From: Zopfochytrium polystomum
Lineage: Eukaryota; Chytridiomycota; Chytridiomycetes; Chytridiales; Chytridiaceae
DNA length: 64,000 nt
Direction of reading: 5' to 3'
NCBI GenBank assembly: GCA_025765615.1
Contig: JAIVFJ010000093.1
Location: forward strand, 1 to 64,000
Shown: positions 1 to 64,000 of the stretch, one piece after another
Layout of the letters: the number at the start of each line of letters is the position of its first letter
How positions within the stretch are numbered: the first letter of the stretch is position 1
Made by a program: the position numbers and the translations under genes
Notes under the pieces: generated by a model
The model's input: only the letters and a program-made list of their open reading frames with translations
Told to the model about the DNA's origin: nothing
Database searches by the model: none

Positions 1-96
1 TTGCTTGTTTGTTTCGTTTTATTTATTCGTCAGCCGAAAAAACGAAAGGGAGAGAGAGAGAGAAGTGTGTGGCTGCCAGTCTGCCAGCCTTGTTGT

Positions 97-130
97 CCGT
101 CTGTCTGTCTGCCAGTCTTTCTGTCTGTCC

Positions 131-170
<40 letters not shown>

Positions 171-172
171 GC
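97..172. repeat. (TCTG)n microsatellite
   Basis: Imperfect run of TCTG units about 240 bases upstream of the MFS start codon. A pyrimidine-rich leader follows up to 413. A second long TCTG array lies at 53997-54172. Confidence 0.95.
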
Positions 173-413
173 CGAACCACGAAGTGAATATACATAATCG
201 ATACAGGTTGGTTGGCGCAGACGACCCAATCAAACATCATTCATCTTCATCCTTTTCCCCCCTTCACCCTCCCTCTTCTTCTTCCGCTCCTCCTCCCCTC
301 ACCCTCGCCGCCCGACTCGTCTTTCTTCGTCCTCATCGTCGTCCTCACCATCCTCATTTCTTCACTACCCTCCTTCGCAACGCATTCACTCTCCATTCGT
401 CTCTCTCCAGTCC

Positions 414-2250
414 ATGCCGCCGACCCCGTCCACGCTACCATCGGCCACGCCTGATTCCCCAACGTCGCACACGCTGGAGGCGGAGCCACCTGTACCAGCA
501 CCCTCCTTGGGGTCCGATCCAGACGGTACGGAAGTCGCCATCCCGCTCGAAAAGACAATGGCCGGAGTCGGTGGTGGTGGCACAACGGACGCGGCCGGTG
601 CCGCTGGCAGCCACGACCACTCCGCCATCAAGGTCGAAGACCAGGAAGACGCGAACGACTTGGTGCGGTTCTTACGCTCTTTCTTGCTCTCTCTCCCTCT
701 GCATCTCCTTTGCCCGTCTCTCACTTCGCATCGCTCATCGACTTTTGTTCGTTTCAAGGTCACCTGGGACGGCCCTGATGACTACGCGAACCCGCGGAAC
801 TGGCCGAGGTGGAAAAAATGGGTTATAACGCTTATGGTTGGATGCTTTACACTCCTCGCCCCGATGGGGTCCTCCATCATTGCTCCAGCGATTCCAGAAA
901 TTAACGTGGGTGGGTATTTTTGATGCGGGAGGGCTAGGAGAGTTAACTTTGTTCCGCGCCCATCTGCAGAATTCAATGTGACGAACACAGTCGAAGGAGA
1001 GATGTCAATATCCCTGTTCGTCCTCGCTTTTGCGTTAGGGCCTCTTTTCATCGCGCCGCTTTCGGAGCTGTATGGACGGCGATGGGTGATTCTCCTTCCG
1101 GGTGTGTTCTTCCTCGTCTTCAATATCGCGTGCGGGTTCTCCCAAAACATGCCAGAACTGCTGGCTTTTCGTTTTCTTTCCTCGCTCGGAGGCAGCGCGC
1201 CGCTTGCGGTAAGTTTTCTATCGCGTCTCCTTTTTCTCGCAAGTTCTTATCGAGTTTCAACCAAGATTGGTGCGGGAATCATCAGCGACATTTTCCCACC
1301 CGATCAGATCGGGCTGGCGATGAACGTCTACTCGCTCGCACCATCGCTGGGTCCCGTACTAGGCCCTATCGTTGCTTCCTTCTTGGTGCAATACTCGAAC
1401 TGGAGGTGGATATTCCACTTTCTCTCCATTTTCGACGCAGCTGTCCTCGTCCTTGGATTCCTCTTTCTCCAAGAAACCTACGCCCCCGCCATCCTCTCCA
1501 AGAAAGCCGCCAAACTGGGCAAGCCGGGACGCTACGTCGGCGCCCCGACAAGCTTGAGTCTCTCCCACAAGCTAACCGAATCCGTCAAGCGGCCCTTCAT
1601 CCTCCTCTTCACCCAACCCATCGTTCAAACCGTGTCCCTGTACATGGCGTACGTTTACGGGCTCATGTACCTCGTGCTCGCGACCTTCACCAAGCTATGG
1701 CTGACGCGGGTACCGCGAATCCGTCTCGATCTCGGGGCTCAACTACCTCGCGCTGGGGCTCGGCTTGCTGGTGGGCAGCATCGGGGTGTCGCCGATCGCG
1801 GACCGGATCTACTTTTCGCTCAAGGCGAAACACGGCGGGGTCGCGGTGCCCGAGTTCCGGCTGCCGCTGGCGATCCCGATCGCGGTGGTCCTCCCCGCGG
1901 CGCTGTTTGCGTACGGGTGGTCGGCGCAGGCGCAGGTGCACTGGCTCGCGCCGGACGCGGCGATCGCCGTGTTTGCGTTCTGCTTTGCGGTGCCGTTCCA
2001 GATCATTCAGATCTACCTGGTCGACTCGTACCGGAGGTACGCGGCGAGCGCAATGGCCGCGGCCACGTTTTTGAGGTCGTGCGCCGGGTTCGCGTTCCCG
2101 TTGTTTGCCGGGAGCATGTACGATCGGTTGGATTATGGGTGGGGGAACTCGGTGCTGGCGTTTGTTGCGGTGGCGGGGATCCCTGCGCCGTTGCTGGTGT
2201 ACAGATTTGGGGCTTACTTGAGGGCGAAAAGCACGTATGCGGCCGGGTGA
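414..2250 (+). CDS. MFS drug/H+ antiporter, DHA1-like, with one apparent frameshift
   Basis: Predicted 12-helix plasma-membrane exporter of the major facilitator superfamily, DHA1 type (fungal multidrug or polyamine exporters). Proposed exons: 414-662, 759-909, 970-1208 and 1266-2250, about 540 residues. Introns are 96, 60 and 57 nt; the third opens with a consensus GTAAGT. The N-terminus is a hydrophilic Pro/Ser-rich cytosolic tail. The block NPRNWPRWKKW before helix 1 and the motif-A loop LSELYGRRWV after helix 2 are typical of the family. Frame is lost at the GGG at 1708-1710: the sequence downstream (1711-2250) is good transporter sequence read one base later. Removing one G restores the frame, so an assembly error is likely; a recent pseudogene is the alternative. 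The substrate cannot be told from sequence. Confidence 0.85.
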
Positions 2251-2529
2251 GCGTTTGTGCAAAGAGGGAGATATTCTTAAGTCGGCAGCCTGGTTTGGGT
2301 GGAAAGTCTATGATGAAATAATAATATCGTGGGAACCTCGTGTTCAATGGTACCGATTTGCTTTCTGTGAAGAACGTCAACACGCCTCCGTTTCTCTTGG
2401 TATGGTCTCTTGTATCTAAGTACAGTTTGATGATATGAAAGATGAACAACGGTCGAAGAAGCGCCGGGTTACAAGCAAGCTGGAGACGTCAAGGACTACC
2501 CTTCCCTCGAATCCATATCCCAACGCATA

Positions 2530-3400
2530 GTACTTGGCACGCACTGATAGTTCACATCGTACGACAAACGAACCGGAACGACTCACCCGGTGGACAGCAG
2601 CTGGCTGGACCGGTTCGGGACACCGACCCTCCTGCCGCTCGTGTCCGCGTTTCAGCTGTCGTTCGGGACGTACCTGACGCCGACGGTCCAAAAGGTCGAC
2701 CTCGCCACGTGGCGGAGGAAGGTTGGCGGGAAGCGCTTGGTGCAGAAGCCGGTCCAGCTGTCGCGTCGCGGTGGTCGACGACCACCAACTGGGCGGCGAT
2801 GGTGGCGGCGAACTCCGGCCGGACTCGGCGTCGACGCGGTGCACCTCCACCGGCGTCCACCGAGCTTGCCTCGGAGGCAGAGGGAGGATCGAGGGAGCGG
2901 TGCGCTGTATTTTTCTCGCGACGTCCGGCGGGGTCAAGGCGATGGAAATGCGGACGCGGACGGGGAACGTCGTCAGGGAGCGGCGCTTTGGCGTCGTGGT
3001 GGATCACCAAGATTCTTTGGACAGTGGCCTCGTGTTTGTTGCCATCATCGAGTTCAAGCACACCAATATCTACTACTTCAACGAAGAAACTGGAAGCGAG
3101 GTGCAACAGACGAAAAGCAGATCCTGTCACGACTCATCGCTATGCCTCTTGTATGTATGTATAGGTCTGGACGGTCAAGGATACAACATTTACAGCGACT
3201 GGGCGGGCGCTGGCGGAAATTGGAAGCTTTGGCCGAAGGGCGAACGTCGCTCATTTAGTGGGAAGGCTCCCACCGCCGTTCGAATTGTGGCGGCGACCCG
3301 GGAGAGCCAGAACTCAATCAAGCACAAGAGAAGAAGTAACGTGAAGAGAGGAATTAGGAGAATGAAAGTTCCTTTTTGCACTAGTTCATCGAATGTCTAA
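2530..3400 (+). CDS. unrecognised, probably interrupted reading frame
   Basis: I do not recognise this product. High third-position GC suggests coding sequence in frame 1 to about 2760, then frame 2 from about 2765 to 3110, joined only by a one-base shift near 2760. A further piece (about 3166-3400) may follow an intron ending at the AG before 3166. The first part has a hydrophobic stretch followed by TYLTPTVQKVDLATWRRKV. No Met start, signal peptide or family motif is convincing. It could be a decayed gene, or a gene hit by the same one-base insertion problem seen in its neighbours. Confidence 0.3.
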
Positions 3401-3723
3401 CGACGGAACGGATCGGGCTGCTACCTCCATGTTCATCGCATCCTCCGACGAAGGTTACGCGCAGTAACCATCGTTGCTTGCAGACACACGGCTGATGTAG
3501 GAAAGGCGGAGGACTTTGCGCGCTGTGCGACGTGATTGCAGATTTGCTACTTTGGCGTGGTATCGGGTGTCGTTCAATGAGTCAACGAGATATCTCAATT
3601 CTTCGTCGTCGCCAACCAAGAGCTCCCAATCACATCTTTCAGACCGCAGAAGCTTACACCACGGCCAAGAGGCCGTCTTGAAACGAGCGTCACAACGCCC
3701 TTTTTTATTTTGAGTTTGACCCA

Positions 3724-5590
3724 TCACCCAACGAAACAAAAAGACCAAAACCACTGAACTTCCTTGGGTTCTGCTCTACACACGGGACACTCAATCCGCA
3801 CCCCGCACCCCTCGCTTCCACTTCCTACAGCGACAGCGGTGAAAAATTGCCTGAGGCACGCGTCGTGGAACGCATGCCTGCACCCGTTCAGCTCGCGCAG
3901 AGAGCAACCGTCCTCAAACTCGCCAAAGCAGATGGGGCATTCGGTCGTGCCAAAGGCGGGACTATCGAACGCGCTGTATGGGGCGCCCAGAGCAGCGGCG
4001 TTGGCGTCGCCTGTAGAAGGCAGGTCGGAACGACTCTCCGGGCTGCGGGACGATTGGTCGGCGAGAACGGATGCTTCACCGATCCGCATGTAGAATCTGC
4101 GCGACAGGCTTTTCAGGAGATCGCGGGAAAGACTTCGAGCATGGGCGGAATCCAAGCTCGGGAAGCAAAAGGGACGTCTTGCGTCTTCCGGTGGAAGAAG
4201 GTTGTCTACGCAGAAAATTGCTGCGACGATCATACTAATTCTGCAACGGTGTACTGGACGTAATCATGTCAGTTGGGAACAGACAAAAATAAATGAGACT
4301 CCTTACTGTAACAAAACCGCGCAATATCCAAAGCATTTGATCTCCCTTTTGCACATGGATGATTATCTTCAAAGGCCGTCCATCCAACAAACATTGACAT
4401 CCTGGTGTGATTGATTTTTCTGTTAGTTCGCGATGGACGCTCGTACCGAGCACACGTAAACTGACACTTGCAGAAGAAACACGAAGAAAAAAGTTTTCCA
4501 CATTGCGAAATGTCGCGAATCCCAGTATCGAAGTGCGTTACGGCACCTCATTGCGGTCAGGGACAGAATCGCGGTGGACGACGAGCTGGCCGTAAACTCT
4601 GCGAGAAGGACGGCGATGACTTCTTTGGAGCATTCAGTGTCCCCGAGCCAAGCGCCTCTCAAGGGGTAAATGCTTGCTGTTGAGACGAGAACGACAAGGT
4701 TGTGTAATCTTGGGGGGGAGCTCAGTTGAGTATAAGCGGAGCTACGTTTGTTGAAAAAATCCGTACCCCATAATGAGAATCCATAGAAATGTAACCGGCC
4801 GCGGAAGGAACGAGTCACGCTGCCCACTCGACTGGACCAACGTTGGCCAGAGTCCAGCAATTACCGCGTGCGCTGACATTTGAAAGCCTTATTTACGAAT
4901 TATTCAGACTGCGCTAGCGAGTTCGGTTTGGCAGGACGGTGAAACGTACAGATATGCTTCGCAACGCTTGCCCAAATAGGCCCGACGGCGTTTGACCAGC
5001 AACCATGCGGTGCGTCCGAGAAGAGATCGAGGGCAGTCATGAAAGCGAGCGCACTTGACAGGCGCAGGTTAGAAGATGTTGAACTGCCCGAATACTAGGT
5101 CATCTTACAATTTGAAAACGGTTGCCGCCACTGCACCTTTCCACGCTCGTTCACTCCAGCGGTACCAGATCCTCAAGGGTGTCCACCCTATCGTTCCTTT
5201 CTCCTCCGCCGCTGCAAAGCTCGCGTTCTCTGCTCCAACCGCCCGATCCACGCCGCCCCCGCCCGCGCAAGTCACAACCAATACGCCGACGCCGCACAGC
5301 AGCGCCGCGACCGCCGACAAGCCGACGTCGGCTGTAACGTACAGCCGAAGCCGTGCATCACAAGAACCGAGAATGCTAGCAGCAGGAGGACGAGGTTCTG
5401 ACCGCGCGGGCTCGGCTGCTGACGGGGAACGCAAGTTGAGCCACCATAGAAGCGAGGCGAGACTGGTGAGCCTGTTCTCTCCCATCACGGAAAAAAAGTG
5501 TCACCTCGTTAGAGCCAGCCAGGGCGCAAAAAGGCGTGAATGCTCTGACCCGATAGCGAGGCAAAGGAGCCGCACTTTGTAGCTTTGCAT
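3724..5590 (-). CDS. multi-pass membrane RING-H2 protein, paralog A
   Basis: Seven exons on the minus strand: 5550-5590, 5109-5471, 4950-5053, 4767-4887, 4466-4708, 4307-4401 and 3724-4253, giving 498 residues. All junctions keep frame and match those of paralog B at 6109-8324. Exons 3, 4 and 6 are exactly as long in both genes (104, 121 and 95 nt). Exons 1-6 encode several hydrophobic, probably membrane-spanning segments. The C-terminal part carries a RING-H2 finger at about residues 428-481: CPIC, then CRHAFHDAC, then CPVCR. The fold suggests an E3 ubiquitin ligase anchored in a membrane, with RING and tail in the cytosol. Target and compartment are unknown. The start was chosen because exon 1 (MQSYKVRLLCLAIG) aligns with exon 1 of paralog B. 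I do not know a named family with this architecture. Confidence 0.85.
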
Positions 5591-6108
5591 CCGCGCCGTT
5601 GTTGGTCGTTTGGAGACCCTCTAGCGTGTTTCTTTTTTTTCTTCTTCTTTTTCTTCCCCTGCTTTGCCAGAAGGAGACAGCGGAACAAATAACGGCCACG
5701 CATTTTTTTTTTGCTTCGAGTCCCTGGTATCCGCACTCGTTGCATCCGATGTGCAACTTCCCGGCAAAGCGTGGTTGAAAAATTGTTGATGGTGGCGATT
5801 GGAGAGTGTTCCGTTAGTTCCCTCTCTGTCACGCTGCCTCACTTTCTCACTCGCTCGGCTCAGTCTCCACTCTCTCGCACTCTCCCTCCTCTGATATTAT
5901 TTTGTGGCTTGGTCGCCAAGGTTTGCGCCATGGCTGTCTTCAGTAGGCATGCATGTTGTCTCCTATAGTTCCCACAGTTTTGCACGGTGCCTTTTTCGGG
6001 GCGCCCGGAAATAGTCCAAATCGAGCAATAATCGCCCCTTTGGACGAGGCCAGAGCCGTGATGGGGCGGCATTCATCATAATTTGCGCTCACGCCACAGC
6101 CAATCATT
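5591..6108. other. intergenic spacer between RING paralogs
   Basis: Contains short T-runs (about 5630-5660 and 5703-5712) and no supported gene. It must hold the promoter of paralog A and the 3' end of paralog B. I see no clear TATA box. Confidence 0.6.
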
Positions 6109-8160
6109 TCACACTCCCGTCTCTCTCGCCTCCCCTCTCAACTCCGCGTCGTCGTCGCCGTCCCAACCCCCCAACCCGAAAAAGCCGCTCGCCGCCGGCA
6201 GAGCCCTTTCGACCGGCGCCGCCCTGCAGACCGGGCACTCGACGCGCAGCGGGCCGTCGCCGCCGCCGACGCCGCCATCGCCGTCCTCCTCGCCAGCGTT
6301 CTCGTAGCGGGCCACGGCGGCGGCGAAGAACAGTTCCAGGCATGCTTCGTGGAACGAGTGGCGGCACCCGTTCAGCTCGCGCAGCGCGGAGCCGGGGTGG
6401 AACGCGGCGCAGCAGATGGGACATTCGCGGGCGTCGTAGGCGGGCGAGGCGGTGGCGGCGGTGGTGGTGACGGTGTTGCTGAAGGCGACCGGCAGCGACG
6501 CGTCGGAGGGCTCGGTGGTGCCTTTTGCTGCTGCGTCGTCCCGTTCGGGCTCTTGGCGCAGCTGAAAGCCACGAGACAGTCGCCGCAAGAGGCGCCGCAA
6601 AGTCCTTCGGGCCAAGGCAGAGCCTGGTGCGGAAACGCCGTTTCCCGCACGGGCGTCCCCTGCCGCCAGCGGCAGAAGCTTGTCCGCGACGAAAATGATT
6701 CCCAGGCACAGGTTCACCGCGCATCGGGTCGCTGGGATGGCGCGTGTGTTAGTGTTTCGGGGGCTACCGGGGTGGGGGGGAGCAGAGTTAAGCAGTTCTC
6801 GTTACCGTGAAGCTCACGCGAAAGCTGTGCAGAGCTTTGCATGTCCTCGCCGCACGCGGGGCTTTTACCGACAGCCGCGGTTCCAAGCAGCAACGCCATT
6901 CTACAAGGATTGGTGCGCACGTCAAAAAAAAAAAGCAGCCAGGTCAGTACCGATAGTAACAAGCAATCGCCACTCACAGCTGGAGGAACAGCGCAAAGAA
7001 AACTGGCTCCCACGCCGCGCGAGGCCGTGGATCCCACCCTCTCCATGCGCCACGGAACCTCCATCGCGCTGCAGAGGCGACAGCGCCAAGCAGGAGGAGG
7101 AGGGCGGACGCAGCGCTTGCGGTGAATTCGCCCAGGAGTAAGCTGACGGTGCGGCGGTCGCAGGTAAAGTCCGCGGACCAGCTCCGTCGGAAGACGAGCG
7201 CTGCTGTCGTTAAGACCACGACAGTGATGCTGTGGAGTCTGGGTGTTGCGGGTACGAGGCGCAAAAAAGGTTAGCGTCTTGAGCGTGGGGGGTGGGTGAT
7301 AAGAAGCAGAAAAAAAACTGCGTCTGTCAAACATACCCGATGAGGAATATCCACAACCGCTCCAACCAACGGACACGGAACAGATACCGAGCACCGCCGC
7401 AGTGATCTGTCGCAGAGACCAGTCCAGTCACTGTCACAAACGTCGCCACAACAAAGCCTAAAAAACGGTCTGTCAATTGCGGCGCAGGGGGAGGGCACGG
7501 AGTGGGCTTACAGATGTGAATGGCAACGGCCGTCCAGGTTTGCACGTTGGTCTTAAACAAGCAGCCATTATGGCCTTCGGAGAACAGCGGATAGGCGATG
7601 GCGAATGCGAGCCCTCTAACGGAAAGTAACAGAAGGTAAGCAACCTTCAAAGGTAAACAAAAAAAATGAACGGCAATTACATTTTGAGTATGCCGGCCGC
7701 GACGGCCCCGTACCACGCACGAACCGCGCAGCTCTCCCTCCACAAGCCTCCCTTCCACCACGGCCGGGAAGTCGGCATGGCCGTTGCACGACCCAACGCC
7801 GTGGCCGTCGTCAGCTCAGCCGTCTCTGCACCGGCCGACAGCTTCCAGCCGATCCCCAACGCGGTCGCGCGTGAAACGCCGAGGGCGCACAGGGCGCACA
7901 GCACTAGCGCAAGCGCGGAGGCGGCGGCGTCCGCGGCGGCGTAGGAACGGAGGATGCGATTGCAGGTGGCGGCTACGTCGTCGGGGTTCGGGAACGGGTA
8001 CGGCGAAGACGAGGGCGGCGGGGACAGCCAGGCTGCGATGATGGCAGAGGAGGGAGATTCTTGGGAAGTGGTGGCGACGGCGGCGGCGGCGGCGGCGAAC
8101 CACCAAAGGATGGAGGCAACGCAAGGAAAGCTGCGATGTTGTTAGTATTTGGTGGGTATG

Positions 8161-8193
<33 letters not shown>

Positions 8194-8324
8194 TTCAGAT
8201 TTTTGAAGAAAGAGAGGGAGAGGGTCGAAGGGCGAGTGAGCAAGCAGTGAGCGGCGTGTTAACTGGACGCTGACGCGTACCCGAGCGTGAGGCAGAGGAG
8301 CCAGGCGTCAGCTGCGGGAAGCAT
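6109..8324 (-). CDS. multi-pass membrane RING-H2 protein, paralog B
   Basis: Seven exons on the minus strand: 8281-8324, 7681-8130, 7512-7615, 7337-7457, 6978-7238, 6806-6900 and 6109-6731, giving 565 residues. Intron 1 has a perfect TACTAAC branch point before its acceptor and contains a GTT microsatellite. The RING-H2 finger is at about residues 462-527: CPIC, CRHSFHEAC, CPVCR. An acidic Gly-rich loop separates the last two metal-binding pairs and makes the finger longer than in paralog A. Exons 1-6 supply alternating hydrophobic segments. Local similarity to paralog A is clear in every exon, for example ELNGCRH and the WW pair after helix 1. Likely membrane-bound E3 ubiquitin ligase by RING type; the rest of the function is unknown. 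The pair arose by tandem duplication in the same orientation. Confidence 0.87.
8158..8195. repeat. (GTT)n microsatellite inside intron 1 of RING paralog B
   Basis: Run of GTT units interrupted by one GAT, lying between exon 1 and exon 2 of the RING paralog B gene. Confidence 0.9.
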
Positions 8325-8523
8325 TTCGACGGGTTGGAGTTTGGGGTTGGGGGTTGGGGTGTGGTAGATGCGGTTGCCCGGCGGGGGCAGTCGCGGAGCA
8401 AGCGAGTGAGCGGGGCTTGGAACTGGCTTTGGGCCTTTTCGGATTGGCTTTCTTTTTTTTTTTTTTTTTTTTCTTTCTTTTTCTTTCTGTCCTTCTTGTT
8501 CTGCGCTTTTTCTGGGCGCCAAG

Positions 8524-8607
<84 letters not shown>

Positions 8608-9103
8608 AGAGAGAGAGCGAGAGAGAGTGAGTGAGTGATAGAGACAGAGACACATTGACAGGGACAGAGACAGAGACAGAGCCAGGGACAAAGGCAGAGA
8701 CAGAGACAGAGACGGAGACAGACTGAGCTTCCCTTATTCCGCTCTGGTCCGCGCTCTGACTTCGTCTTTTGGGGGAATTGGGGTCTTTTGTCGTCTTCGT
8801 CTTGGCTCACCATGTCAACAACGCCATACATGACATCACATACACTCCTAAGATATCTTCGGGCATCTGCATGTATAACAATAACACAGCATAAAATGCT
8901 GCGTTATACCAAAATGGAGCAAATTACATTATTCCTGCCAAAACTGCAAGTCGTTTTCCCAGGAAATTGAGCTAGGCTGCTGGAGATAACCAACAAATTT
9001 TTATTCCTCACTCTTGCCTTCACTTGCGACTGATATAGCGGCAACTAGGCCACCGATAGATTCGCAGCCTTCAGTTGCGATTTACTCATTGTCATACCCT
9101 ACA
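8325..9103. repeat. GA-rich tract and spacer upstream of the retrotransposon
   Basis: Holds a T-run (8453-8472), a long GA tract (about 8528-8635) and a degenerate CAGAGA-type tract to 8722. The rest, up to the retrotransposon, is AT-richer with no supported gene. A TGATATAGCGGCAA element near 9031 recurs on the other side of the retrotransposon at about 14438 and 14533, so the element sits in an older, loosely repeated stretch. Confidence 0.8.
9099..9103. other. 5-bp target-site duplication, left (CTACA)
   Basis: CTACA directly before the 5' LTR, identical to 14400-14404 after the 3' LTR. Proves one integration event. Confidence 0.95.
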
Positions 9104-9456
9104 TGTTATGAATCACCCTCTGGAAACCTCTGGAACCTTCCAGAACATTCCTTCATGGAACCTTCTGGAACCTTCTGGAACCTTCTAGAACATTCCTTCA
9201 TGGAACCTTGTGGAACCTTCTGGAACCTTCTTTGCTTTCCTGACTTGTCTTGTTGTCATTGGTATCATTGGTATCATTGCATTACTAATTGCTCTTTCTG
9301 GAACTTTCTTGGAGTCTTGACAAGGAACACTCTCAAAAGGTATAAAAGGGGGATGGGGGACCTGTCCCATCCCTCAAGTGAATTATTGTTTCCAATACAA
9401 TCATCACTCCTCTCAGTTCCTTGTCTGCCTTGTCCTGTCCTGCCCTGTTCCTGACA
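9104..9456 (+). repeat. 5' long terminal repeat
   Basis: 353 bp, beginning TGTTATGAATC and ending TTCCTGACA (TG...CA). Internally it has repeated GGAACCTTCTGGAACC-type units, which differ in number among LTR copies in this window. Confidence 0.97.
9341..9386 (+). promoter_or_regulatory. LTR promoter: TATA box and inferred RNA start
   Basis: TATAAAAG at 9341-9348. The 11 bases AAGTGAATTAT at 9376-9386, 35 bp downstream, are complementary to the primer-binding site after the LTR and are the inferred 5' end of the element RNA. Confidence 0.7.
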
Positions 9457-9458
9457 TC

Positions 9459-9469
9459 ATAATTCACTT
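9459..9469 (+). other. primer-binding site, self-priming type
   Basis: ATAATTCACTT, two bases after the 5' LTR, is the exact reverse complement of 9376-9386 inside the LTR. Tf1-like elements prime reverse transcription with the first 11 bases of their own RNA, and the length and place match here. I see no initiator-tRNA match (no TGGTATCAGAGC-like sequence). Confidence 0.75.
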
Positions 9470-9496
9470 CACCCTCTCCCACTACTCTCTGCCATC

Positions 9497-10420
9497 ATGT
9501 CTGACCCAAACAACACCTTCCCTGATGCAACTGCCTTCCAAGCCTTGATGGACCAATTACAAGCCCTTTCAAGACAGACACACCAACTTCAAGAACAAGT
9601 CCTTCACCAGCAGCACCAGCTTCAACAACAACTTCACCAACAAGAACATCAAGCTCTTCCCCTGCCTCAAGCCAACCAAGCAAGAGAGCCCAAGGTTCCC
9701 AGCCCTGACAAGTTCACTGGGCTGGCCAAAGACCTTAGGAACTTCATGGCCACTGTGGAGAATGTCATCCTTCTCCAACCTTCAAGATTTCCCAGTGAGC
9801 AAGTCAAGGTTCTTTTCACAAGCACCCTCCTGTCTGGTCAAGCTCAATCATGGTACAGATCTCTCCCAAGCACACCCACCACCCTGCAAGAGCTCTGGGA
9901 GGGGCTGGAAGCTACCTTTGGTGACCCCTACGCATCTTGGACAGCAAGATCCAAGCTCAAGCATATCAAGCAAGGAAAGCAATCTTGTGTGGCCTACACC
10001 AACCAATTCAAGCAACTAGCCAGAGACTCTGGATACAATGATGCAGCTCTGATGGAGCTGTACCATGATGGTCTCCATGAGTCTATCCAAGACATGCTCT
10101 CCCAGTCTCTGCACATCCCTGAGACCTTGGAAGAGTACATTCTCCTTGCCATCAAGATTGACAACAGACTCTACTCCAAGAGGCTGAAGCAAAGACAAGT
10201 AGGAACTACATCAAGACCTACCCCAGTTCCTCAAGCTCTTACAGTTCCTGAACCCATGCAAGTGGATGCAGTTGAGACACTTCCTAAGGGTCCTCTGAGC
10301 CAAGAGGAGAAAACAAGGAGGGCCCAGCAGGGACTGTGTTTTTACTGTGGCTCCAAGGAGCATGCTGTCAAGGACTGCCCAAGGAAGAAGCACCCAAACT
10401 CCCAGGTCCAGGCTCACTGA
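9497..10420 (+). CDS. gag: Gag polyprotein of the Ty3/gypsy element
   Basis: 307 residues. Structural protein that packages element RNA into virus-like particles. A Gln/His-rich coiled-coil-prone N-terminus (about residues 20-55) is followed by the retrotransposon gag core with FTGLAKDLRNFM and SWYRSL, and a CCHC zinc knuckle CFYCGSKEHAVKDC near residue 281. The reading frame is intact and stops at 10418-10420 within the start of pol, which is read in the -1 frame. Confidence 0.95.
   Translation: MSDPNNTFPDATAFQALMDQLQALSRQTHQLQEQVLHQQHQLQQQLHQQEHQALPLPQANQAREPKVPSPDKFTGLAKDLRNFMATVENVILLQPSRFPSEQVKVLFTSTLLSGQAQSWYRSLPSTPTTLQELWEGLEATFGDPYASWTARSKLKHIKQGKQSCVAYTNQFKQLARDSGYNDAALMELYHDGLHESIQDMLSQSLHIPETLEEYILLAIKIDNRLYSKRLKQRQVGTTSRPTPVPQALTVPEPMQVDAVETLPKGPLSQEEKTRRAQQGLCFYCGSKEHAVKDCPRKKHPNSQVQAH
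10393..10399 (+). promoter_or_regulatory. candidate -1 ribosomal frameshift site
   Basis: CCCAAAC sits in the gag frame as C CCA AAC, the X XXY YYZ pattern for -1 slippage, 21 bases before the gag stop. Sliding back one base enters the open pol frame. No stem-loop downstream was modelled. Confidence 0.5.
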
Positions 10421-13400
10421 GGGGCAATTCCCTGGACCCTCCTCCAAGCTGCCCCTGTTTCATCACCACCACCAGCACCACAAACACCTCAGATTCCAAG
10501 CCCCACCAACTCACCATGGATGTCAAGATTCAACTCTCACCCAAGTCAACCATCACAACCAAGGCCCTTATAGACTCTGGATCATCCTGCAACATCATTG
10601 ATGCCACCCTTGCCAAGTCTTGTGCCATTCCTACGATCAAGAAATCCACACCCCTCAAGGTCCACTTTGCCAATCATGCTCTGTTCAAGGAAATCAGCCA
10701 TGAAACCAAGCTAAACCTCCACATCCAAGACTTTCCACCATCCATGGTCAATCTGGAAGTATTGGACCTTGGCTCACCCACATTCTCTGTCATCCTGGGA
10801 TTACCATGGCTGCAAGCCCAGAACCCTGCCATTGATTGGGTCACTGGTCAAGTCCAACCTCCACCAATCGGAACAGTCACCCAAAACTCAAGTCAAGCCC
10901 CCAAGTCTCATGCTCTCAAGCCCTTGATTCAAGATTCACAGCCAGCCAAGACTCCAGTTCCACAGTTCACAGTTCACAGTCAAGATTCAAGTAGAGCTCA
11001 TAGAGCTCACAGTCATGGCCATGACTCTTGTTCACAGAACCCACAGTCAAAGATTCAAGTACCACAGTTCACAGTCCACATTCAAGATTCAAGTTCCACA
11101 GCTCACAGTCTTTGCCAAGAACAGAACTCTCAGTCAAAGATTCAAGAATCACAGTTCCCAGTCAAGAATTCAAGCCCCACTGCTGAGGAGCACGACAACC
11201 TGGACCCATCAGACCTTTTGCTGGCATCCAAGCTACCAAAAGAATATCTCCCTTATGCTGATGTGTTTTCCAAGACCAAGGCAGACCTGCTACCAGCTCA
11301 GAGGCCTTATGACTGTGAAATCCCACTCAAGGATGAAACTTGCAGCCCACCTTTCAAGCCACTGTACCACCTCTCTCCACCAGAAGCCAAGGCCCTCCAA
11401 GAATACATTGAAGAAATGCTGAACAAGGGATTCATCCAACCTTCCAAGTCACCAGCTGGAGCTCCCATCTTTTTTGTCAAGAAGAAGGATGGGGGACTGA
11501 GACCCTGTGTGGACTACAGAGATCTCAATGAGATGACAGTCAAGAACCGCTATCCACTGCCTCTCATCTCTGAATTACTGGACAAACTGAGCCATGCAAG
11601 GATATTTTCCAAGATTGACCTCAGAGGTGCCTACAATTTGGTCAGAATTAAGCCCCAGGATCAATGGAAGACTGCCTTCAGATGCAAATACGGTCACTTT
11701 GAGTACTTGGTCATGCCCTTTGGACTTACCAATGCTCCAGCTATTTTCCAAGGCATGATGAATGACATCTTCAGGGATATTCTGGACCTTTTTGTCATTG
11801 TCTACCTGGATGATATCCTGGTATTTTCGTCCGACACTGCAAGCCATATGGGACATGTCAAGACTGTCTTGGAGAGACTCAGACAGCATCACCTCTATGC
11901 AAAGCTGGAGAAGTGTGAATTCCACAAGACCTCCATTGAGTTTTTGGGGTTCATTGTGTCTGACAAAGGGATCTCCATGGCACCAGACAAGATCCAAACT
12001 ATTCTTGAATGGAAGGCTCCAAATTCCATCAAGGATGTTCAAAGCTTCCTTGGATTTTGCAACTTCTACAGAACCTTCATTGCCAACTATTCTGCCATAG
12101 CCAAGCCTCTCACTGATCTCACCAAGAAGACCACCAAGTTTGAATGGACCCCAGCAGCAGAGCAAGCCTGGCTAGCTCTTAAGACAGCAACCACAAGTGC
12201 ACCACTCCTTAAGCATGTGGATCCCTTGCTTCCCTTCACCTTGGAAACTGATGCCTCAGACTATGCCCTTGGCGCTGTTCTGTCCCAGCCAAGCTCTCAG
12301 GACCCCTCTGCTCCTCTGCATCCAGTGGCATATTACTCCAGGAAGCTGAACAGTGCTGAGTGTAACTACACAGTCCATGACAAGGAGTTGCTTGCAATTG
12401 TGGAAGCATTCAAATTCTGGAGACACTACTTGGCTGGTTCTAAAGGCATCTCTGTCTATTCTGATCACAAGAACCTCACCTTCTTCAGGGCAAGGAGGTT
12501 GCTCAAGCAGAGGCATGCCAGGTGGGCTGAACTGCTCTCTGAGTATGACTTTAAGCTGTGCTATTCTCCTGGCCACCTTAACACTGTGGCTGATGCCCTG
12601 TCAAGAAGAACAGACCTTGCACCTGAAGGGGGAGATGGTTTCACCCCACCATCCAAGACACACCTTTCATTGCTTCCTGACAGTGTGTGGGCCCATGCTA
12701 TTTCCAAGGACCCCAAGCCTCACAAGATTCAAATCAGCCAAGAAGAGGAAAAACTTGAGATACTCAAGACAAGGCATGATGCAGCAACAGCTGGACACCC
12801 AGGAGAGCACAAGACATATGAGCTTGTTTCCAGAGACTTCTACTGGCCAGGCATGAGGAAGTACATCAAGAACTATGTCAGCAGCTGTGAAACCTGTCAA
12901 AGAAACAAATCCAGCAGACACAAGCCCTATGGACTTCTGGAGCCCCTCCCAATTGCCATCAGCCCTTGGTCATCAATATCCATGGACTTCATTGTGAAAC
13001 TGCCCCCATCCAATGGATTTGACTCTATCCTTGTTGTCATCTGCAGAAGGACAAAGTTGGCCCATTTCATCCCCTGCACTGAGAATATAGATGCACAAGG
13101 AACAGCAGACCTGTTTTTGCAGCACATATTCAGGCTCCATGGGCTGCCTCAGTCAATCGTCAGTGACAGAGGACCACAGTTCAGATCTCAATTTTGGAAA
13201 GCACTCACAGCAGCCCTTGGAATCAAGTCTCAACTGTCAACTGCTTATCACCCTCAGACTGATGGACAAACAGAAAGAACAAACCAGACTCTGGAGCAGT
13301 ATTTGAGGTGCTATGTCAGCTATCAACAGGATGATTGGCCCACCCTCCTTCCACTGGCAGAATTTGCTCTCAACAATTCTCTCCACTCAAGCACCCAGCT

Positions 13401-14055
13401 ATCTCCTTTCTTTGCAACCTATGGCTTCAATCCAAGAGGAGATCTTCTGGGACAAGAGACCCTATCCAATGTCCAAGCTCCTGCTGCGGCTTCACACTTA
13501 CATAAGCTCAAGATCATCAACTCCTTCCTGGACTCCACTCTGAAGCAAGCCCAAGAAGATGCCTCAAGATTTGCCAACACTCACAGAATGGACCATGACT
13601 TTGCTGTGGGTCAGCAAGTTTGGCTTCTGAGGAAGAACTTGCAGACCAAAAGACCAAGTCCCAAGCTAGACAACCTCAAGTTGGGTCCTTTCAAGATCTT
13701 GGAGCAAATCAATCCAGTCACCTTCAAGCTGGATCTCCCTGCATCCATGAAGATCCACCCAGTTTTCCATGTCAGCCTTTTAGAGAAGTTTGTGGCCAAT
13801 TCCATTCCAGGCAGAGTTGTTCCTCCTCCTCCTCCAGTTGAGGTAGAAGGTGAAGAGGAATTTGAGGTTGAACAAATCTTGGATGCCAAGTGGTTTGGAA
13901 GGACACTCAAGTTCCTTGTTAAGTGGAAAGGTTACTCAGATGCTGACAACACCTGGGAGCCTGAGTCAAACCTCACTCACTGCCAAGACCTTCTGCTCGA
14001 GTTCAAGACCAGGTACCCCACCAAGTTGCAGAAGAGGCCTAAAAGGGGGAGATGA
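10393..14055 (+). CDS. pol: Pol polyprotein: protease, RT, RNase H, integrase, chromodomain
   Basis: Open in the -1 frame relative to gag (open from at least 10336) to a TGA at 14053-14055 that directly abuts the 3' LTR. Aspartic protease: LIDSGSSCNIID near 10570. Reverse transcriptase: VDYRDLNEMTVKNRYPLP, and YLDD near 11800. RNase H: ETDASDYALG near 12247. Integrase: HHCC zinc domain at about 12796-12906 (ending CETCQRNK), then the catalytic Asp, Asp and Glu in SMDFIV, DRGPQF and QTDGQTERTNQ. The C-terminal chromodomain (about 13861-14010, VKWKGYSDADNTWEPESNL) probably steers integration toward modified chromatin. No internal stop is seen, so the enzymes may be functional. Confidence 0.95.
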   Translation, partial: PKLPGPGSLRGNSLDPPPSCPCFITTTSTTNTSDSKPHQLTMDVKIQLSPKSTITTKALIDSGSSCNIIDATLAKSCAIPTIKKSTPLKVHFANHALFKEISHETKLNLHIQDFPPSMVNLEVLDLGSPTFSVILGLPWLQAQNPAIDWVTGQVQPPPIGTVTQNSSQAPKSHALKPLIQDSQPAKTPVPQFTVHSQDSSRAHRAHSHGHDSCSQNPQSKIQVPQFTVHIQDSSSTAHSLCQEQNSQSKIQESQFPVKNSSPTAEEHDNLDPSDLLLASKLPKEYLPYADVFSKTKADLLPAQRPYDCEIPLKDETCSPPFKPLYHLSPPEAKALQEYIEEMLNKGFIQPSKSPAGAPIFFVKKKDGGLRPCVDYRDLNEMTVKNRYPLPLISELLDKLSHARIFSKIDLRGAYNLVRIKPQDQWKTAFRCKYGHFEYLVMPFGLTNAPAIFQGMMNDIFRDILDLFVIVYLDDILVFSSDTASHMGHVKTVLERLRQHHLYAKLEKCEFHKTSIEFLGFIVSDKGISMAPDKIQTILEWKAPNSIKDVQSFLGFCNFYRTFIANYSAIAKPLTDLTKKTTKFEWTPAAEQAWLALKTATTSAPLLKHVDPLLPFTLETDASDYALGAVLSQPSSQDPSAPLHPVAYYSRKLNSAECNYTVHDKELLAIVEAFKFWRHYLAGSKGISVYSDHKNLTFFRARRLLKQRHARWAELLSEYDFKLCYSPGHLNTVADALSRRTDLAPEGGDGFTPPSKTHLSLLPDSVWAHAISKDPKPHKIQISQEEEKLEILKTRHDAATAGHPGEHKTYELVSRDFYWPGMRKYIKNYVSSCETCQRNKSSRHKPYGLLEPLPIAISPWSSISMDFIVKLPPSNGFDSILVVICRRTKLAHFIPCTENIDAQGTADLFLQHIFRLHGLPQSIVSDRGPQFRSQFWKALTAALGIKSQLSTAYHPQTDGQTERTNQTLEQYLRCYVSYQQDDWPTLLPLAEFALNNSLHSSTQLSPFFATYGFNPRGDLLGQETLSNVQAPAAASHLHKLKIINSFLDSTLKQAQEDASRFANTHRMDHDFAVGQQVWLLRKNLQTKRPSPKLDNLKLGPFKILEQINPVTFKLDLPASMKIHPVFHVSLLEKFVANSIPGRVVPPPPPVEVEGEEEFEVEQILDAKWFGRTLKFLVKWKGYSDADNTWEPESNLTHCQDLLLEFKTRYPTKLQKRPKRGR
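14041..14055 (+). other. polypurine tract
   Basis: AAAAGGGGGAGATGA directly before the 3' LTR, the expected plus-strand primer. It overlaps the last codons and the stop of pol. Confidence 0.85.
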
Positions 14056-14399
14056 TGTTATGAATCACCCTCTGGAAACCTCTGGAACCTTCCAGAACAT
14101 TCCTTCATGGAACCTTCTGGAACCTTCTGGAACCTTCTAGAGCATTCCTTCATGGAACCTTGTGGAACCTTCTGGAACCTTCTTTGCTTTCCTGACTTGT
14201 CTTGTTGTCATTGGTATCATTGTATTACTAATTGCTCTTTCTGGAACTTTCTTTGAGTCTTGACAAGGAAGACTCTCAAAGGGTATAAAAGGGGGATGGG
14301 GGACCTGTCCCATCCCTCAAGTGAATTATTGTTTCCAATACAATCATCACTCCTCTCAGTTCCTTGTCTGCCTTGTCCTGTCCTGCCCTGTTCCTGACA
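14056..14399 (+). repeat. 3' long terminal repeat
   Basis: 344 bp, same ends as the 5' LTR. The main difference is loss of one GGTATCATT-type unit, plus a few substitutions. Confidence 0.97.
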
Positions 14400-14404
14400 C
14401 TACA
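14400..14404. other. 5-bp target-site duplication, right (CTACA)
   Basis: Identical to 9099-9103. Confidence 0.95.
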
Positions 14405-15046
14405 CGTGTTTTTGTGAATTCTACATCACCACCACCTGATAGCGGCAGCAAAAGCTTATTTGCAGCCTTCAGCTGCAATCTACTATTCAACTTCGACACC
14501 ATAATTGTGTTATGCTGTTTGCCATCACCGCTGTCTGATATAGCGGCATCACTATGATTATCATTTTCCACACCTTTGCAGCTGCAACTCAACTTTTATT
14601 AGCCATTGCCACATTGGGTCCCCTTGTTTGTAGATTAATTGCACTCACCTGCCTGCGGCTGGCTGAATAAAGGATGAGCTCCCGAAAGCAGAGAGCATCT
14701 GAAATGATTGCAGCGCTGGCCTGAAAGCTTTGGGTTCTCACCTGAAAACAAGTCAAAATAAACTCACTGTGGATTAGGCAAACCTACAAAAAAAAAAAAG
14801 AAAACGTTTCTCTGCGAGAACACAGCTGTCAGTCTCCCACCCTGTCTGCCGGACTTGATTTTGAGTTGATTTTCACTTCATTTTCACTTGGTTTCCCAAA
14901 GTTTTCGGGTTGCAGCTGTATATTTTATCACGTTGTCCATGGGGGCCGCCATTTCTTTTGGGTTTTTATTATTCTTTATCATTCCACATGGCATAAGTAA
15001 ATTTTTTATTTAAAATTAATTTTTTTTATTCAAACATTGGTAACGA
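14405..15046. other. AT-rich spacer upstream of tRNA
   Basis: No gene seen. Continues the loose TGATATAGCGGC / GCAGCCTTCAGC repeats also present left of the retrotransposon. A-run at 14788-14800; T-rich before the tRNA. Confidence 0.6.
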
Positions 15047-15120
15047 GCTCTGTTAACTCAGTTGGTTAGAGTGTAGTGCTAATAACGCTAAAGTCACAGG
15101 TTCGATCCCTGTACAGAGCA
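15047..15120 (+). tRNA. tRNA-Ile (anticodon AAT), intronless
   Basis: 74 nt cloverleaf. The acceptor stem GCTCTGT pairs with ACAGAGC, followed by discriminator A. D-arm is ACTC/GAGT. The anticodon arm TAGTG-CTAATAA-CGCTA gives anticodon AAT. The T-arm is ACAGG-TTCGATC-CCTGT. Box B (GGTTCGATCC) is perfect. CCA is not encoded, as expected in a eukaryote. A short pyrimidine-rich stretch follows. Confidence 0.95.
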
Positions 15121-15750
15121 TTCCCCTAATATTTATACATTACATATATATAAGTATTCCCCACTCACCCATTTCCACTTGGTGGTGATCATCACCGTCC
15201 TGCCTGGCTCATAAATTCTTTTTTCCCCCCAATAACAGGTGTTGTCAGTCAAGAATAGTGCAATGGTGCATTTGGAGACCTGTGAGTGCGTGGGTTTGAG
15301 GATGTGGATGGGGTCGATGCTGTTGGAATTTAGGCAGACCAGAATTTTGGACTTATGAGGCACTTTCCCCTTTGGGAAATGGTCCAAGCCTCCTCAAATT
15401 TGGGCCAGTGTCTCTCCCTTTGGAAAGTATAAAAAGTAAAAGTTAACTTAACCTTTTTTGGGGTACATTGTGTGGAGCGAAGAGCAAAGCTATTAAACGA
15501 TATTCGGGTTACAGCAATTTAAATCTGGAGTATTCGTCCGGCGACTTGCGTGACTGGGCTGTAGACAGAGCTGTCACCAGGGTGGTCCATTAAGGGCCTT
15601 GGCGTGGCAGAAATGACTGCTGTCAGGTGGAACTGACTGGTTACCAGCAAGAGGCACAAGACGGACCTGAACCTATTTTGACTGTCCGTTATCATTCTTA
15701 GGTTGCCCATGGGAAGAGCGAGCCACCGGCAATGGAGACCTGGGTGATGG
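15121..15750. other. spacer, possibly the left part of a small inverted-repeat element
   Basis: No gene seen. TATAAAAAG near 15429. A sequence near 15510-15545 (GGAGTATTCGTCC) weakly mirrors the repeat at 15752-15835, so 15480-15840 could be a small degenerate inverted-repeat element; this is tentative. Confidence 0.35.
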
Positions 15751-15751
15751 C

Positions 15752-17395
15752 TTGCGCTGTTGACAAATACTCTGAGTATTAAGTGGAACAGAAACTCGGT
15801 GACAGTTTTCCTCCTTTTCTGCTCATTCGAGACTATAGTCACTCCTTTGACCCTGGGATCTGGGCCCAAGAGTGAGGGAAAGCAAATGATAGACTAAAAC
15901 TAACTTTATTGGGCTGTTGTCTTGGGGGTGTTTCAACCCTACTACTTGCCTAGTCCACAAAGTGTCCCTACTGATCGGTCTAACACGGGTCTCAAACACA
16001 AAGAATGAACATTCAGAGGGACAATCCTCTGAGGGATTGGTGCAGGAGCAATGATTACTTGCGCAGCTGCAGGCCAGTGCAAGGGGAAGTGGAAGGGCAC
16101 TCCTGAGGGTGCAATTCAACCACAGAAAAAGAGAGAGAGAAGAGGGAAACGGGTTTATCACAGGAACCTAATCTCAAATGCAAAGGGAGAGGTTAATAGC
16201 GATGGGACAGACAGGGTGCGACCTAGTGCCCCTCGTTGCAGGGGGTGCTGCAGGAGCCTTCGTAGTCGCCAGCAACGAGGGGGAGAGAGAGAAGGGAGTT
16301 GACTATGTAGGGGTCAGAAGGTCGCCAGCAGGGAACTTGCACACGCGGAAACACCTGCAGTTGTACATGCACCCTGCTGGGCTTTGTCGGCACGATCGCT
16401 CAATCAACGGGCTTTATCGCATTGCACTCATACTCACACATCTCACTCTCATAGCAATAGGACTGAGGCAGGCACTCGTAGATCGAACTCTCAGGTGTCA
16501 GGGGCTGCACAGGGCGCGGCCACCAACACCCTTGCAGGGATGGGAGACGACAATGCGGTTGTCGTCGCCACCACCACGACCGTCGTTGCAGCTGGCAAGT
16601 GCAGGGGATCCTCACTCCAACACAGAGTCGGCAATGTCACACAGTTGCTGGCAGAGCCAACTGCATTCCCCACCAACAGCCCCTTAAGAGGAGCCCCACT
16701 AAGGGAGAATGTACACACCCAGGTGTACCATCTCTCACACCCCCACCTCGTGAGCCAGATGGATTTGACAGGACTCTGTATTGGTGCCAAAGGACAGAAA
16801 TCAGATTGAAGAAAAAAAGGAGAAAGAGAAATGGCCCAAAAACAGAGAGAGAGAAAATTGACAAGTCAACCCCTGACTTGGAGCATCCACCACAAATGCT
16901 ATAAGTCCCGCCAACCCTATGCGTGTATGTACAAGTGCCGAAAATAAATAATAAATTAGGCGGGTGTGGGGTACGGCCTGTCAGGCACCCCATCCTAGGC
17001 AGTCGGGCAGTCTCTGTTAGTCACTGAAAAAGAAAAGTATGTTGAGAAAACCCTGGCACAACGGAAATTGTTAAGGCGAAAGTAGTAAAGCAGCCCCAAT
17101 GTTAAGGACAGGTTAGCTGCAAATATACTTTGATAAAGCCTTGGAAACTAAAGAACTGGGAATAATAATAGGGGTCCTGATCCTTGTGGTTTTATGACAG
17201 GTACGCTTGTTCTTGCAAATAAAATCCCTAGACTTTATCACTGAGACCTCAGTGTAGTCTCACTCAAGCAGATAATGTAAGAGAGGTTTTTACCCTGTGC
17301 CGGTCACGCTTGCCTAGCAACTATTACAGTATGTATATCATCATCATGTATCAATAATTCATAACAGAGTTTTTCTCTTTTCTCTCCAAGTTGGC
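15752..17395 (+). repeat. dispersed mosaic repeat, copy 1
   Basis: Four blocks recur at 54440-59010: 15752-15835 (GCTTGCGCTGTTGACAAATA...) at about 58308-58390; 15895-15970 (AAACTAACTTTATTGGGCTG...) at about 58943-59010; 16128-16802 at 54706-55390; and 16884-17395 in pieces at 55724-55816, 58006-58397 and 58711-58825. The large blocks are clearly similar but diverged. No transposase or reverse transcriptase frame is seen, so this is non-coding repeat, perhaps a relic or non-autonomous element. Confidence 0.8.
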
Positions 17396-18506
17396 GTCGG
17401 ATGGGTCCAAACTACAGGAGTCAGCAGATGGGAAGCTCATTGAATAAAGATCCCTTCACCCACATCTTCTGCTATCGTTCCTTTTCCTTGTATGCAGTCA
17501 CCCCACTACTCTGCAAGTGGGCTCAAATTCTCATTAGTTGCAGCTGTCCTAGAGGCAGCTCCATTTCACCGACTCACCCAACCAATCGCCGAAATTGCGC
17601 GCCACTCTCCTTCACCTTTTTCTTTTGGCCCACACCACTTCCCTCGTTCACAGCCCCCAATGCCGTTCCGAAAGGGAAAGCTAATTGGAAAGGTGCCTAG
17701 CTCGTGTAACATCCAATTTCGTAGCGCAGGCGCGATATGGTGATTGCATTTGAACGAGTTTGAATGGGTACGGCTGGGGGAGGTGACTTGCTATTTTAAT
17801 TATTACACCTACGCAAAAAAGGGGAATTGCACACGCCACCCGCAGCCACCAACTGAGGAAAGCAAACACCAATCGAGGACCCAAATAGGTGCATACAAGT
17901 TTTCTCGCCCAGGCTTTGCGTTAGAGAGAGCGTGTACATCCTTATTGAAAAGGCAATAGTTTGGATGCCAATGTGTCACGCGGGGTCACTGCGCGACGTG
18001 AACAAGGGTCTTCCAGTGAAGCGACCGACGCGACTCGGTCGGTGGCCCCCAAATAGCCTCGAGCACGTGCCAAAGTCGATTCATGGCGGGGCCGTGTTAC
18101 CGCATGTTATCGTGCCCATTCTGGCCAGAGAAAAAAGGAGCAGAGTATGAAGTGAGGCGGCCAGTTGCGAGAGTTGCGAGAAATGAAAAACAAGATGACC
18201 AAAATGCGGAGGAAAAATAGGCTCGGGAGAGAAAAAAAACATTGGCAGCGCGACATCTGATCAAAACCTAACCCGTTCCCCCCCGTTGATAATCGCTCCG
18301 TTGAAGAAGCGTTACGGGAATTCAAGTTCGCGATCTTCTTTTTCGTTTCAGTTGTTTTCGCTTCTGCACGACGCGACCTGACGAGGAGAAGAAGCATCCG
18401 ATGACTCGATTCGAGTCACGACGGGGAAAGAAAGAAAGCGAAGAAAAAAACAAGGAGACCGCAAATCAAAGGAAAAACGCAAAAAGCCCTGGGTGCGACA
18501 ATTTTC
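17396..18506. other. spacer upstream of the stress-protein pair
   Basis: No supported gene or RNA gene seen. Base composition shifts from AT-richer repeat-like DNA to host-like sequence by about 18000. Confidence 0.55.
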
Positions 18507-18565
18507 TGACAATCGCTGACTCAAGCTTTTTGGGGTCACAATAACGGTTCTCGGCTGGTATAAAA
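18507..18565 (+). promoter_or_regulatory. promoter of USP1: shared 18-bp motif plus TATA box
   Basis: TGACAATCGCTGACTCAA at 18507-18524, ending in a Gcn4/AP-1 type TGACTCA, then TATAAAA at 18559-18565. The same 18-mer with one change precedes the second stress-protein gene. A CA repeat (18629-18680) fills the leader up to the ATG. Confidence 0.65.
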
Positions 18566-18688
18566 CAAGCGCGAGCTTGCTCCTCTGTCCAGCATATTCA
18601 CATTCTGCTAAGAGATCGCACAAACACTCACACACACACACTCACACACACACACTCACACACACACACACACACACACATCATAGCA

Positions 18689-19413
18689 ATGGCCAGCGAC
18701 CGAGCGTCCCAACCCGCCACCGTGCAGCAGGACGACGACATCCACGTCTCCAACACCGAGCAGCCGCACAACCGGCTCGTCGCCATCGCCGTGGACGGGA
18801 GCAGTTGAGTTCCCCTTGTTTTCTCGTTCAACGCCGCCCCACCTCCATTGCTCGCGACCGTCCTCTGACTCCCAAACATCTGCTTTCGCACCCGAAAAAA
18901 GAGCACTCCGAGTACGCGTTCCACTGGGCGGTCAAGAACTTTCTCCGCGCCGAGACGGACCAGCTCATGCTGATCCACGTCCGCCCCGCGAACCAGTTCA
19001 CGTACAGCCCGATACTCTCTGGTGAGGGGAGTCTTCCGGGCAAGCCGATGCCAACCTTGAAAACATTTGCTAACATACATGGTATACTCTAAAAACAAGA
19101 CGTCGAAGAAGTAGACCGCAAAGCCTCTCACGAGCTCCTCCAAAAGTACTCCTCCCAGCTGCCGGCAGGGCAGTACAACGTGCGGCTGGTGTCGATGTCG
19201 GGCGACGCGCGGGAGGCGATCGCGTGGAAGGTGGAGAGCGCGGGGGCGGACGTGGTGATCGTGGGCAGCCACGGGCGCGGTCCGATCCGCAAGGCGCTGC
19301 TGGGGAGCGTCAGCGACCACCTGGTCAAGCACCTGAAGGTGCCGGTGATCGTGTCGCGCGCCGAGGCGAAGGGGTTGCCGCTGCCGGTTGTGGGGATGCT
19401 GGTGGAGAGCTGA
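18689..19413 (+). CDS. Universal stress protein (UspA fold) 1
   Basis: Exons 18689-18803, 18902-19021 and 19100-19413; 182 residues. Small cytosolic nucleotide-binding protein of the USP family, usually linked to stress survival; precise role unknown. The first strand gives VAIAVDGS, the helix follows with HSEYAFHWAVKNF, and the ATP-binding loop GSHGRGPIRKALLGS starts near residue 134 (pattern GxxG then G-S). Introns are 98 and 78 nt and both junctions match the second copy at 20305-21026 in position and phase. The start was chosen because it directly follows the CA-repeat leader and aligns with copy 2. Confidence 0.93.
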
Positions 19414-20096
19414 GTGGAGGGAGGGAGATGGATGGAAAAAAGAAGAAAAAAAATGGCATTCAGTGGGTCAACAGCGAGGCGGGGGCAATCAATACCTAAC
19501 AAATAAAGTCAAATCCGAGTCCTTCATCGTCCTTATCTGTCTCGGGGTACCCACAGCAATATCGGCGGTGAAAGTTATGACACTTCAAGAAAAAAATCAA
19601 TTGCAACAAATCTCTCAGTTTTATTAACAGTATCTATACGGGGGACTCTGGGCGGTCCAAGTCCAATTTTGCGAATTGAAGCGGGCGGAGTTTGAACTTG
19701 TGTGTCAAATGTTCGTCGACATGTTCGCCTCTCCGTTCATTGTCTCTTAGCCAGTGAAGCACCCTCACCCGGCCGTTGCTTACACGCGAAACGTCGAAAG
19801 GGAGTGGGTCGGGGCGAACCAAAGGGCTCCGTCCGCAGCGACGCGGGTGAGCAAATTAATGTAATAGTAAGATTAGATCATAGCTGGTAAGTAACCAGTT
19901 GACGAGAAGAGCTCGTTCATCCCGTGGCCGGGTCGGGGGGGGAGAGGGTTTGGGCCATGATGTATCAGGGGGCTGCGCGTGACGCGGTTCGGTCACACGT
20001 GGAAGAATGCGAAGGGGCGGGACAATCCATCAAAAGAAAGAAAAAAAAGAAGAATAAAGAAAGAATAAAAAAAGGAAAGAAAAAAAGTGACAACCC
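19414..20096. other. spacer between USP genes
   Basis: No gene seen. Contains an A-rich run (20036-20086) just before the shared promoter motif of the second stress-protein gene. Confidence 0.6.
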
Positions 20097-20184
20097 TGAC
20101 AATCTCTGACTCAACCGCGCGTCATTCGCTGTCGCGTGGTGGTGGTGCCACAGCGACTTCCCTTCCCCTCAACGTATATAAAAA
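20097..20184 (+). promoter_or_regulatory. promoter of USP2: shared 18-bp motif plus TATA box
   Basis: TGACAATCTCTGACTCAA at 20097-20114 matches the USP1 motif at 17 of 18 bases. TATATAAAAA begins at 20175. CA and CT repeats (about 20242-20281) fill the leader. Confidence 0.65.
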
Positions 20185-20304
20185 GGGAACGACTACACTA
20201 CACTCTTTACTTCTTCTGCTCCTCATCGACTCACTGCTTCAAACACACACACACACACACACACACTCTCTCTCTCTCTCTCGCGCTCTTTTACAAGAAT
20301 CAAA

Positions 20305-21026
20305 ATGACCACCCCGCAAACCGCCGCCGCCGCCGTCGTGCAGCAAGACGACGTGATCCACGCCGCAAACACCGAGCAGCCGCACACGCGGCTCGTCGCC
20401 ATCGCCGTGGACGGCAGCAGTTGAGTTTTTCTTTCTTTTCTCGTTTACCAGCGGCCGCGTGCGTTTTGAACTTTCCCCTCCTGACGGGCCCACCCCTACC
20501 AAACATTAGAGCACTCGGAGTACGCGTTCAACTGGGCCATCAAGCACTTTGTGCGTGCCGAGTCCGACCAGCTCTTGGTCATCCACGTCCGCCCCGTCGT
20601 CAAGAAGACGTACAGCCCGGTGGTCTCTGGTAGTGTTGGAGATATTTTTGCGCCCGAACCACCCCTGTCTCATTCTTCCAAAAAAAATCACTAGACGTCG
20701 AAGAATTCGACCGCAAAGAGTCGTACGACATCCTGCACAAGTTCGCGGGGTCGCTGCCGAGCGACAAGACGTACAACGTGCGGCTGGTGTCGACGATCGG
20801 TGACGCGCGGGAGGCGATCGCGGGCAAGGTGGAGAGCGAGAAGGCGGACGTGCTGATCGTGGGCAGCCACGGGCGCGGGCCGATCCGCAAAGCGCTGCTG
20901 GGGAGCGTCAGCGACCACCTGGTCAAGCACGTCGCGGTGCCCGTGATCGTGGCCAAGGTCGACGCCGAGATACCCGCGTCGAATTACGACATTTTGAGCC
21001 CCGGGGTGGTTGCTACGGGCCTTTGA
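20305..21026 (+). CDS. Universal stress protein (UspA fold) 2
   Basis: Exons 20305-20419, 20510-20629 and 20695-21026; 188 residues. Tandem duplicate of the gene at 18689-19413: exons 1 and 2 have the same lengths (115 and 120 nt) and the same intron phases. ATP-binding loop GSHGRGPIRKALLGS is identical; the strand-1 motif VAIAVDGS is also identical. The C-terminus differs, so divergence is concentrated after the nucleotide-binding core. Likely the same biochemical role, with possibly different induction despite the shared promoter motif. Confidence 0.93.
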
Positions 21027-21226
21027 GCTGGGGGATTTGTTGGAATGTTCTCTCTGTGGTCTCTATTTGGTGGTTTTATTTTTGAATTTTGCTTGCTAGC
21101 GCATACTCCTTCCTCTTGCCCTCTCTGCAAACCCAAGATTACCCAAAGGAAAAACAACAAAAAGAAAAAAAATTAAATGTTTCATGCTTCTTGTCCCTTT
21201 CTATCGCACTACTCTCATCATCTGCT

Positions 21227-22045
21227 TTAGGCCCACTCCGGCTCTAGGCCCAGCCCGCCGACGACGGCCTCGAACCCGTTCCTGACCCTCATCTGCAGCG
21301 ACTTTGCGAGGATCTCGACAATGTTGAGCGGGCGAATCTTCCACCCGAGGTCGAACGGCAGCCTCTCTTCGAGGAACAGCACGTCCATCCAGTCGACCCT
21401 CGCGCGCTTGTCCGCGTCGGCGGGGTCGGCGAGGAGCAGGAGGAGGAGCGACGACTCCGCGTAGGCCAGGAACTGCTGCTGCAGGCCAAACTTGAACGCC
21501 GGGTTTCTTGCCTTGGAGTCGGCCTCGCGGGCGAGGCGGTAGTCGGCGAGGTTGTCGAAGGAGAGGTACTGCTTGGAGGGGTCGGAGATGAAGGATTTCA
21601 GCTGGGCGTAGAGGGTCTTGTTGAGGTGGAAGGGGTCGCCCAGGCCGGCGTCTGCGCGGGAGAGCGATGCGTCGTGCTCGATTCCGTTGTGCTTGCCGAG
21701 CTGGACGAGGTCGAGGACGATGGGGTTGATGCCGATGGTGGTGTTGGAGGTGAGGGCCTCGGCGCCGACGCCAAAGATGGAGGAGATGGCGACGTCGGCG
21801 CCGACGGTCATGGCGGCTTTGGTGATGGCGAGGGCGGTGAGGTTGTGGCGAGCGAGGACGCCGTGGTTGGCGAGGGCGTTGACGAGGGGGCAAGGAGAGG
21901 CGTTGGTTGGGTCCGAGGCCGTGGCGGGCTGGAAGGGCGAGGGGATTTGGGACGCCGAGAAAGAGGGGGAGGCGGAGGGGAAGGCGGCGACTGCGGCGGC
22001 GGAGAGCGCCAAGGCGGCGGCGGCGGCGGCGGCTGTGCACTTCAT
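21227..22045 (-). CDS. Secreted heme-thiolate peroxidase (chloroperoxidase/peroxygenase family) 1
   Basis: Intronless, 272 residues. Signal peptide (residues 1 to about 21, Ala-rich). The motif SPCPLVNALANHG gives Cys52 as the proximal heme-thiolate ligand, and EHDASLSRAD gives Glu123-His124-Asp125, the acid-base catalyst and metal-binding site known in fungal chloroperoxidase and short unspecific peroxygenases. Such enzymes use H2O2 to halogenate or oxygenate organic substrates outside the cell. Several N-glycosylation sequons are present. The C-terminal block DVLFLEERLPF is shared with the second gene at 24373-25185, which is transcribed away from it. Substrate is unknown. A family assignment by PCP and EHD motifs is strong. 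Confidence 0.9.
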   Translation of the reverse strand: MKCTAAAAAAALALSAAAVAAFPSASPSFSASQIPSPFQPATASDPTNASPCPLVNALANHGVLARHNLTALAITKAAMTVGADVAISSIFGVGAEALTSNTTIGINPIVLDLVQLGKHNGIEHDASLSRADAGLGDPFHLNKTLYAQLKSFISDPSKQYLSFDNLADYRLAREADSKARNPAFKFGLQQQFLAYAESSLLLLLLADPADADKRARVDWMDVLFLEERLPFDLGWKIRPLNIVEILAKSLQMRVRNGFEAVVGGLGLEPEWA

Positions 22046-22202
22046 CGTGAGGTGAGAGTTCGTGCAAGCTGGAATTGGTTGGATTGTCTTTATTTATGTG
22101 TGTTTGTGCGTTTTTTTCCTTTTGCGGCTTGTGTTTGGCCTTGTTCCCATTTTGGACTGCGGCATTTCCTGATCGGGGTTTTGGTTTTGGCGGGGTCGGG
22201 GA

Positions 22203-22239
22203 TGACGTCGACACACCACCGCCCGCCTCGCATGACGTC
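22203..22239. promoter_or_regulatory. two CRE/ATF-type TGACGTC motifs
   Basis: TGACGTCG at 22203-22210 and 22233-22240, about 160-190 bp upstream of the minus-strand peroxidase start. bZIP factors of the ATF/CREB type bind such sites. A third, fully palindromic TGACGTCA is at 23848-23855. Confidence 0.5.
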
Positions 22240-23847
22240 GCTATTGCATCTCCTCGGCATATACAGACTTGTTTCTTCCGTCGTGTCAACAAAGGAGGGA
22301 GTCGGTACTTTCTCGCCGAAAGGCGCGGCCTTGCGTGCCCCTTTCCTCTTAAACCCTCTTTTTTTCCTTTTTCTCTTTTTCTTACTTTTTTTTCCTTGTT
22401 TGGCCCAAAAAAGCGGTTAAAAACGGTCAAAGTATTAATATGATCTGAGAGAGGCAGGAAGACGTGTCAAGTCCATCTGTGGGCGCCGTGCGGATGCGGG
22501 GCTCCCGCTGGCGGCGAAGAGCAAATGTGTAACCACCTCGTTCATCACTGATTCCAGCCAGTACCTGGGCGGCAGGCTCTTAAGTGGAAGCATCCGTCCT
22601 GTCACCAGATTGTCGCATCTAGGGACTGTTGACAGTCCACGTCAGAGCTCCTCCTTCCCTTGGAGCGCCTGATTCAACGTGCTTCCTCCACGTCTATTTC
22701 CATTGTCTCCGCTGGTCCTTCTGCTCCAAATAACTGCAATAGAGTGTGTCAAACTTTCAACATTGAAAAGAACACCTTTTTCGCTTTGACTGAAGTTTAT
22801 TAAGGGCAAAGCAGACCGACCCAGACCCCGCCACCATCACAAGCCACCCCTTGGCCGCCCCTCGGCTCATTCAGTGGCAGTCTCTCCCACCCTGCAGCAG
22901 CCGGTTCACAAGCTCTCACTCTCCTCGTCCTCGGCTCTCTCCACCAAGGCCGCCGCCGCTGCCACCAGGCCGTCGTCACAGCTGCAGAGCGCCTCCCTCG
23001 CTGCAGCTACTCTAACAAGACAATCTCCCCCACCACCAACAGGCCAATTTTGTCCTCTGAATACAAGGTGCTTATTGAAAAGCTCCTCACGAGTCTGTTA
23101 AAGTTCTCGCTGGCGACATCCAATGTTCCACTGATCAAGCCTCCATGGCTTCATTTTTGATTGAGGTAAAATCTCACCTGAGAACACTCAAGGTTCCATG
23201 AATACAATCAAGTTGACGAGCTTGGTTTAAACAAATGAAGCTCACCACCAACCCTTTACCGCAAGTGTGCTGAAACAGCAATTGCGAGGTTTATTTGCAA
23301 CGTTTGCGAATATAAATGGTGGGAGCAGAAAAGTTTGTCGGCAGAAAGAGAAGAACAAGGACTCAGTCGAGAGTAAGCCAGTCATCACAAATAACACTAC
23401 ACTCAGTAATGTGCGTTTACCGCAGAAGCAACGGGGATAAAACGATACAGGTCAGTAAAGCTGCGTCACAAAATGTCAGTGTGCGTTAATTTTCAACGAA
23501 ATCGAGAGCGAAATAGGGAATGGCCTTCTGCAGCGACACCAGCAGACATTCATGTTCGCTGTATGCACAGGATGCGCCGGAAGCGAGCGCAGGCGTCATT
23601 GTCCTTGAGCGCCACAGTTGCACGTAGCAATTGATGGTTGTGCAAGGAAAAAAAAAAAAAAAACAAGCAAGAACACTCTCAAACCCCTCTCGCCATGCTC
23701 CATCCGTCAGCAGATACGCGTCGAACCGCTGGTCAAAAAGAAAAAGTCTGCACGACGACGCGCGTCCAGCGGTCATGGGAAAGAAACGAAAGAAACAGGA
23801 ACAAAAGGAGATCGCCCTCTGCATCATTTGTGCTGCGAAGGTTTGAC

Positions 23848-23855
23848 TGACGTCA
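23848..23855. promoter_or_regulatory. palindromic CRE motif TGACGTCA
   Basis: Perfect 8-bp CRE, 518 bp upstream of the plus-strand peroxidase start. An extra ACGTCA lies near 23887. Confidence 0.5.
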
Positions 23856-24372
23856 GAGGCGACGGGGTGGGCCGGAAGCGGACGCCACGTCATATCAATA
23901 CTAGTAATTTTTTTCTTTGTAGGTGCCGCGTCCGCAAGGATACGGCAGGTTGGATGGACTGTGGCGGGATTTACCATCGTTCATAAATTTTAAATTTGAC
24001 TCCCCCCCAAAAACGGCAATTTTCATCTTTCTCGAATAACTAAAATCAATAAATTTGACTTTTTTCTGGGGGGGCGTTGCCCATTTTTCCTAACAAAGCC
24101 AAAAAGAAAAAAAAAAAAAAAAGAAAAAAAAAGGGGAGAGAAAAAGGGAGTGGACAGTTTCCCCACGTACATTACATATAAATATCCGCCAGTCCCGCCG
24201 CCGTCTGCGAACAACACCCACCCAACCACTACCCACTCTCCACTCTCAACGCAAGTTACACCCAGCCCCACCCATCCCAATCCATCCAATCCATTCCCTC
24301 TCGTCTCTGGGCACCTGCCCCTTCCCGAACAACTCTACTTCCCCCCGTCCAAACCACCCCCTCAAAAAAATC

Positions 24373-25185
24373 ATGAGCCTTTCCTTCTTCGCACGCCTTG
24401 TCGCCGTCGCCGCCGCTGCTTCTGCAACAGCCGGTACGCTCGCCGCATTCCCCGCCGCCGCCCACCCGGACGCCGACGCCAACCTCAACCTCCCCTCGCC
24501 CTTCCTCCCCGCCTCCCCGTCCAACCCGTCCAACTCGTCGCCGTGCCCGCTGGTCAACGCCCTCGTCAACCACGGCGTCCTGCAAAGCCACAACCTCACC
24601 GCGGCCGCCATCCTAGCCGCCGTGCAAGCCGTCGGCAGCGACTCGACCATCGCGACCATCCTCGCCTCCTCGGCCATCTCGCGCACCAGCAACACCACCA
24701 CGGCCGACGGCACGCCCGTGATCCTGGACCTGATCCAGCTGGGCGTGCACGGCGGGCTGGAGCACGACGCGTCCCTGACGCGGGCGGACGCGGCGATCGG
24801 GGACGCGTACCACTTGAACCGCACGCTGTACGCGCAGCTCAAGTCCTTCGCCTCGGAGCCGGGCCACATCTCGCAGGGGGACATTATCGCGTTCCGGGCG
24901 GCGCGGGAGGCGGACTCGCGCGCGCGGAACCCGGGGTTCACGTTTGGGCTGCGCGAGCAGTTCCTCGCGAGCGTCGAGGCGTCCATCGTGCAGATGCTGC
25001 TGGCGGACCCGGAGGACGCCGACCGCCGCGTCCGGTTGGACTGGGCCGACGTCCTGTTCCTCGAGGAGCGGCTGCCGTTCGAGCTCGGGTGGTCCGTCCG
25101 CCCGCTCGGGATCGCAGAGGCGCGGGCGCGCGCGCTGCAGATCAATCCGGCCGTCGCGCCCGTTTTTGCGAGCTTGGGGCTTTGA
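24373..25185 (+). CDS. Secreted heme-thiolate peroxidase (chloroperoxidase/peroxygenase family) 2
   Basis: Intronless, 270 residues, paralog of the gene at 21227-22045. Signal peptide at residues 1 to about 25. Heme-thiolate Cys58 in SPCPLVNALVNHG; catalytic Glu130-His131-Asp132 in EHDASLTRAD. Shared C-terminal block DVLFLEERLPFELGW. Length is close to that of short fungal peroxygenases. Secreted H2O2-dependent oxygenase or haloperoxidase by family; the substrate cannot be deduced. Transcribed divergently from its paralog across 2.3 kb, so a shared control region is possible. A T-run at 25220-25256 follows the stop. Confidence 0.9.
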   Translation: MSLSFFARLVAVAAAASATAGTLAAFPAAAHPDADANLNLPSPFLPASPSNPSNSSPCPLVNALVNHGVLQSHNLTAAAILAAVQAVGSDSTIATILASSAISRTSNTTTADGTPVILDLIQLGVHGGLEHDASLTRADAAIGDAYHLNRTLYAQLKSFASEPGHISQGDIIAFRAAREADSRARNPGFTFGLREQFLASVEASIVQMLLADPEDADRRVRLDWADVLFLEERLPFELGWSVRPLGIAEARARALQINPAVAPVFASLGL

Positions 25186-25497
25186 GTGAAAGTTGTCCCT
25201 TTTTTTGGGAGATCTCTCTATTTTTTATCTTTTTTTTTTTTTTTTTTTTTTTTTTTCGCGCTGGAGCAGTTTCCGCACTACGTCCTCGCACCACGTAGTT
25301 TTTCAGACTCTGATTCTTTACGGAATAGAAGTAATAAAAGATCCAATCGTGATCCCCAGAAAGCTGCTTATTGTCCAAAAGGTCATGGCTCCGCGTGCCC
25401 CTAATCGTAGCCACAATCTACTCCGGTTGTGAAGAGACGCAGTACGATACCGATACGATTGGGGAACAAAGTCAGCAACGTAAGCCCACTGTTTATT

Positions 25498-25539
<42 letters not shown>

Positions 25540-25845
25540 TGTCTCTCTGTCTCTCTGTCCCTCTTTCTCCCTCCCAGTCAAACCACCCTCCTCTCTCGGT
25601 GATACATTGGCAGCCCGTGGATGGATTGCCGGCGGATGCGACATCGATGACTCCGCCATATGGAGGAAAGCACAATTGCGGCTGCGCCCGCCGCCGCCGC
25701 AGATCAGCCGCGAACAAGACGAACAAAACTCAAAAAAATAAAAATAAAAATAAAACCTCCCCAATAAAATTTTATCAGCACCCCCCCTTAAGAGCCCGCT
25801 CTTTCCACCCTCCCCAAACCCGCGCTCACCCGCCGTTTTTCACAG
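25186..25845. repeat. T-run, CT microsatellite and spacer
   Basis: T-run 25220-25256; (CT)n at about 25499-25560; AAAAT units at 25736-25758. No gene seen. Confidence 0.7.
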
Positions 25846-27696
25846 ATGCCTTGCCGCCGTCGCCGTACCACCACCACCACCACCGTCGCCCTCGCCGTTG
25901 TCGCGCGGTACCTGCTCGCTTTTTCCGTCCTCTCGGCCGTTCTCCTCCTCGCGCTGCTGACCGCCACGTCGCCGCCGCCGTTCGCCCTCGCCGCGTCGAC
26001 GTCGAGCACGGGGACCGAGGTGAAAAAGGGCGTTGAGTGGAGGGCAGAGAGTGGCCCCCTGGGAACTTCTCGATTCGTTTTCTTGCTGAAGATAGCGCCT
26101 TTACCTCATCCCTCCCGTTCCCTGTTTATACTATCTGTCAAAAAAGGTCAGCAACAAAGCCGGAAAGCGCAGGTTCTCTGATTCGGGAGGATCGACCGGA
26201 GGGAATGTAAGGGGAGGAGGTGGAATCGACTCAACTCACCGGGCTGCGTTGGGCCAAAAAAGGTCGGGAAGAGAGCCAAACTGTCGGGCTCCAGCGATTC
26301 CAGCTGGCCGACAAGCGCCGACTTTTCATCCGACGGTTCCTGGAGGACCGGGTCAGGAGGAGCGTCCGGAGCAACTAGTGCACCACCCAAAGTGAGCAAT
26401 GGTTGCCGTTCAGGGGGAGGGGGCTGATGCATCGCCCCAACGGTCTTTTTGGTTGTTGCCTAATCTTTGGCACGCATAAATTCTGCAGACTGGAACCACC
26501 GAAACAGTCGGCGGCGTGACAGTAGCGGTAAGCCTCCGAAGGTTCCTCACTCCAGTTAGTTCGTTTTCGACTGAAAATATACCCCCATTTTTCCCGAATC
26601 CACCAAGATTGGCGAGAAAGTCAAGGATCAAGGCAAGACGTCGACGGTCTACCACGCAAAGCACGGAAACAAGGATGTTATTTACAAGCAGGACAGTTTC
26701 GGAAGCCATTACGGGGGGACCGAGGTGGAAGCCACAAAAGCTGGTTTGGGGTTTCCTTTCAACAATGCGATGCAGACCAAGTGACCCGTAGCTTACCTCT
26801 TCCAAAAGCTGGCCAATTCGTAGCCGTTCAAGACAGTAGAATGGTTCAGAAAAAGGTCGGCAGCACAGGATTGAAGAACTGGCTGCAAACCCAAAAGGAC
26901 AGCCCTGCGGCAAAGTCAAGCTTTCTGCTAAAGGGCGAGAACCCGAAGGACCACCCAGCCAAGACCAAGCTGAGCGAAGCCATATACAGCCAAGTCGAGA
27001 AGAACCAAAAAGACGCCGGATTTCTTCACAAAGACGTTCAATCGGGCAACATCCGAGTTCACGCGAGCCCCAGCGATAAGCCAGTTGGGTTTGCGCAACG
27101 GCTGGGGGCGTCAGGAGACTAACACTCACTTGTTCAAAACGGATTAGGGGACTGTACCAAAAATGGAACTCATCGACTGGGATTTTGGTTTGCGCCCCTT
27201 CTTCCATACCGCTCCCCAATGAAATTGCCATCCAAGTAAAACTAACGCCACCCTTCCCCCGCAACAAAAACAAGCCGCAAAGCCGACGGCCGCACAGACC
27301 ATCGAAGGCCGAAAACAAAAGGACCTCCCGAAAATCAGCGCCGCGTGCGAGGCGGCCGGGTTCCAGTTCCGAGCCGGCCGCGTGCTGTTCCGGCGCGCCG
27401 GCGCCGCGTGCAAGAGATCCCGGTCCTCCAGCAGAGCCGCCGGCAGCCGGGTTGCGAAAGGCAGCAGCGGTAGCGGGGGGGGCGCCGAGACGGGCAAAAA
27501 GGCTGCGGCGGCGAAGGTAGCTGCGGCGGCGAAGGTAGCTGCCGTCGCCGGGAATGCTCTCCGCGGAAACGGGCGGACTGCGGCGGCAGGTGGGAAGCGG
27601 ACAGTGAGCCTGGTGGCGAAGGCAAAAGGTGGAGCCAACCCAGGCGGCAAGGCTCGGGCCGTCGGCCCGCGGTCGGTTTCGGGGAGGCAGGGGTGA
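25846..27696 (+). CDS. Secreted compact protein-kinase-like protein K1
   Basis: Eight exons: 25846-26019, 26147-26206, 26263-26391, 26489-26527, 26608-26743, 26809-27083, 27148-27187 and 27275-27696; 424 residues. The N-terminus is Arg-rich, then a hydrophobic signal or anchor, ending PPPFALAAS. A Ser/Gly-rich linker follows. The kinase-like core (about residues 135-285) has TSTVYHAK with a beta-3 Lys in VIYKQ (Lys161), a catalytic loop HKDVQSGNIRVH (Asp255, Asn260) and a metal-binding ELIDWD (Asp281). These match the ATP-binding and catalytic positions of the protein-kinase superfamily, but the core is very short, with no normal activation segment. A Lys/Ala/Gly-rich basic tail ends the protein. 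Probably lumenal or secreted; substrate unknown. Paralogs lie at 28430 and 30098. Confidence 0.75.
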
Positions 27697-28429
27697 GGCA
27701 AAGGCGGCTTCACGATCAAAGCCTCTTTTACCTGCCTCCAAACTTGCTCCAGTAGCAAAGATGTCCGCGGCAGTGGCGGCGGTGGCGGCAAAAAAGAAGC
27801 AACCAGCTTCCGCAGGGTAACATCATCAGGCTGTCAATAAAAAATACTTATGTGGTGTTTGCAACGGGTTCGGGGTTGGTACTTGTCTTGTGTCGTGCTC
27901 CAAGGACATCAAATACGAAAGTGGGTGCGTGTGGCAGCTGTGGTGCAGCAGCCTCGCAAACCGTTGTTGCAGAAACAGAAAAAAAAGGAAGAAACAGAAA
28001 GTTGGGCAAGAAACGAAGGAATGGGACGAAAAAAGAGAAGAAAAAAAAAAAGAAAAAAAAGAAAGAAAAAAAAAAAAAGATGAAAACGAAAATGGAAAGT
28101 GAAGCCGTGCGACGAAGCCGGTTTGTCTTTGTGTCAAATAAAATAATAAAACCAGACACACAGGGCAAAACTTCCTCATTATTGTGTTGTTTGGGCAGCC
28201 CCCAAGCTGCCGCGTAATATATCAGATCGAATGTTTCGGTCAATGAAAAAAAAAAAATAAAATAAAATAAAATTCAAGTAAAAATGGCTCCGGCGGCGCT
28301 TTCCCCGCCTTCACTATTCCTCCGCCGCCGCCACCGGCTGCGCCAACGACGACGACGACGGCCTCGTCGTCCCCCTCGCCCGTTGAAAACACTCATTCGA
28401 ATCGTCACGATTGGCAACAAAAGCGGAAG
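27697..28429. other. spacer with A-rich tracts
   Basis: No supported gene. A-rich and purine-rich at about 27978-28090 and 28243-28272. The frame at 28284-28400 (Arg-rich) may be a remnant of the exon 1 of the pseudogene that follows. Confidence 0.5.
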
Positions 28430-29340
28430 CGCATAGCGGGCCAGCTGATTGCCAAAGGTGGCAATATGGTGCAAAAGAAAGTCGGCACCACGGAAGCTTC
28501 GGCTGCTTCCCTTGTTCACCCTTCAGTGGTGATTTCCCTCGTTTAGGGTCCTGTTGAAGGGTCTTGTGTCCCGTTTGCTGTCAATATTGTTCTCTTTTTT
28601 TCTGTCTTTGTTTGCATTGAGTGGTCCCGTGAACAAGGTTGTTGTTTGTGCTGCCTGTGCCAGCCCGCTTCCGTCTTCTGCCACTCCCGTGCCACTGCTG
28701 CTTCGTCCTCCGTCATCATCGCTGACTCAGCTCGCGTACGTTAGACCTGGGGTCGCACGCCCATCGTCCGCCAGGTGTAGGTAGGTAGTCCCACCGAGAC
28801 TTCCACAACGGGCTTGAAAGAGTGGCTGCAGACCCAACAAAATAGCCTCGAGGCAAAGTCAAATTTCCTTTCGAAGGGAGAAAAGTCGAAAGACCATTGG
28901 AGATCAGCAACGCCATCTACAACCAGGTCGAGAAGAACCAAAAAGACGCTGGGTTCATCCACCAGGACGTTCATGCAGGCAATGTCCGCGTTCACGCGAG
29001 TCTCGAAGATAAGCCTGTTGAGTCTATTGATAGAAAGGAGGTGTTTCTTACCGATTTCCAAGGAACTGTTCCGAAAATGTAACTCATTAACAGGGATACA
29101 GGTAAGTAGTCATGCATCCTTTTGAATCTTCACCGCGGGAAAAGGTCTGAACACGCCGGCGGCCAGGCTGCGCCGGTCGGGACGAAAAAGAGCGGCGGAG
29201 GCGCAAAGGCTGGACCCACCAGCGCGCAGTCGGAGTCGGGAAGACCGCGTGGTGCGGCAAAGGCGTCTGGTGCTACTTCGAAGCTTGCTCATGCGCGGGC
29301 CTCGAGTGCAGGTGGCGACGACGGCGGCGGGGGCTGCATC
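28430..29340 (+). pseudogene. Kinase-like paralog K2, decayed
   Basis: Fragments of the same family as the flanking genes. 28437-28500 matches the start of core exon 6 (GQLIA, MVQKKVGTT). After about 300 bp of unrelated sequence the match resumes at 28803 (TGLKEWLQTQ) and runs through HQDVHAGNVRVH to GTVPKM at 29080, where the next codon is a stop in place of Glu. There is also a frame change near 28895. Exons 2-5 are not found. A Gly/Lys/Ala-rich stretch at about 29130-29340 resembles the family tail. Catalytic Asp and Asn codons survive, so decay is probably not very old. Confidence 0.8.
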
Positions 29341-30097
29341 ATGGCACCTTGTGTTACCCTTTCCACTTGTCGAAAAACGCTTGCTTACAACGCTGTATTC
29401 CCTCCATGAAACGCTAAGTCAGCCAGTGTTGACAAAGCAGATCAACAAAAAAAGTTTCACGCTTGCGGTGCAACGGTGGGGCGACGACCGAGGTGCGCGA
29501 TTCGAAACGATCGCCATGTAGGTTGGTTACAGGGGAAAGAAAGCAATTTATTTTCCAAAGGCACCAAAATGCGTCGGTATGGCGGCAACCTATGGTGCGA
29601 GTTACTACGCACACTTTCCGCATGTTCTTGCATCGGTTCTACGTTATATATTTGCCCATTTTCAAAGCGCTTATCAATGTAAAGAGACATGCTTGTAATT
29701 TGGGACGGCTTTGTCCATGTTCCTTCCCCTGTTGTTGAAGGAAGAACGAACGTCGAAAACAGCACCACAAAATTGGTGCTTACTCTGTTGGTCGGATATC
29801 AAAAACCGCAAGGAAGGAAAAGCGGAAAAGCGAAAAGAAAGGGGCTAAGTCTTCCGCCAAAATGCACCCGAAGGAGAAAGCCGTGAGAAAGCAGCTTTCT
29901 TGCCGAATTAGGAGAAAGGTCTGAAAAAAAGCTCGTTTCCGCTGCCCCCAAAAATTCTCGGTTGAAAAAAATGGGTTCCGTGGGTGCGCGGCCCGCGCCG
30001 CCCTGGGCTAAGCCAAAAACAGCGCCAATTACATTTAACTTATACTTTACCTCTTCGTACCGTCATATTAATAATCCTTAGTACAAAGTTCAACAAA
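29341..30097. other. spacer upstream of K3
   Basis: No supported gene or repeat seen. Confidence 0.5.
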
Positions 30098-31127
30098 ATG
30101 CCCCAACCGCCGCTGAGGCCGCCGCCCTCCAGCACAAACCACAGCCGGCGTGGCCCAGACCGCCGTCGTCGCGGCCGCCCGCCCGTCCGCACCACCGCCA
30201 TCGCTGCCGCCGTCGCCGCCGCCCTCATGGCCCTCCTGTTTCTTCTTACAGCCATCCCGGCTCTTCTCCCGCAAACCACAAACTACGCCCCGCCGCCGTT
30301 TGCACTTGCCGCGTCCTCGGGCTCCAGAGGCAGTGGCGCGAGGCAATCGCCCAGCGGAGGAGGTGCGGTAAGTGCGCTTGCCCCCCCTGCTTTTTCTCCT
30401 TGTATCGTCGCTCTTGACTGAAAGGCAACCCCACATCTTCATATTTTGCCGCTCGCGATCAAGGTCGGGGACAAGCGAAGGTTCTCGGACGTCTCGGGGG
30501 GCTCCTCAGGGGAAAACGTGAGCGCGTTTTCGAGGTACTTTCTTGACTCCAACAACCTTTTTTTTTTTTTTTTGTTGCTTTTTTGCGCGACAAAAGCCTG
30601 GCAAGAGAGGCAGGTTTTCGGGCGGATCCAGCGATTCCGGTTGGCCGACGAGCGCCGACTTTTCTTCCGGCGGTTCCTGGCGGTCCGGGTCAGGTTCGAG
30701 CGGGTCGTCGGGAGCAACCAGTGCACCATCAAAAGTGAGCAAAATCCAGCCTTTCCTTTTTCTGTTTGTTGTTGTTGCCTAATCTCGAACACACATAAAT
30801 TCAGACCGGAACCACAGAAAAAGTCGGCGGCGTGACAGTAGCAGTAAGCTCTCCCTCCCTCGCTTTGTACTTTTTTGGCTGAATATTTAATTCAACCTGT
30901 CTCATTATCTCTCGATTGATTTACACCAAAGATTGGCGATAAAGTCAGCGATCAAGGCCAGACGTCGACCGTCTACCACGCAAAACAAGGAAACAAAGAT
31001 GTGATTTACAAGCAAGAATCGTTCGGAACCCATTACGAGGGAAACGAGTTGGCAGCGACAAAAGCCGGTTAGTTTGTTCCCAACATTTCACATCACTTTG
31101 CCTCACACTATCCTGAACGCCTCCCCC

Positions 31128-31160
<33 letters not shown>

Positions 31161-34100
31161 TTGCAGCTGGCCAACTGATTGCTCACGAGGATAGCAGGAT
31201 GGTGCAGAAAAAAGTCGGCACCACGGGCCTGAACAACTGGCTGCAGACCCAAAAAGACAGCCCAGCGGCAAAGTCAAACTTTCTCCGGAAGGACGAGAAC
31301 CCAAAGGACCACCCAACCAAGACCAAGCTGAGCGACAATATCTACAACCAGCTCGAAAAGAACCAAAAAGACGTCGGATACCTCCACAATGACGTTCACG
31401 CGGGCAACGTCCGCGTTCACGCGAGCCCCGGCGATAAGCCAGTTGAGTTTTTCTGGATTTGATGGGGAGGGGCGTGATGGGTATGCGGTGGGAGTCGGGA
31501 TATTTATCGCCAATCCGCTTTCCGTGTTCCTTTCTTTCTCCCTCAAACGCTCCAGGGGACTGTACCGAAAATGGAACTGATCGACTGGGATTATGGTGAG
31601 TGCGCGGCAAGAATTCAACTTTCTTTTTTTCGGTTTTTTTTTTTTTTTTTTGCATACGCCTTCATACGCTTTACCTTGGCTAATCGCAGCTCCCCTCCCC
31701 ACTCCCCAACCCAACAAAGCCTCAAAACCGTCCGCCAAAAAGACCATCGAAGGCCAGCGAAAAAACGACCTCACCAAAATCGCCAACGCGTGCGAGGCGG
31801 CCGGGTTCCAGTTCCGCACGGGCCGCGGGCTGTTCCGGCGCGCAGGCGGCGGCGCGTGCGGAAGGATGTCTTCCTCGCCCAAAGCCGCCGGGAAGGACGG
31901 CGGGGCTGCGGCAGCGAAAACGAGCGGCAAGACCGCGGCGGCAGCGGGAGGCGGGAAGACGGGCGGGAAAGGAGCCACGGCGGCCGCTGGGAGCAAAGAA
32001 GTCGCAACGCCGCGCGGCGGCAAAGCGGGCGGCGGCAAGGCAACGGCGGCGGCGGACGGAGGAGCCAAAGGTGCTGGAGCTGGCAGCAAGGCGCCCGGGT
32101 CGACTCGCGGCGGCGGCGGCGGCGGTGCGAACGGCAAGACTCCGGCGGGCGGCGCCGGCGGGAAAGCAACCGGCGCTGGCAAAGCCGGTGGCGCCGGAGG
32201 CGGGAAAGCTGCTGGTGCCGAGGGAAAGACTGCAGGGGCTGGTGGACGCGGCACCAACGCAGCCAGCGGCGGTTAAGACGGGAACAACTAGCAAGGCACC
32301 GGTAAGCGCTGGAGGCAAAGGAGCTGGCGCGGGCAAAGCAGGTGGTGCCGGTGTTGGTGGTACCAACGTCAAGACCGCGGGGGCCGGACGCGGCGCCGGT
32401 GCGACTGGCGGTGGTAAAGGAACGGTACCCGTCGGTGGCAAGGCCAGCGCAATCGCAAACGGAGGAGCCGGCGGAAAAGCAGCCGGATCCGGCGGCGGGA
32501 AAGGCGCCCAAGCTGGCAGCAAGGCTCCCGGGTCGACGCGCGGCGGCAGCGTCGGCGTTGGAACCGGCGGCGGTAAAGGCGGCGTTGCGAGCGGCAAGGC
32601 CCCGGGCAAAACCGGTGGTACGAACGGCAAGACCGCGCCAAACGGAGCAGGCGGTGGTGGCGGCAAAGGAACACTGACTGGCGGCAAGGCAGGCGGAGGA
32701 GCCGGAGGTTCCAAAGCTGGCAGTGCGAATGGCAAGACTCCAGCCGCCGGCGGAGGCAAAGTAACGACTGCGGGCAAGTCTGGCAGCGGCAGCGGCGGTA
32801 AAGCTGTTGGTACCAACGGCAAGACCGCAGGAGGTACCGGACGCGGCAGCGGTGCGAACGGCGGAGCCACCGGCAAAGGAGCTGCCGCGGGCAGCAAGGC
32901 GCCCGCGTCGACCCGCGGCGGCGGCGGCGGAACCGGCGGCCGTAAAGCCGGAGTTGCGGGCAAGGCCGTGACCAACGGAGCAGGCGGCGGTAGCAAGGGA
33001 ACACTGACTGGCGGCAAGGCAGGCGGAGGAGCCGGAGGTTCCAAAGCTGGCAGTGCGAATGGCAAGACTCCAGCCGCCAGCGGAGGCAAAGTAACGACTG
33101 CGGGTAAAGCCGGCAGCGCTGGCAGCGGTAAAGGTGGCGGTACCGACGGCAAGATGGCAGGCAAAGGAGGTACCGGAGCCGGCAGCAAGGGGGGCGTCGC
33201 AGCGGGCAGAAAGGCGCAAACGTCAGCCCGCGGCGGCGGTGGCGGTGCTGGTGGAACCGCAGGTGGCGGCAGTAAAGGTGGTAAGACGGCAGCGAGCGGT
33301 GCAGCCAAAGGAACTGGTGCGGGCAAAGACGGCGGGGGCGGCAAGGCTAGTGGAACCGCCAGCAAGACCGCAGGGGCGGGACGCGGCGCTGGCGCGAGCG
33401 GCGGCGGCGTCGGCAAGGGGTTAGGAGCCGGCGGCGGCAAAGGAGGCGTAACGGGCAGCAAGGCGCCAACGTCGGCGCGCGGCGCCGGCGGCGGGACCGG
33501 CGGCGGGAAAGTGGGCGGTGGGAACGGCAAGACTCCCAGCGGCGTTGGCAAAGGAACCGGCGTCGGCGGCGGGAGCAGCAAGGCGGGAGGGACGACGGCG
33601 GGGCGCGGCGGCGGTGCGGCTGGAGTTGGCGGAAAGGGCGGTCCCGGAAAAGCTGGCGGCGGCGGCGGTGGAGGAAAAGCCGGTGGTGGTGGTGGTGCGA
33701 AGGGCAAGACTGCGGCGGCTGCGGGACGCGGCGGCGGCACCGCCAACGGAGGCGGAGGCGGCGGCGGCAAAGGGACTGCGGCTGTCGGCAAGACCGGAAC
33801 GACGACTCGATCCGGCGCCGGCGCCGGCGGTGGAGCCGGAGGAGGCGGAAAGGGTGGAGCCGGCGGTAAAGCTGGCGGCGGAAAAGCGGCTGGCGGTGGG
33901 GGAGCCGCTGGCAAAAGTACGACTGCGGGACGCGGCGCCGGCGCGAACGGTAGTGGAGTCGGCAAAGGCGCCGGCGTTGCTGGCAGCAAGGCCGCCACTA
34001 CTCGCGGTGGGGGGCGGAGGCGGTGGGGCTGGAGGCGGCAAAGCTGACAAGGCCCAAACTGGCGGCGGAGGCAAAGGGGTGGGTGCGGCGAGCAAGGGTG

Positions 34101-34805
34101 CTGCTCCCACGACCCGCGGCGGCGGTAGCGGCGGCGGTGGAGCAGGAGGCGGGCGGCAAGGGAGGGTCCAGCAAAACTGCCGGCGGCGGCGGTGGTAAAG
34201 CTGGTGGCGCCAACGGCTCGGGCCGCGGCGCTGGCGGAGACGGAGGAGGCGCCGGTAAGGGGACTCCCGCTGTTAGCAAGGCTGGCGGTCAGGGCCGCGG
34301 CGCTGGCGGCGGTGGAGCCGGGGGCGGCGTTGCAAGCAAGCCTGGCTTAGGAGCGGCGGGCCGCGGCACCGGCACCAATGCGGCAAACAGCAAGACACCG
34401 GCGACGAACCGCGGCGGTGGCGGCGGAGGCGCGGTTGGAGGCGCCAAAGCTGGAGGCGGCGCCGGCAGTAAAGCGGCCGCGGCTGGCGGTAAGGCGGCGC
34501 CGGCAACGACGCGCGGTGGTGCTGGTGCTGGGGGCACCAGCAGCGGTAGCAAGGCTGGAGGAGGAAGTGCGGCAGGCAAAACGGCGGGAGGCGGTGGTGG
34601 CGGCAGCGGGGGTAGGCAGTCGGGAACGACGACGAAACAGGCGGCGGCAGCGTCGGCCTCGAAGCCGCAGCAGCAGCCGGCGGCGAAGCAGCAGCAGCAG
34701 GCAGCCCCGAAGCAGCAACAAGCAGCCGCGCCAAAGCAGCAGCAGCAGGCGGCAAAGCCCGCCGCAGCAGCCGCGAAGCCGGCGGCTGGAGGCAAAAAGA
34801 AATGA
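30098..34805 (+). CDS. Secreted compact protein-kinase-like protein K3 with giant Gly/Lys/Ala-rich tail
   Basis: Exons 30098-30367, 30464-30517, 30597-30734, 30805-30843, 30932-31067, 31167-31441, 31556-31595, then exon 8 from 31720. Exons 4-7 (39, 136, 275, 40 nt) equal those of K1. Signal or anchor ends PPPFALAAS, as in K1. The core has VIYKQ (Lys194), HNDVHAGNVRVH (Asp288, Asn293) and ELIDWD (Asp314). As assembled, exon 8 stops at 32276 (502 residues), but Gly/Lys/Ala-rich coding continues to 34805 if one base is dropped at each of 32272-32273, 34009-34017 and about 34151-34155. That would give about 1,340 residues. The tail is built on GGKAGG-like units with basic charge throughout and ends in a Gln/Ala-rich stretch. 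Enzyme activity and role of the tail are unknown; no known family name is offered. Confidence 0.7.
31129..31158. repeat. 30-base C homopolymer in K3 intron 5
   Basis: Uninterrupted C-run just before the TCTTGCAG acceptor. It serves as the pyrimidine tract of that splice site. Confidence 0.95.
31880..34800 (+). repeat. low-complexity GGC/AAG-rich coding repeat of the K3 tail
   Basis: About 2.9 kb of Gly/Lys/Ala/Thr codons. It includes a near-perfect direct repeat of about 113 bp (about 32668-32780 and 32998-33110) coding GTLTGGKAGGGAGGSKAG. Recurring motifs are SKAPxSTRGGG and KTAGAGRGAGA. Confidence 0.9.
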
Positions 34806-35017
34806 CGAGTGCTGGAGAAGATGTGACCTTAACGACTTGTTCTTCACTCTCTTTTTCCATACCGCGTCTAGTTTTGTTTCTTTCCATTTCTAAAAAGCAC
34901 ACATTCATTTGGATAACTTGAATTTGTTTTTTGCAATCCTTTCGTGAGGAGTTTTTCAATGCAGCGTTTTTTGTTTTTTTTTGGCAGACGACACAAATAA
35001 ATCCAGATGTAACATTT

Positions 35018-35081
<64 letters not shown>

Positions 35082-35397
35082 GATCCGTCAACAAATCGAC
35101 GGGGGGATTCGATCAAAGCGGCCCGTCGCAGCCGGAAGACTAAGACATGTGATGGAGGGAACTGAATCACGCTTGCTAGATTTAGTACAAACAGTGTACT
35201 TTATTTATGACATAAATAAATGCAATGTGCAAGATCCAACACGTCCGAGTCCGTCAACAAACAGTGACATTTTTGTCCGGTTTTTTTTTTTTTTTTTTTG
35301 AATAAATAACACTAAATTCGGTCTTGCTTCTGGTGAAACACACACATACTCTCTCACACACACATACACACACTCTCTCTCTCCCTCAATCAGATAG
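34806..35397. repeat. spacer with GA tract
   Basis: GA repeat at about 35020-35072, T-run at 35281-35299 and CA/CT repeats to 35386, directly before the start of the next gene. No gene seen. Confidence 0.75.
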
Positions 35398-36732
35398 ATG
35401 GGGGCGCCCACTTTCAACTACTCTGGCAACTGCCACTGCGGCGCCTTTTGCTTCGACCTGAGCCTTGCCGCCGTCTCCGCAGCATGCGCTGATTCATCGT
35501 CATCAACATCATCATCATCATCATCATCATCATCATTATCATCGCCTGCTTCCCTCCCGCTCCCGCTCCCGCTCTACGCCTGCCACTGCACGATCTGCAC
35601 CATGAAGGCGTGCATCCTGCTCCCTTTCGTCCCCACACCATCCACCACCGCCAGCACGGTCACCACCACGCAGGCTCGCGCAGGCGGCGGCAGCAGCGTC
35701 CTCGTCGTCGCGTTCATCGTCACGCGGGGCGCCGGCGACGACGGCCTCGGCGGCGGCCCGGCCATGGGTCCGCTGACCGACTTTGCGGTGCCCGGGCACC
35801 GCGGGCGTCACCGGTTCTGCGCGACCTGCGGCACGACCGTGGCGATCGTCGAAGACGACGAAAGCGGCGGCTGCGTCCGCGTGCTGGCGCTCAACGTACG
35901 CGCGGTTCGGCACGGCCGGCAGTTTGTCGCCGACGCTGTCGCCGTCGGCGACGACTCGGCCGCGCCGCCGTCGCTGCCACCGGCGGCACCACTGTGGGAT
36001 CTGCCGCCGCTGCTCGCTTTGGATCTCCGCGCTGCGGCGGCTGCCGGAGAGCGCCTGGCGCCCGTCCCGCAGAGCAGCAGCGACGACGACGGGATCGAGT
36101 CGTTTGCGGCGATCGCGGCGGACGCGGCCGCGCACGAGGGCGAGCGGGTGTACGCCGGCGGCTGCTATTGCCGCGCGGTGACGTACCGCGTGCGTTCGCT
36201 GCCGCTCGATGATCCCGCCGTCGAAGTGAAGGAGTGCGACTGCGCCATCTGCGTCCGCGTTGAGTAGCTTGCTTTTTTAGTATAATGTTCCCTTGGTGGG
36301 CCTACTCTTACACACACACCCCAGATGGGCTCGATCCTGACGTACCCGCGCCCGCTCACCAGGGTGGCGCTCCACCAAACGCACGACGACGCCCTAGTCG
36401 CGTACTTTTACGCGCTGGGCAGCAAGTTTTGCGGGTTCCAGTTTTGCCGGTTCTGCGGCGTCAACACGTGCAACTGGGTGACTGGCCCGCCGGCGGAGGT
36501 GCTCGCGGCAAGCAGCGAGGAAATCCGCGCGGTCGTCCGCGAAAAGGTCGCGATGAAGCCGGTCAACATCAGGACGATGGACTTTTTCTTGGGCCTCCAA
36601 GGCGGCGGCGGCGGCGGGGAGAAAAAGAAGGGGGATCAGGAGGAGGAGGAGGACCGCGCCAGGGTTCTGGCGAGGGTCGAGAGAGTGATGTTCAGCGGGT
36701 GGGGGAAGGCGTACGTCGTGCCGTCATTGTAG
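35398..36732 (+). CDS. Double GFA/CENP-V domain zinc protein
   Basis: Exons 35398-36258 and 36325-36732; 422 residues. Contains two GFA (glutathione-dependent formaldehyde-activating enzyme-like, CENP-V) domains, a Cys-rich zinc fold. Domain 1: GNCHCGAF, ACHCTIC, FCATCGT. Domain 2: GGCYCRAVTY, CDCAIC and FCRFCGVNT; the intron falls just after CDCAICVR and joins it in frame to MGSILTYP, as this family expects. All zinc-ligand cysteines are present in both copies. A (TCA)n microsatellite (about 35494-35540) inserts a poly-Ser loop in domain 1. Many family members are uncharacterised, so a formaldehyde-related reaction should not be assumed. Cytosolic, no signal peptide. Confidence 0.88.
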
Positions 36733-37130
36733 TTTGGGCAAGAAAATAAAGTGTCTTCTTTTCTCTTTTTATTATTTTTATTTTTATTTTTTACCTGGTC
36801 GTTCTGGGGTACGACAATCGACCCCTCTTGCTCTGCTCTCTTCCTCCTCCTCCTCCTCCTCCACCAGTCCAGTCCAGGCCGAGCCGATCGGTAAAAGAGA
36901 GGTAATACTCGCGGTAACGAACCACCACCACCACCACCACCACCACCACCACCAACCAACCACCAACCGCCAACCACCACCTCCCACCGCCCACCGCCCC
37001 TTCCCTCCCTCAGGTCGTTCCATTCACTTCGTCGATTCCGTCGTCGTCGCATTACAAGCCCATCGCATCACAGACAGACGTCTACTCTTCAAAATCACAC
37101 ACGGGCGGCGGCGTCGGAGGGCGGGAAAGA
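36733..37130. repeat. spacer with TCC and CCA microsatellites
   Basis: TCC units near 36844-36864 and CCA units at about 36920-36955, in the leader of the zinc-knuckle gene. Confidence 0.8.
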
Positions 37131-38156
37131 ATGGGCATTCAAGGCAACATCGAATTGCTCCACCAGCCGCTCACCGACCCCGGCACCTTTCATTCGTGGC
37201 ACGGCAACGTCCTCGGCACGTTTGCCCTGCAGAACCTGCTCGCCACCGTCGACCCTTCTTCCGCGCGCGTGCTTCTTGCACCCACGCCGACGGACGACAA
37301 AGCCGCCGTCACCGACCCGGCCGACGCCCGCTCGCCGTGCGCGTCATCGCCATCCGCCGCCGCCGCCTCCCCCGCCACACAACGCCTCGCCTTCTGGTCA
37401 GCGACACCGCCCCCAGGCGTCCCCGGCTCCAAAGTGATGCGACTCTTCCCCGAGCACGTCCTGGACCACCCGGGGCACGCGGGGTACTGGACGTACAGCG
37501 ACGACCCGTCCGTCTTTCCCGGGACGTACGCGCAGAACCTTGTGGCGCTGCTGCACGTGCGGAAGCACGCGGGCACGCGGCTGCGGCGGCGCGTCGACGA
37601 GTGCGCGCGCGGCGGGTTCGCGTTCCTGGCGCTCGCGGAGCTCGCGATGAGGTGCTATGACCCTGCGAGGGAGGCGGCGAGGCAGAGGGCCGAAATGGAG
37701 AGGTGGGAGGATGTGGTGCGCGCGAGGTACGGCGGAGGCGGTGCGAGTGCGAGTGCGGGCGGCGGCGGCGGCGCCGCGCAGGACGAGTATTGGGTCGATC
37801 GAGGCGGCGCGTTCGGCGGCGGCGGCGGGCGTCGGCGGGCACGAGAAGAGCGCGACGACGATCGGCGCGCGGAGCAGCGGCGCAAGAGGCCGCGCCGGCG
37901 GCGCGGCGAGTTCGACGCGGCCGACCCGCCGCCGCCGCGAGTTGCGGCTTCTGCGGCGTCGTCCGGCAAGGTGGTCATTTGCAACCGGTGCGGCGGGCCG
38001 AACCACTTTGCGCGCAACTGTCTCGCCGTGTCGCCCTTGCCGACGCGCGAGCCGTCGCTGGCGGAAGGTAGTGCGCGTGCGGGTGTGGAAGAAGAAGAAG
38101 AAGAGGAGGAGGAGGAGGCGATGATTAAAGAAGAGTCGGAGTCGGACGCCTGGTGA
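37131..38156 (+). CDS. CCHC zinc-knuckle protein of unknown function
   Basis: Intronless, 341 residues. The N-terminal half (about residues 1-190) has no family I recognise. It is followed by a Gly-rich and Arg-rich segment (RRKRPRRRRG, a possible nuclear signal). A single CCHC zinc knuckle, CNRCGGPNHFARNC, lies near residue 285 and normally binds single-stranded nucleic acid. The C-terminus is strongly acidic (a run of Glu from a GAA/GAG repeat). The Arg-rich plus knuckle arrangement suggests RNA binding in the nucleus; this is inference. Confidence 0.8.
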   Translation: MGIQGNIELLHQPLTDPGTFHSWHGNVLGTFALQNLLATVDPSSARVLLAPTPTDDKAAVTDPADARSPCASSPSAAAASPATQRLAFWSATPPPGVPGSKVMRLFPEHVLDHPGHAGYWTYSDDPSVFPGTYAQNLVALLHVRKHAGTRLRRRVDECARGGFAFLALAELAMRCYDPAREAARQRAEMERWEDVVRARYGGGGASASAGGGGGAAQDEYWVDRGGAFGGGGGRRRAREERDDDRRAEQRRKRPRRRRGEFDAADPPPPRVAASAASSGKVVICNRCGGPNHFARNCLAVSPLPTREPSLAEGSARAGVEEEEEEEEEEAMIKEESESDAW

Positions 38157-39638
38157 ACCGAGTGGCGCGCGTGTGGAACCGACTGACGTCAAGCATGGAG
38201 GGGAGGAACGTGGGAGGTGTGAGCCGAGGATTCAACAAAAAATATCAATGGAATGAATTGCCAAACCCTTCCCGCACGACCCGCATCGGAGTCGTCTGTT
38301 CTGGGACAAAGGGTAGCTGGCCGTCTCGCCCGATGGTCTTCCTCGACAACCGCTTCTTCCTCGCATATTCTTCCTTCGTCCTTTTAAAATCTAGGCGGTT
38401 TACACACTATAATTACAGGTGGCAGGGCGAGAACGATTCTGTCAGCTTGCGCTCGGCGCTGGTTTTGGCCAGGGCTGAGCGTGCCGGCAAGTGACGTGGT
38501 TTAACTGTAGTTCCATTATGGCGGATGAGTAGTTATTTTAGGTGTTTTCTGCGAAAGTGGCTGTTTTGGGGGTCGTTTGGCAACGATTTTTGAGTTTTTC
38601 CTACGGATCTCCTAAACGAAAGCATTCATCAACTGCTTAACGAGCGTTCTCCTTTCCCAGGAAGTCAGACATCCGCCGGAGATCAAACTCCGACAAAAAC
38701 TCACTATTTAACACTGAGTAAAAAAAAAAAAAAAAAAAAAAAGGAAAAAGATATTCGCCGGCAGGAGTTAAATATCCAGGAAACCAGATTCGAGCTGGAA
38801 TCACGACATAATAACATTTGTTGCATATATCTTACTTGGTGGACCGATTTGGCTTTTAGTAGATACAGAGTAAAATTGAGCCGAACAGCGAGGAACCTGT
38901 TCGAAAAACTGAACAGACTGTCGATCATGACGGATATGTTCTTGCCAAGGAGAGGGGGCCGTACGATGCCAATTAGAGTCTGACAACAGAGGCAGGCTCA
39001 TCTGACAACCAACCAAAGACCGGCAGCTTGTCAGAAACAATCCGTCAAACGGACACTGCAAGCGCAAAAGGACCCCTGCTTGCTCGTGTGAGGTTTCAAA
39101 TAAGCAAGCAGCTTCGAGTCGATATCCGTGGAGGGACGCTGTGGGATTCCTAGTGACGTAAGCGGGGATGAAGCGGGGATGAGTTGAAACGGGGTTCGTG
39201 AAACAGAAAACTTTAAGGGCACAGCAGCGAGCCTTTCATTGCGGTTGACCCTTTCCCGAAAAAGGAACACCGATTGCAAAGCGGAAACGATGAATTTCAG
39301 AATCGCGGCCAGATGGTATTCTCTTCGTTTGATCTATCCTGCGCTTTCACCCTCTTATCTCTTGAGTAACAAAAAAAAAAAAAAAAAAAAAAAAAATACC
39401 GACATACACAAGGAATCGAAAGCCCCTCCCGTCACCATCCACACGTTCTCTCTCTTCCGCACGTAGAGATTCTTCCTCCACAATTCGTAACATCGATGAG
39501 ATAATCAAGCATAAACTGAAACCCCGCACATAAAATTTTCAAGGAATGGCCCAATAGAACGGAGCCCGCACGTCAGGTTTTAAGGTATGGCCCACAACAT
39601 TCTATATGACAAAACAAAAGGGGTAACACTCATCGTAA
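38157..39638. other. spacer with A-runs
   Basis: No supported gene. A-runs at 38720-38742 and 39369-39396. Confidence 0.6.
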
Positions 39639-40983
39639 TCACTTTGACGGTTCGGCCAAAGCCTTGTCCACATCCTCCTTGTAGTTGCTGGACATGGTGG
39701 TAACAAGGTTGAACGAGTTTGACAGCACCGACGCCATTTTGATCGCGAGGTGGCCCGCGACCTTGCCAAAAGTGGTGGCCGGAAAGGTCTGCTCGGCAAA
39801 CTTGTGCGTCTTCTCGACTGCGTCGTGGGCGATCGGGACTCGCAGCTTGTTGTAGATGGCCAGAGCCCGCTCGTGGTCGTCCGGGAATCGCGACAGCAAT
39901 TCGGCGAGGACGGCCGCGTCGCCGTACGCGAGGGACAGGCCCTGGCCCCTGTGCGGCGGCATGCCGTGCGCGGAGTCCCCGATGAGGACGACGCGGCCGG
40001 AGGAGAACGAGTCGAGCTTGGGCGCGTCATAGATCGCGAGCGGGGTGAGGCGGTGCGAGCGGGCGACGAGGTCGACGACCCGTTTTGGCGCGCCCCACTC
40101 CGCGACCAGCTCGGCGAGGCGGCCGACCTCGCCCGGGAGGGACTCTGGCGGCGTCGGGCGCCAGGCGGCGGGGTCGCCGCCGTCGTCGCTGGACCTTGTC
40201 GACTGCGGGCTCGCGCTGCCGCTGCCGCCGTCCGCGCCCGGGCCGAACTCGGTGAGGTTCCAGAAGCACTGGGTGTCGGAGATGCGCATGATGACGAGGC
40301 GCTTGCGGAGGGCGATGTGCGTCATGAAGTAGGCGCCGACGTCGTCGGGGAACCCGGCGTCGGCGTCCCAAGAGGACACGCCGAGGTGCCCGCCCATCCC
40401 GAACGGCCTGGCCTTGAGGTGAGCGCCAAAGACGGCGCGGCGCACGGCCGAGTGGATGCCGTCGGCGCCGACGAGCAGGTCGGCCTCGATCGAGGACCCG
40501 TCGGCAAAGTGCGCGACGACCTTGTCGGGGTCCGAGGTGTCGACGGTGCTCAGTTGTTTTTCCGAGGAGGACGGCAATGCCCTGCTGTGAGATGCGGGTC
40601 ATGACGATGCGGTGGAGAGTGCTGCGCAGCATCTGGGCCGTGTGGCGGAGGTCCGGCTCGTACTTGTGCGCGACGACGTCCCAGTGACAGATCGGGGTGC
40701 CGTCCATGCGCGACCAAACGAGGGTGGAGGTGCGGTTGAAGGCGGCGTCGCGGATGGGCTCGAGGAGGTCGAGGTCGCGGAGGAAGCGGAGCGAGCCGTG
40801 GAGAAGCGAGAAGCCGCCGCCGACGTCGCCAAAGTCGAATGGGTGGTTGGTAGTGGCCGGGGCGGCGCTGGACGCGGCGGCGGGGTCGAATTTGTCGACG
40901 AGGATGGGAGTGTGGCCGCCTCGCTTCAGGGCCAAGGCCAGCACGGGCCCTCCGACGCCGGCCCCAACGATCAACACACGCAT
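39639..40983 (-). CDS. FAD-dependent monooxygenase (salicylate hydroxylase-like), one apparent frameshift
   Basis: About 447 residues when the frame is kept. Class A flavin monooxygenase that would hydroxylate an aromatic or polyketide-like substrate with NAD(P)H and O2. The N-terminal Rossmann motif GAGVGGP binds ADP of FAD; the middle has the DG motif GADGIHSAVRR; the FAD ribityl motif is GDSAHGMPPHRGQG. No signal peptide or C-terminal anchor. Frame breaks at the five-base T-run at 40557-40561 (A-run on the coding strand): sequence on both sides is good enzyme sequence and one base fewer restores it. Assembly error is more likely than loss. No biosynthetic gene neighbours are seen. Confidence 0.87.
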
Positions 40984-43462
<2,479 letters not shown>

Positions 43463-45251
43463 ATGCACCTCATTTTAGCCCTCGTTCACCTCCTCGCCGG
43501 CTCCGCCGCCACGGCCCACGCCGGCGGCGGCGTCAGCGGCCAGTCCGCCGCGCTGACCGTCACAACCACGAGCGGGATCTTGACCGGCTTCATCAACGCG
43601 ACGGCGCCGGCGGTGCGTCAGTGGCTCGGGGTTCCGTACGCGGAGCCGCCGGTGGGAGCGCTGCGGTTCCAGCCGCCTGCGCGGAAGCGGTTCGCCGGGG
43701 CGCTAGCGACGACGGCGTACCGGCCGTCGTGCGTGCAGCAGACGAGCACGGCCAAGACGGTGTACACCGAGTACATTCCGCAGTTCCTCATCAACGGCGG
43801 GCAGGACGAGGACTGCCTGTACGTCAACGTGTACGCGCCGCTCAACCCGACGGCCGCGGGGCTTCCTGTGCTCATTTACATTCCCGGCGGCGGGTTCACG
43901 TCGGGCGGGGCGAACTCGGTGTACAAGATCCCGGACAAATGGGTGCAGCGTACGCAGTCTCACATCGTCATTACTATGAAGTAAAGTTGCAAATTGGCCT
44001 TGACGTTGATTGGCCTTTGGTTGGTTTAAATTCTCACCAACCCTCTCCCTGGCAGCTATCGCGTCAACGTCTTTGGTTTCCCCAACTCCCGCGCGGCGCC
44101 TCAGAACGCGGGTCTCCTGGACCAGCGGATGGTCGTGGAATGGGCGCGCGACAACATTGCCGCGTTCGGCGGCGATCCCAGCCGGATGATTCTGTGGGGC
44201 CAATCGGCGGGGGCGTCGTCGGTGGGCATGTACGGCTACGCGCACCCGCACGACCCGATCGTGAAGGGGCTCATCGCGGACTCGGGGGCGGCGGCGGTGC
44301 TCACGCAGACGGACCCGACGCACAGCGCGTTTACAAAGTTTGCCGGGTTCGTCGGGTGCGGCAACTTGACGGCCGACGCAGAGCTCAAATGCATGCAGGC
44401 GGTCGACGCAAAAACGTTGGCGATGACGCTGTCGTCGGGGGTCGACGGGTACGAGCTTCACGCCAGCTGCAGACAATGTTACGGCCTTTTCAAACACGAC
44501 GGACAGGATCTCGCGCGGTCTCATCTCGAAACTCGTGAGTGATCAGGATGGTTGTTTTTCTCGTCAAGGGGCGCCTGACCGTTGTTTGCAGCCAATGATA
44601 ATGGGGTGCAACGCCAATGAACGCCAATGAGGGGGCGGGATTCGGAACATTCAACGCGAGTGGATTGAGTCCATCGCAGTACCAGATTGGGCTGTCCGCC
44701 ATTGTCTGCCCGGTTGTCAACGAAGTCAAGTAAGTCTGGCCGAGTGCAACGCCGAACGAAAGAATTGCAATTGACCACTTCTGCACAGGAACCGAGAGGC
44801 CGCTGGCTTGACCACATACCGGTACTACTACACCGGAAACTTCTCCAACATCTCTCCGCTGCCATGGATCGGGGCAACCCACAGCGGTACGGCGATTCCG
44901 CGCGTTAATGCCCGTTGTTGCTGACTACTAATTTCCAGCTGAGCTGCCGCTTCTGTTTGGCACTCATTACGAGTTCCGCGGCAACTCTACTCCTTTCGAG
45001 TGGGACGTCAGCTTTGCCATGCAAAGTACGTATGCATGATCAGCGCCCTCATACGATCATCTAACGAAGGAAAAACAATCTTTTCAGCTCTGTGGCTGTC
45101 GTTCGCCAACAATCCGACCGCCAATCCCAAAGAGGGCTCGTTCGTCTGGCCGCTGTACAACTCCAAGACCGCCAGCATAGCTGTATTTGCGGCGAACGAC
45201 ACGGTAGTCCAGCTCGAGTCACGATACGTTGTGGATAATCAATGTAGTTAG
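43463..45251 (+). pseudogene. Secreted type-B carboxylesterase, disrupted
   Basis: Exons 43463-43980, 44056-44534, 44592-44729, 44789-44887, 44940-45025 and 45088-45251. Signal peptide of about 20 residues. Alpha/beta-hydrolase of the carboxylesterase/lipase family: oxyanion-hole motif PGGGF, N-terminal disulfide block EDCLYVNVYAP, nucleophile elbow GQSAGA near residue 222. Two lesions: one extra T in the pair at 44457-44458 shifts frame, and AACGCCAATG is duplicated in tandem at 44610-44629, shifting frame and bringing a stop. Without these it would be about 490 residues, slightly short for the family. The duplication is unlikely to be a homopolymer error, so I call it a recent pseudogene; a clean read of this site could reverse that. 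Confidence 0.75.
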
Positions 45252-45646
45252 ATTTATTTCCCCTCTTTTCTCCATCGCTCTTCGAACTGCCGTTTTTGTG
45301 AAAATTTCTTCTTGCCGTGTTTTCGTTCCCTCCACCTCTCCTCCATACAGAATTCTCCTTGATTACTCCGCCTCATCCGACCTCCTTTTGTGCGATTGTA
45401 TCCAACTCTTCACAAAGAAGTTTCAAAGAAATTGAGCGCGTGTTTGATCTTCAAATTTCAATTTCGTTCGCGAAACTGGCCCACCCCCAAAGGGGGAAAA
45501 AAAAAAAAAAAATGCGACGTTGAAGGTTGCTTGGATAATAATAATGCAAACTCAAATAAGGAGCGGCGTTTAAACTGCTCCCCACCATGAACCCCCTCGA
45601 AGCAATAATGTGAACTGTTCTTCAATAAACCTTCCCCCCTTCATCC
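45252..45646. other. convergent spacer
   Basis: Short 3'-3' region between the esterase and the S41-like gene. A-run at 45497-45512. Nothing else seen. Confidence 0.6.
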
Positions 45647-48045
45647 TCACTTGCTTCGATCGCTAATTACAGCGGCAACCGCGCGCCACACGGAGAGCCG
45701 ATCCGCGTGGTCCGCGACGCGAATGTGCACGTCAGCAGGGGCGGGGTCCCACTCCGCGGGGATCAAGGCGTCGTCATCGCTCGCCGCCACCTTCTTCTTT
45801 GCGCCTCCAGCGCCGGCGTCGACGGTCTGGAACCGCTCGTAGGACTCCCACAAGGGGATCTGACCGGCGGCGACGGGGAGCGGAAAGTCGACGGTGGGCA
45901 GCAAGGGCCACTTATCCTCGTCGATCTTTGCGAGTCTTACGACGTCGCGGACAGCAACCGCGATCTTGTGGTATCCGACGACGTTTGCGCCCTCGAAGGC
46001 GGACGGCTGGAACGGGGCGGGGGTCGCGGCCGCCGATGACGGCGGCGCGGACGCCGAAGCGGGAGCGCAGGGTGCGGACGAACATGGCGCAGGAGGAGCC
46101 GCACTGGCCGTCGTTGAGGAGGGTGACGGCGGAGGCGGGCCATGCGCGCTGGAGCTTTGGCAGGTCCGTGAAGTCGCCGCAGTAGAGGTTGAAGCGGTCG
46201 CTGTAGGAGCCCTGGACGCCGCCGCGCAGGAATGTGTGGCGGTGGGTGAGGGCGGAGTCGGCATCGGGGGTGACGGGGATGACGTTGCTGAGGGAGATGG
46301 CGTCGGAGGCGTTGACGAGGGCGTCCGAGGACGCTGATTTTTCGAGGATCGCGGCAAAGGTGGGCGACAGGCGGACGTCGTGCTGCAGCATCTCGCCGCC
46401 GCTGCCAAAGAGGAGCTGGATCGTCATCGCCGCGAGGCACATGTAGCCCCCGCCGTTGTCCGTCCCGTCGATGATGAGCTGCTTCGCGCCGGCCTTTTCC
46501 AGTGCCTGCAGCCCGGCGATGATGGTTGATGCCATCCTCTCGTAGGGGGTATCTGCGTCAAAGGACGACGATAGCCAGACGCCAATAGTGCCGTTCAGCA
46601 TGTAGAATGCAGAGGCTTCGTCGCTCGCGAGCGGCGTGACGTCGTTGAGATCTGTTTCATCCGTGATGAAACCGAGGCCATTGGGTTCGGTCTTTCCATC
46701 TTGGATGCGGCTGTTGATCGAGCTGACGTGCAGGTTGTAGTTCCGGAGAACTTTTTTCACGTCGATCGGACGGTCTAGTCTCTGCCGCCGGTTCTTGTCC
46801 AATAAATTCAGGAGGGGAAGACTGTGCGGATAGCGTGCGGTGTCAGCTGAAGGGAGAAAAAAAAAAGGGGAAAAAACACATATAAAACGCGAGCCAAGTT
46901 TGCCCCGGCACGCAGCGCGTTTCTTACCGATTCCGGAAGAACGACGCAACATTCTTATCCTCCCCGTTCGAATCCGGAAGGGAGCACATTGCTTGGTAGT
47001 ACCTGTCGCTTGTGGAAAACGACGTCCCGGCTGTTGAATATCCAACCCAGTCGGCCTTGACAGTAGCGGTGGAGCCGGACTTCTCCAGCTCGTACGTGAC
47101 CGCATTGGCCATGGACGGCAGGATCCGACTCGTGACCGCCCAGTCCCCGGCATTGATCAAGTGGCTTCCGTTGAGGTAAGCCGCTTGGGCAAGCACCATA
47201 TTGAACCGGCCCTGCGGGTCCTTGAGCTGGCCCAAGCTGTCGGCAGCGCGCTGCAGGTACTCTGCGGCCGGCTTGCCGTCGATCGATTTTACCGTCCAGC
47301 CGACGTACTTTGTCGCATTTCGCTGCGACGCCTGAAGGGTCGGTAGAATGCGCGCGACACTATCGTCGCTGAAGGTGTCGGAATTGAGCGTGGTGTTTCG
47401 AACGTAGATTGTGGACGCCGCGCCGTTGGAGCCGTGCTTCACACTGAGCATGAAGGGCTGCATCAAGAGCGTGCTCGAGAAGCATCTCGTGAAGTAGGAA
47501 ACGTGGGCGTCGTTCAGGCTGGCGAGGTGAGCAGACAGCTTTGTCTGGAAAGCAAACTCGGTGTCGAGGGTTTCGTCGGCCGCTGCCTTATCGAGCAGAG
47601 CGATGATGTCGACTTTTGACTCGTAATTCGGCGCTGACGACGCCTTTGCAATGTCCAGATAGGGATACCTGTTGCACCCGTGGCCCCGTGGGTGTTTGGA
47701 TGGAAAGGTGACGAGGATGTGTTTAAAAGTGCATCACAGATCGAAAGAAAGAATTATCGCCCGTGGCGCTTACAGCTGCAAGAATCGCTTCATCGCATCA
47801 ACCTGGGCCGCACGCTTCTCTGCATCGATTGGAAACGAGTTGTAGCATGCCACGACCTCCGCGCCAGTCACGACACGAGGGGTGTTGGTTGCGCCCTGGA
47901 CCCAGTTGTTTGACGCGATGACGGCCTCGCATGGGTCTTGTTTCGCGGCGGCGGCGGCGGCGGCGGCGACCGCGGCGAGGGAGAAGGACGCGGCGACGGC
48001 GACGGCGGTGAGCAGGTTTAGTGGCCTTGGTGCAGCAAGAAGCAT
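45647..48045 (-). CDS. Secreted S41-like (CPAF-type) serine peptidase, one apparent frameshift
   Basis: Exons 47774-48045, 46928-47668 and 45647-46821; about 728 residues. Signal peptide MLLAAPRPLNLLTAVAVAAS region. The central PDZ-like part (GWTVKSIDGKPAAEYL) and the C-terminal peptidase fold, with DNGGGYMCLAAM and NDGQCGSSCAMF, fit fungal secreted relatives of tail-specific protease S41, in which the Ser after G-x lies in the nucleophile turn (about residue 578). It would cleave extracellular proteins. Frame is lost at a five-base G-run (46019-46023, C-run on the coding strand) where one base fewer restores it; downstream sequence (FQPSAFEGANVVGYHK) is still S41-like. Intron 1 is 105 nt, intron 2 is 106 nt. 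An alternative upstream acceptor for exon 3 was rejected because it gives a stop. Confidence 0.8.
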
Positions 48046-48295
48046 CTTTGGATGACGCCGGGCGGCCGAAGGAAGGAAGGAAGGAAGGAAGGAAGGAAGG
48101 AAGAGCAAGAGACGTAGAAAGAGGGCGAGAGGGCGGCGAGGGCGAGAGGGCGAGAGGTGAGGGCGGGATTCGTGTTGCCCAATCGCGTTTTTGGTAAATA
48201 AACGAGGGAAAATCTGGCACAATCTCGCTTGTCTGTCTCTGACTCTCTCTTTATCCCTCTTGCTGTCTCTCTCTGTCTCTCTGACTCTCTCTCTC

Positions 48296-48352
<57 letters not shown>

Positions 48353-48983
48353 CTCCCTGTCTCCCTGACTTTCCAGTTTGGATAGAAAGAAAGAGAGGCA
48401 CCGCCTCGAGACTGGAAACGCCACTTCAACGAAAAGCAATCTTCCGTTTGTGATGTCTTCATCTCTCTTTCTCACACACAAAGACACACACACACACACA
48501 CACACACACTCTCTCTCTCTCTCGCTCGCCCCTTCTTTATCATGCCCTCGCTGCCAAACATCGCTAACACCCTCACCACCCCCAGTCTCCGCCCCAGTCC
48601 CCGTCCGCCACGGTGGCTTTGTTACAAAAAAAGCAAACAAACAACGCAACCTTGCCTTTCTTTTCGCGCACTCTGCACGACTGGCTGGCTGTCTAAGCCT
48701 TTCTCGTCCTCCTCCTCCTCCTGTCTTCGACCCCAACAAAAACCACGAGCCACCAAGCACCCAAACAAAGTGCGACCATTCCGCGCGCCAGAAAAAAAAA
48801 AAAAAAAAAAAGAAAAAAAAAACCAATAAGGGACACCCTAACAAAAACACAAGCAAGAAGTCTAACCTCCTCTGTCTTCTTTCTTGATCTAACCACTGCT
48901 GGGAAGCAACGGGGACAAAGGAGAAACAAAAAGCGACCACTGAGTAACATGGAGCAAATTGGGAAACGGGGAGGTTGAAATAC

Positions 48984-49014
<31 letters not shown>

Positions 49015-49105
49015 AACCAAAACCAAGAGTCGACCCGTTCCCCCTGCGCTCGTAGCAACGCGGACGGAACACTTGCACTTGCCAAACAAAAACAACCATC
49101 GCTTC
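48046..49105. repeat. simple repeats between secreted-protein genes
   Basis: GGAA units (about 48070-48103), CT tract (about 48283-48356), CA tract (about 48474-48510), A-runs (48790-48821 and 48985-49013). No supported gene. Confidence 0.8.
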
Positions 49106-50809
49106 TCAGCACGGCATCACCCTCACGACCTTAATCTTTGTCGGCGCCGAGCCGGGCGACGCGTAGGCGACGGAGCCGTCCGGGAAATCCTTGAACGGCT
49201 GGTACCGGTTCCCAACAACGGCGGGGTCTAGGGCGACGGGGCCGCCTTTGGCTGCGCCGGAGGCGCGGTCGAGGATCTGCAGCTGGACGGCGCGGCCGGG
49301 GGCGGCGTAGGCGAGCTCGCCGGGTGCGGTTGCGTTCTCCCAGACGGCGAGCATCAGCGAGCGGTCCTTGCCAAAGAGCGCGAGGTGCGGGGCGCGGTCG
49401 TTGGCGGCGGGGTCCGCGGCGAGGGTGAGGTCGACGTTGGGGCTCTGTGCGGCGCGACCGCGGGAGAAGTGGATGAGGTGGACGTCGGCGAGGCCGTCGG
49501 CTTCTGCGGGTTGTCCGGGGCGTTTGGCGGAGACGGCGGCCCAGTAACCCGCGCCGGCATCCGACGCGGCGGGCCTGCCGTCGGTGACAATGTCGCCGAG
49601 GTCGGCGTACCAGAGGTCGACGGGGTAGACGGTGTTGTACGAGTCCGGGAACATGACGCGGTTGTTGTTGTCGGTTTTGCAGATGGCGGCGAACTGGCCG
49701 GTGCGATCGTCAAAGGTGAGGCGCTCGTAGCCCGAGTGGGAGCAACCCCAGTCAAAGTCGCCCAGGCCCGAGACTGGGGCGCCGTCGGCGGCCGCGACGA
49801 CGCGCAAGCGGTCGCCTTGGTGAATGTTGATGCAGCCGCCTTCGGAGGCGGAGATGGCGGCGCCAAAGTACGCCGCAAAGTGCGCGCCGTCAAAGGCGAG
49901 GCGACCGTGGTGGGCGTACCACCAGATGAAGACGACGTTAGGCCCGGTGGCGCTGGTCGAGTACGGAGGCACACCGGTGTCGGTCAGCGGCGCGGCCCAG
50001 GTCTCTTTGCCGGACGAGTCGAGGTGGGCGAGGATCATGTCGTAGCAGGGGATGGGCGGGGTGGGCGGGGCGCCGCAGAGGTTGGCCGGGTTGCCGCAGT
50101 TGAGGGTTCCCTGAGCCCACGCGGCGTTTCGGGTGCCGAGCACGACAAAGCCGCCGTTGTCGTCGGTGTGGGCGTCGCCAAAGTCGCGGAACGGGACTTG
50201 GACGGCCGCGGGGAAGGCGGCGTCGACGGTGTCGTCGGCGGCGAGGCGCAGGACGTGGACGTTTCCGGTGGTTGCGCTCATGAACGCGAGGAGGGATCCG
50301 TCGGTGGAGCCTGCGGCGGTGGACCGCGGGGTGATGATGATGGGGGTCAGCAACACTTCGTCTTCGGTGGTGGAGACGGTGGTCCCAACGTCGACTTCGG
50401 TGATGCGGATCTTGGGCGACGAGCAGTCACCGCTTGGGGGTGTAGCAGGGGGCGGTACGCTGGGGGTTTCGCTGGGGGTGGGAGTGTCGCTTGTGTTAGT
50501 TGTTGGAAACGCGTCGGCCGGTGCGGCCGCCGCTTGCTCGGTGAGTGCCGGGGACGGAGAGGAAGGCAGCGAGGTTGATGGGAGCGACTGCGGTATCGGC
50601 GAAGTGGTCGCTGAGGGCAACGGGTCAGACTGGGACAACTGTGGTTGGGGTCGAGACTCGGAAGGCGAAGCGGACGACGACGGCAGCGGAACACAGGCAG
50701 CGCCGACAGATTGCGGGGTGGACAAGAAGAACGCAGCGATGGCGAGAGACACCAAAAGGGCGAGGAGGCGAGGGAAAAGAGCGGAAGCTGGGTAGGACAG
50801 TTGGCGCAT
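49106..50809 (-). CDS. Secreted protein of unknown function with Ser/Thr/Pro-rich linker
   Basis: Intronless, 567 residues. N-terminal hydrophobic signal peptide (about residues 10-37). Residues about 40-130 form a Ser/Thr/Pro-rich region likely to be O-glycosylated. The rest (about 130-567) has repeated short blades with aromatic and Gly turns (DNGGFVVLGTRNAAW, FIWWYAHHGRLAFDG, HSGYERLTFDDRTGQF) that suggest a beta-propeller or similar beta-rich fold. Several Cys could form disulfides, as expected outside the cell. No family name can be supported. On the coding strand TATAAAA lies about 95 bp upstream of the start (near 50900-50908). Confidence 0.8.
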   Translation of the reverse strand: MRQLSYPASALFPRLLALLVSLAIAAFFLSTPQSVGAACVPLPSSSASPSESRPQPQLSQSDPLPSATTSPIPQSLPSTSLPSSPSPALTEQAAAAPADAFPTTNTSDTPTPSETPSVPPPATPPSGDCSSPKIRITEVDVGTTVSTTEDEVLLTPIIITPRSTAAGSTDGSLLAFMSATTGNVHVLRLAADDTVDAAFPAAVQVPFRDFGDAHTDDNGGFVVLGTRNAAWAQGTLNCGNPANLCGAPPTPPIPCYDMILAHLDSSGKETWAAPLTDTGVPPYSTSATGPNVVFIWWYAHHGRLAFDGAHFAAYFGAAISASEGGCINIHQGDRLRVVAAADGAPVSGLGDFDWGCSHSGYERLTFDDRTGQFAAICKTDNNNRVMFPDSYNTVYPVDLWYADLGDIVTDGRPAASDAGAGYWAAVSAKRPGQPAEADGLADVHLIHFSRGRAAQSPNVDLTLAADPAANDRAPHLALFGKDRSLMLAVWENATAPGELAYAAPGRAVQLQILDRASGAAKGGPVALDPAVVGNRYQPFKDFPDGSVAYASPGSAPTKIKVVRVMPC

Positions 50810-51281
50810 GGCTGTTCGTTAGGGGGGTGAGGGGGAGGTCAAGGTGGCCCGAAGTAATAACGTTGCCTGAGGAGAAAAGAAAGCAGCGCCGAACGGGGCT
50901 TTTATATGAATATTTCCTGTCGCCCCATTTGCATATGTGCATCATTGCGGCGGCTTGTTTCTGGTGAACGTTTCACCCAATAGCCAACCAAACAGCTGTG
51001 AATGTTGTGTCTGCCTGTTGGCTGTTTGGGTCTGCCTTTTCCGTCTGTCTGCGCGTGGCCCGTCTCTAAGGGTTCCCTCCGTCCCCTCCTCCATGTTTCA
51101 GTTCTGCAGCAAAGAGTGAGGGGTCCCGCGGGCCAGCTGGATGCTTTGTCTCAAAAGAAGGAAAGCGGCATAGCGCAGCCGCTTCCGCCGCAGTTCGTTT
51201 CGTTTGTTCGTTCGTTTCGAAAATAAATATTATTCAACACCACTCGTGTTGCGGTGCACGACGGCGTGGAGGGGAAGGTAG

Positions 51282-51324
<43 letters not shown>

Positions 51325-52119
51325 TTGGGGGAGAGACTGTTGCAAGGAGACGCTGTGGAGAATCGCCCCCAAACCAGCATCCACATCAAGACTTGTTCAA
51401 TTGCAACCGCCTCCCCAAACTCCATTTTGGGCAAGAAAAGTCTGTAAGTGTAAGAAACTTGTGAGTGAAAAGAAAACAAAACCCCGAGGCTGCAACCATT
51501 TTACTAACCAGCCATTTTGTGGAAAAGCCTTGTGCCAGTTGGAGCAGTTTTTTATTTTTTTATTTTTTTATTTTTTATTTATTTTTTTATTTTTTTATTT
51601 TATTTTTTTTTTGGCATTGGGAGATGCGTCCAGAAAAGGCACTGAAGTGTGCTGTTGCCTGACGGGCCACATTGAACAAAATACAAACCCCAACAACAAG
51701 AAGGGGAAAAAAAAATAAAATAAAATAAAATTGAAAGATTTCTCGGGAAACAGGAAACAGCCAATCGAGAGGTTGTGCCGCAGACCCGCCGTCTTGCACT
51801 TCTTTGGTCCGAGCTGTGGAGAATATTGTTTTTACGAGTGCGTTAACTTTTTATTTGGACTCATGGTTCGGACACGGGCCTGCAAAATCCCTATCCTGGA
51901 TGGGATGGCCGGGTACGGGCGGGACAATGTTGGAGGAGGGGCAAGATTCACCAACTTCAAAGCAGGTGGAGCTGAAAAAAAAAAAAAAAAAAAAACAAAA
52001 ACACATAGACAATGCGACTGAGAGAGATAAAGAGAAATGAGAGACGCAAAGCGAGAAGATAGCGAGACACGATGAGATAGGGCATCGCACAAACAAGCAA
52101 CCATCCCCCCACCCTTCAA
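50810..52119. repeat. spacer with T-runs and low-complexity tracts
   Basis: T-run 51284-51322; T-rich (TTTTTTA-like) 51549-51612; A-run 51975-51994. No supported gene. Confidence 0.75.
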
Positions 52120-53907
52120 TCAAACAAGCACGACGTGGTCGACCCACTCCATCTCCAATGTCTCCGCGTCGACCCACTCGGCCGGACCGGTGACCGCGAC
52201 GCGGAGGCCACCAGCGTCGCCGCCGTCGCCGTCGACAACGTCGTAGTGCCTGATGACGGCGGCGGACAGGACGGTGGCGGCGGCGTCGGGGTTGGTGGAG
52301 GATGCGCCGAGGATGCGGACGGTGCCGGGGGCGTCGTCGGCGGCGTCGACGACGGACCAGGAGCCGTCGCCGCCGCCGGCGGCGGGCTTGACGGCTTTGA
52401 TGATGAGGACGAGGGGCGGCGGCGAGGTCGACACGGGGCCGTGGCGGGGCGCGAGGAGCCGCGGGAGCTTGCGGAAGCGGATGGTGGGCGGGTTTGCGGC
52501 GGCGGCGGTGGCGGCGGCTGTGTGGGAGCGTTCGGCGCGGGCGTTAAAGATGATGCAGCCGCTCGCGGAGGCGGGCATCGCGTCGGTCTTGAGGGCGTGC
52601 CAGGACGGACGCGGGGCGTTGCCGTGGGGGCCAGAGGCGTCGAGCGGGGCGGTGAGGAGCCACCAGGTGAGGGCTTCGTTTGTCAGGTTGTCGCCAAGCC
52701 AGGCGTCTGCGTCGGCTAGGGTGGCCGTGGAAGGGGGGAGGGTGGAGGACGCCCTATCGGCCAGCTCGGGGCACAGCACCGAGTGGAGGCCGAGGGTGCC
52801 AAAGACTTTGTCCACGTCGAATAGGCACGAGCGGTGGGTCAACATCTCTTTGATGGACAGGGCGGTGGGGACCCAGGAACCCCTGAGAAGGTTGAGCGCC
52901 GCCGACAGGTCTTGCTGCGCGTTCTGCGCTTTGTAGGACCGTTCTAAGTAGTAGAACAAGTGGTAGTCGGTCATGAAGCGGCGCGCGATGGTCCCTTTTC
53001 CGTGGGCGTCGTTCGCCGCCGCCGACGACTCTGCTGTCGCCAAAGGGTCCTTGATTCCGCGATCCACGAGGTACACGACCTGGAAGGGGAGCCAGGACTC
53101 TTGGGCGGTCCAGACGCGGCGGAACCACGGGGGAGACTCCTTGAAGTGGCCATTGGGATCAAACTGAATGTTTTCCGCTGGGTCGTAGAGGTAGGCAAGA
53201 CAGGTCGAGGCGCGCGAGTAGTAGTCAAACATGCGCGCGATCTCGTGGGGGCGATTCGTAAAGTCATCTTGATCGATGCACATGACGTCCATCCAGAGGT
53301 AGTCGAAGCCGAGGGACTGCGCGTCGCCAAGGATCTTGTCCAGCGTGCTTACCGAGACGGACGGAACGGACCAGTGGATGCCGTGGACGGCGTGGCCGCT
53401 CCCAGCACTGGCAGCGCCTCCATCGCCGTCGCTGTCGTCGCCTTCAACATTGACGTCGCCGGCTTTTGGGGCAAAGTGCGAGCGCCAGAGGTACGATACG
53501 GCGACGTAGGCGATGGGCAGGTCTCGCTGCAGCTCCTGGCTCGTGGCGACGACGCGCGACGAGCGCGAAGGGATGTGGAACAGCCTGGTGGGGAGCAGAT
53601 GGGCGGGCAGGCGCACCGAGTTGACGAGGCCGTGGCTGTGGCGGAGCTCGTCGGGCGGGAATGCGGTCGGGGTGCGGTGGTGGTGGTGGTTGTTGTTGTT
53701 GTTGTGATGAGGAAGCTTGGGGAACTGGCGGTCGGTGCTGGCGTGGTGAGCGGCGGAGGCGGCGGCAACCTGGGGCGGCCGGGCCTTGTGGTGGTGGATG
53801 CGGTTGGTGACGGACTCGGCGTAGGTCCTTGCGATGAAGGCGGCGGGGTTGTCGTCGTCGTTGTCGTTCTCCTGTTGTCGTTGTTGTTGTTGTTGTTGAG
53901 GGAGCAT
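52120..53907 (-). CDS. HET-domain protein
   Basis: Intronless, 595 residues. The HET (heterokaryon incompatibility) domain starts near residue 130 with [14 protein letters not shown], runs through [17 protein letters not shown], an [15 protein letters not shown] block, and ends near [14 protein letters not shown]. These are the usual conserved blocks of the domain, with an acidic insertion ([11 protein letters not shown]) after the first. HET proteins trigger cell death on non-self recognition in filamentous ascomycetes; other members have no known role. Low-complexity Gln/Asn/His stretches flank it. The C-terminal third has no domain I recognise. TATATAT at about 53963-53972 lies some 55 bp upstream of the start. 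Confidence 0.85.
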
Positions 53908-53961
53908 TGTGTGGGAGGGACGGCGTGGGTGGGGTCGAAGGAAGGCGGCGCTCCTCGCTCT

Positions 53962-53972
53962 TGCTTATATAT
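53962..53972 (-). promoter_or_regulatory. TATA box of the HET-domain gene
   Basis: TTATATATATC, about 55 bp upstream of the start codon on the coding strand. Confidence 0.55.
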
Positions 53973-53996
53973 ATCTGGCCTTCAGGCACAGACGGC

Positions 53997-54044
53997 TCTC
54001 TCTCTGTCCTTGTCTGTCTGTCTCTCTGTCTGTCTGTCTGTCTC

Positions 54045-54088
<44 letters not shown>

Positions 54089-54112
54089 GCTGTCTGTCTG
54101 TCTGTCTGTCTC

Positions 54113-54169
<57 letters not shown>

Positions 54170-54172
54170 TGT
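53997..54172. repeat. (TCTG)n microsatellite
   Basis: Long TCTG array with occasional TCTC and TTTG units, upstream of the HET-domain gene. Confidence 0.97.
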
Positions 54173-55431
54173 AAAATGTTAGTTCCTTCTGTTCAAAGAG
54201 CGATTTATACATTCGGATACATCCATCCATCCGAGCGATGCGCCCGCGGGGCAGCAATTCATTGCAAGTTTCCACGTGCGCGCGCGTCATCCCGCCCAGT
54301 CACCAGTCACAGCCCGCTGACTCTTCGTCCTTCCTCTCTTGGTGTGTGTGTGTGTTGTGTGTCTTTGTGGGGTGGGCCTTTTCAAAAGTGGGCGGCACAA
54401 AGGGAAAAAATCCTGTCACATAAATATTCTTCTGCTTGGCAGGGGAGGACGAAAACTGTTTTTACCAGCTTTCTGTTACAGTATTCTTGAAGTATTTTTC
54501 AAACAGCGCTAGCCTGCGTCCAGGTCCGGATGGACATTGGGTTGCTCTCCGAATGGGCACCATGTTCAGCAAATCAGGCAGGTGTGGGGTACAGCCTGTC
54601 TGGCACCCCATCCTCATGCAGTCTGTCAGATTTCACTGTTGGGAAAACCCAGGTGCAACAGAAACTGCGTGGCGGGAAGCCGCCGATTGGTCATCTCGTT
54701 GAGCGAAGAGAGAGAGGAGGGAAACAGGGGTTTTCATCACAGAAGCCTAATCTCAAATACAACAGGAGCGGTTAATAGAGATGGGACAGACAGGGTGCGA
54801 CCCTAGCGCCCCTCATCACAGACAGTGCTGCAGGAGCCCTCATCGTCGCCAGCGACAGGGGAGAGAGAGAGAAGGGAGTTGACTATGTAGGGTTGGAAGG
54901 TTGCCACCAGGGAACTCGCATGCGGAAACACCTGCGATTGTACACGCACCCCACCAGGCTGCGTCAGCACGATCACTCGACCAACGGGCTTTATCACATC
55001 GCACTCATACTCACACATCTCACTCTCACAGCAATAGGACCGAGGCAGGCACTCGTAGATCAAACTCTCAGGTGTCAGGGGCTGCACTGAGCGTGGCCAC
55101 CAACACCCTCGCAGGGACCGGAAGGTTGGGGACGACAATGCCATCATTGTCGCCACCGCCACCACCGTCGTCGCAGCGGGCGAGTGCCTGTGATCCTCAC
55201 TCCAACACAGAGCCAGCAGTGTCACACAGTCGGTGGTGGGGCCTGCTGCATTCCCCACCTGCGGCCCCTTAAGAGGAGCCCCAGGAGGGACCATGTACTC
55301 ACCTGGGTGCATACCACCCCACGCTACCCTCATCGTCGCAAGCCAGAGGGATTTGAAGGGACTCTGTATTGGTGCCAAAGGACAGAAATCTTTTAGCCAG
55401 TGCCCAGGTCTGCATTGGTGGTGGCTCGCTC

Positions 55432-55723
55432 TTTTTTTTTTTTTTTTTTTATATTGTTCCAGCCCTGAAGGGCTGACGGGAAGAGAAAGCGCCATCAATG
55501 GTGAGCCGTTATAGACTACGTCCAGGTTTCACCTCAGCAAACCCACCCCATGCACTGCAGACTTACAGGGTTGTCAGGCATCTCCACCGCACCACTAAAT
55601 GTGATTCAAGACCATACTCTTTCTTGTTGCCTTCAACATCAGGCGTCGTGACTTGAACCCTGGGCCCTTGAGTGACAGATACCCAGACCCCCCATGCTTT
55701 CCCAGCAAGGCTCTTGTGAGGGG
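55432..55723 (-). mobile_element. tRNA-derived SINE
   Basis: On the minus strand the segment starts near 55723 with a tRNA-like head containing a box-B sequence GGGTTCAAGTC (55650-55660) and ends in a poly-A tail (T-run 55432-55450). Absent from the matching place in copy 1 (16803-16883). No clear target duplication found. Confidence 0.55.
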
Positions 55724-56914
55724 CCATCCACCACAAATGCTCTAAGTCCCTCCCAACCCTATGCGTGTGTGTACAAGTGCCGAAAATAAATAATAAATTA
55801 GGCAGGCTTGGGGTACTGTGAGACTGTGCTCTCTCAATCTCCTCACCCTGGGCTGGAGGTGGAAATAGAGCAATGGCCTAAATACCAATCCTATCTAATG
55901 AAAAGGGGCAAAAGAAGGTGTCTAGGGGTCACCAGACAGGAAAATGTATTTGGAGTCTACTAAAGCCCATCATCAAACACAAAAGAAACTCTTTAAACAC
56001 AAAAAAGAGCAGTTATCACACATCTAAAAGGGAAACATAAGAAAAGTGTGACAAAGGTGGCACAATCACAAAAGAAAGTGCAAAATGCCTCTGGTCCAAG
56101 ACACAGAGAAACCCCAATGGCAAAGCCAAAGGGACCGAATCACTCGGTAAGGAATGAGACTTAGGGCAACAAAGGGGGCGCCTAAGGCAGCACCAACCAA
56201 TCTGTGCCAGCTCCTTCCCAAGGCAGAAGCCAAGGGGGAAGGCAAGAGAGTGGGGAGGAAAGTGGCCAGGTCCCAACCTGTTGGAGCCACCACCTTGGAG
56301 CACCAGCTCCCTCTCTGCCAAAGACAAGCCCTAAGTTGGAGGGGGTTGGACACAAAGGGCAAACACAAGGAACAATTAGTGTGCAGAGATGCCTGTTGGA
56401 TCAAACCAGAACTGTTTTCCACTTAACAGAACCAGACACATCTTGTCTCACTCCCAAGAGAGGTTCCAACTCAATCCAAGGAGGGGGCACACAGGGTGGG
56501 AGACAGTGGGACTCTTCTTGCTTCACCCTACTAGGACACAGACTTCTGCCTCACCAGGCCAGAGGAATCCCCTATCTTAGAAGCAAGGAAGGTTAAAACC
56601 CACTCCCACACACAAGTGTGACACCATGACATCACAGGCATTCATCTGAGAGAAAGAGGGTCTGAACCCAGTGAAGACCAGGCCCACCAGAGGCCACAGG
56701 AGCCAACAACCAGGGAGATGGGGGCATACCTGAGAGACCATTTCTGCAGCAGTACCTGACCAGCCAGCTCATTCATATCACCTTGAGAGACCTGGATTTG
56801 ACTAGATGTATTGACAGGAACCTAGAGGCACCACCACAGATTTACCCTCTATCCTTCCATCACCAAGTGGCTCCTACCCAGTCCAACCCAAACAGTATGC
56901 AGAATGGTGAGGTG

Positions 56915-56990
56915 CACTGGGGCTTGAACCCAGCACACTGCCATCATGGCCAAGAGGACTTCAACCTCCTGTCACACACCAGGGGACTGC
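56915..56990 (-). other. tRNA-like sequence (degenerate)
   Basis: Minus strand has a perfect T-arm, CTGGG-TTCAAGC-CCCAG, with weak acceptor pairing (GGTGTG with TGCACC). Other arms are poor, so it is not called a tRNA gene. Confidence 0.35.
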
Positions 56991-57629
56991 CACCCCCAGC
57001 TCATACACACAGTCAGGAAGAAAAGGGCAGGCAAGGGACTTCAGGTACAGTTCTCACAGTCAACAAGAAAGGGGGGCAGCAGTTTAAATAGGAGAGGGTT
57101 GGAATCACAGGGAGGAGAGGAAAAAGGAGGGAAAACACATACAAAACAACAAAACAATAAATAAAACAGTAAAAACAGAATGGATGGGTGATTCACCAAA
57201 TGGGGCTGAGCCATCAACAAGAGAGACAGCTCAGAGAATCATGGGGCCATTTCTTGGCAGACAGCCAACAAGAGCAGAGTGGAGGGGGGGGTGGAGGAAC
57301 TGGCAAGAAGTGATTGGTGCAGACAAGAAGACACTCACCACAGCCACAGAAAGAAAGGAAGACACACAAAGAGAGACAGTAAACAAACAACTAAATAAAA
57401 GATAAAACAAGAAAAAGAGCCAAAACAAAGGAAAATACTAATTGGAAAAATAAGTAAAAATCATCAACAGAAAGAGAAAGAAAAGCCCTGTCTTCTCATA
57501 CCACTCATATGAGGCATTACATCATGGTAGCTGGGCATCTGGACTTTGCACTTCTCCCACAGAAGTGGTTCAGTCCTTAGTCATTCCAAAAGTGAGGGGT
57601 TATTAGCTGGACATGATGGACTTTGCAGC

Positions 57630-57703
57630 CCAACAGTCTGCATGTCTCGAACTTGGCACCTTCCCAATTGAAGGGAGCGCTCTAACCACTGAGCAAGGAA
57701 GCC
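57630..57703 (-). other. tRNA-like sequence (SINE head or pseudo-tRNA)
   Basis: Minus strand starts GGCTTCCTTGCTCAGTGG (box-A like), then TTAGAGCG and an anticodon-like hairpin CTCCC-TTCAATT-GGGAA. A box-B like AAGTTCGAGAC follows. The matching 3' acceptor strand is missing. Confidence 0.45.
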
Positions 57704-58397
57704 CTATGCCAGCAGTTGAGCAGACACTGAGTCACTCGGTCTGCAGCCATTGTACAGAATAATAATAATAATAATGGCACAAATAATAATAGTGACAGGT
57801 GACGCAGGCGCGACAACAAGTGTCAGTCGGTGGCTTATGTGGACAACCAATAATAATAAAATAATAATATATACAGCAGAGTCCAAGCCGAATGCGTGTA
57901 TAACGCGCTTCGAGACAGGTGGATAATCCTCACAATTATCAGTGAAAAAGTGGGTATACACTCTTTTATTTGAGGTCACAGGCTTGACGGCCTGTCGGCC
58001 TCACAGTACGGCCTGTCAGGCACCCTGTCCCTAGGCAGTCAGGCAGTCTCCGTCAGTCACCGAAAAAGAAAATATGTTGAGAAAACCCTGGCGCAACAGA
58101 AACTGTTAAGATAAAAGTAGTAAAAGCAGGCCCAATAATAAAGATGGGTCAGCCGCAAATACACTTTGATAACGCCTTGGAAACTAAAGAATCGGGAATA
58201 ATAATAGGGGTCCCAATCCTTGTGCTTTTATGACAGGTACACTTGTTTTTGTGAATAAAATACCTAGACTTTATCACTGAGACCTCGAGTGTGGTCTCAC
58301 ACACTGGCTTGCGCTGTTGACAAATACTCTGAGTATTAAGTGGAACAGAAATCTGGTGTTAACAGTTTCCTCCTCCTCTGCTCAAGCAGATAACATC

Positions 58398-58710
58398 TGT
58401 CAGGAACATGGCAGGACAAGGCAAGGCAAGGCAGAGAAGGAACTGAGAGGAGTGATGATTGTATTGGAAACAATAATTCACTTGAGGGATGGGACAGGTC
58501 CCCCATCCACGTTTTACACCTTTTGAGAATCTTCCTTGTCAAGACTCAAAGAAAGTTCCAGAAAGAGCAATTAGTAATACAATGATACCAATGATACCAA
58601 TGACAACAAGACAAGTCAGGAAAGCAAAGAAGGTTCCAGAAGGTTCCACAAGGTTCCATGAAGGAATGTTCCAGAAGGTTCCAGAGGTTTCCAGAGGGTG
58701 ATTCATAACA
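58398..58710 (-). mobile_element. solo LTR of the Ty3/gypsy element
   Basis: Begins TGTCAGGAAC and ends GTGATTCATAACA, the reverse complement of the LTR ends at 9104-9456. 313 bp, lacking some GGAACCTTCTGG units. Flanked by ACATC (58393-58397) and ATATC (58711-58715), a 5-bp target duplication with one change. Left by recombination between the two LTRs of a full copy. Confidence 0.93.
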
Positions 58711-59010
58711 ATATCGGAGAGGTTTTTACCCTGTGGCAGTCACGCTTGCCTAGCAACTATTATAGCATGCATACCATCATTATGTATCAATAATTCACAA
58801 CATAGTTTTTCTCTTTCTCCCCAAGTTGGGGAGAAGGACCACCCACAAACACACATCTCCACTTCATTCACTCCCTCCACTCACCCACTCAGAGTAGGCT
58901 GTTTACAATTGTTTTACCAGTTCGTTGTGGATCGTATTCTGAAACTAACTTTATTGGGCTGTTGTCTAGGGAATGTTTCAACCCCACTACTTGCCCAGTC
59001 CAAAAAGAGG

Positions 59011-59875
59011 GGTCGGAAGGTCTGTTGAGGTGAACCTGGAGTGACGAGGACAACAAGGCGTTGGCAGGCAACTTGGTTTCTTAATTTAGAAGTAGTAATT
59101 AAATATTGTTCTTGTTATTTTCTCTAGTTCATTATGGCCTGACGCGTCCTTCAGTCGAGAATGAGAATCCAAGCATATATCATCCCTCATCCTTTGAGCC
59201 ATGAGCGCTGGAATTGCACTTGAAATGCGGAGCAGTGCTGAGCTACTCTGGATTCCGCCTTAACCACACCCACTCGCATGGGATGGCATATGCCTGATGC
59301 AGGGAGCGGATGTCGTAGCAAGAACCTTGGCGTCATGGAGTTCCAAGCTAAGTGCTAAGCATACTGCGGACACTTTTTTACAACCTTCCGGTTAAAAGAA
59401 GAATAGGATACTTTGAATGTATTAACAAATCTGAAGCACTGCATTCTGCTTTATCAGACTCCGCTGTCCTTGAGATTAAGTCAGTTTAACGTGGGACTGA
59501 AAAATAACCTCGTTTTATCCTTGTTTTTTGGGTGAAATAGGATAAGTGCCGTATGGGATAGAAGTTTTGGGTTGTCGGAAGAATCACCATTTCGTGTCGA
59601 ATAAAGCGGAGAGCCGTGCGGCCTTGTCAGCAAATGCCTGCCTGCGGGACGAACCGGATCTCGCGCATCGATCGGAGACGGCAGGGCAGTGGGCTAATAT
59701 CATTTTAGACGACGAATCACTCCTCCGCTGCTCGCCGCCGCCACCGCCGCCACAGCCCTCCACTCCAAAAAAGGTTGAACGCGAGCTCCCCAGCAGAGCG
59801 ATTCGAGCAAGCAAACGACTCCCGAACGAAACACTGCTTACCCCTCCGGTACCTTTCACACACCAAAAGCGGCCC
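59011..59875. other. spacer upstream of the DUF1932 gene
   Basis: No supported gene. A frame from 59546 runs into the next gene but has no features until its own Met at 59876. Confidence 0.55.
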
Positions 59876-60980
59876 ATGGCCGTCATCCTGATCATGTCGT
59901 GCGGCGCCATGGGCGCCGCCCTCGCGCAGCTGCTGGTGCTCGCCGGCCACCGCGTCCTCTTCCCGGGCAAGGGCCGCAGCCCCGCCACTCTCGCGCGGGC
60001 GAGCGCGGCGGGGGGTGACGGTGCACGCGGACCAGACGCTCGCGGAGCTGTGGGCGGCGAACTCGGCGGGCCCCGCCGCGGAGCGGGTCTCGGTCGTCGC
60101 GTCGGTGCTGCCGCCGTCCGAGGCGACCGCGTTCGCCGCCGAGTTTGCCCGCTGCGTGCGCGACGCTGCCGCCGCCAAAGGTACCACCGCCGCCGCCGCC
60201 GCCGCCGACGAAGGTGACGCGGAGGAGAAGGGCCTGTTCTTGGAGCTGAACGCCGTAGCGCCTGCGACGTCTGCGGCGATCGCGGCGCAGTGGTTTGCGC
60301 CGCCCGGTGGTGGTGGTGGTGGGGAGGGGGTCGGCGACAGGTGGACGTACGTGGACGGATGCATTATCGGGCTGCCGCCCGTGTTCGGCGACGCGGCGCG
60401 GCCGTCGCTGGACTCGCTGGTGCACAACCCGGCGGTGTACCTCGCGGCGGCGTTCGACGTCGCGGCGGTTTCGCGCGCGCGGGACCTGCTCACGGCCGGC
60501 GGGTGGCGGGTGCGGGTTCTCGACGGCGGCGGCGAGGGCGGGTTGGTCGGAGCAACCAAGGCGCTCAAGATGTCGTACTCGTCAGTGGCGAAGGGGGTGA
60601 TGGGGCTGACGACGTCGGCGGCGCTTTCCGCGTCGTCGTACTCGGCGTCGACGCGGGACGCGCTGGCGCGGGAGCTGGCCGAGTCGCTGCCGGGGGTCGC
60701 GCAGTTTGCGGAGCGGCAGATGCGGAACGTGGTGCCAAAGTCGACGCGGTTCGTGGGCGAGATGGAGGAGATTGCGGCGTATGTCGGCGCGACGACCGGC
60801 GCCGACGAGCTCGCCGCGCTGTGGACGGGCATGGCCGGACTGTATTCGTTCGTCAGCCGCGCAAAGGGCAACGAGAAGGGCGACGAGATCGACTCGACGC
60901 TGAGGTCGTTTGGGAGCCGTGTTTCCGCAGAGCTGGAACTGCGTCGACAGCAGCAGCAGCAGCAGCAGCAAAAGGAGTGA
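59876..60980 (+). CDS. NAD(P)-binding dehydrogenase with DUF1932 C-terminal domain, one apparent frameshift
   Basis: About 367 residues when the frame is kept. The N-terminus MAVILIMSCGAMGAALAQ is a dinucleotide-binding Rossmann motif of the 6-phosphogluconate/3-hydroxyisobutyrate dehydrogenase type. The C-terminal helical domain (ATKALKMSYSSVAKGVMGL) matches the DUF1932 type found behind such Rossmann folds. Expected cytosolic oxidoreductase; substrate unknown. Frame breaks at the six-base G-run 60010-60015: removing one G joins ASAAG to VTVHADQTL, good family sequence on both sides. The start was taken at 59876 because it begins the Rossmann strand. The C-terminus ends in poly-Gln from a CAG repeat (60949-60971). 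Confidence 0.83.
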
Positions 60981-61505
60981 AGTGCGGAGGAGCATCGGGG
61001 TGAAGAGAGCGCAGTAGGGTCGCGGCAATAAAAGTCATCGGCCATCGCGTGCCAGCCTCAATCTAGTAAATTTAATGTTTGAGTCAAAGGGGCGGGTAAC
61101 ATTCCGCGTCCTAATGCCAACCAGCTTCGCGCAAACGATCGTTGGGCTCTCGCTCCCACGCACACTTCACATCGACGAGTGAACTCTTTGCAAGTCCCAT
61201 GATGCGAGGCTTGTGACAGCAGCTTTTTGACAGAGGCCTGTGCAGGCTTTCTCATGAACAAGGAGAGAGAAAAGGTTTTGCAGCCTACGTCACTAAGCGG
61301 GCGCCATTTTCGCTTCCAATTGCGGCTTACACCCTCAGACCCAATGAAAAGAAAGAGGGGAATCACAGGCACCCGGGCCACTAAATTGCTGCAGCAAAAC
61401 CACAAACGCCCACATTCCCAGCCCACCGCACCAACCCAACTCCCCCTTCCGCAATTCCATTCCCCACGGCCCGTCTCATATTAGCCCGAAACTTCTTCGC
61501 TTTCT
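60981..61505. other. convergent spacer
   Basis: 3'-3' region between the dehydrogenase and threonine synthase genes. Nothing supported. Confidence 0.6.
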
Positions 61506-62948
61506 TCACAGCTCCTCGTTGGCGTAGAGAGGATACTTGAGGCCGGATCCCTGTTTTATGTTTAAGTTTTGTTTCCAAAGAGTGGTCAGACACAATTTCT
61601 TGTGCACGGCAACAGCGAGACACAAGCACGCACCAGACACACGCTCTCACACACACACACTCACACAAACAAACACACACACTAGAAAAACAAAAAGCAA
61701 ATCCTCACCGTGTTAAAGACGACAACAGTCTCGTTCGGCTTGACCCAGCCGTCCTTGACGAGCTTGACCAGAGCAGCGAGGCACGCGCCGCCCTCGGGGG
61801 CGGCCCAGACGCCCTCCCACTTGCGGAACCACTCGGACCAGACCTCGATGTCGGCCTCGGAGACGGCGACGGCGGTTCCGTTGGACTCGCGGATGGCTGC
61901 GAGGATGAGGTAGTCGCCGACGGCGACGGGGACGCGAATGCCGGAGGCGTACGATGCGGCGCCGTCGAAGCGCGGGGCGCGGTCGGCGCCGGCGCGGAAG
62001 GCGTTGACGATCGGGCAGCAGCCCTCGGACTGGACTGCGACCATGCGCGGGCGCTTTGCGGCGGGGTCGAGCCAGCCGACGGCGGCGAGCTCGGCAAAGG
62101 CCTTCCACATGCCGACGAGGCCGGTGCCGCCGCCGGTCGGGTAGAGGATGACGTCGGGGAGGCTGGTGGTGCCGCGGGCGCCGAGCTGGAAAAAGAGCTC
62201 GTAGCCCATGGTCTTTTTGCCCTCGATGCGGTAGGGTTCTTTGAGGGTGGAGACGTCAAAGGCGCGGCGGTCGGCGGGGGCGGCGGCGGCAAAGGCCTTT
62301 GCGGCGGCGCCGGCCTGGTCGATCAGGCCTTCGACGAGGTGGGCGGTGGCGCCAAAGGCGCGGACCTCCTTTTTGAAGAGGAGCGGGGTGTCTTGGGGCA
62401 TGAAGACGTCGACGGGCATGCCAGCGCGGGCGCCGTAGGCGGAGAGGGCGGAGCCGGCGTTGCCGGCGGTGGGGATGGTGAGCGAGGCGGCGCGGTTTTC
62501 TTTTGCCTTTGTGACGGCGGCGGAGATGCCGCGGGCCTTGAAGGAGCCAGTGGGGTTGCCGCTCTCGTCCTTGACGAGGACGGTGGGGAAGGCGGACACG
62601 CCAAAGCGGGCGGGGTCGGCGACGACGGCGGCCTCGATGCCGCGGGCGCGCAGCAGCGGCGTGTCGCCCTCGCCGAGCGAGACGACGGCGTCGGTGGAGA
62701 AGGCGGGCAGGAAATGGCGGAACAGCGCCCACATTCCCTGCAGGCTCGGGGCGTGCGGGTCGTCGAGGGCGCGGGCGTGGGCGTCGGCCAGTTCAGCGCG
62801 GCGCGCGGCGATGTACTCGCGAGGGTCGGCGGGGAGGGCGGCCTTGGCGGCGGCCAGATCGTAGCGCGGGTAGAGCACGCCGGGCGCGGACGGCGGGCAT
62901 TCGGGGCAGAGGTTGCGAAGGGCGTGCGGATCGAACGACTTGAGGCAT
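61506..62948 (-). CDS. Threonine synthase, archaeal/plant type (N-terminal exon not placed)
   Basis: PLP enzyme converting O-phosphohomoserine to threonine. The main exon is 61709-62948 and the last is 61506-61550 (GSGLKYPLYANEEL then stop), joined across a 158-nt intron in frame. Motifs: LGEGDTPLL, KDESGNPTGSFKARG with the PLP-binding Lys, PTAGNAGSALSAYG, and the phosphate loop PTGGGTGLVGMW. The visible N-terminus, CLKSFDPHALRNLCPEC, looks like half of a zinc-binding domain common to this type. A CACTAAC branch point and CGCAG acceptor (62949-62951 region) show that an upstream exon exists beyond 62960; I could not place it (a weak candidate lies at about 63089-63200). This type differs from the usual fungal Thr4 enzyme. 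Confidence 0.85.
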
Positions 62949-62950
62949 CT

Positions 62951-63221
62951 GCGCGGGTTAGTGCAACACGTGTGTGTGTGTGTGCGTGTGTGTGTGCGTG
63001 AGCAGGGGATTCGTTTCTGTCAGCGTTGGAGGAGGACGAGCACAGAAGTGAAGGGAGGCGGCGCAGCCGGGACCATCGCAATGCTGGGTTACGCGTGTGG
63101 GTGTGGGTGTGGGGGGCCGTTGGAGTTGCCAACGACGACGACGTCGTATTCGACCGCGGTCACGGTGCACGGCACCGTCGCCCACCACCAGCTTGGTCGG
63201 GGGGGGGGCTCTCTCTCTCTC

Positions 63222-63260
<39 letters not shown>

Positions 63261-63583
63261 TGCCTTGTGCACTCCAAATGTGTGAAGAATGTGCCAGTCG
63301 GCGCCATTTTTTCTCTCTTTTTTTATTTTTATTTTTTTTTTTTTTGGTCTGTTGATAGCTTTCATAGCAGACAGACTGAGAGAGAGAGCGAGAGCGCTAG
63401 AGAGAGAGAGAGGGAGAGAGACCGAGAGAGAGAGAGAGAGAGAGAGGGAGACCGAGAGAGAGCTCTCAGAGAGAGTCGCCTCGGCGATGGCGAGTGCGAT
63501 GGTCGTCGGAAGGGGTTGCGCAATGCTTGTGTATAGAGAGAGTAGACACCTCGGCCAGCAGCACCATGCAAGAGCGAGAGAGA

Positions 63584-63618
<35 letters not shown>

Positions 63619-64000
63619 GAGAGCGAGAGAGAGAGAGAGTGTGTGTGTGCGTGTGTGTGCGTGTTTGATCGTTTTGTTCGCCCAGATTAAAAAGCAAAAT
63701 ACAGTATGGGACATGACCATATCTGTTGTTTTCCCGGTGGTGCGAGTGTACGGTCATATGGGCGTGGTCCGAGTCCGGTTTAGAGACGGACGAGGGCGTT
63801 TTCCCCTTGATATCGCTGGCGACATCGTGACTCCGTGGAGGAGGGGTCTTTCTGAAGATCCGGGGAAGGTGGTGGGGGTCGACCAGTGGCAGTGGGACCG
63901 CGGCGGTCGGAAAGCTGGGGTGGCGGCAGGCAAAGGACTTGGCCATGTGGTGTTACTACTTCAAATGGGTGTGGTAAAGCACTCAATTTCCACGCCCAGT
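62951..64000. repeat. right-end region with CA and GA tracts
   Basis: GT/CA repeat 62970-63000, CT tract 63208-63260, T-rich 63313-63345, GA tracts about 63378-63465 and 63586-63640. It probably includes the missing first exon of the threonine synthase gene. No other gene supported; the last 300 bases show nothing recognisable. Confidence 0.65.

Follow-up and report, generated by a model that had tools for sequence, protein, structure and literature searches.

What do the tandem loci between positions 25846 and 34805 of this Zopfochytrium polystomum DNA encode, and where would their products act? The window analysed is a stretch of 64,000 nucleotides, part of contig C93 (253,647 bases), and the species' own genome (80.2 Mb, 761 contigs) was searched alongside it. 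The initial annotation had proposed two genes (K1 and K3) and a pseudogene (K2) for secreted, minimal kinase-like proteins with polybasic tails, and our analysis supports this secreted or lumenal minimal-kinase interpretation. The upstream gene, K1, is built as follows.

25846..26019, forward strand: K1 exon 1; Arg-rich n-region, hydrophobic segment and PPPFALAAS; start of public protein P0001
26147..26206, forward strand: K1 exon 2; linker, present in P0001
26263..26391, forward strand: K1 exon 3; Ser/Gly linker, borders set by homology to K3 and different in P0001
26489..26527, forward strand: K1 exon 4; 39 nt
26608..26743, forward strand: K1 exon 5; 136 nt, glycine-loop region, beta-3 Lys and helix-C Glu
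26809..27083, forward strand: K1 exon 6; 275 nt, hinge and catalytic loop H-x-D-x-x-x-x-N
27148..27187, forward strand: K1 exon 7; 40 nt, metal site DWD
27275..27696, forward strand: K1 exon 8; terminal helix, first Cys, FxFR..LFRR, second Cys and a 99-residue basic tail to the first stop

The exons of K1 measure 174, 60, 129, 39, 136, 275 and 40 nt, followed by exon 8; all borders are GT/AG and the frame is kept. The public model P0001 corresponds to K1 and has the same exons 1, 2, 4, 5 and 6, with different borders for exon 3. Since P0001 ends inside the intron after exon 6, it lacks exons 7 and 8 and the tail. K3 has a matching layout.

30098..30367, forward strand: K3 exon 1; Arg-rich n-region, hydrophobic segment and PPPFALAAS
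30464..30517, forward strand: K3 exon 2; linker
30597..30734, forward strand: K3 exon 3; Ser/Gly linker
30805..30843, forward strand: K3 exon 4; 39 nt
30932..31067, forward strand: K3 exon 5; 136 nt, beta-3 Lys194 (codon 31010) and helix-C Glu206 (codon 31046)
31167..31441, forward strand: K3 exon 6; 275 nt, His286 (31385), Asp288 (31391) and Asn293 (31406)
31556..31595, forward strand: K3 exon 7; 40 nt, metal Asp314 (codon 31583) of DWD
31720..32276, forward strand: K3 exon 8; terminal helix, Cys342 (31791), FQFR..LFRR, Cys364 (31857) and basic tail to the in-frame stop
32277..34805, forward strand: K3 tail continuation; Lys/Gly/Ala-rich coding in two other frames, ending ...GGKKK-stop

Here the exon lengths are 270, 54, 138, 39, 136, 275 and 40 nt plus exon 8, again with GT/AG borders and a preserved frame; protein-database searches returned no public protein for K3. 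The Lys/Gly/Ala-rich tails proposed for these loci are present, with the qualification that K3's own tail comprises 144 residues to the first in-frame stop, which ends at 32276, and then passes into other frames. The GGKKK-stop end of this continuation matches several relatives, and the uninterrupted tail frame of a copy on contig C71 provides a comparison for the two frame changes, which may reflect mutation, assembly error or something else. A basic-Ser motif (KRRFS, KRGRFS, KRAKLS) recurs in the linker encoded by exons 2 and 3 of both K1 and K3; it might be a site of phosphorylation or one akin to a nuclear-import signal.

Between the two genes lies K2, whose pieces are described here without being joined.

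28436..29277, forward strand: K2, degenerate relative
28436-28492, 28808-28846 and 28903-29001, forward strand: K2 exon 6 fragments, with an insert and a frame change
29062-29082, forward strand: K2 exon 7 remnant, reading GTVPKM-stop
29236-29277, forward strand: K2 tail-like remnant

K2 is indeed a pseudogene: the signal exon is missing, exon 5 cannot be recognised, exon 6 is broken and the exon 7 remnant contains a stop. A signal peptide ending in PPPFALAAS had been ascribed to all three loci. The motif occurs exactly twice within window positions 25401-34900, in K1 and in K3, and the statement is wrong for K2 because that locus lacks such an exon. The core exon lengths of 39, 136, 275 and 40 nt are correct as described and shared by K1 and K3.

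Could these genes be artefacts, that is, chance exon joins or a repeat taken for genes? Searching the genome with the K3 exon 6 core gave 100 matches, the best of them outside the window at E 2.2e-38, and the family is therefore not a product of chance. Three own-genome searches yielded 100, 65 and 86 matches, which merge into 128 places on 91 contigs, comprising all rows of the 100- and 65-match searches and three of the 86 rows judged new by eye. The number of genes is lower than 128, because broken copies and near-identical contigs are counted. Of 38 gene models attempted, 26 have every core splice site, and the exon-length and tail counts exclude the remaining 12, among them K2. Exon lengths of exactly 136/275/40 recur in 17 of these 26 models and the 40-nt exon 7 in every one. 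The exon joins are supported by two public models, P0014 using the same joins and P0002 doing so except for seven extra residues at the exon 6/7 junction, and by copies on C71 and C29 in which exons 6-8 and the tail form one open frame of 824 and 1179 codons, respectively. The breakage of K2 and other copies, the frame changes in the K3 tail and the low complexity of the tails would suit an artefact. So would the absence of all C-terminal parts beyond exon 6 from the public P0001 (K1) and P0003, which counts against the joins. Set against the identical joins of P0014, the uninterrupted C71 and C29 frames, confident predicted kinase models and purifying selection, an artefact is already contradicted, and we regard it as highly improbable.

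Across the 23 pairs listed with any difference, core dN/dS ranges from 0.09 to 0.63 (0.28 for K1/K3), showing at the level of sequence that the cores are under purifying selection. Each of the 19 public members retrieved bears the name 'hypothetical protein' and lacks a precomputed Pfam domain, and several of the public models are truncated or fused. This is a large, diversified and so far unannotated family. Its architecture, predicted kinase fold, residue conservation, purifying selection and size are shown by sequence and computation.

Some details of the genomic arrangement deserve mention. Stretches of 1.2-9 kb are common, at 96.5-99.6% identity, to contigs C648, C247, C606, C689 and C663; such sharing, seen among the small contigs with L038, L039, L040, L041 and L048, suggests uncollapsed haplotypes or recent segmental duplications. 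In a subfamily formed by L054, L057, L061 and L062, no intron interrupts exons 6-8 and the tail, giving fewer introns than in K1/K3. Four-fold TTAGGG repeats number 261 on the forward and 0 on the reverse strand genome-wide, lying near right-hand contig ends in most rows shown; this one-sidedness may be an artefact of the count.

The encoded core is that of a strongly reduced kinase. Both predicted structure models confidently adopt a bilobal kinase fold, as had been anticipated, and VIYKQ, H-x-D-x-x-x-x-N and DWD are seen in K1 and K3 as first described. Conservation was assessed in 30 cores, namely 23 of the 26 models (all but L047, L048 and L056, whose cores are broken) and seven of the 19 public proteins chosen for completeness, with near-identical copies included and two loci counted twice (P0014 = L035, P0002 = L036): the Lys, His, Asp, Asn and metal Asp are kept in 30/30 and the helix-C Glu in 27/30. 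DWD or DWE replaces DWG in five of the 30, K1 and K3 both having DWD. In the predicted model, subdomains VIII-XI are absent; the DWG is followed by about ten residues, the last helix and a hairpin, in agreement with a nearly missing activation segment. The initial estimate of about 150 residues for the core proved too small, the real size being nearer 190, because exon 8 contributes a conserved helix and Cys module.

Profile libraries barely recognise this core. A single member, L043, exceeds the Pfam cut-off for ABC1 atypical kinases (27.2 versus 22.9 bits), and every other kinase-type Pfam match with a printed score falls below its cut-off, including L051 and L058 (narrowly, at 22.1 bits) and the Pkinase match of P0008 (22.9 of 31.7 bits). 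PF03109 (ABC1) matches 11 of 16 members at E<=0.1, one of them above the cut-off, over about 63 residues. FunK1 (PF17667) matches three of the 16 at E<=0.1 and none above the cut-off, the K3 core reaching 11.9, the K1 core 13.4 and L034 12.4 of 24.1 bits. Profiles built against solved structures (PDB) gave weak kinase matches only, and an NCBIfam search gave noise only. Camelid antibodies, the top two PDB matches for A5 (E 0.0024 and 0.0026), match the CxxxGFxFR hairpin only and were set aside as chance.

The initial annotation had not reported a second conserved element, a pair of cysteines. After the DWG and the roughly ten residues and single helix that follow it, the layout reads C-x(n)-G-F-x-F-R...L-x-R-R-x(n)-C. 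All 22 testable models (of 26) have exactly one core Cys, with the next Cys 4-7 residues beyond LxRR or the core end; the tails of 15 contain no further Cys and those of seven contain more. Cys342 and Cys364 are the only two cysteines in the predicted K3 product up to the first stop. No other sequence feature hints as strongly at an oxidising environment, and the two cysteines are probably linked by a disulfide that closes the shortened C-lobe.

The N-termini look signal-like. By hydropathy scan, as distinct from a signal-peptide predictor, 17 of 19 public members and K3 have an N-terminal hydrophobic segment (15-residue mean hydropathy >=2.19), preceded by an n-region that is positively charged in all of these public members but P0011 (16 of 17), and 18 of 20 sequences have no further 19-residue stretch above 1.0. 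P0004 and P0005, which lack the segment, both look truncated; in P0019 it begins only at residue 86, and P0012 has no cleavage-like site. The n-regions of 15-47 residues (85 in P0019) would also fit an uncleaved type II anchor. The proteins might be kinases of the Golgi or ER lumen, type II membrane or soluble, that phosphorylate the fungus's own secreted or wall proteins much as Fam20 or CotH do. Signal-like N-termini and retained catalytic residues agree with this, as does the expansion of CotH kinases with signal peptides to 17 in Mucor lusitanicus, described in the available text of PMC9973265. Nonetheless, no match to PF08757 (CotH) was listed for the 25 sequences scanned, fragments and repeats included, nor any Fam20 profile match in the Pfam scans of family members, and a housekeeping role would not need about a hundred variable copies. 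We consider such a role rather unlikely.

Tail length in the models ranges from 28 to 1085 residues (tail table: 22 of 26 models). A recognisable C-module is present in 10 of 19 public members, where tail net charge is +8 to +29 and eight of the ten end in KK; nine public models, K1's own included, have none. The C71 tail comprises 645 residues in one open frame with 82 Lys and 24 Arg versus 12 acidic residues, a net charge of +94 and one Cys. Fungal low-complexity regions are reported to be depleted in lysine and arginine (available text of PMC11878562), so these tails are unusual in themselves. If the tail were the active part, as a polycation toxin, adhesin or matrix former, the core might be a pseudokinase-like binder of nucleotide or protein. 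The five DWD/DWE variants, the loss of much of the C-lobe and the fact that the tail is the largest part of several copies would accord with this. Yet the five catalytic residues are invariant in every core compared and the core is conserved while tail length varies widely, and we judge a pseudokinase improbable.

Since the fold is predicted, the catalytic residues are conserved, selection is purifying and a Cys pair is present, a functional secreted or lumenal kinase is the most economical interpretation. Our preferred reading, held tentatively at a little short of an even chance, is that K1 and K3 are members of a large family of kinases that act in the secretory pathway or are secreted, and that are anchored to polyanions by their tails. 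The N-terminus would direct these proteins into the secretory pathway. The reduced core would retain N-lobe, hinge, catalytic loop and DWG/DWD metal site, with the activation segment and large C-lobe replaced by a single helix and a small hairpin bounded by the cysteines, and a putative disulfide would probably shut the shortened lobe. Most likely the tail, which is disordered, polycationic and a few dozen to more than 600 residues long, tethers the enzyme to polyanions, candidates being the cell wall, the matrix, nucleic acid or the surface of another cell, and the tethered enzyme would phosphorylate neighbouring proteins outside the cytosol. We infer secretion, disulfide, catalysis, tail binding and targets from these features. 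The replacement of DWG by DWD in K1 and K3 counts against this reading, as does the scarcity of ATP outside cells. The same holds for the sub-cut-off Pfam matches of members other than L043, the missing C-module in nine public models, the additional tail cysteines in seven models and the two frame changes in K3's tail, as well as for n-region lengths that would suit an uncleaved type II anchor.

The tail is best explained as a polyanion anchor; the chief alternative is that it serves for uptake by another cell or for targeting to that cell's nucleus. The proteins would then be effectors entering prey, host or competitor cells. An OspG-like truncation of the core and a large, species-restricted family with degenerate copies would befit effectors, and there are precedents in the available texts on CRN8, ROPK and a 20-member Plasmodiophora brassicae kinase family. 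In addition, among 20 contigs with known length (at least 100 kb each), 15 of the 35 family places fall no more than 30 kb from a contig end, where 8.3 would be expected (p about 0.009), although the places are not independent and contig ends are not telomeres. Against effectors, no translocation motif was found, a target cytosol would reduce the putative conserved disulfide, and dN/dS is below 1 in the pairs listed. We also know of no host of Z. polystomum. The available text of the literature naming Zopfochytrium gave taxonomy, a reference and a strain name only. Effectors are, in our estimation, an unlikely explanation.

How does the family with its putative polyanion anchor relate to known systems? 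Protein-database searches found no relatives outside Z. polystomum. These searches rely on shared 5-residue words, and in one of them scoring was restricted to the 7998 candidates with the most words in common; other chytrids may therefore hold distant relatives. In pattern scans, 0 of 31 stretches in viral contigs (with A2) and 0 of 85 in prokaryote genomes (with A5) were confirmed as relatives, and no publication on these genes was among the best-ranked titles of our literature searches. A viral origin was rejected: of 106 BFVD matches at E<=0.001, the named ones among the 50 listed are mostly protein kinases and none points to a virus.

The likeness to OspG/NleH is structural only, a reduced kinase without subdomains VIII-XI in the predicted model. 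Those proteins are bacterial and injected by type III secretion, whereas here a eukaryotic gene encodes a signal-like N-terminus; to our knowledge they lack a signal peptide, the Cys pair and a polycation tail. They are not among the PDB profile matches listed at E<=10 (six of six for A2, the best 60 of 166 for A5). As sequence kinship is not shown and the delivery system differs, we do not claim membership of the OspG type. CotH, HopBF1 and, for P0014, OspG are not among the 50 VIA-align rows listed, which says nothing against kinship.

Animals, parasites and a few fungi are known to secrete kinases. By analogy of biology, CotH is the nearest known fungal parallel, with its signal peptides and expansion in an early-diverging fungus; it differs in its profile, which finds no match here, and the available text of PMC9973265 mentions neither a Cys pair nor a tail. 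Toxoplasma ROPK, Phytophthora CRN8 and the Plasmodiophora set are secreted kinases too, ROPK and the P. brassicae set being expanded families (available texts of PMC3682881, PMC3426532 and PMC12503489). They differ in belonging to other lineages with known hosts and in having different leaders; the Pfam families listed here for full-length proteins include none with the LFLAK-type leader domain of CRN effectors. At least in ROPK, the kinase domains are full-size. ABC1/UbiB (PF03109) resembles the stretch from catalytic loop to metal site, weakly and in 11 of 16 cores, but the match is limited to some 60 residues, against a profile length of 244 positions; ABC1 proteins are large proteins of mitochondria or plastids. 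The small RIO and Bud32 (PRPK) kinases are compact folds that appear among the 50 structural rows listed per model, but no family member matches their profiles above the cut-off, and they are intracellular.

If correct, our reading would add a secreted enzyme family to the chytrids, one nearly missed by profile libraries, and would offer a natural eukaryotic series for asking how little kinase suffices for catalysis outside the cytosol. A bolder version, possible though doubtful, is that these are a new secreted class: disulfide-closed half-kinases with their own polycation anchors, encoded at about a hundred loci of a single chytrid, reduced independently in the way of bacterial effector kinases and serving as a variable arsenal against other cells.

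The window holds further features of note. Directly downstream of K3, at 35398-36749 (forward strand), lie Cys-rich ORFs, which we take to resemble GFA-type enzymes; the first (35398-36264) has no Pfam match at E<=0.001. A 413-codon ORF at 45912-47153 (reverse strand) matches peptidase S41 narrowly under the cut-off (23.3 of 24 bits). Positions 9497-14055 (forward strand) contain a Ty3/gypsy-type retrotransposon, with a gag-like ORF followed by a 1239-codon pol ORF matching protease, RT, RNase H, integrase and chromodomain. Finally, a 595-codon ORF at 52120-53907 (reverse strand) encodes a HET (heterokaryon incompatibility) domain (E 3.7e-13), here in a chytrid.
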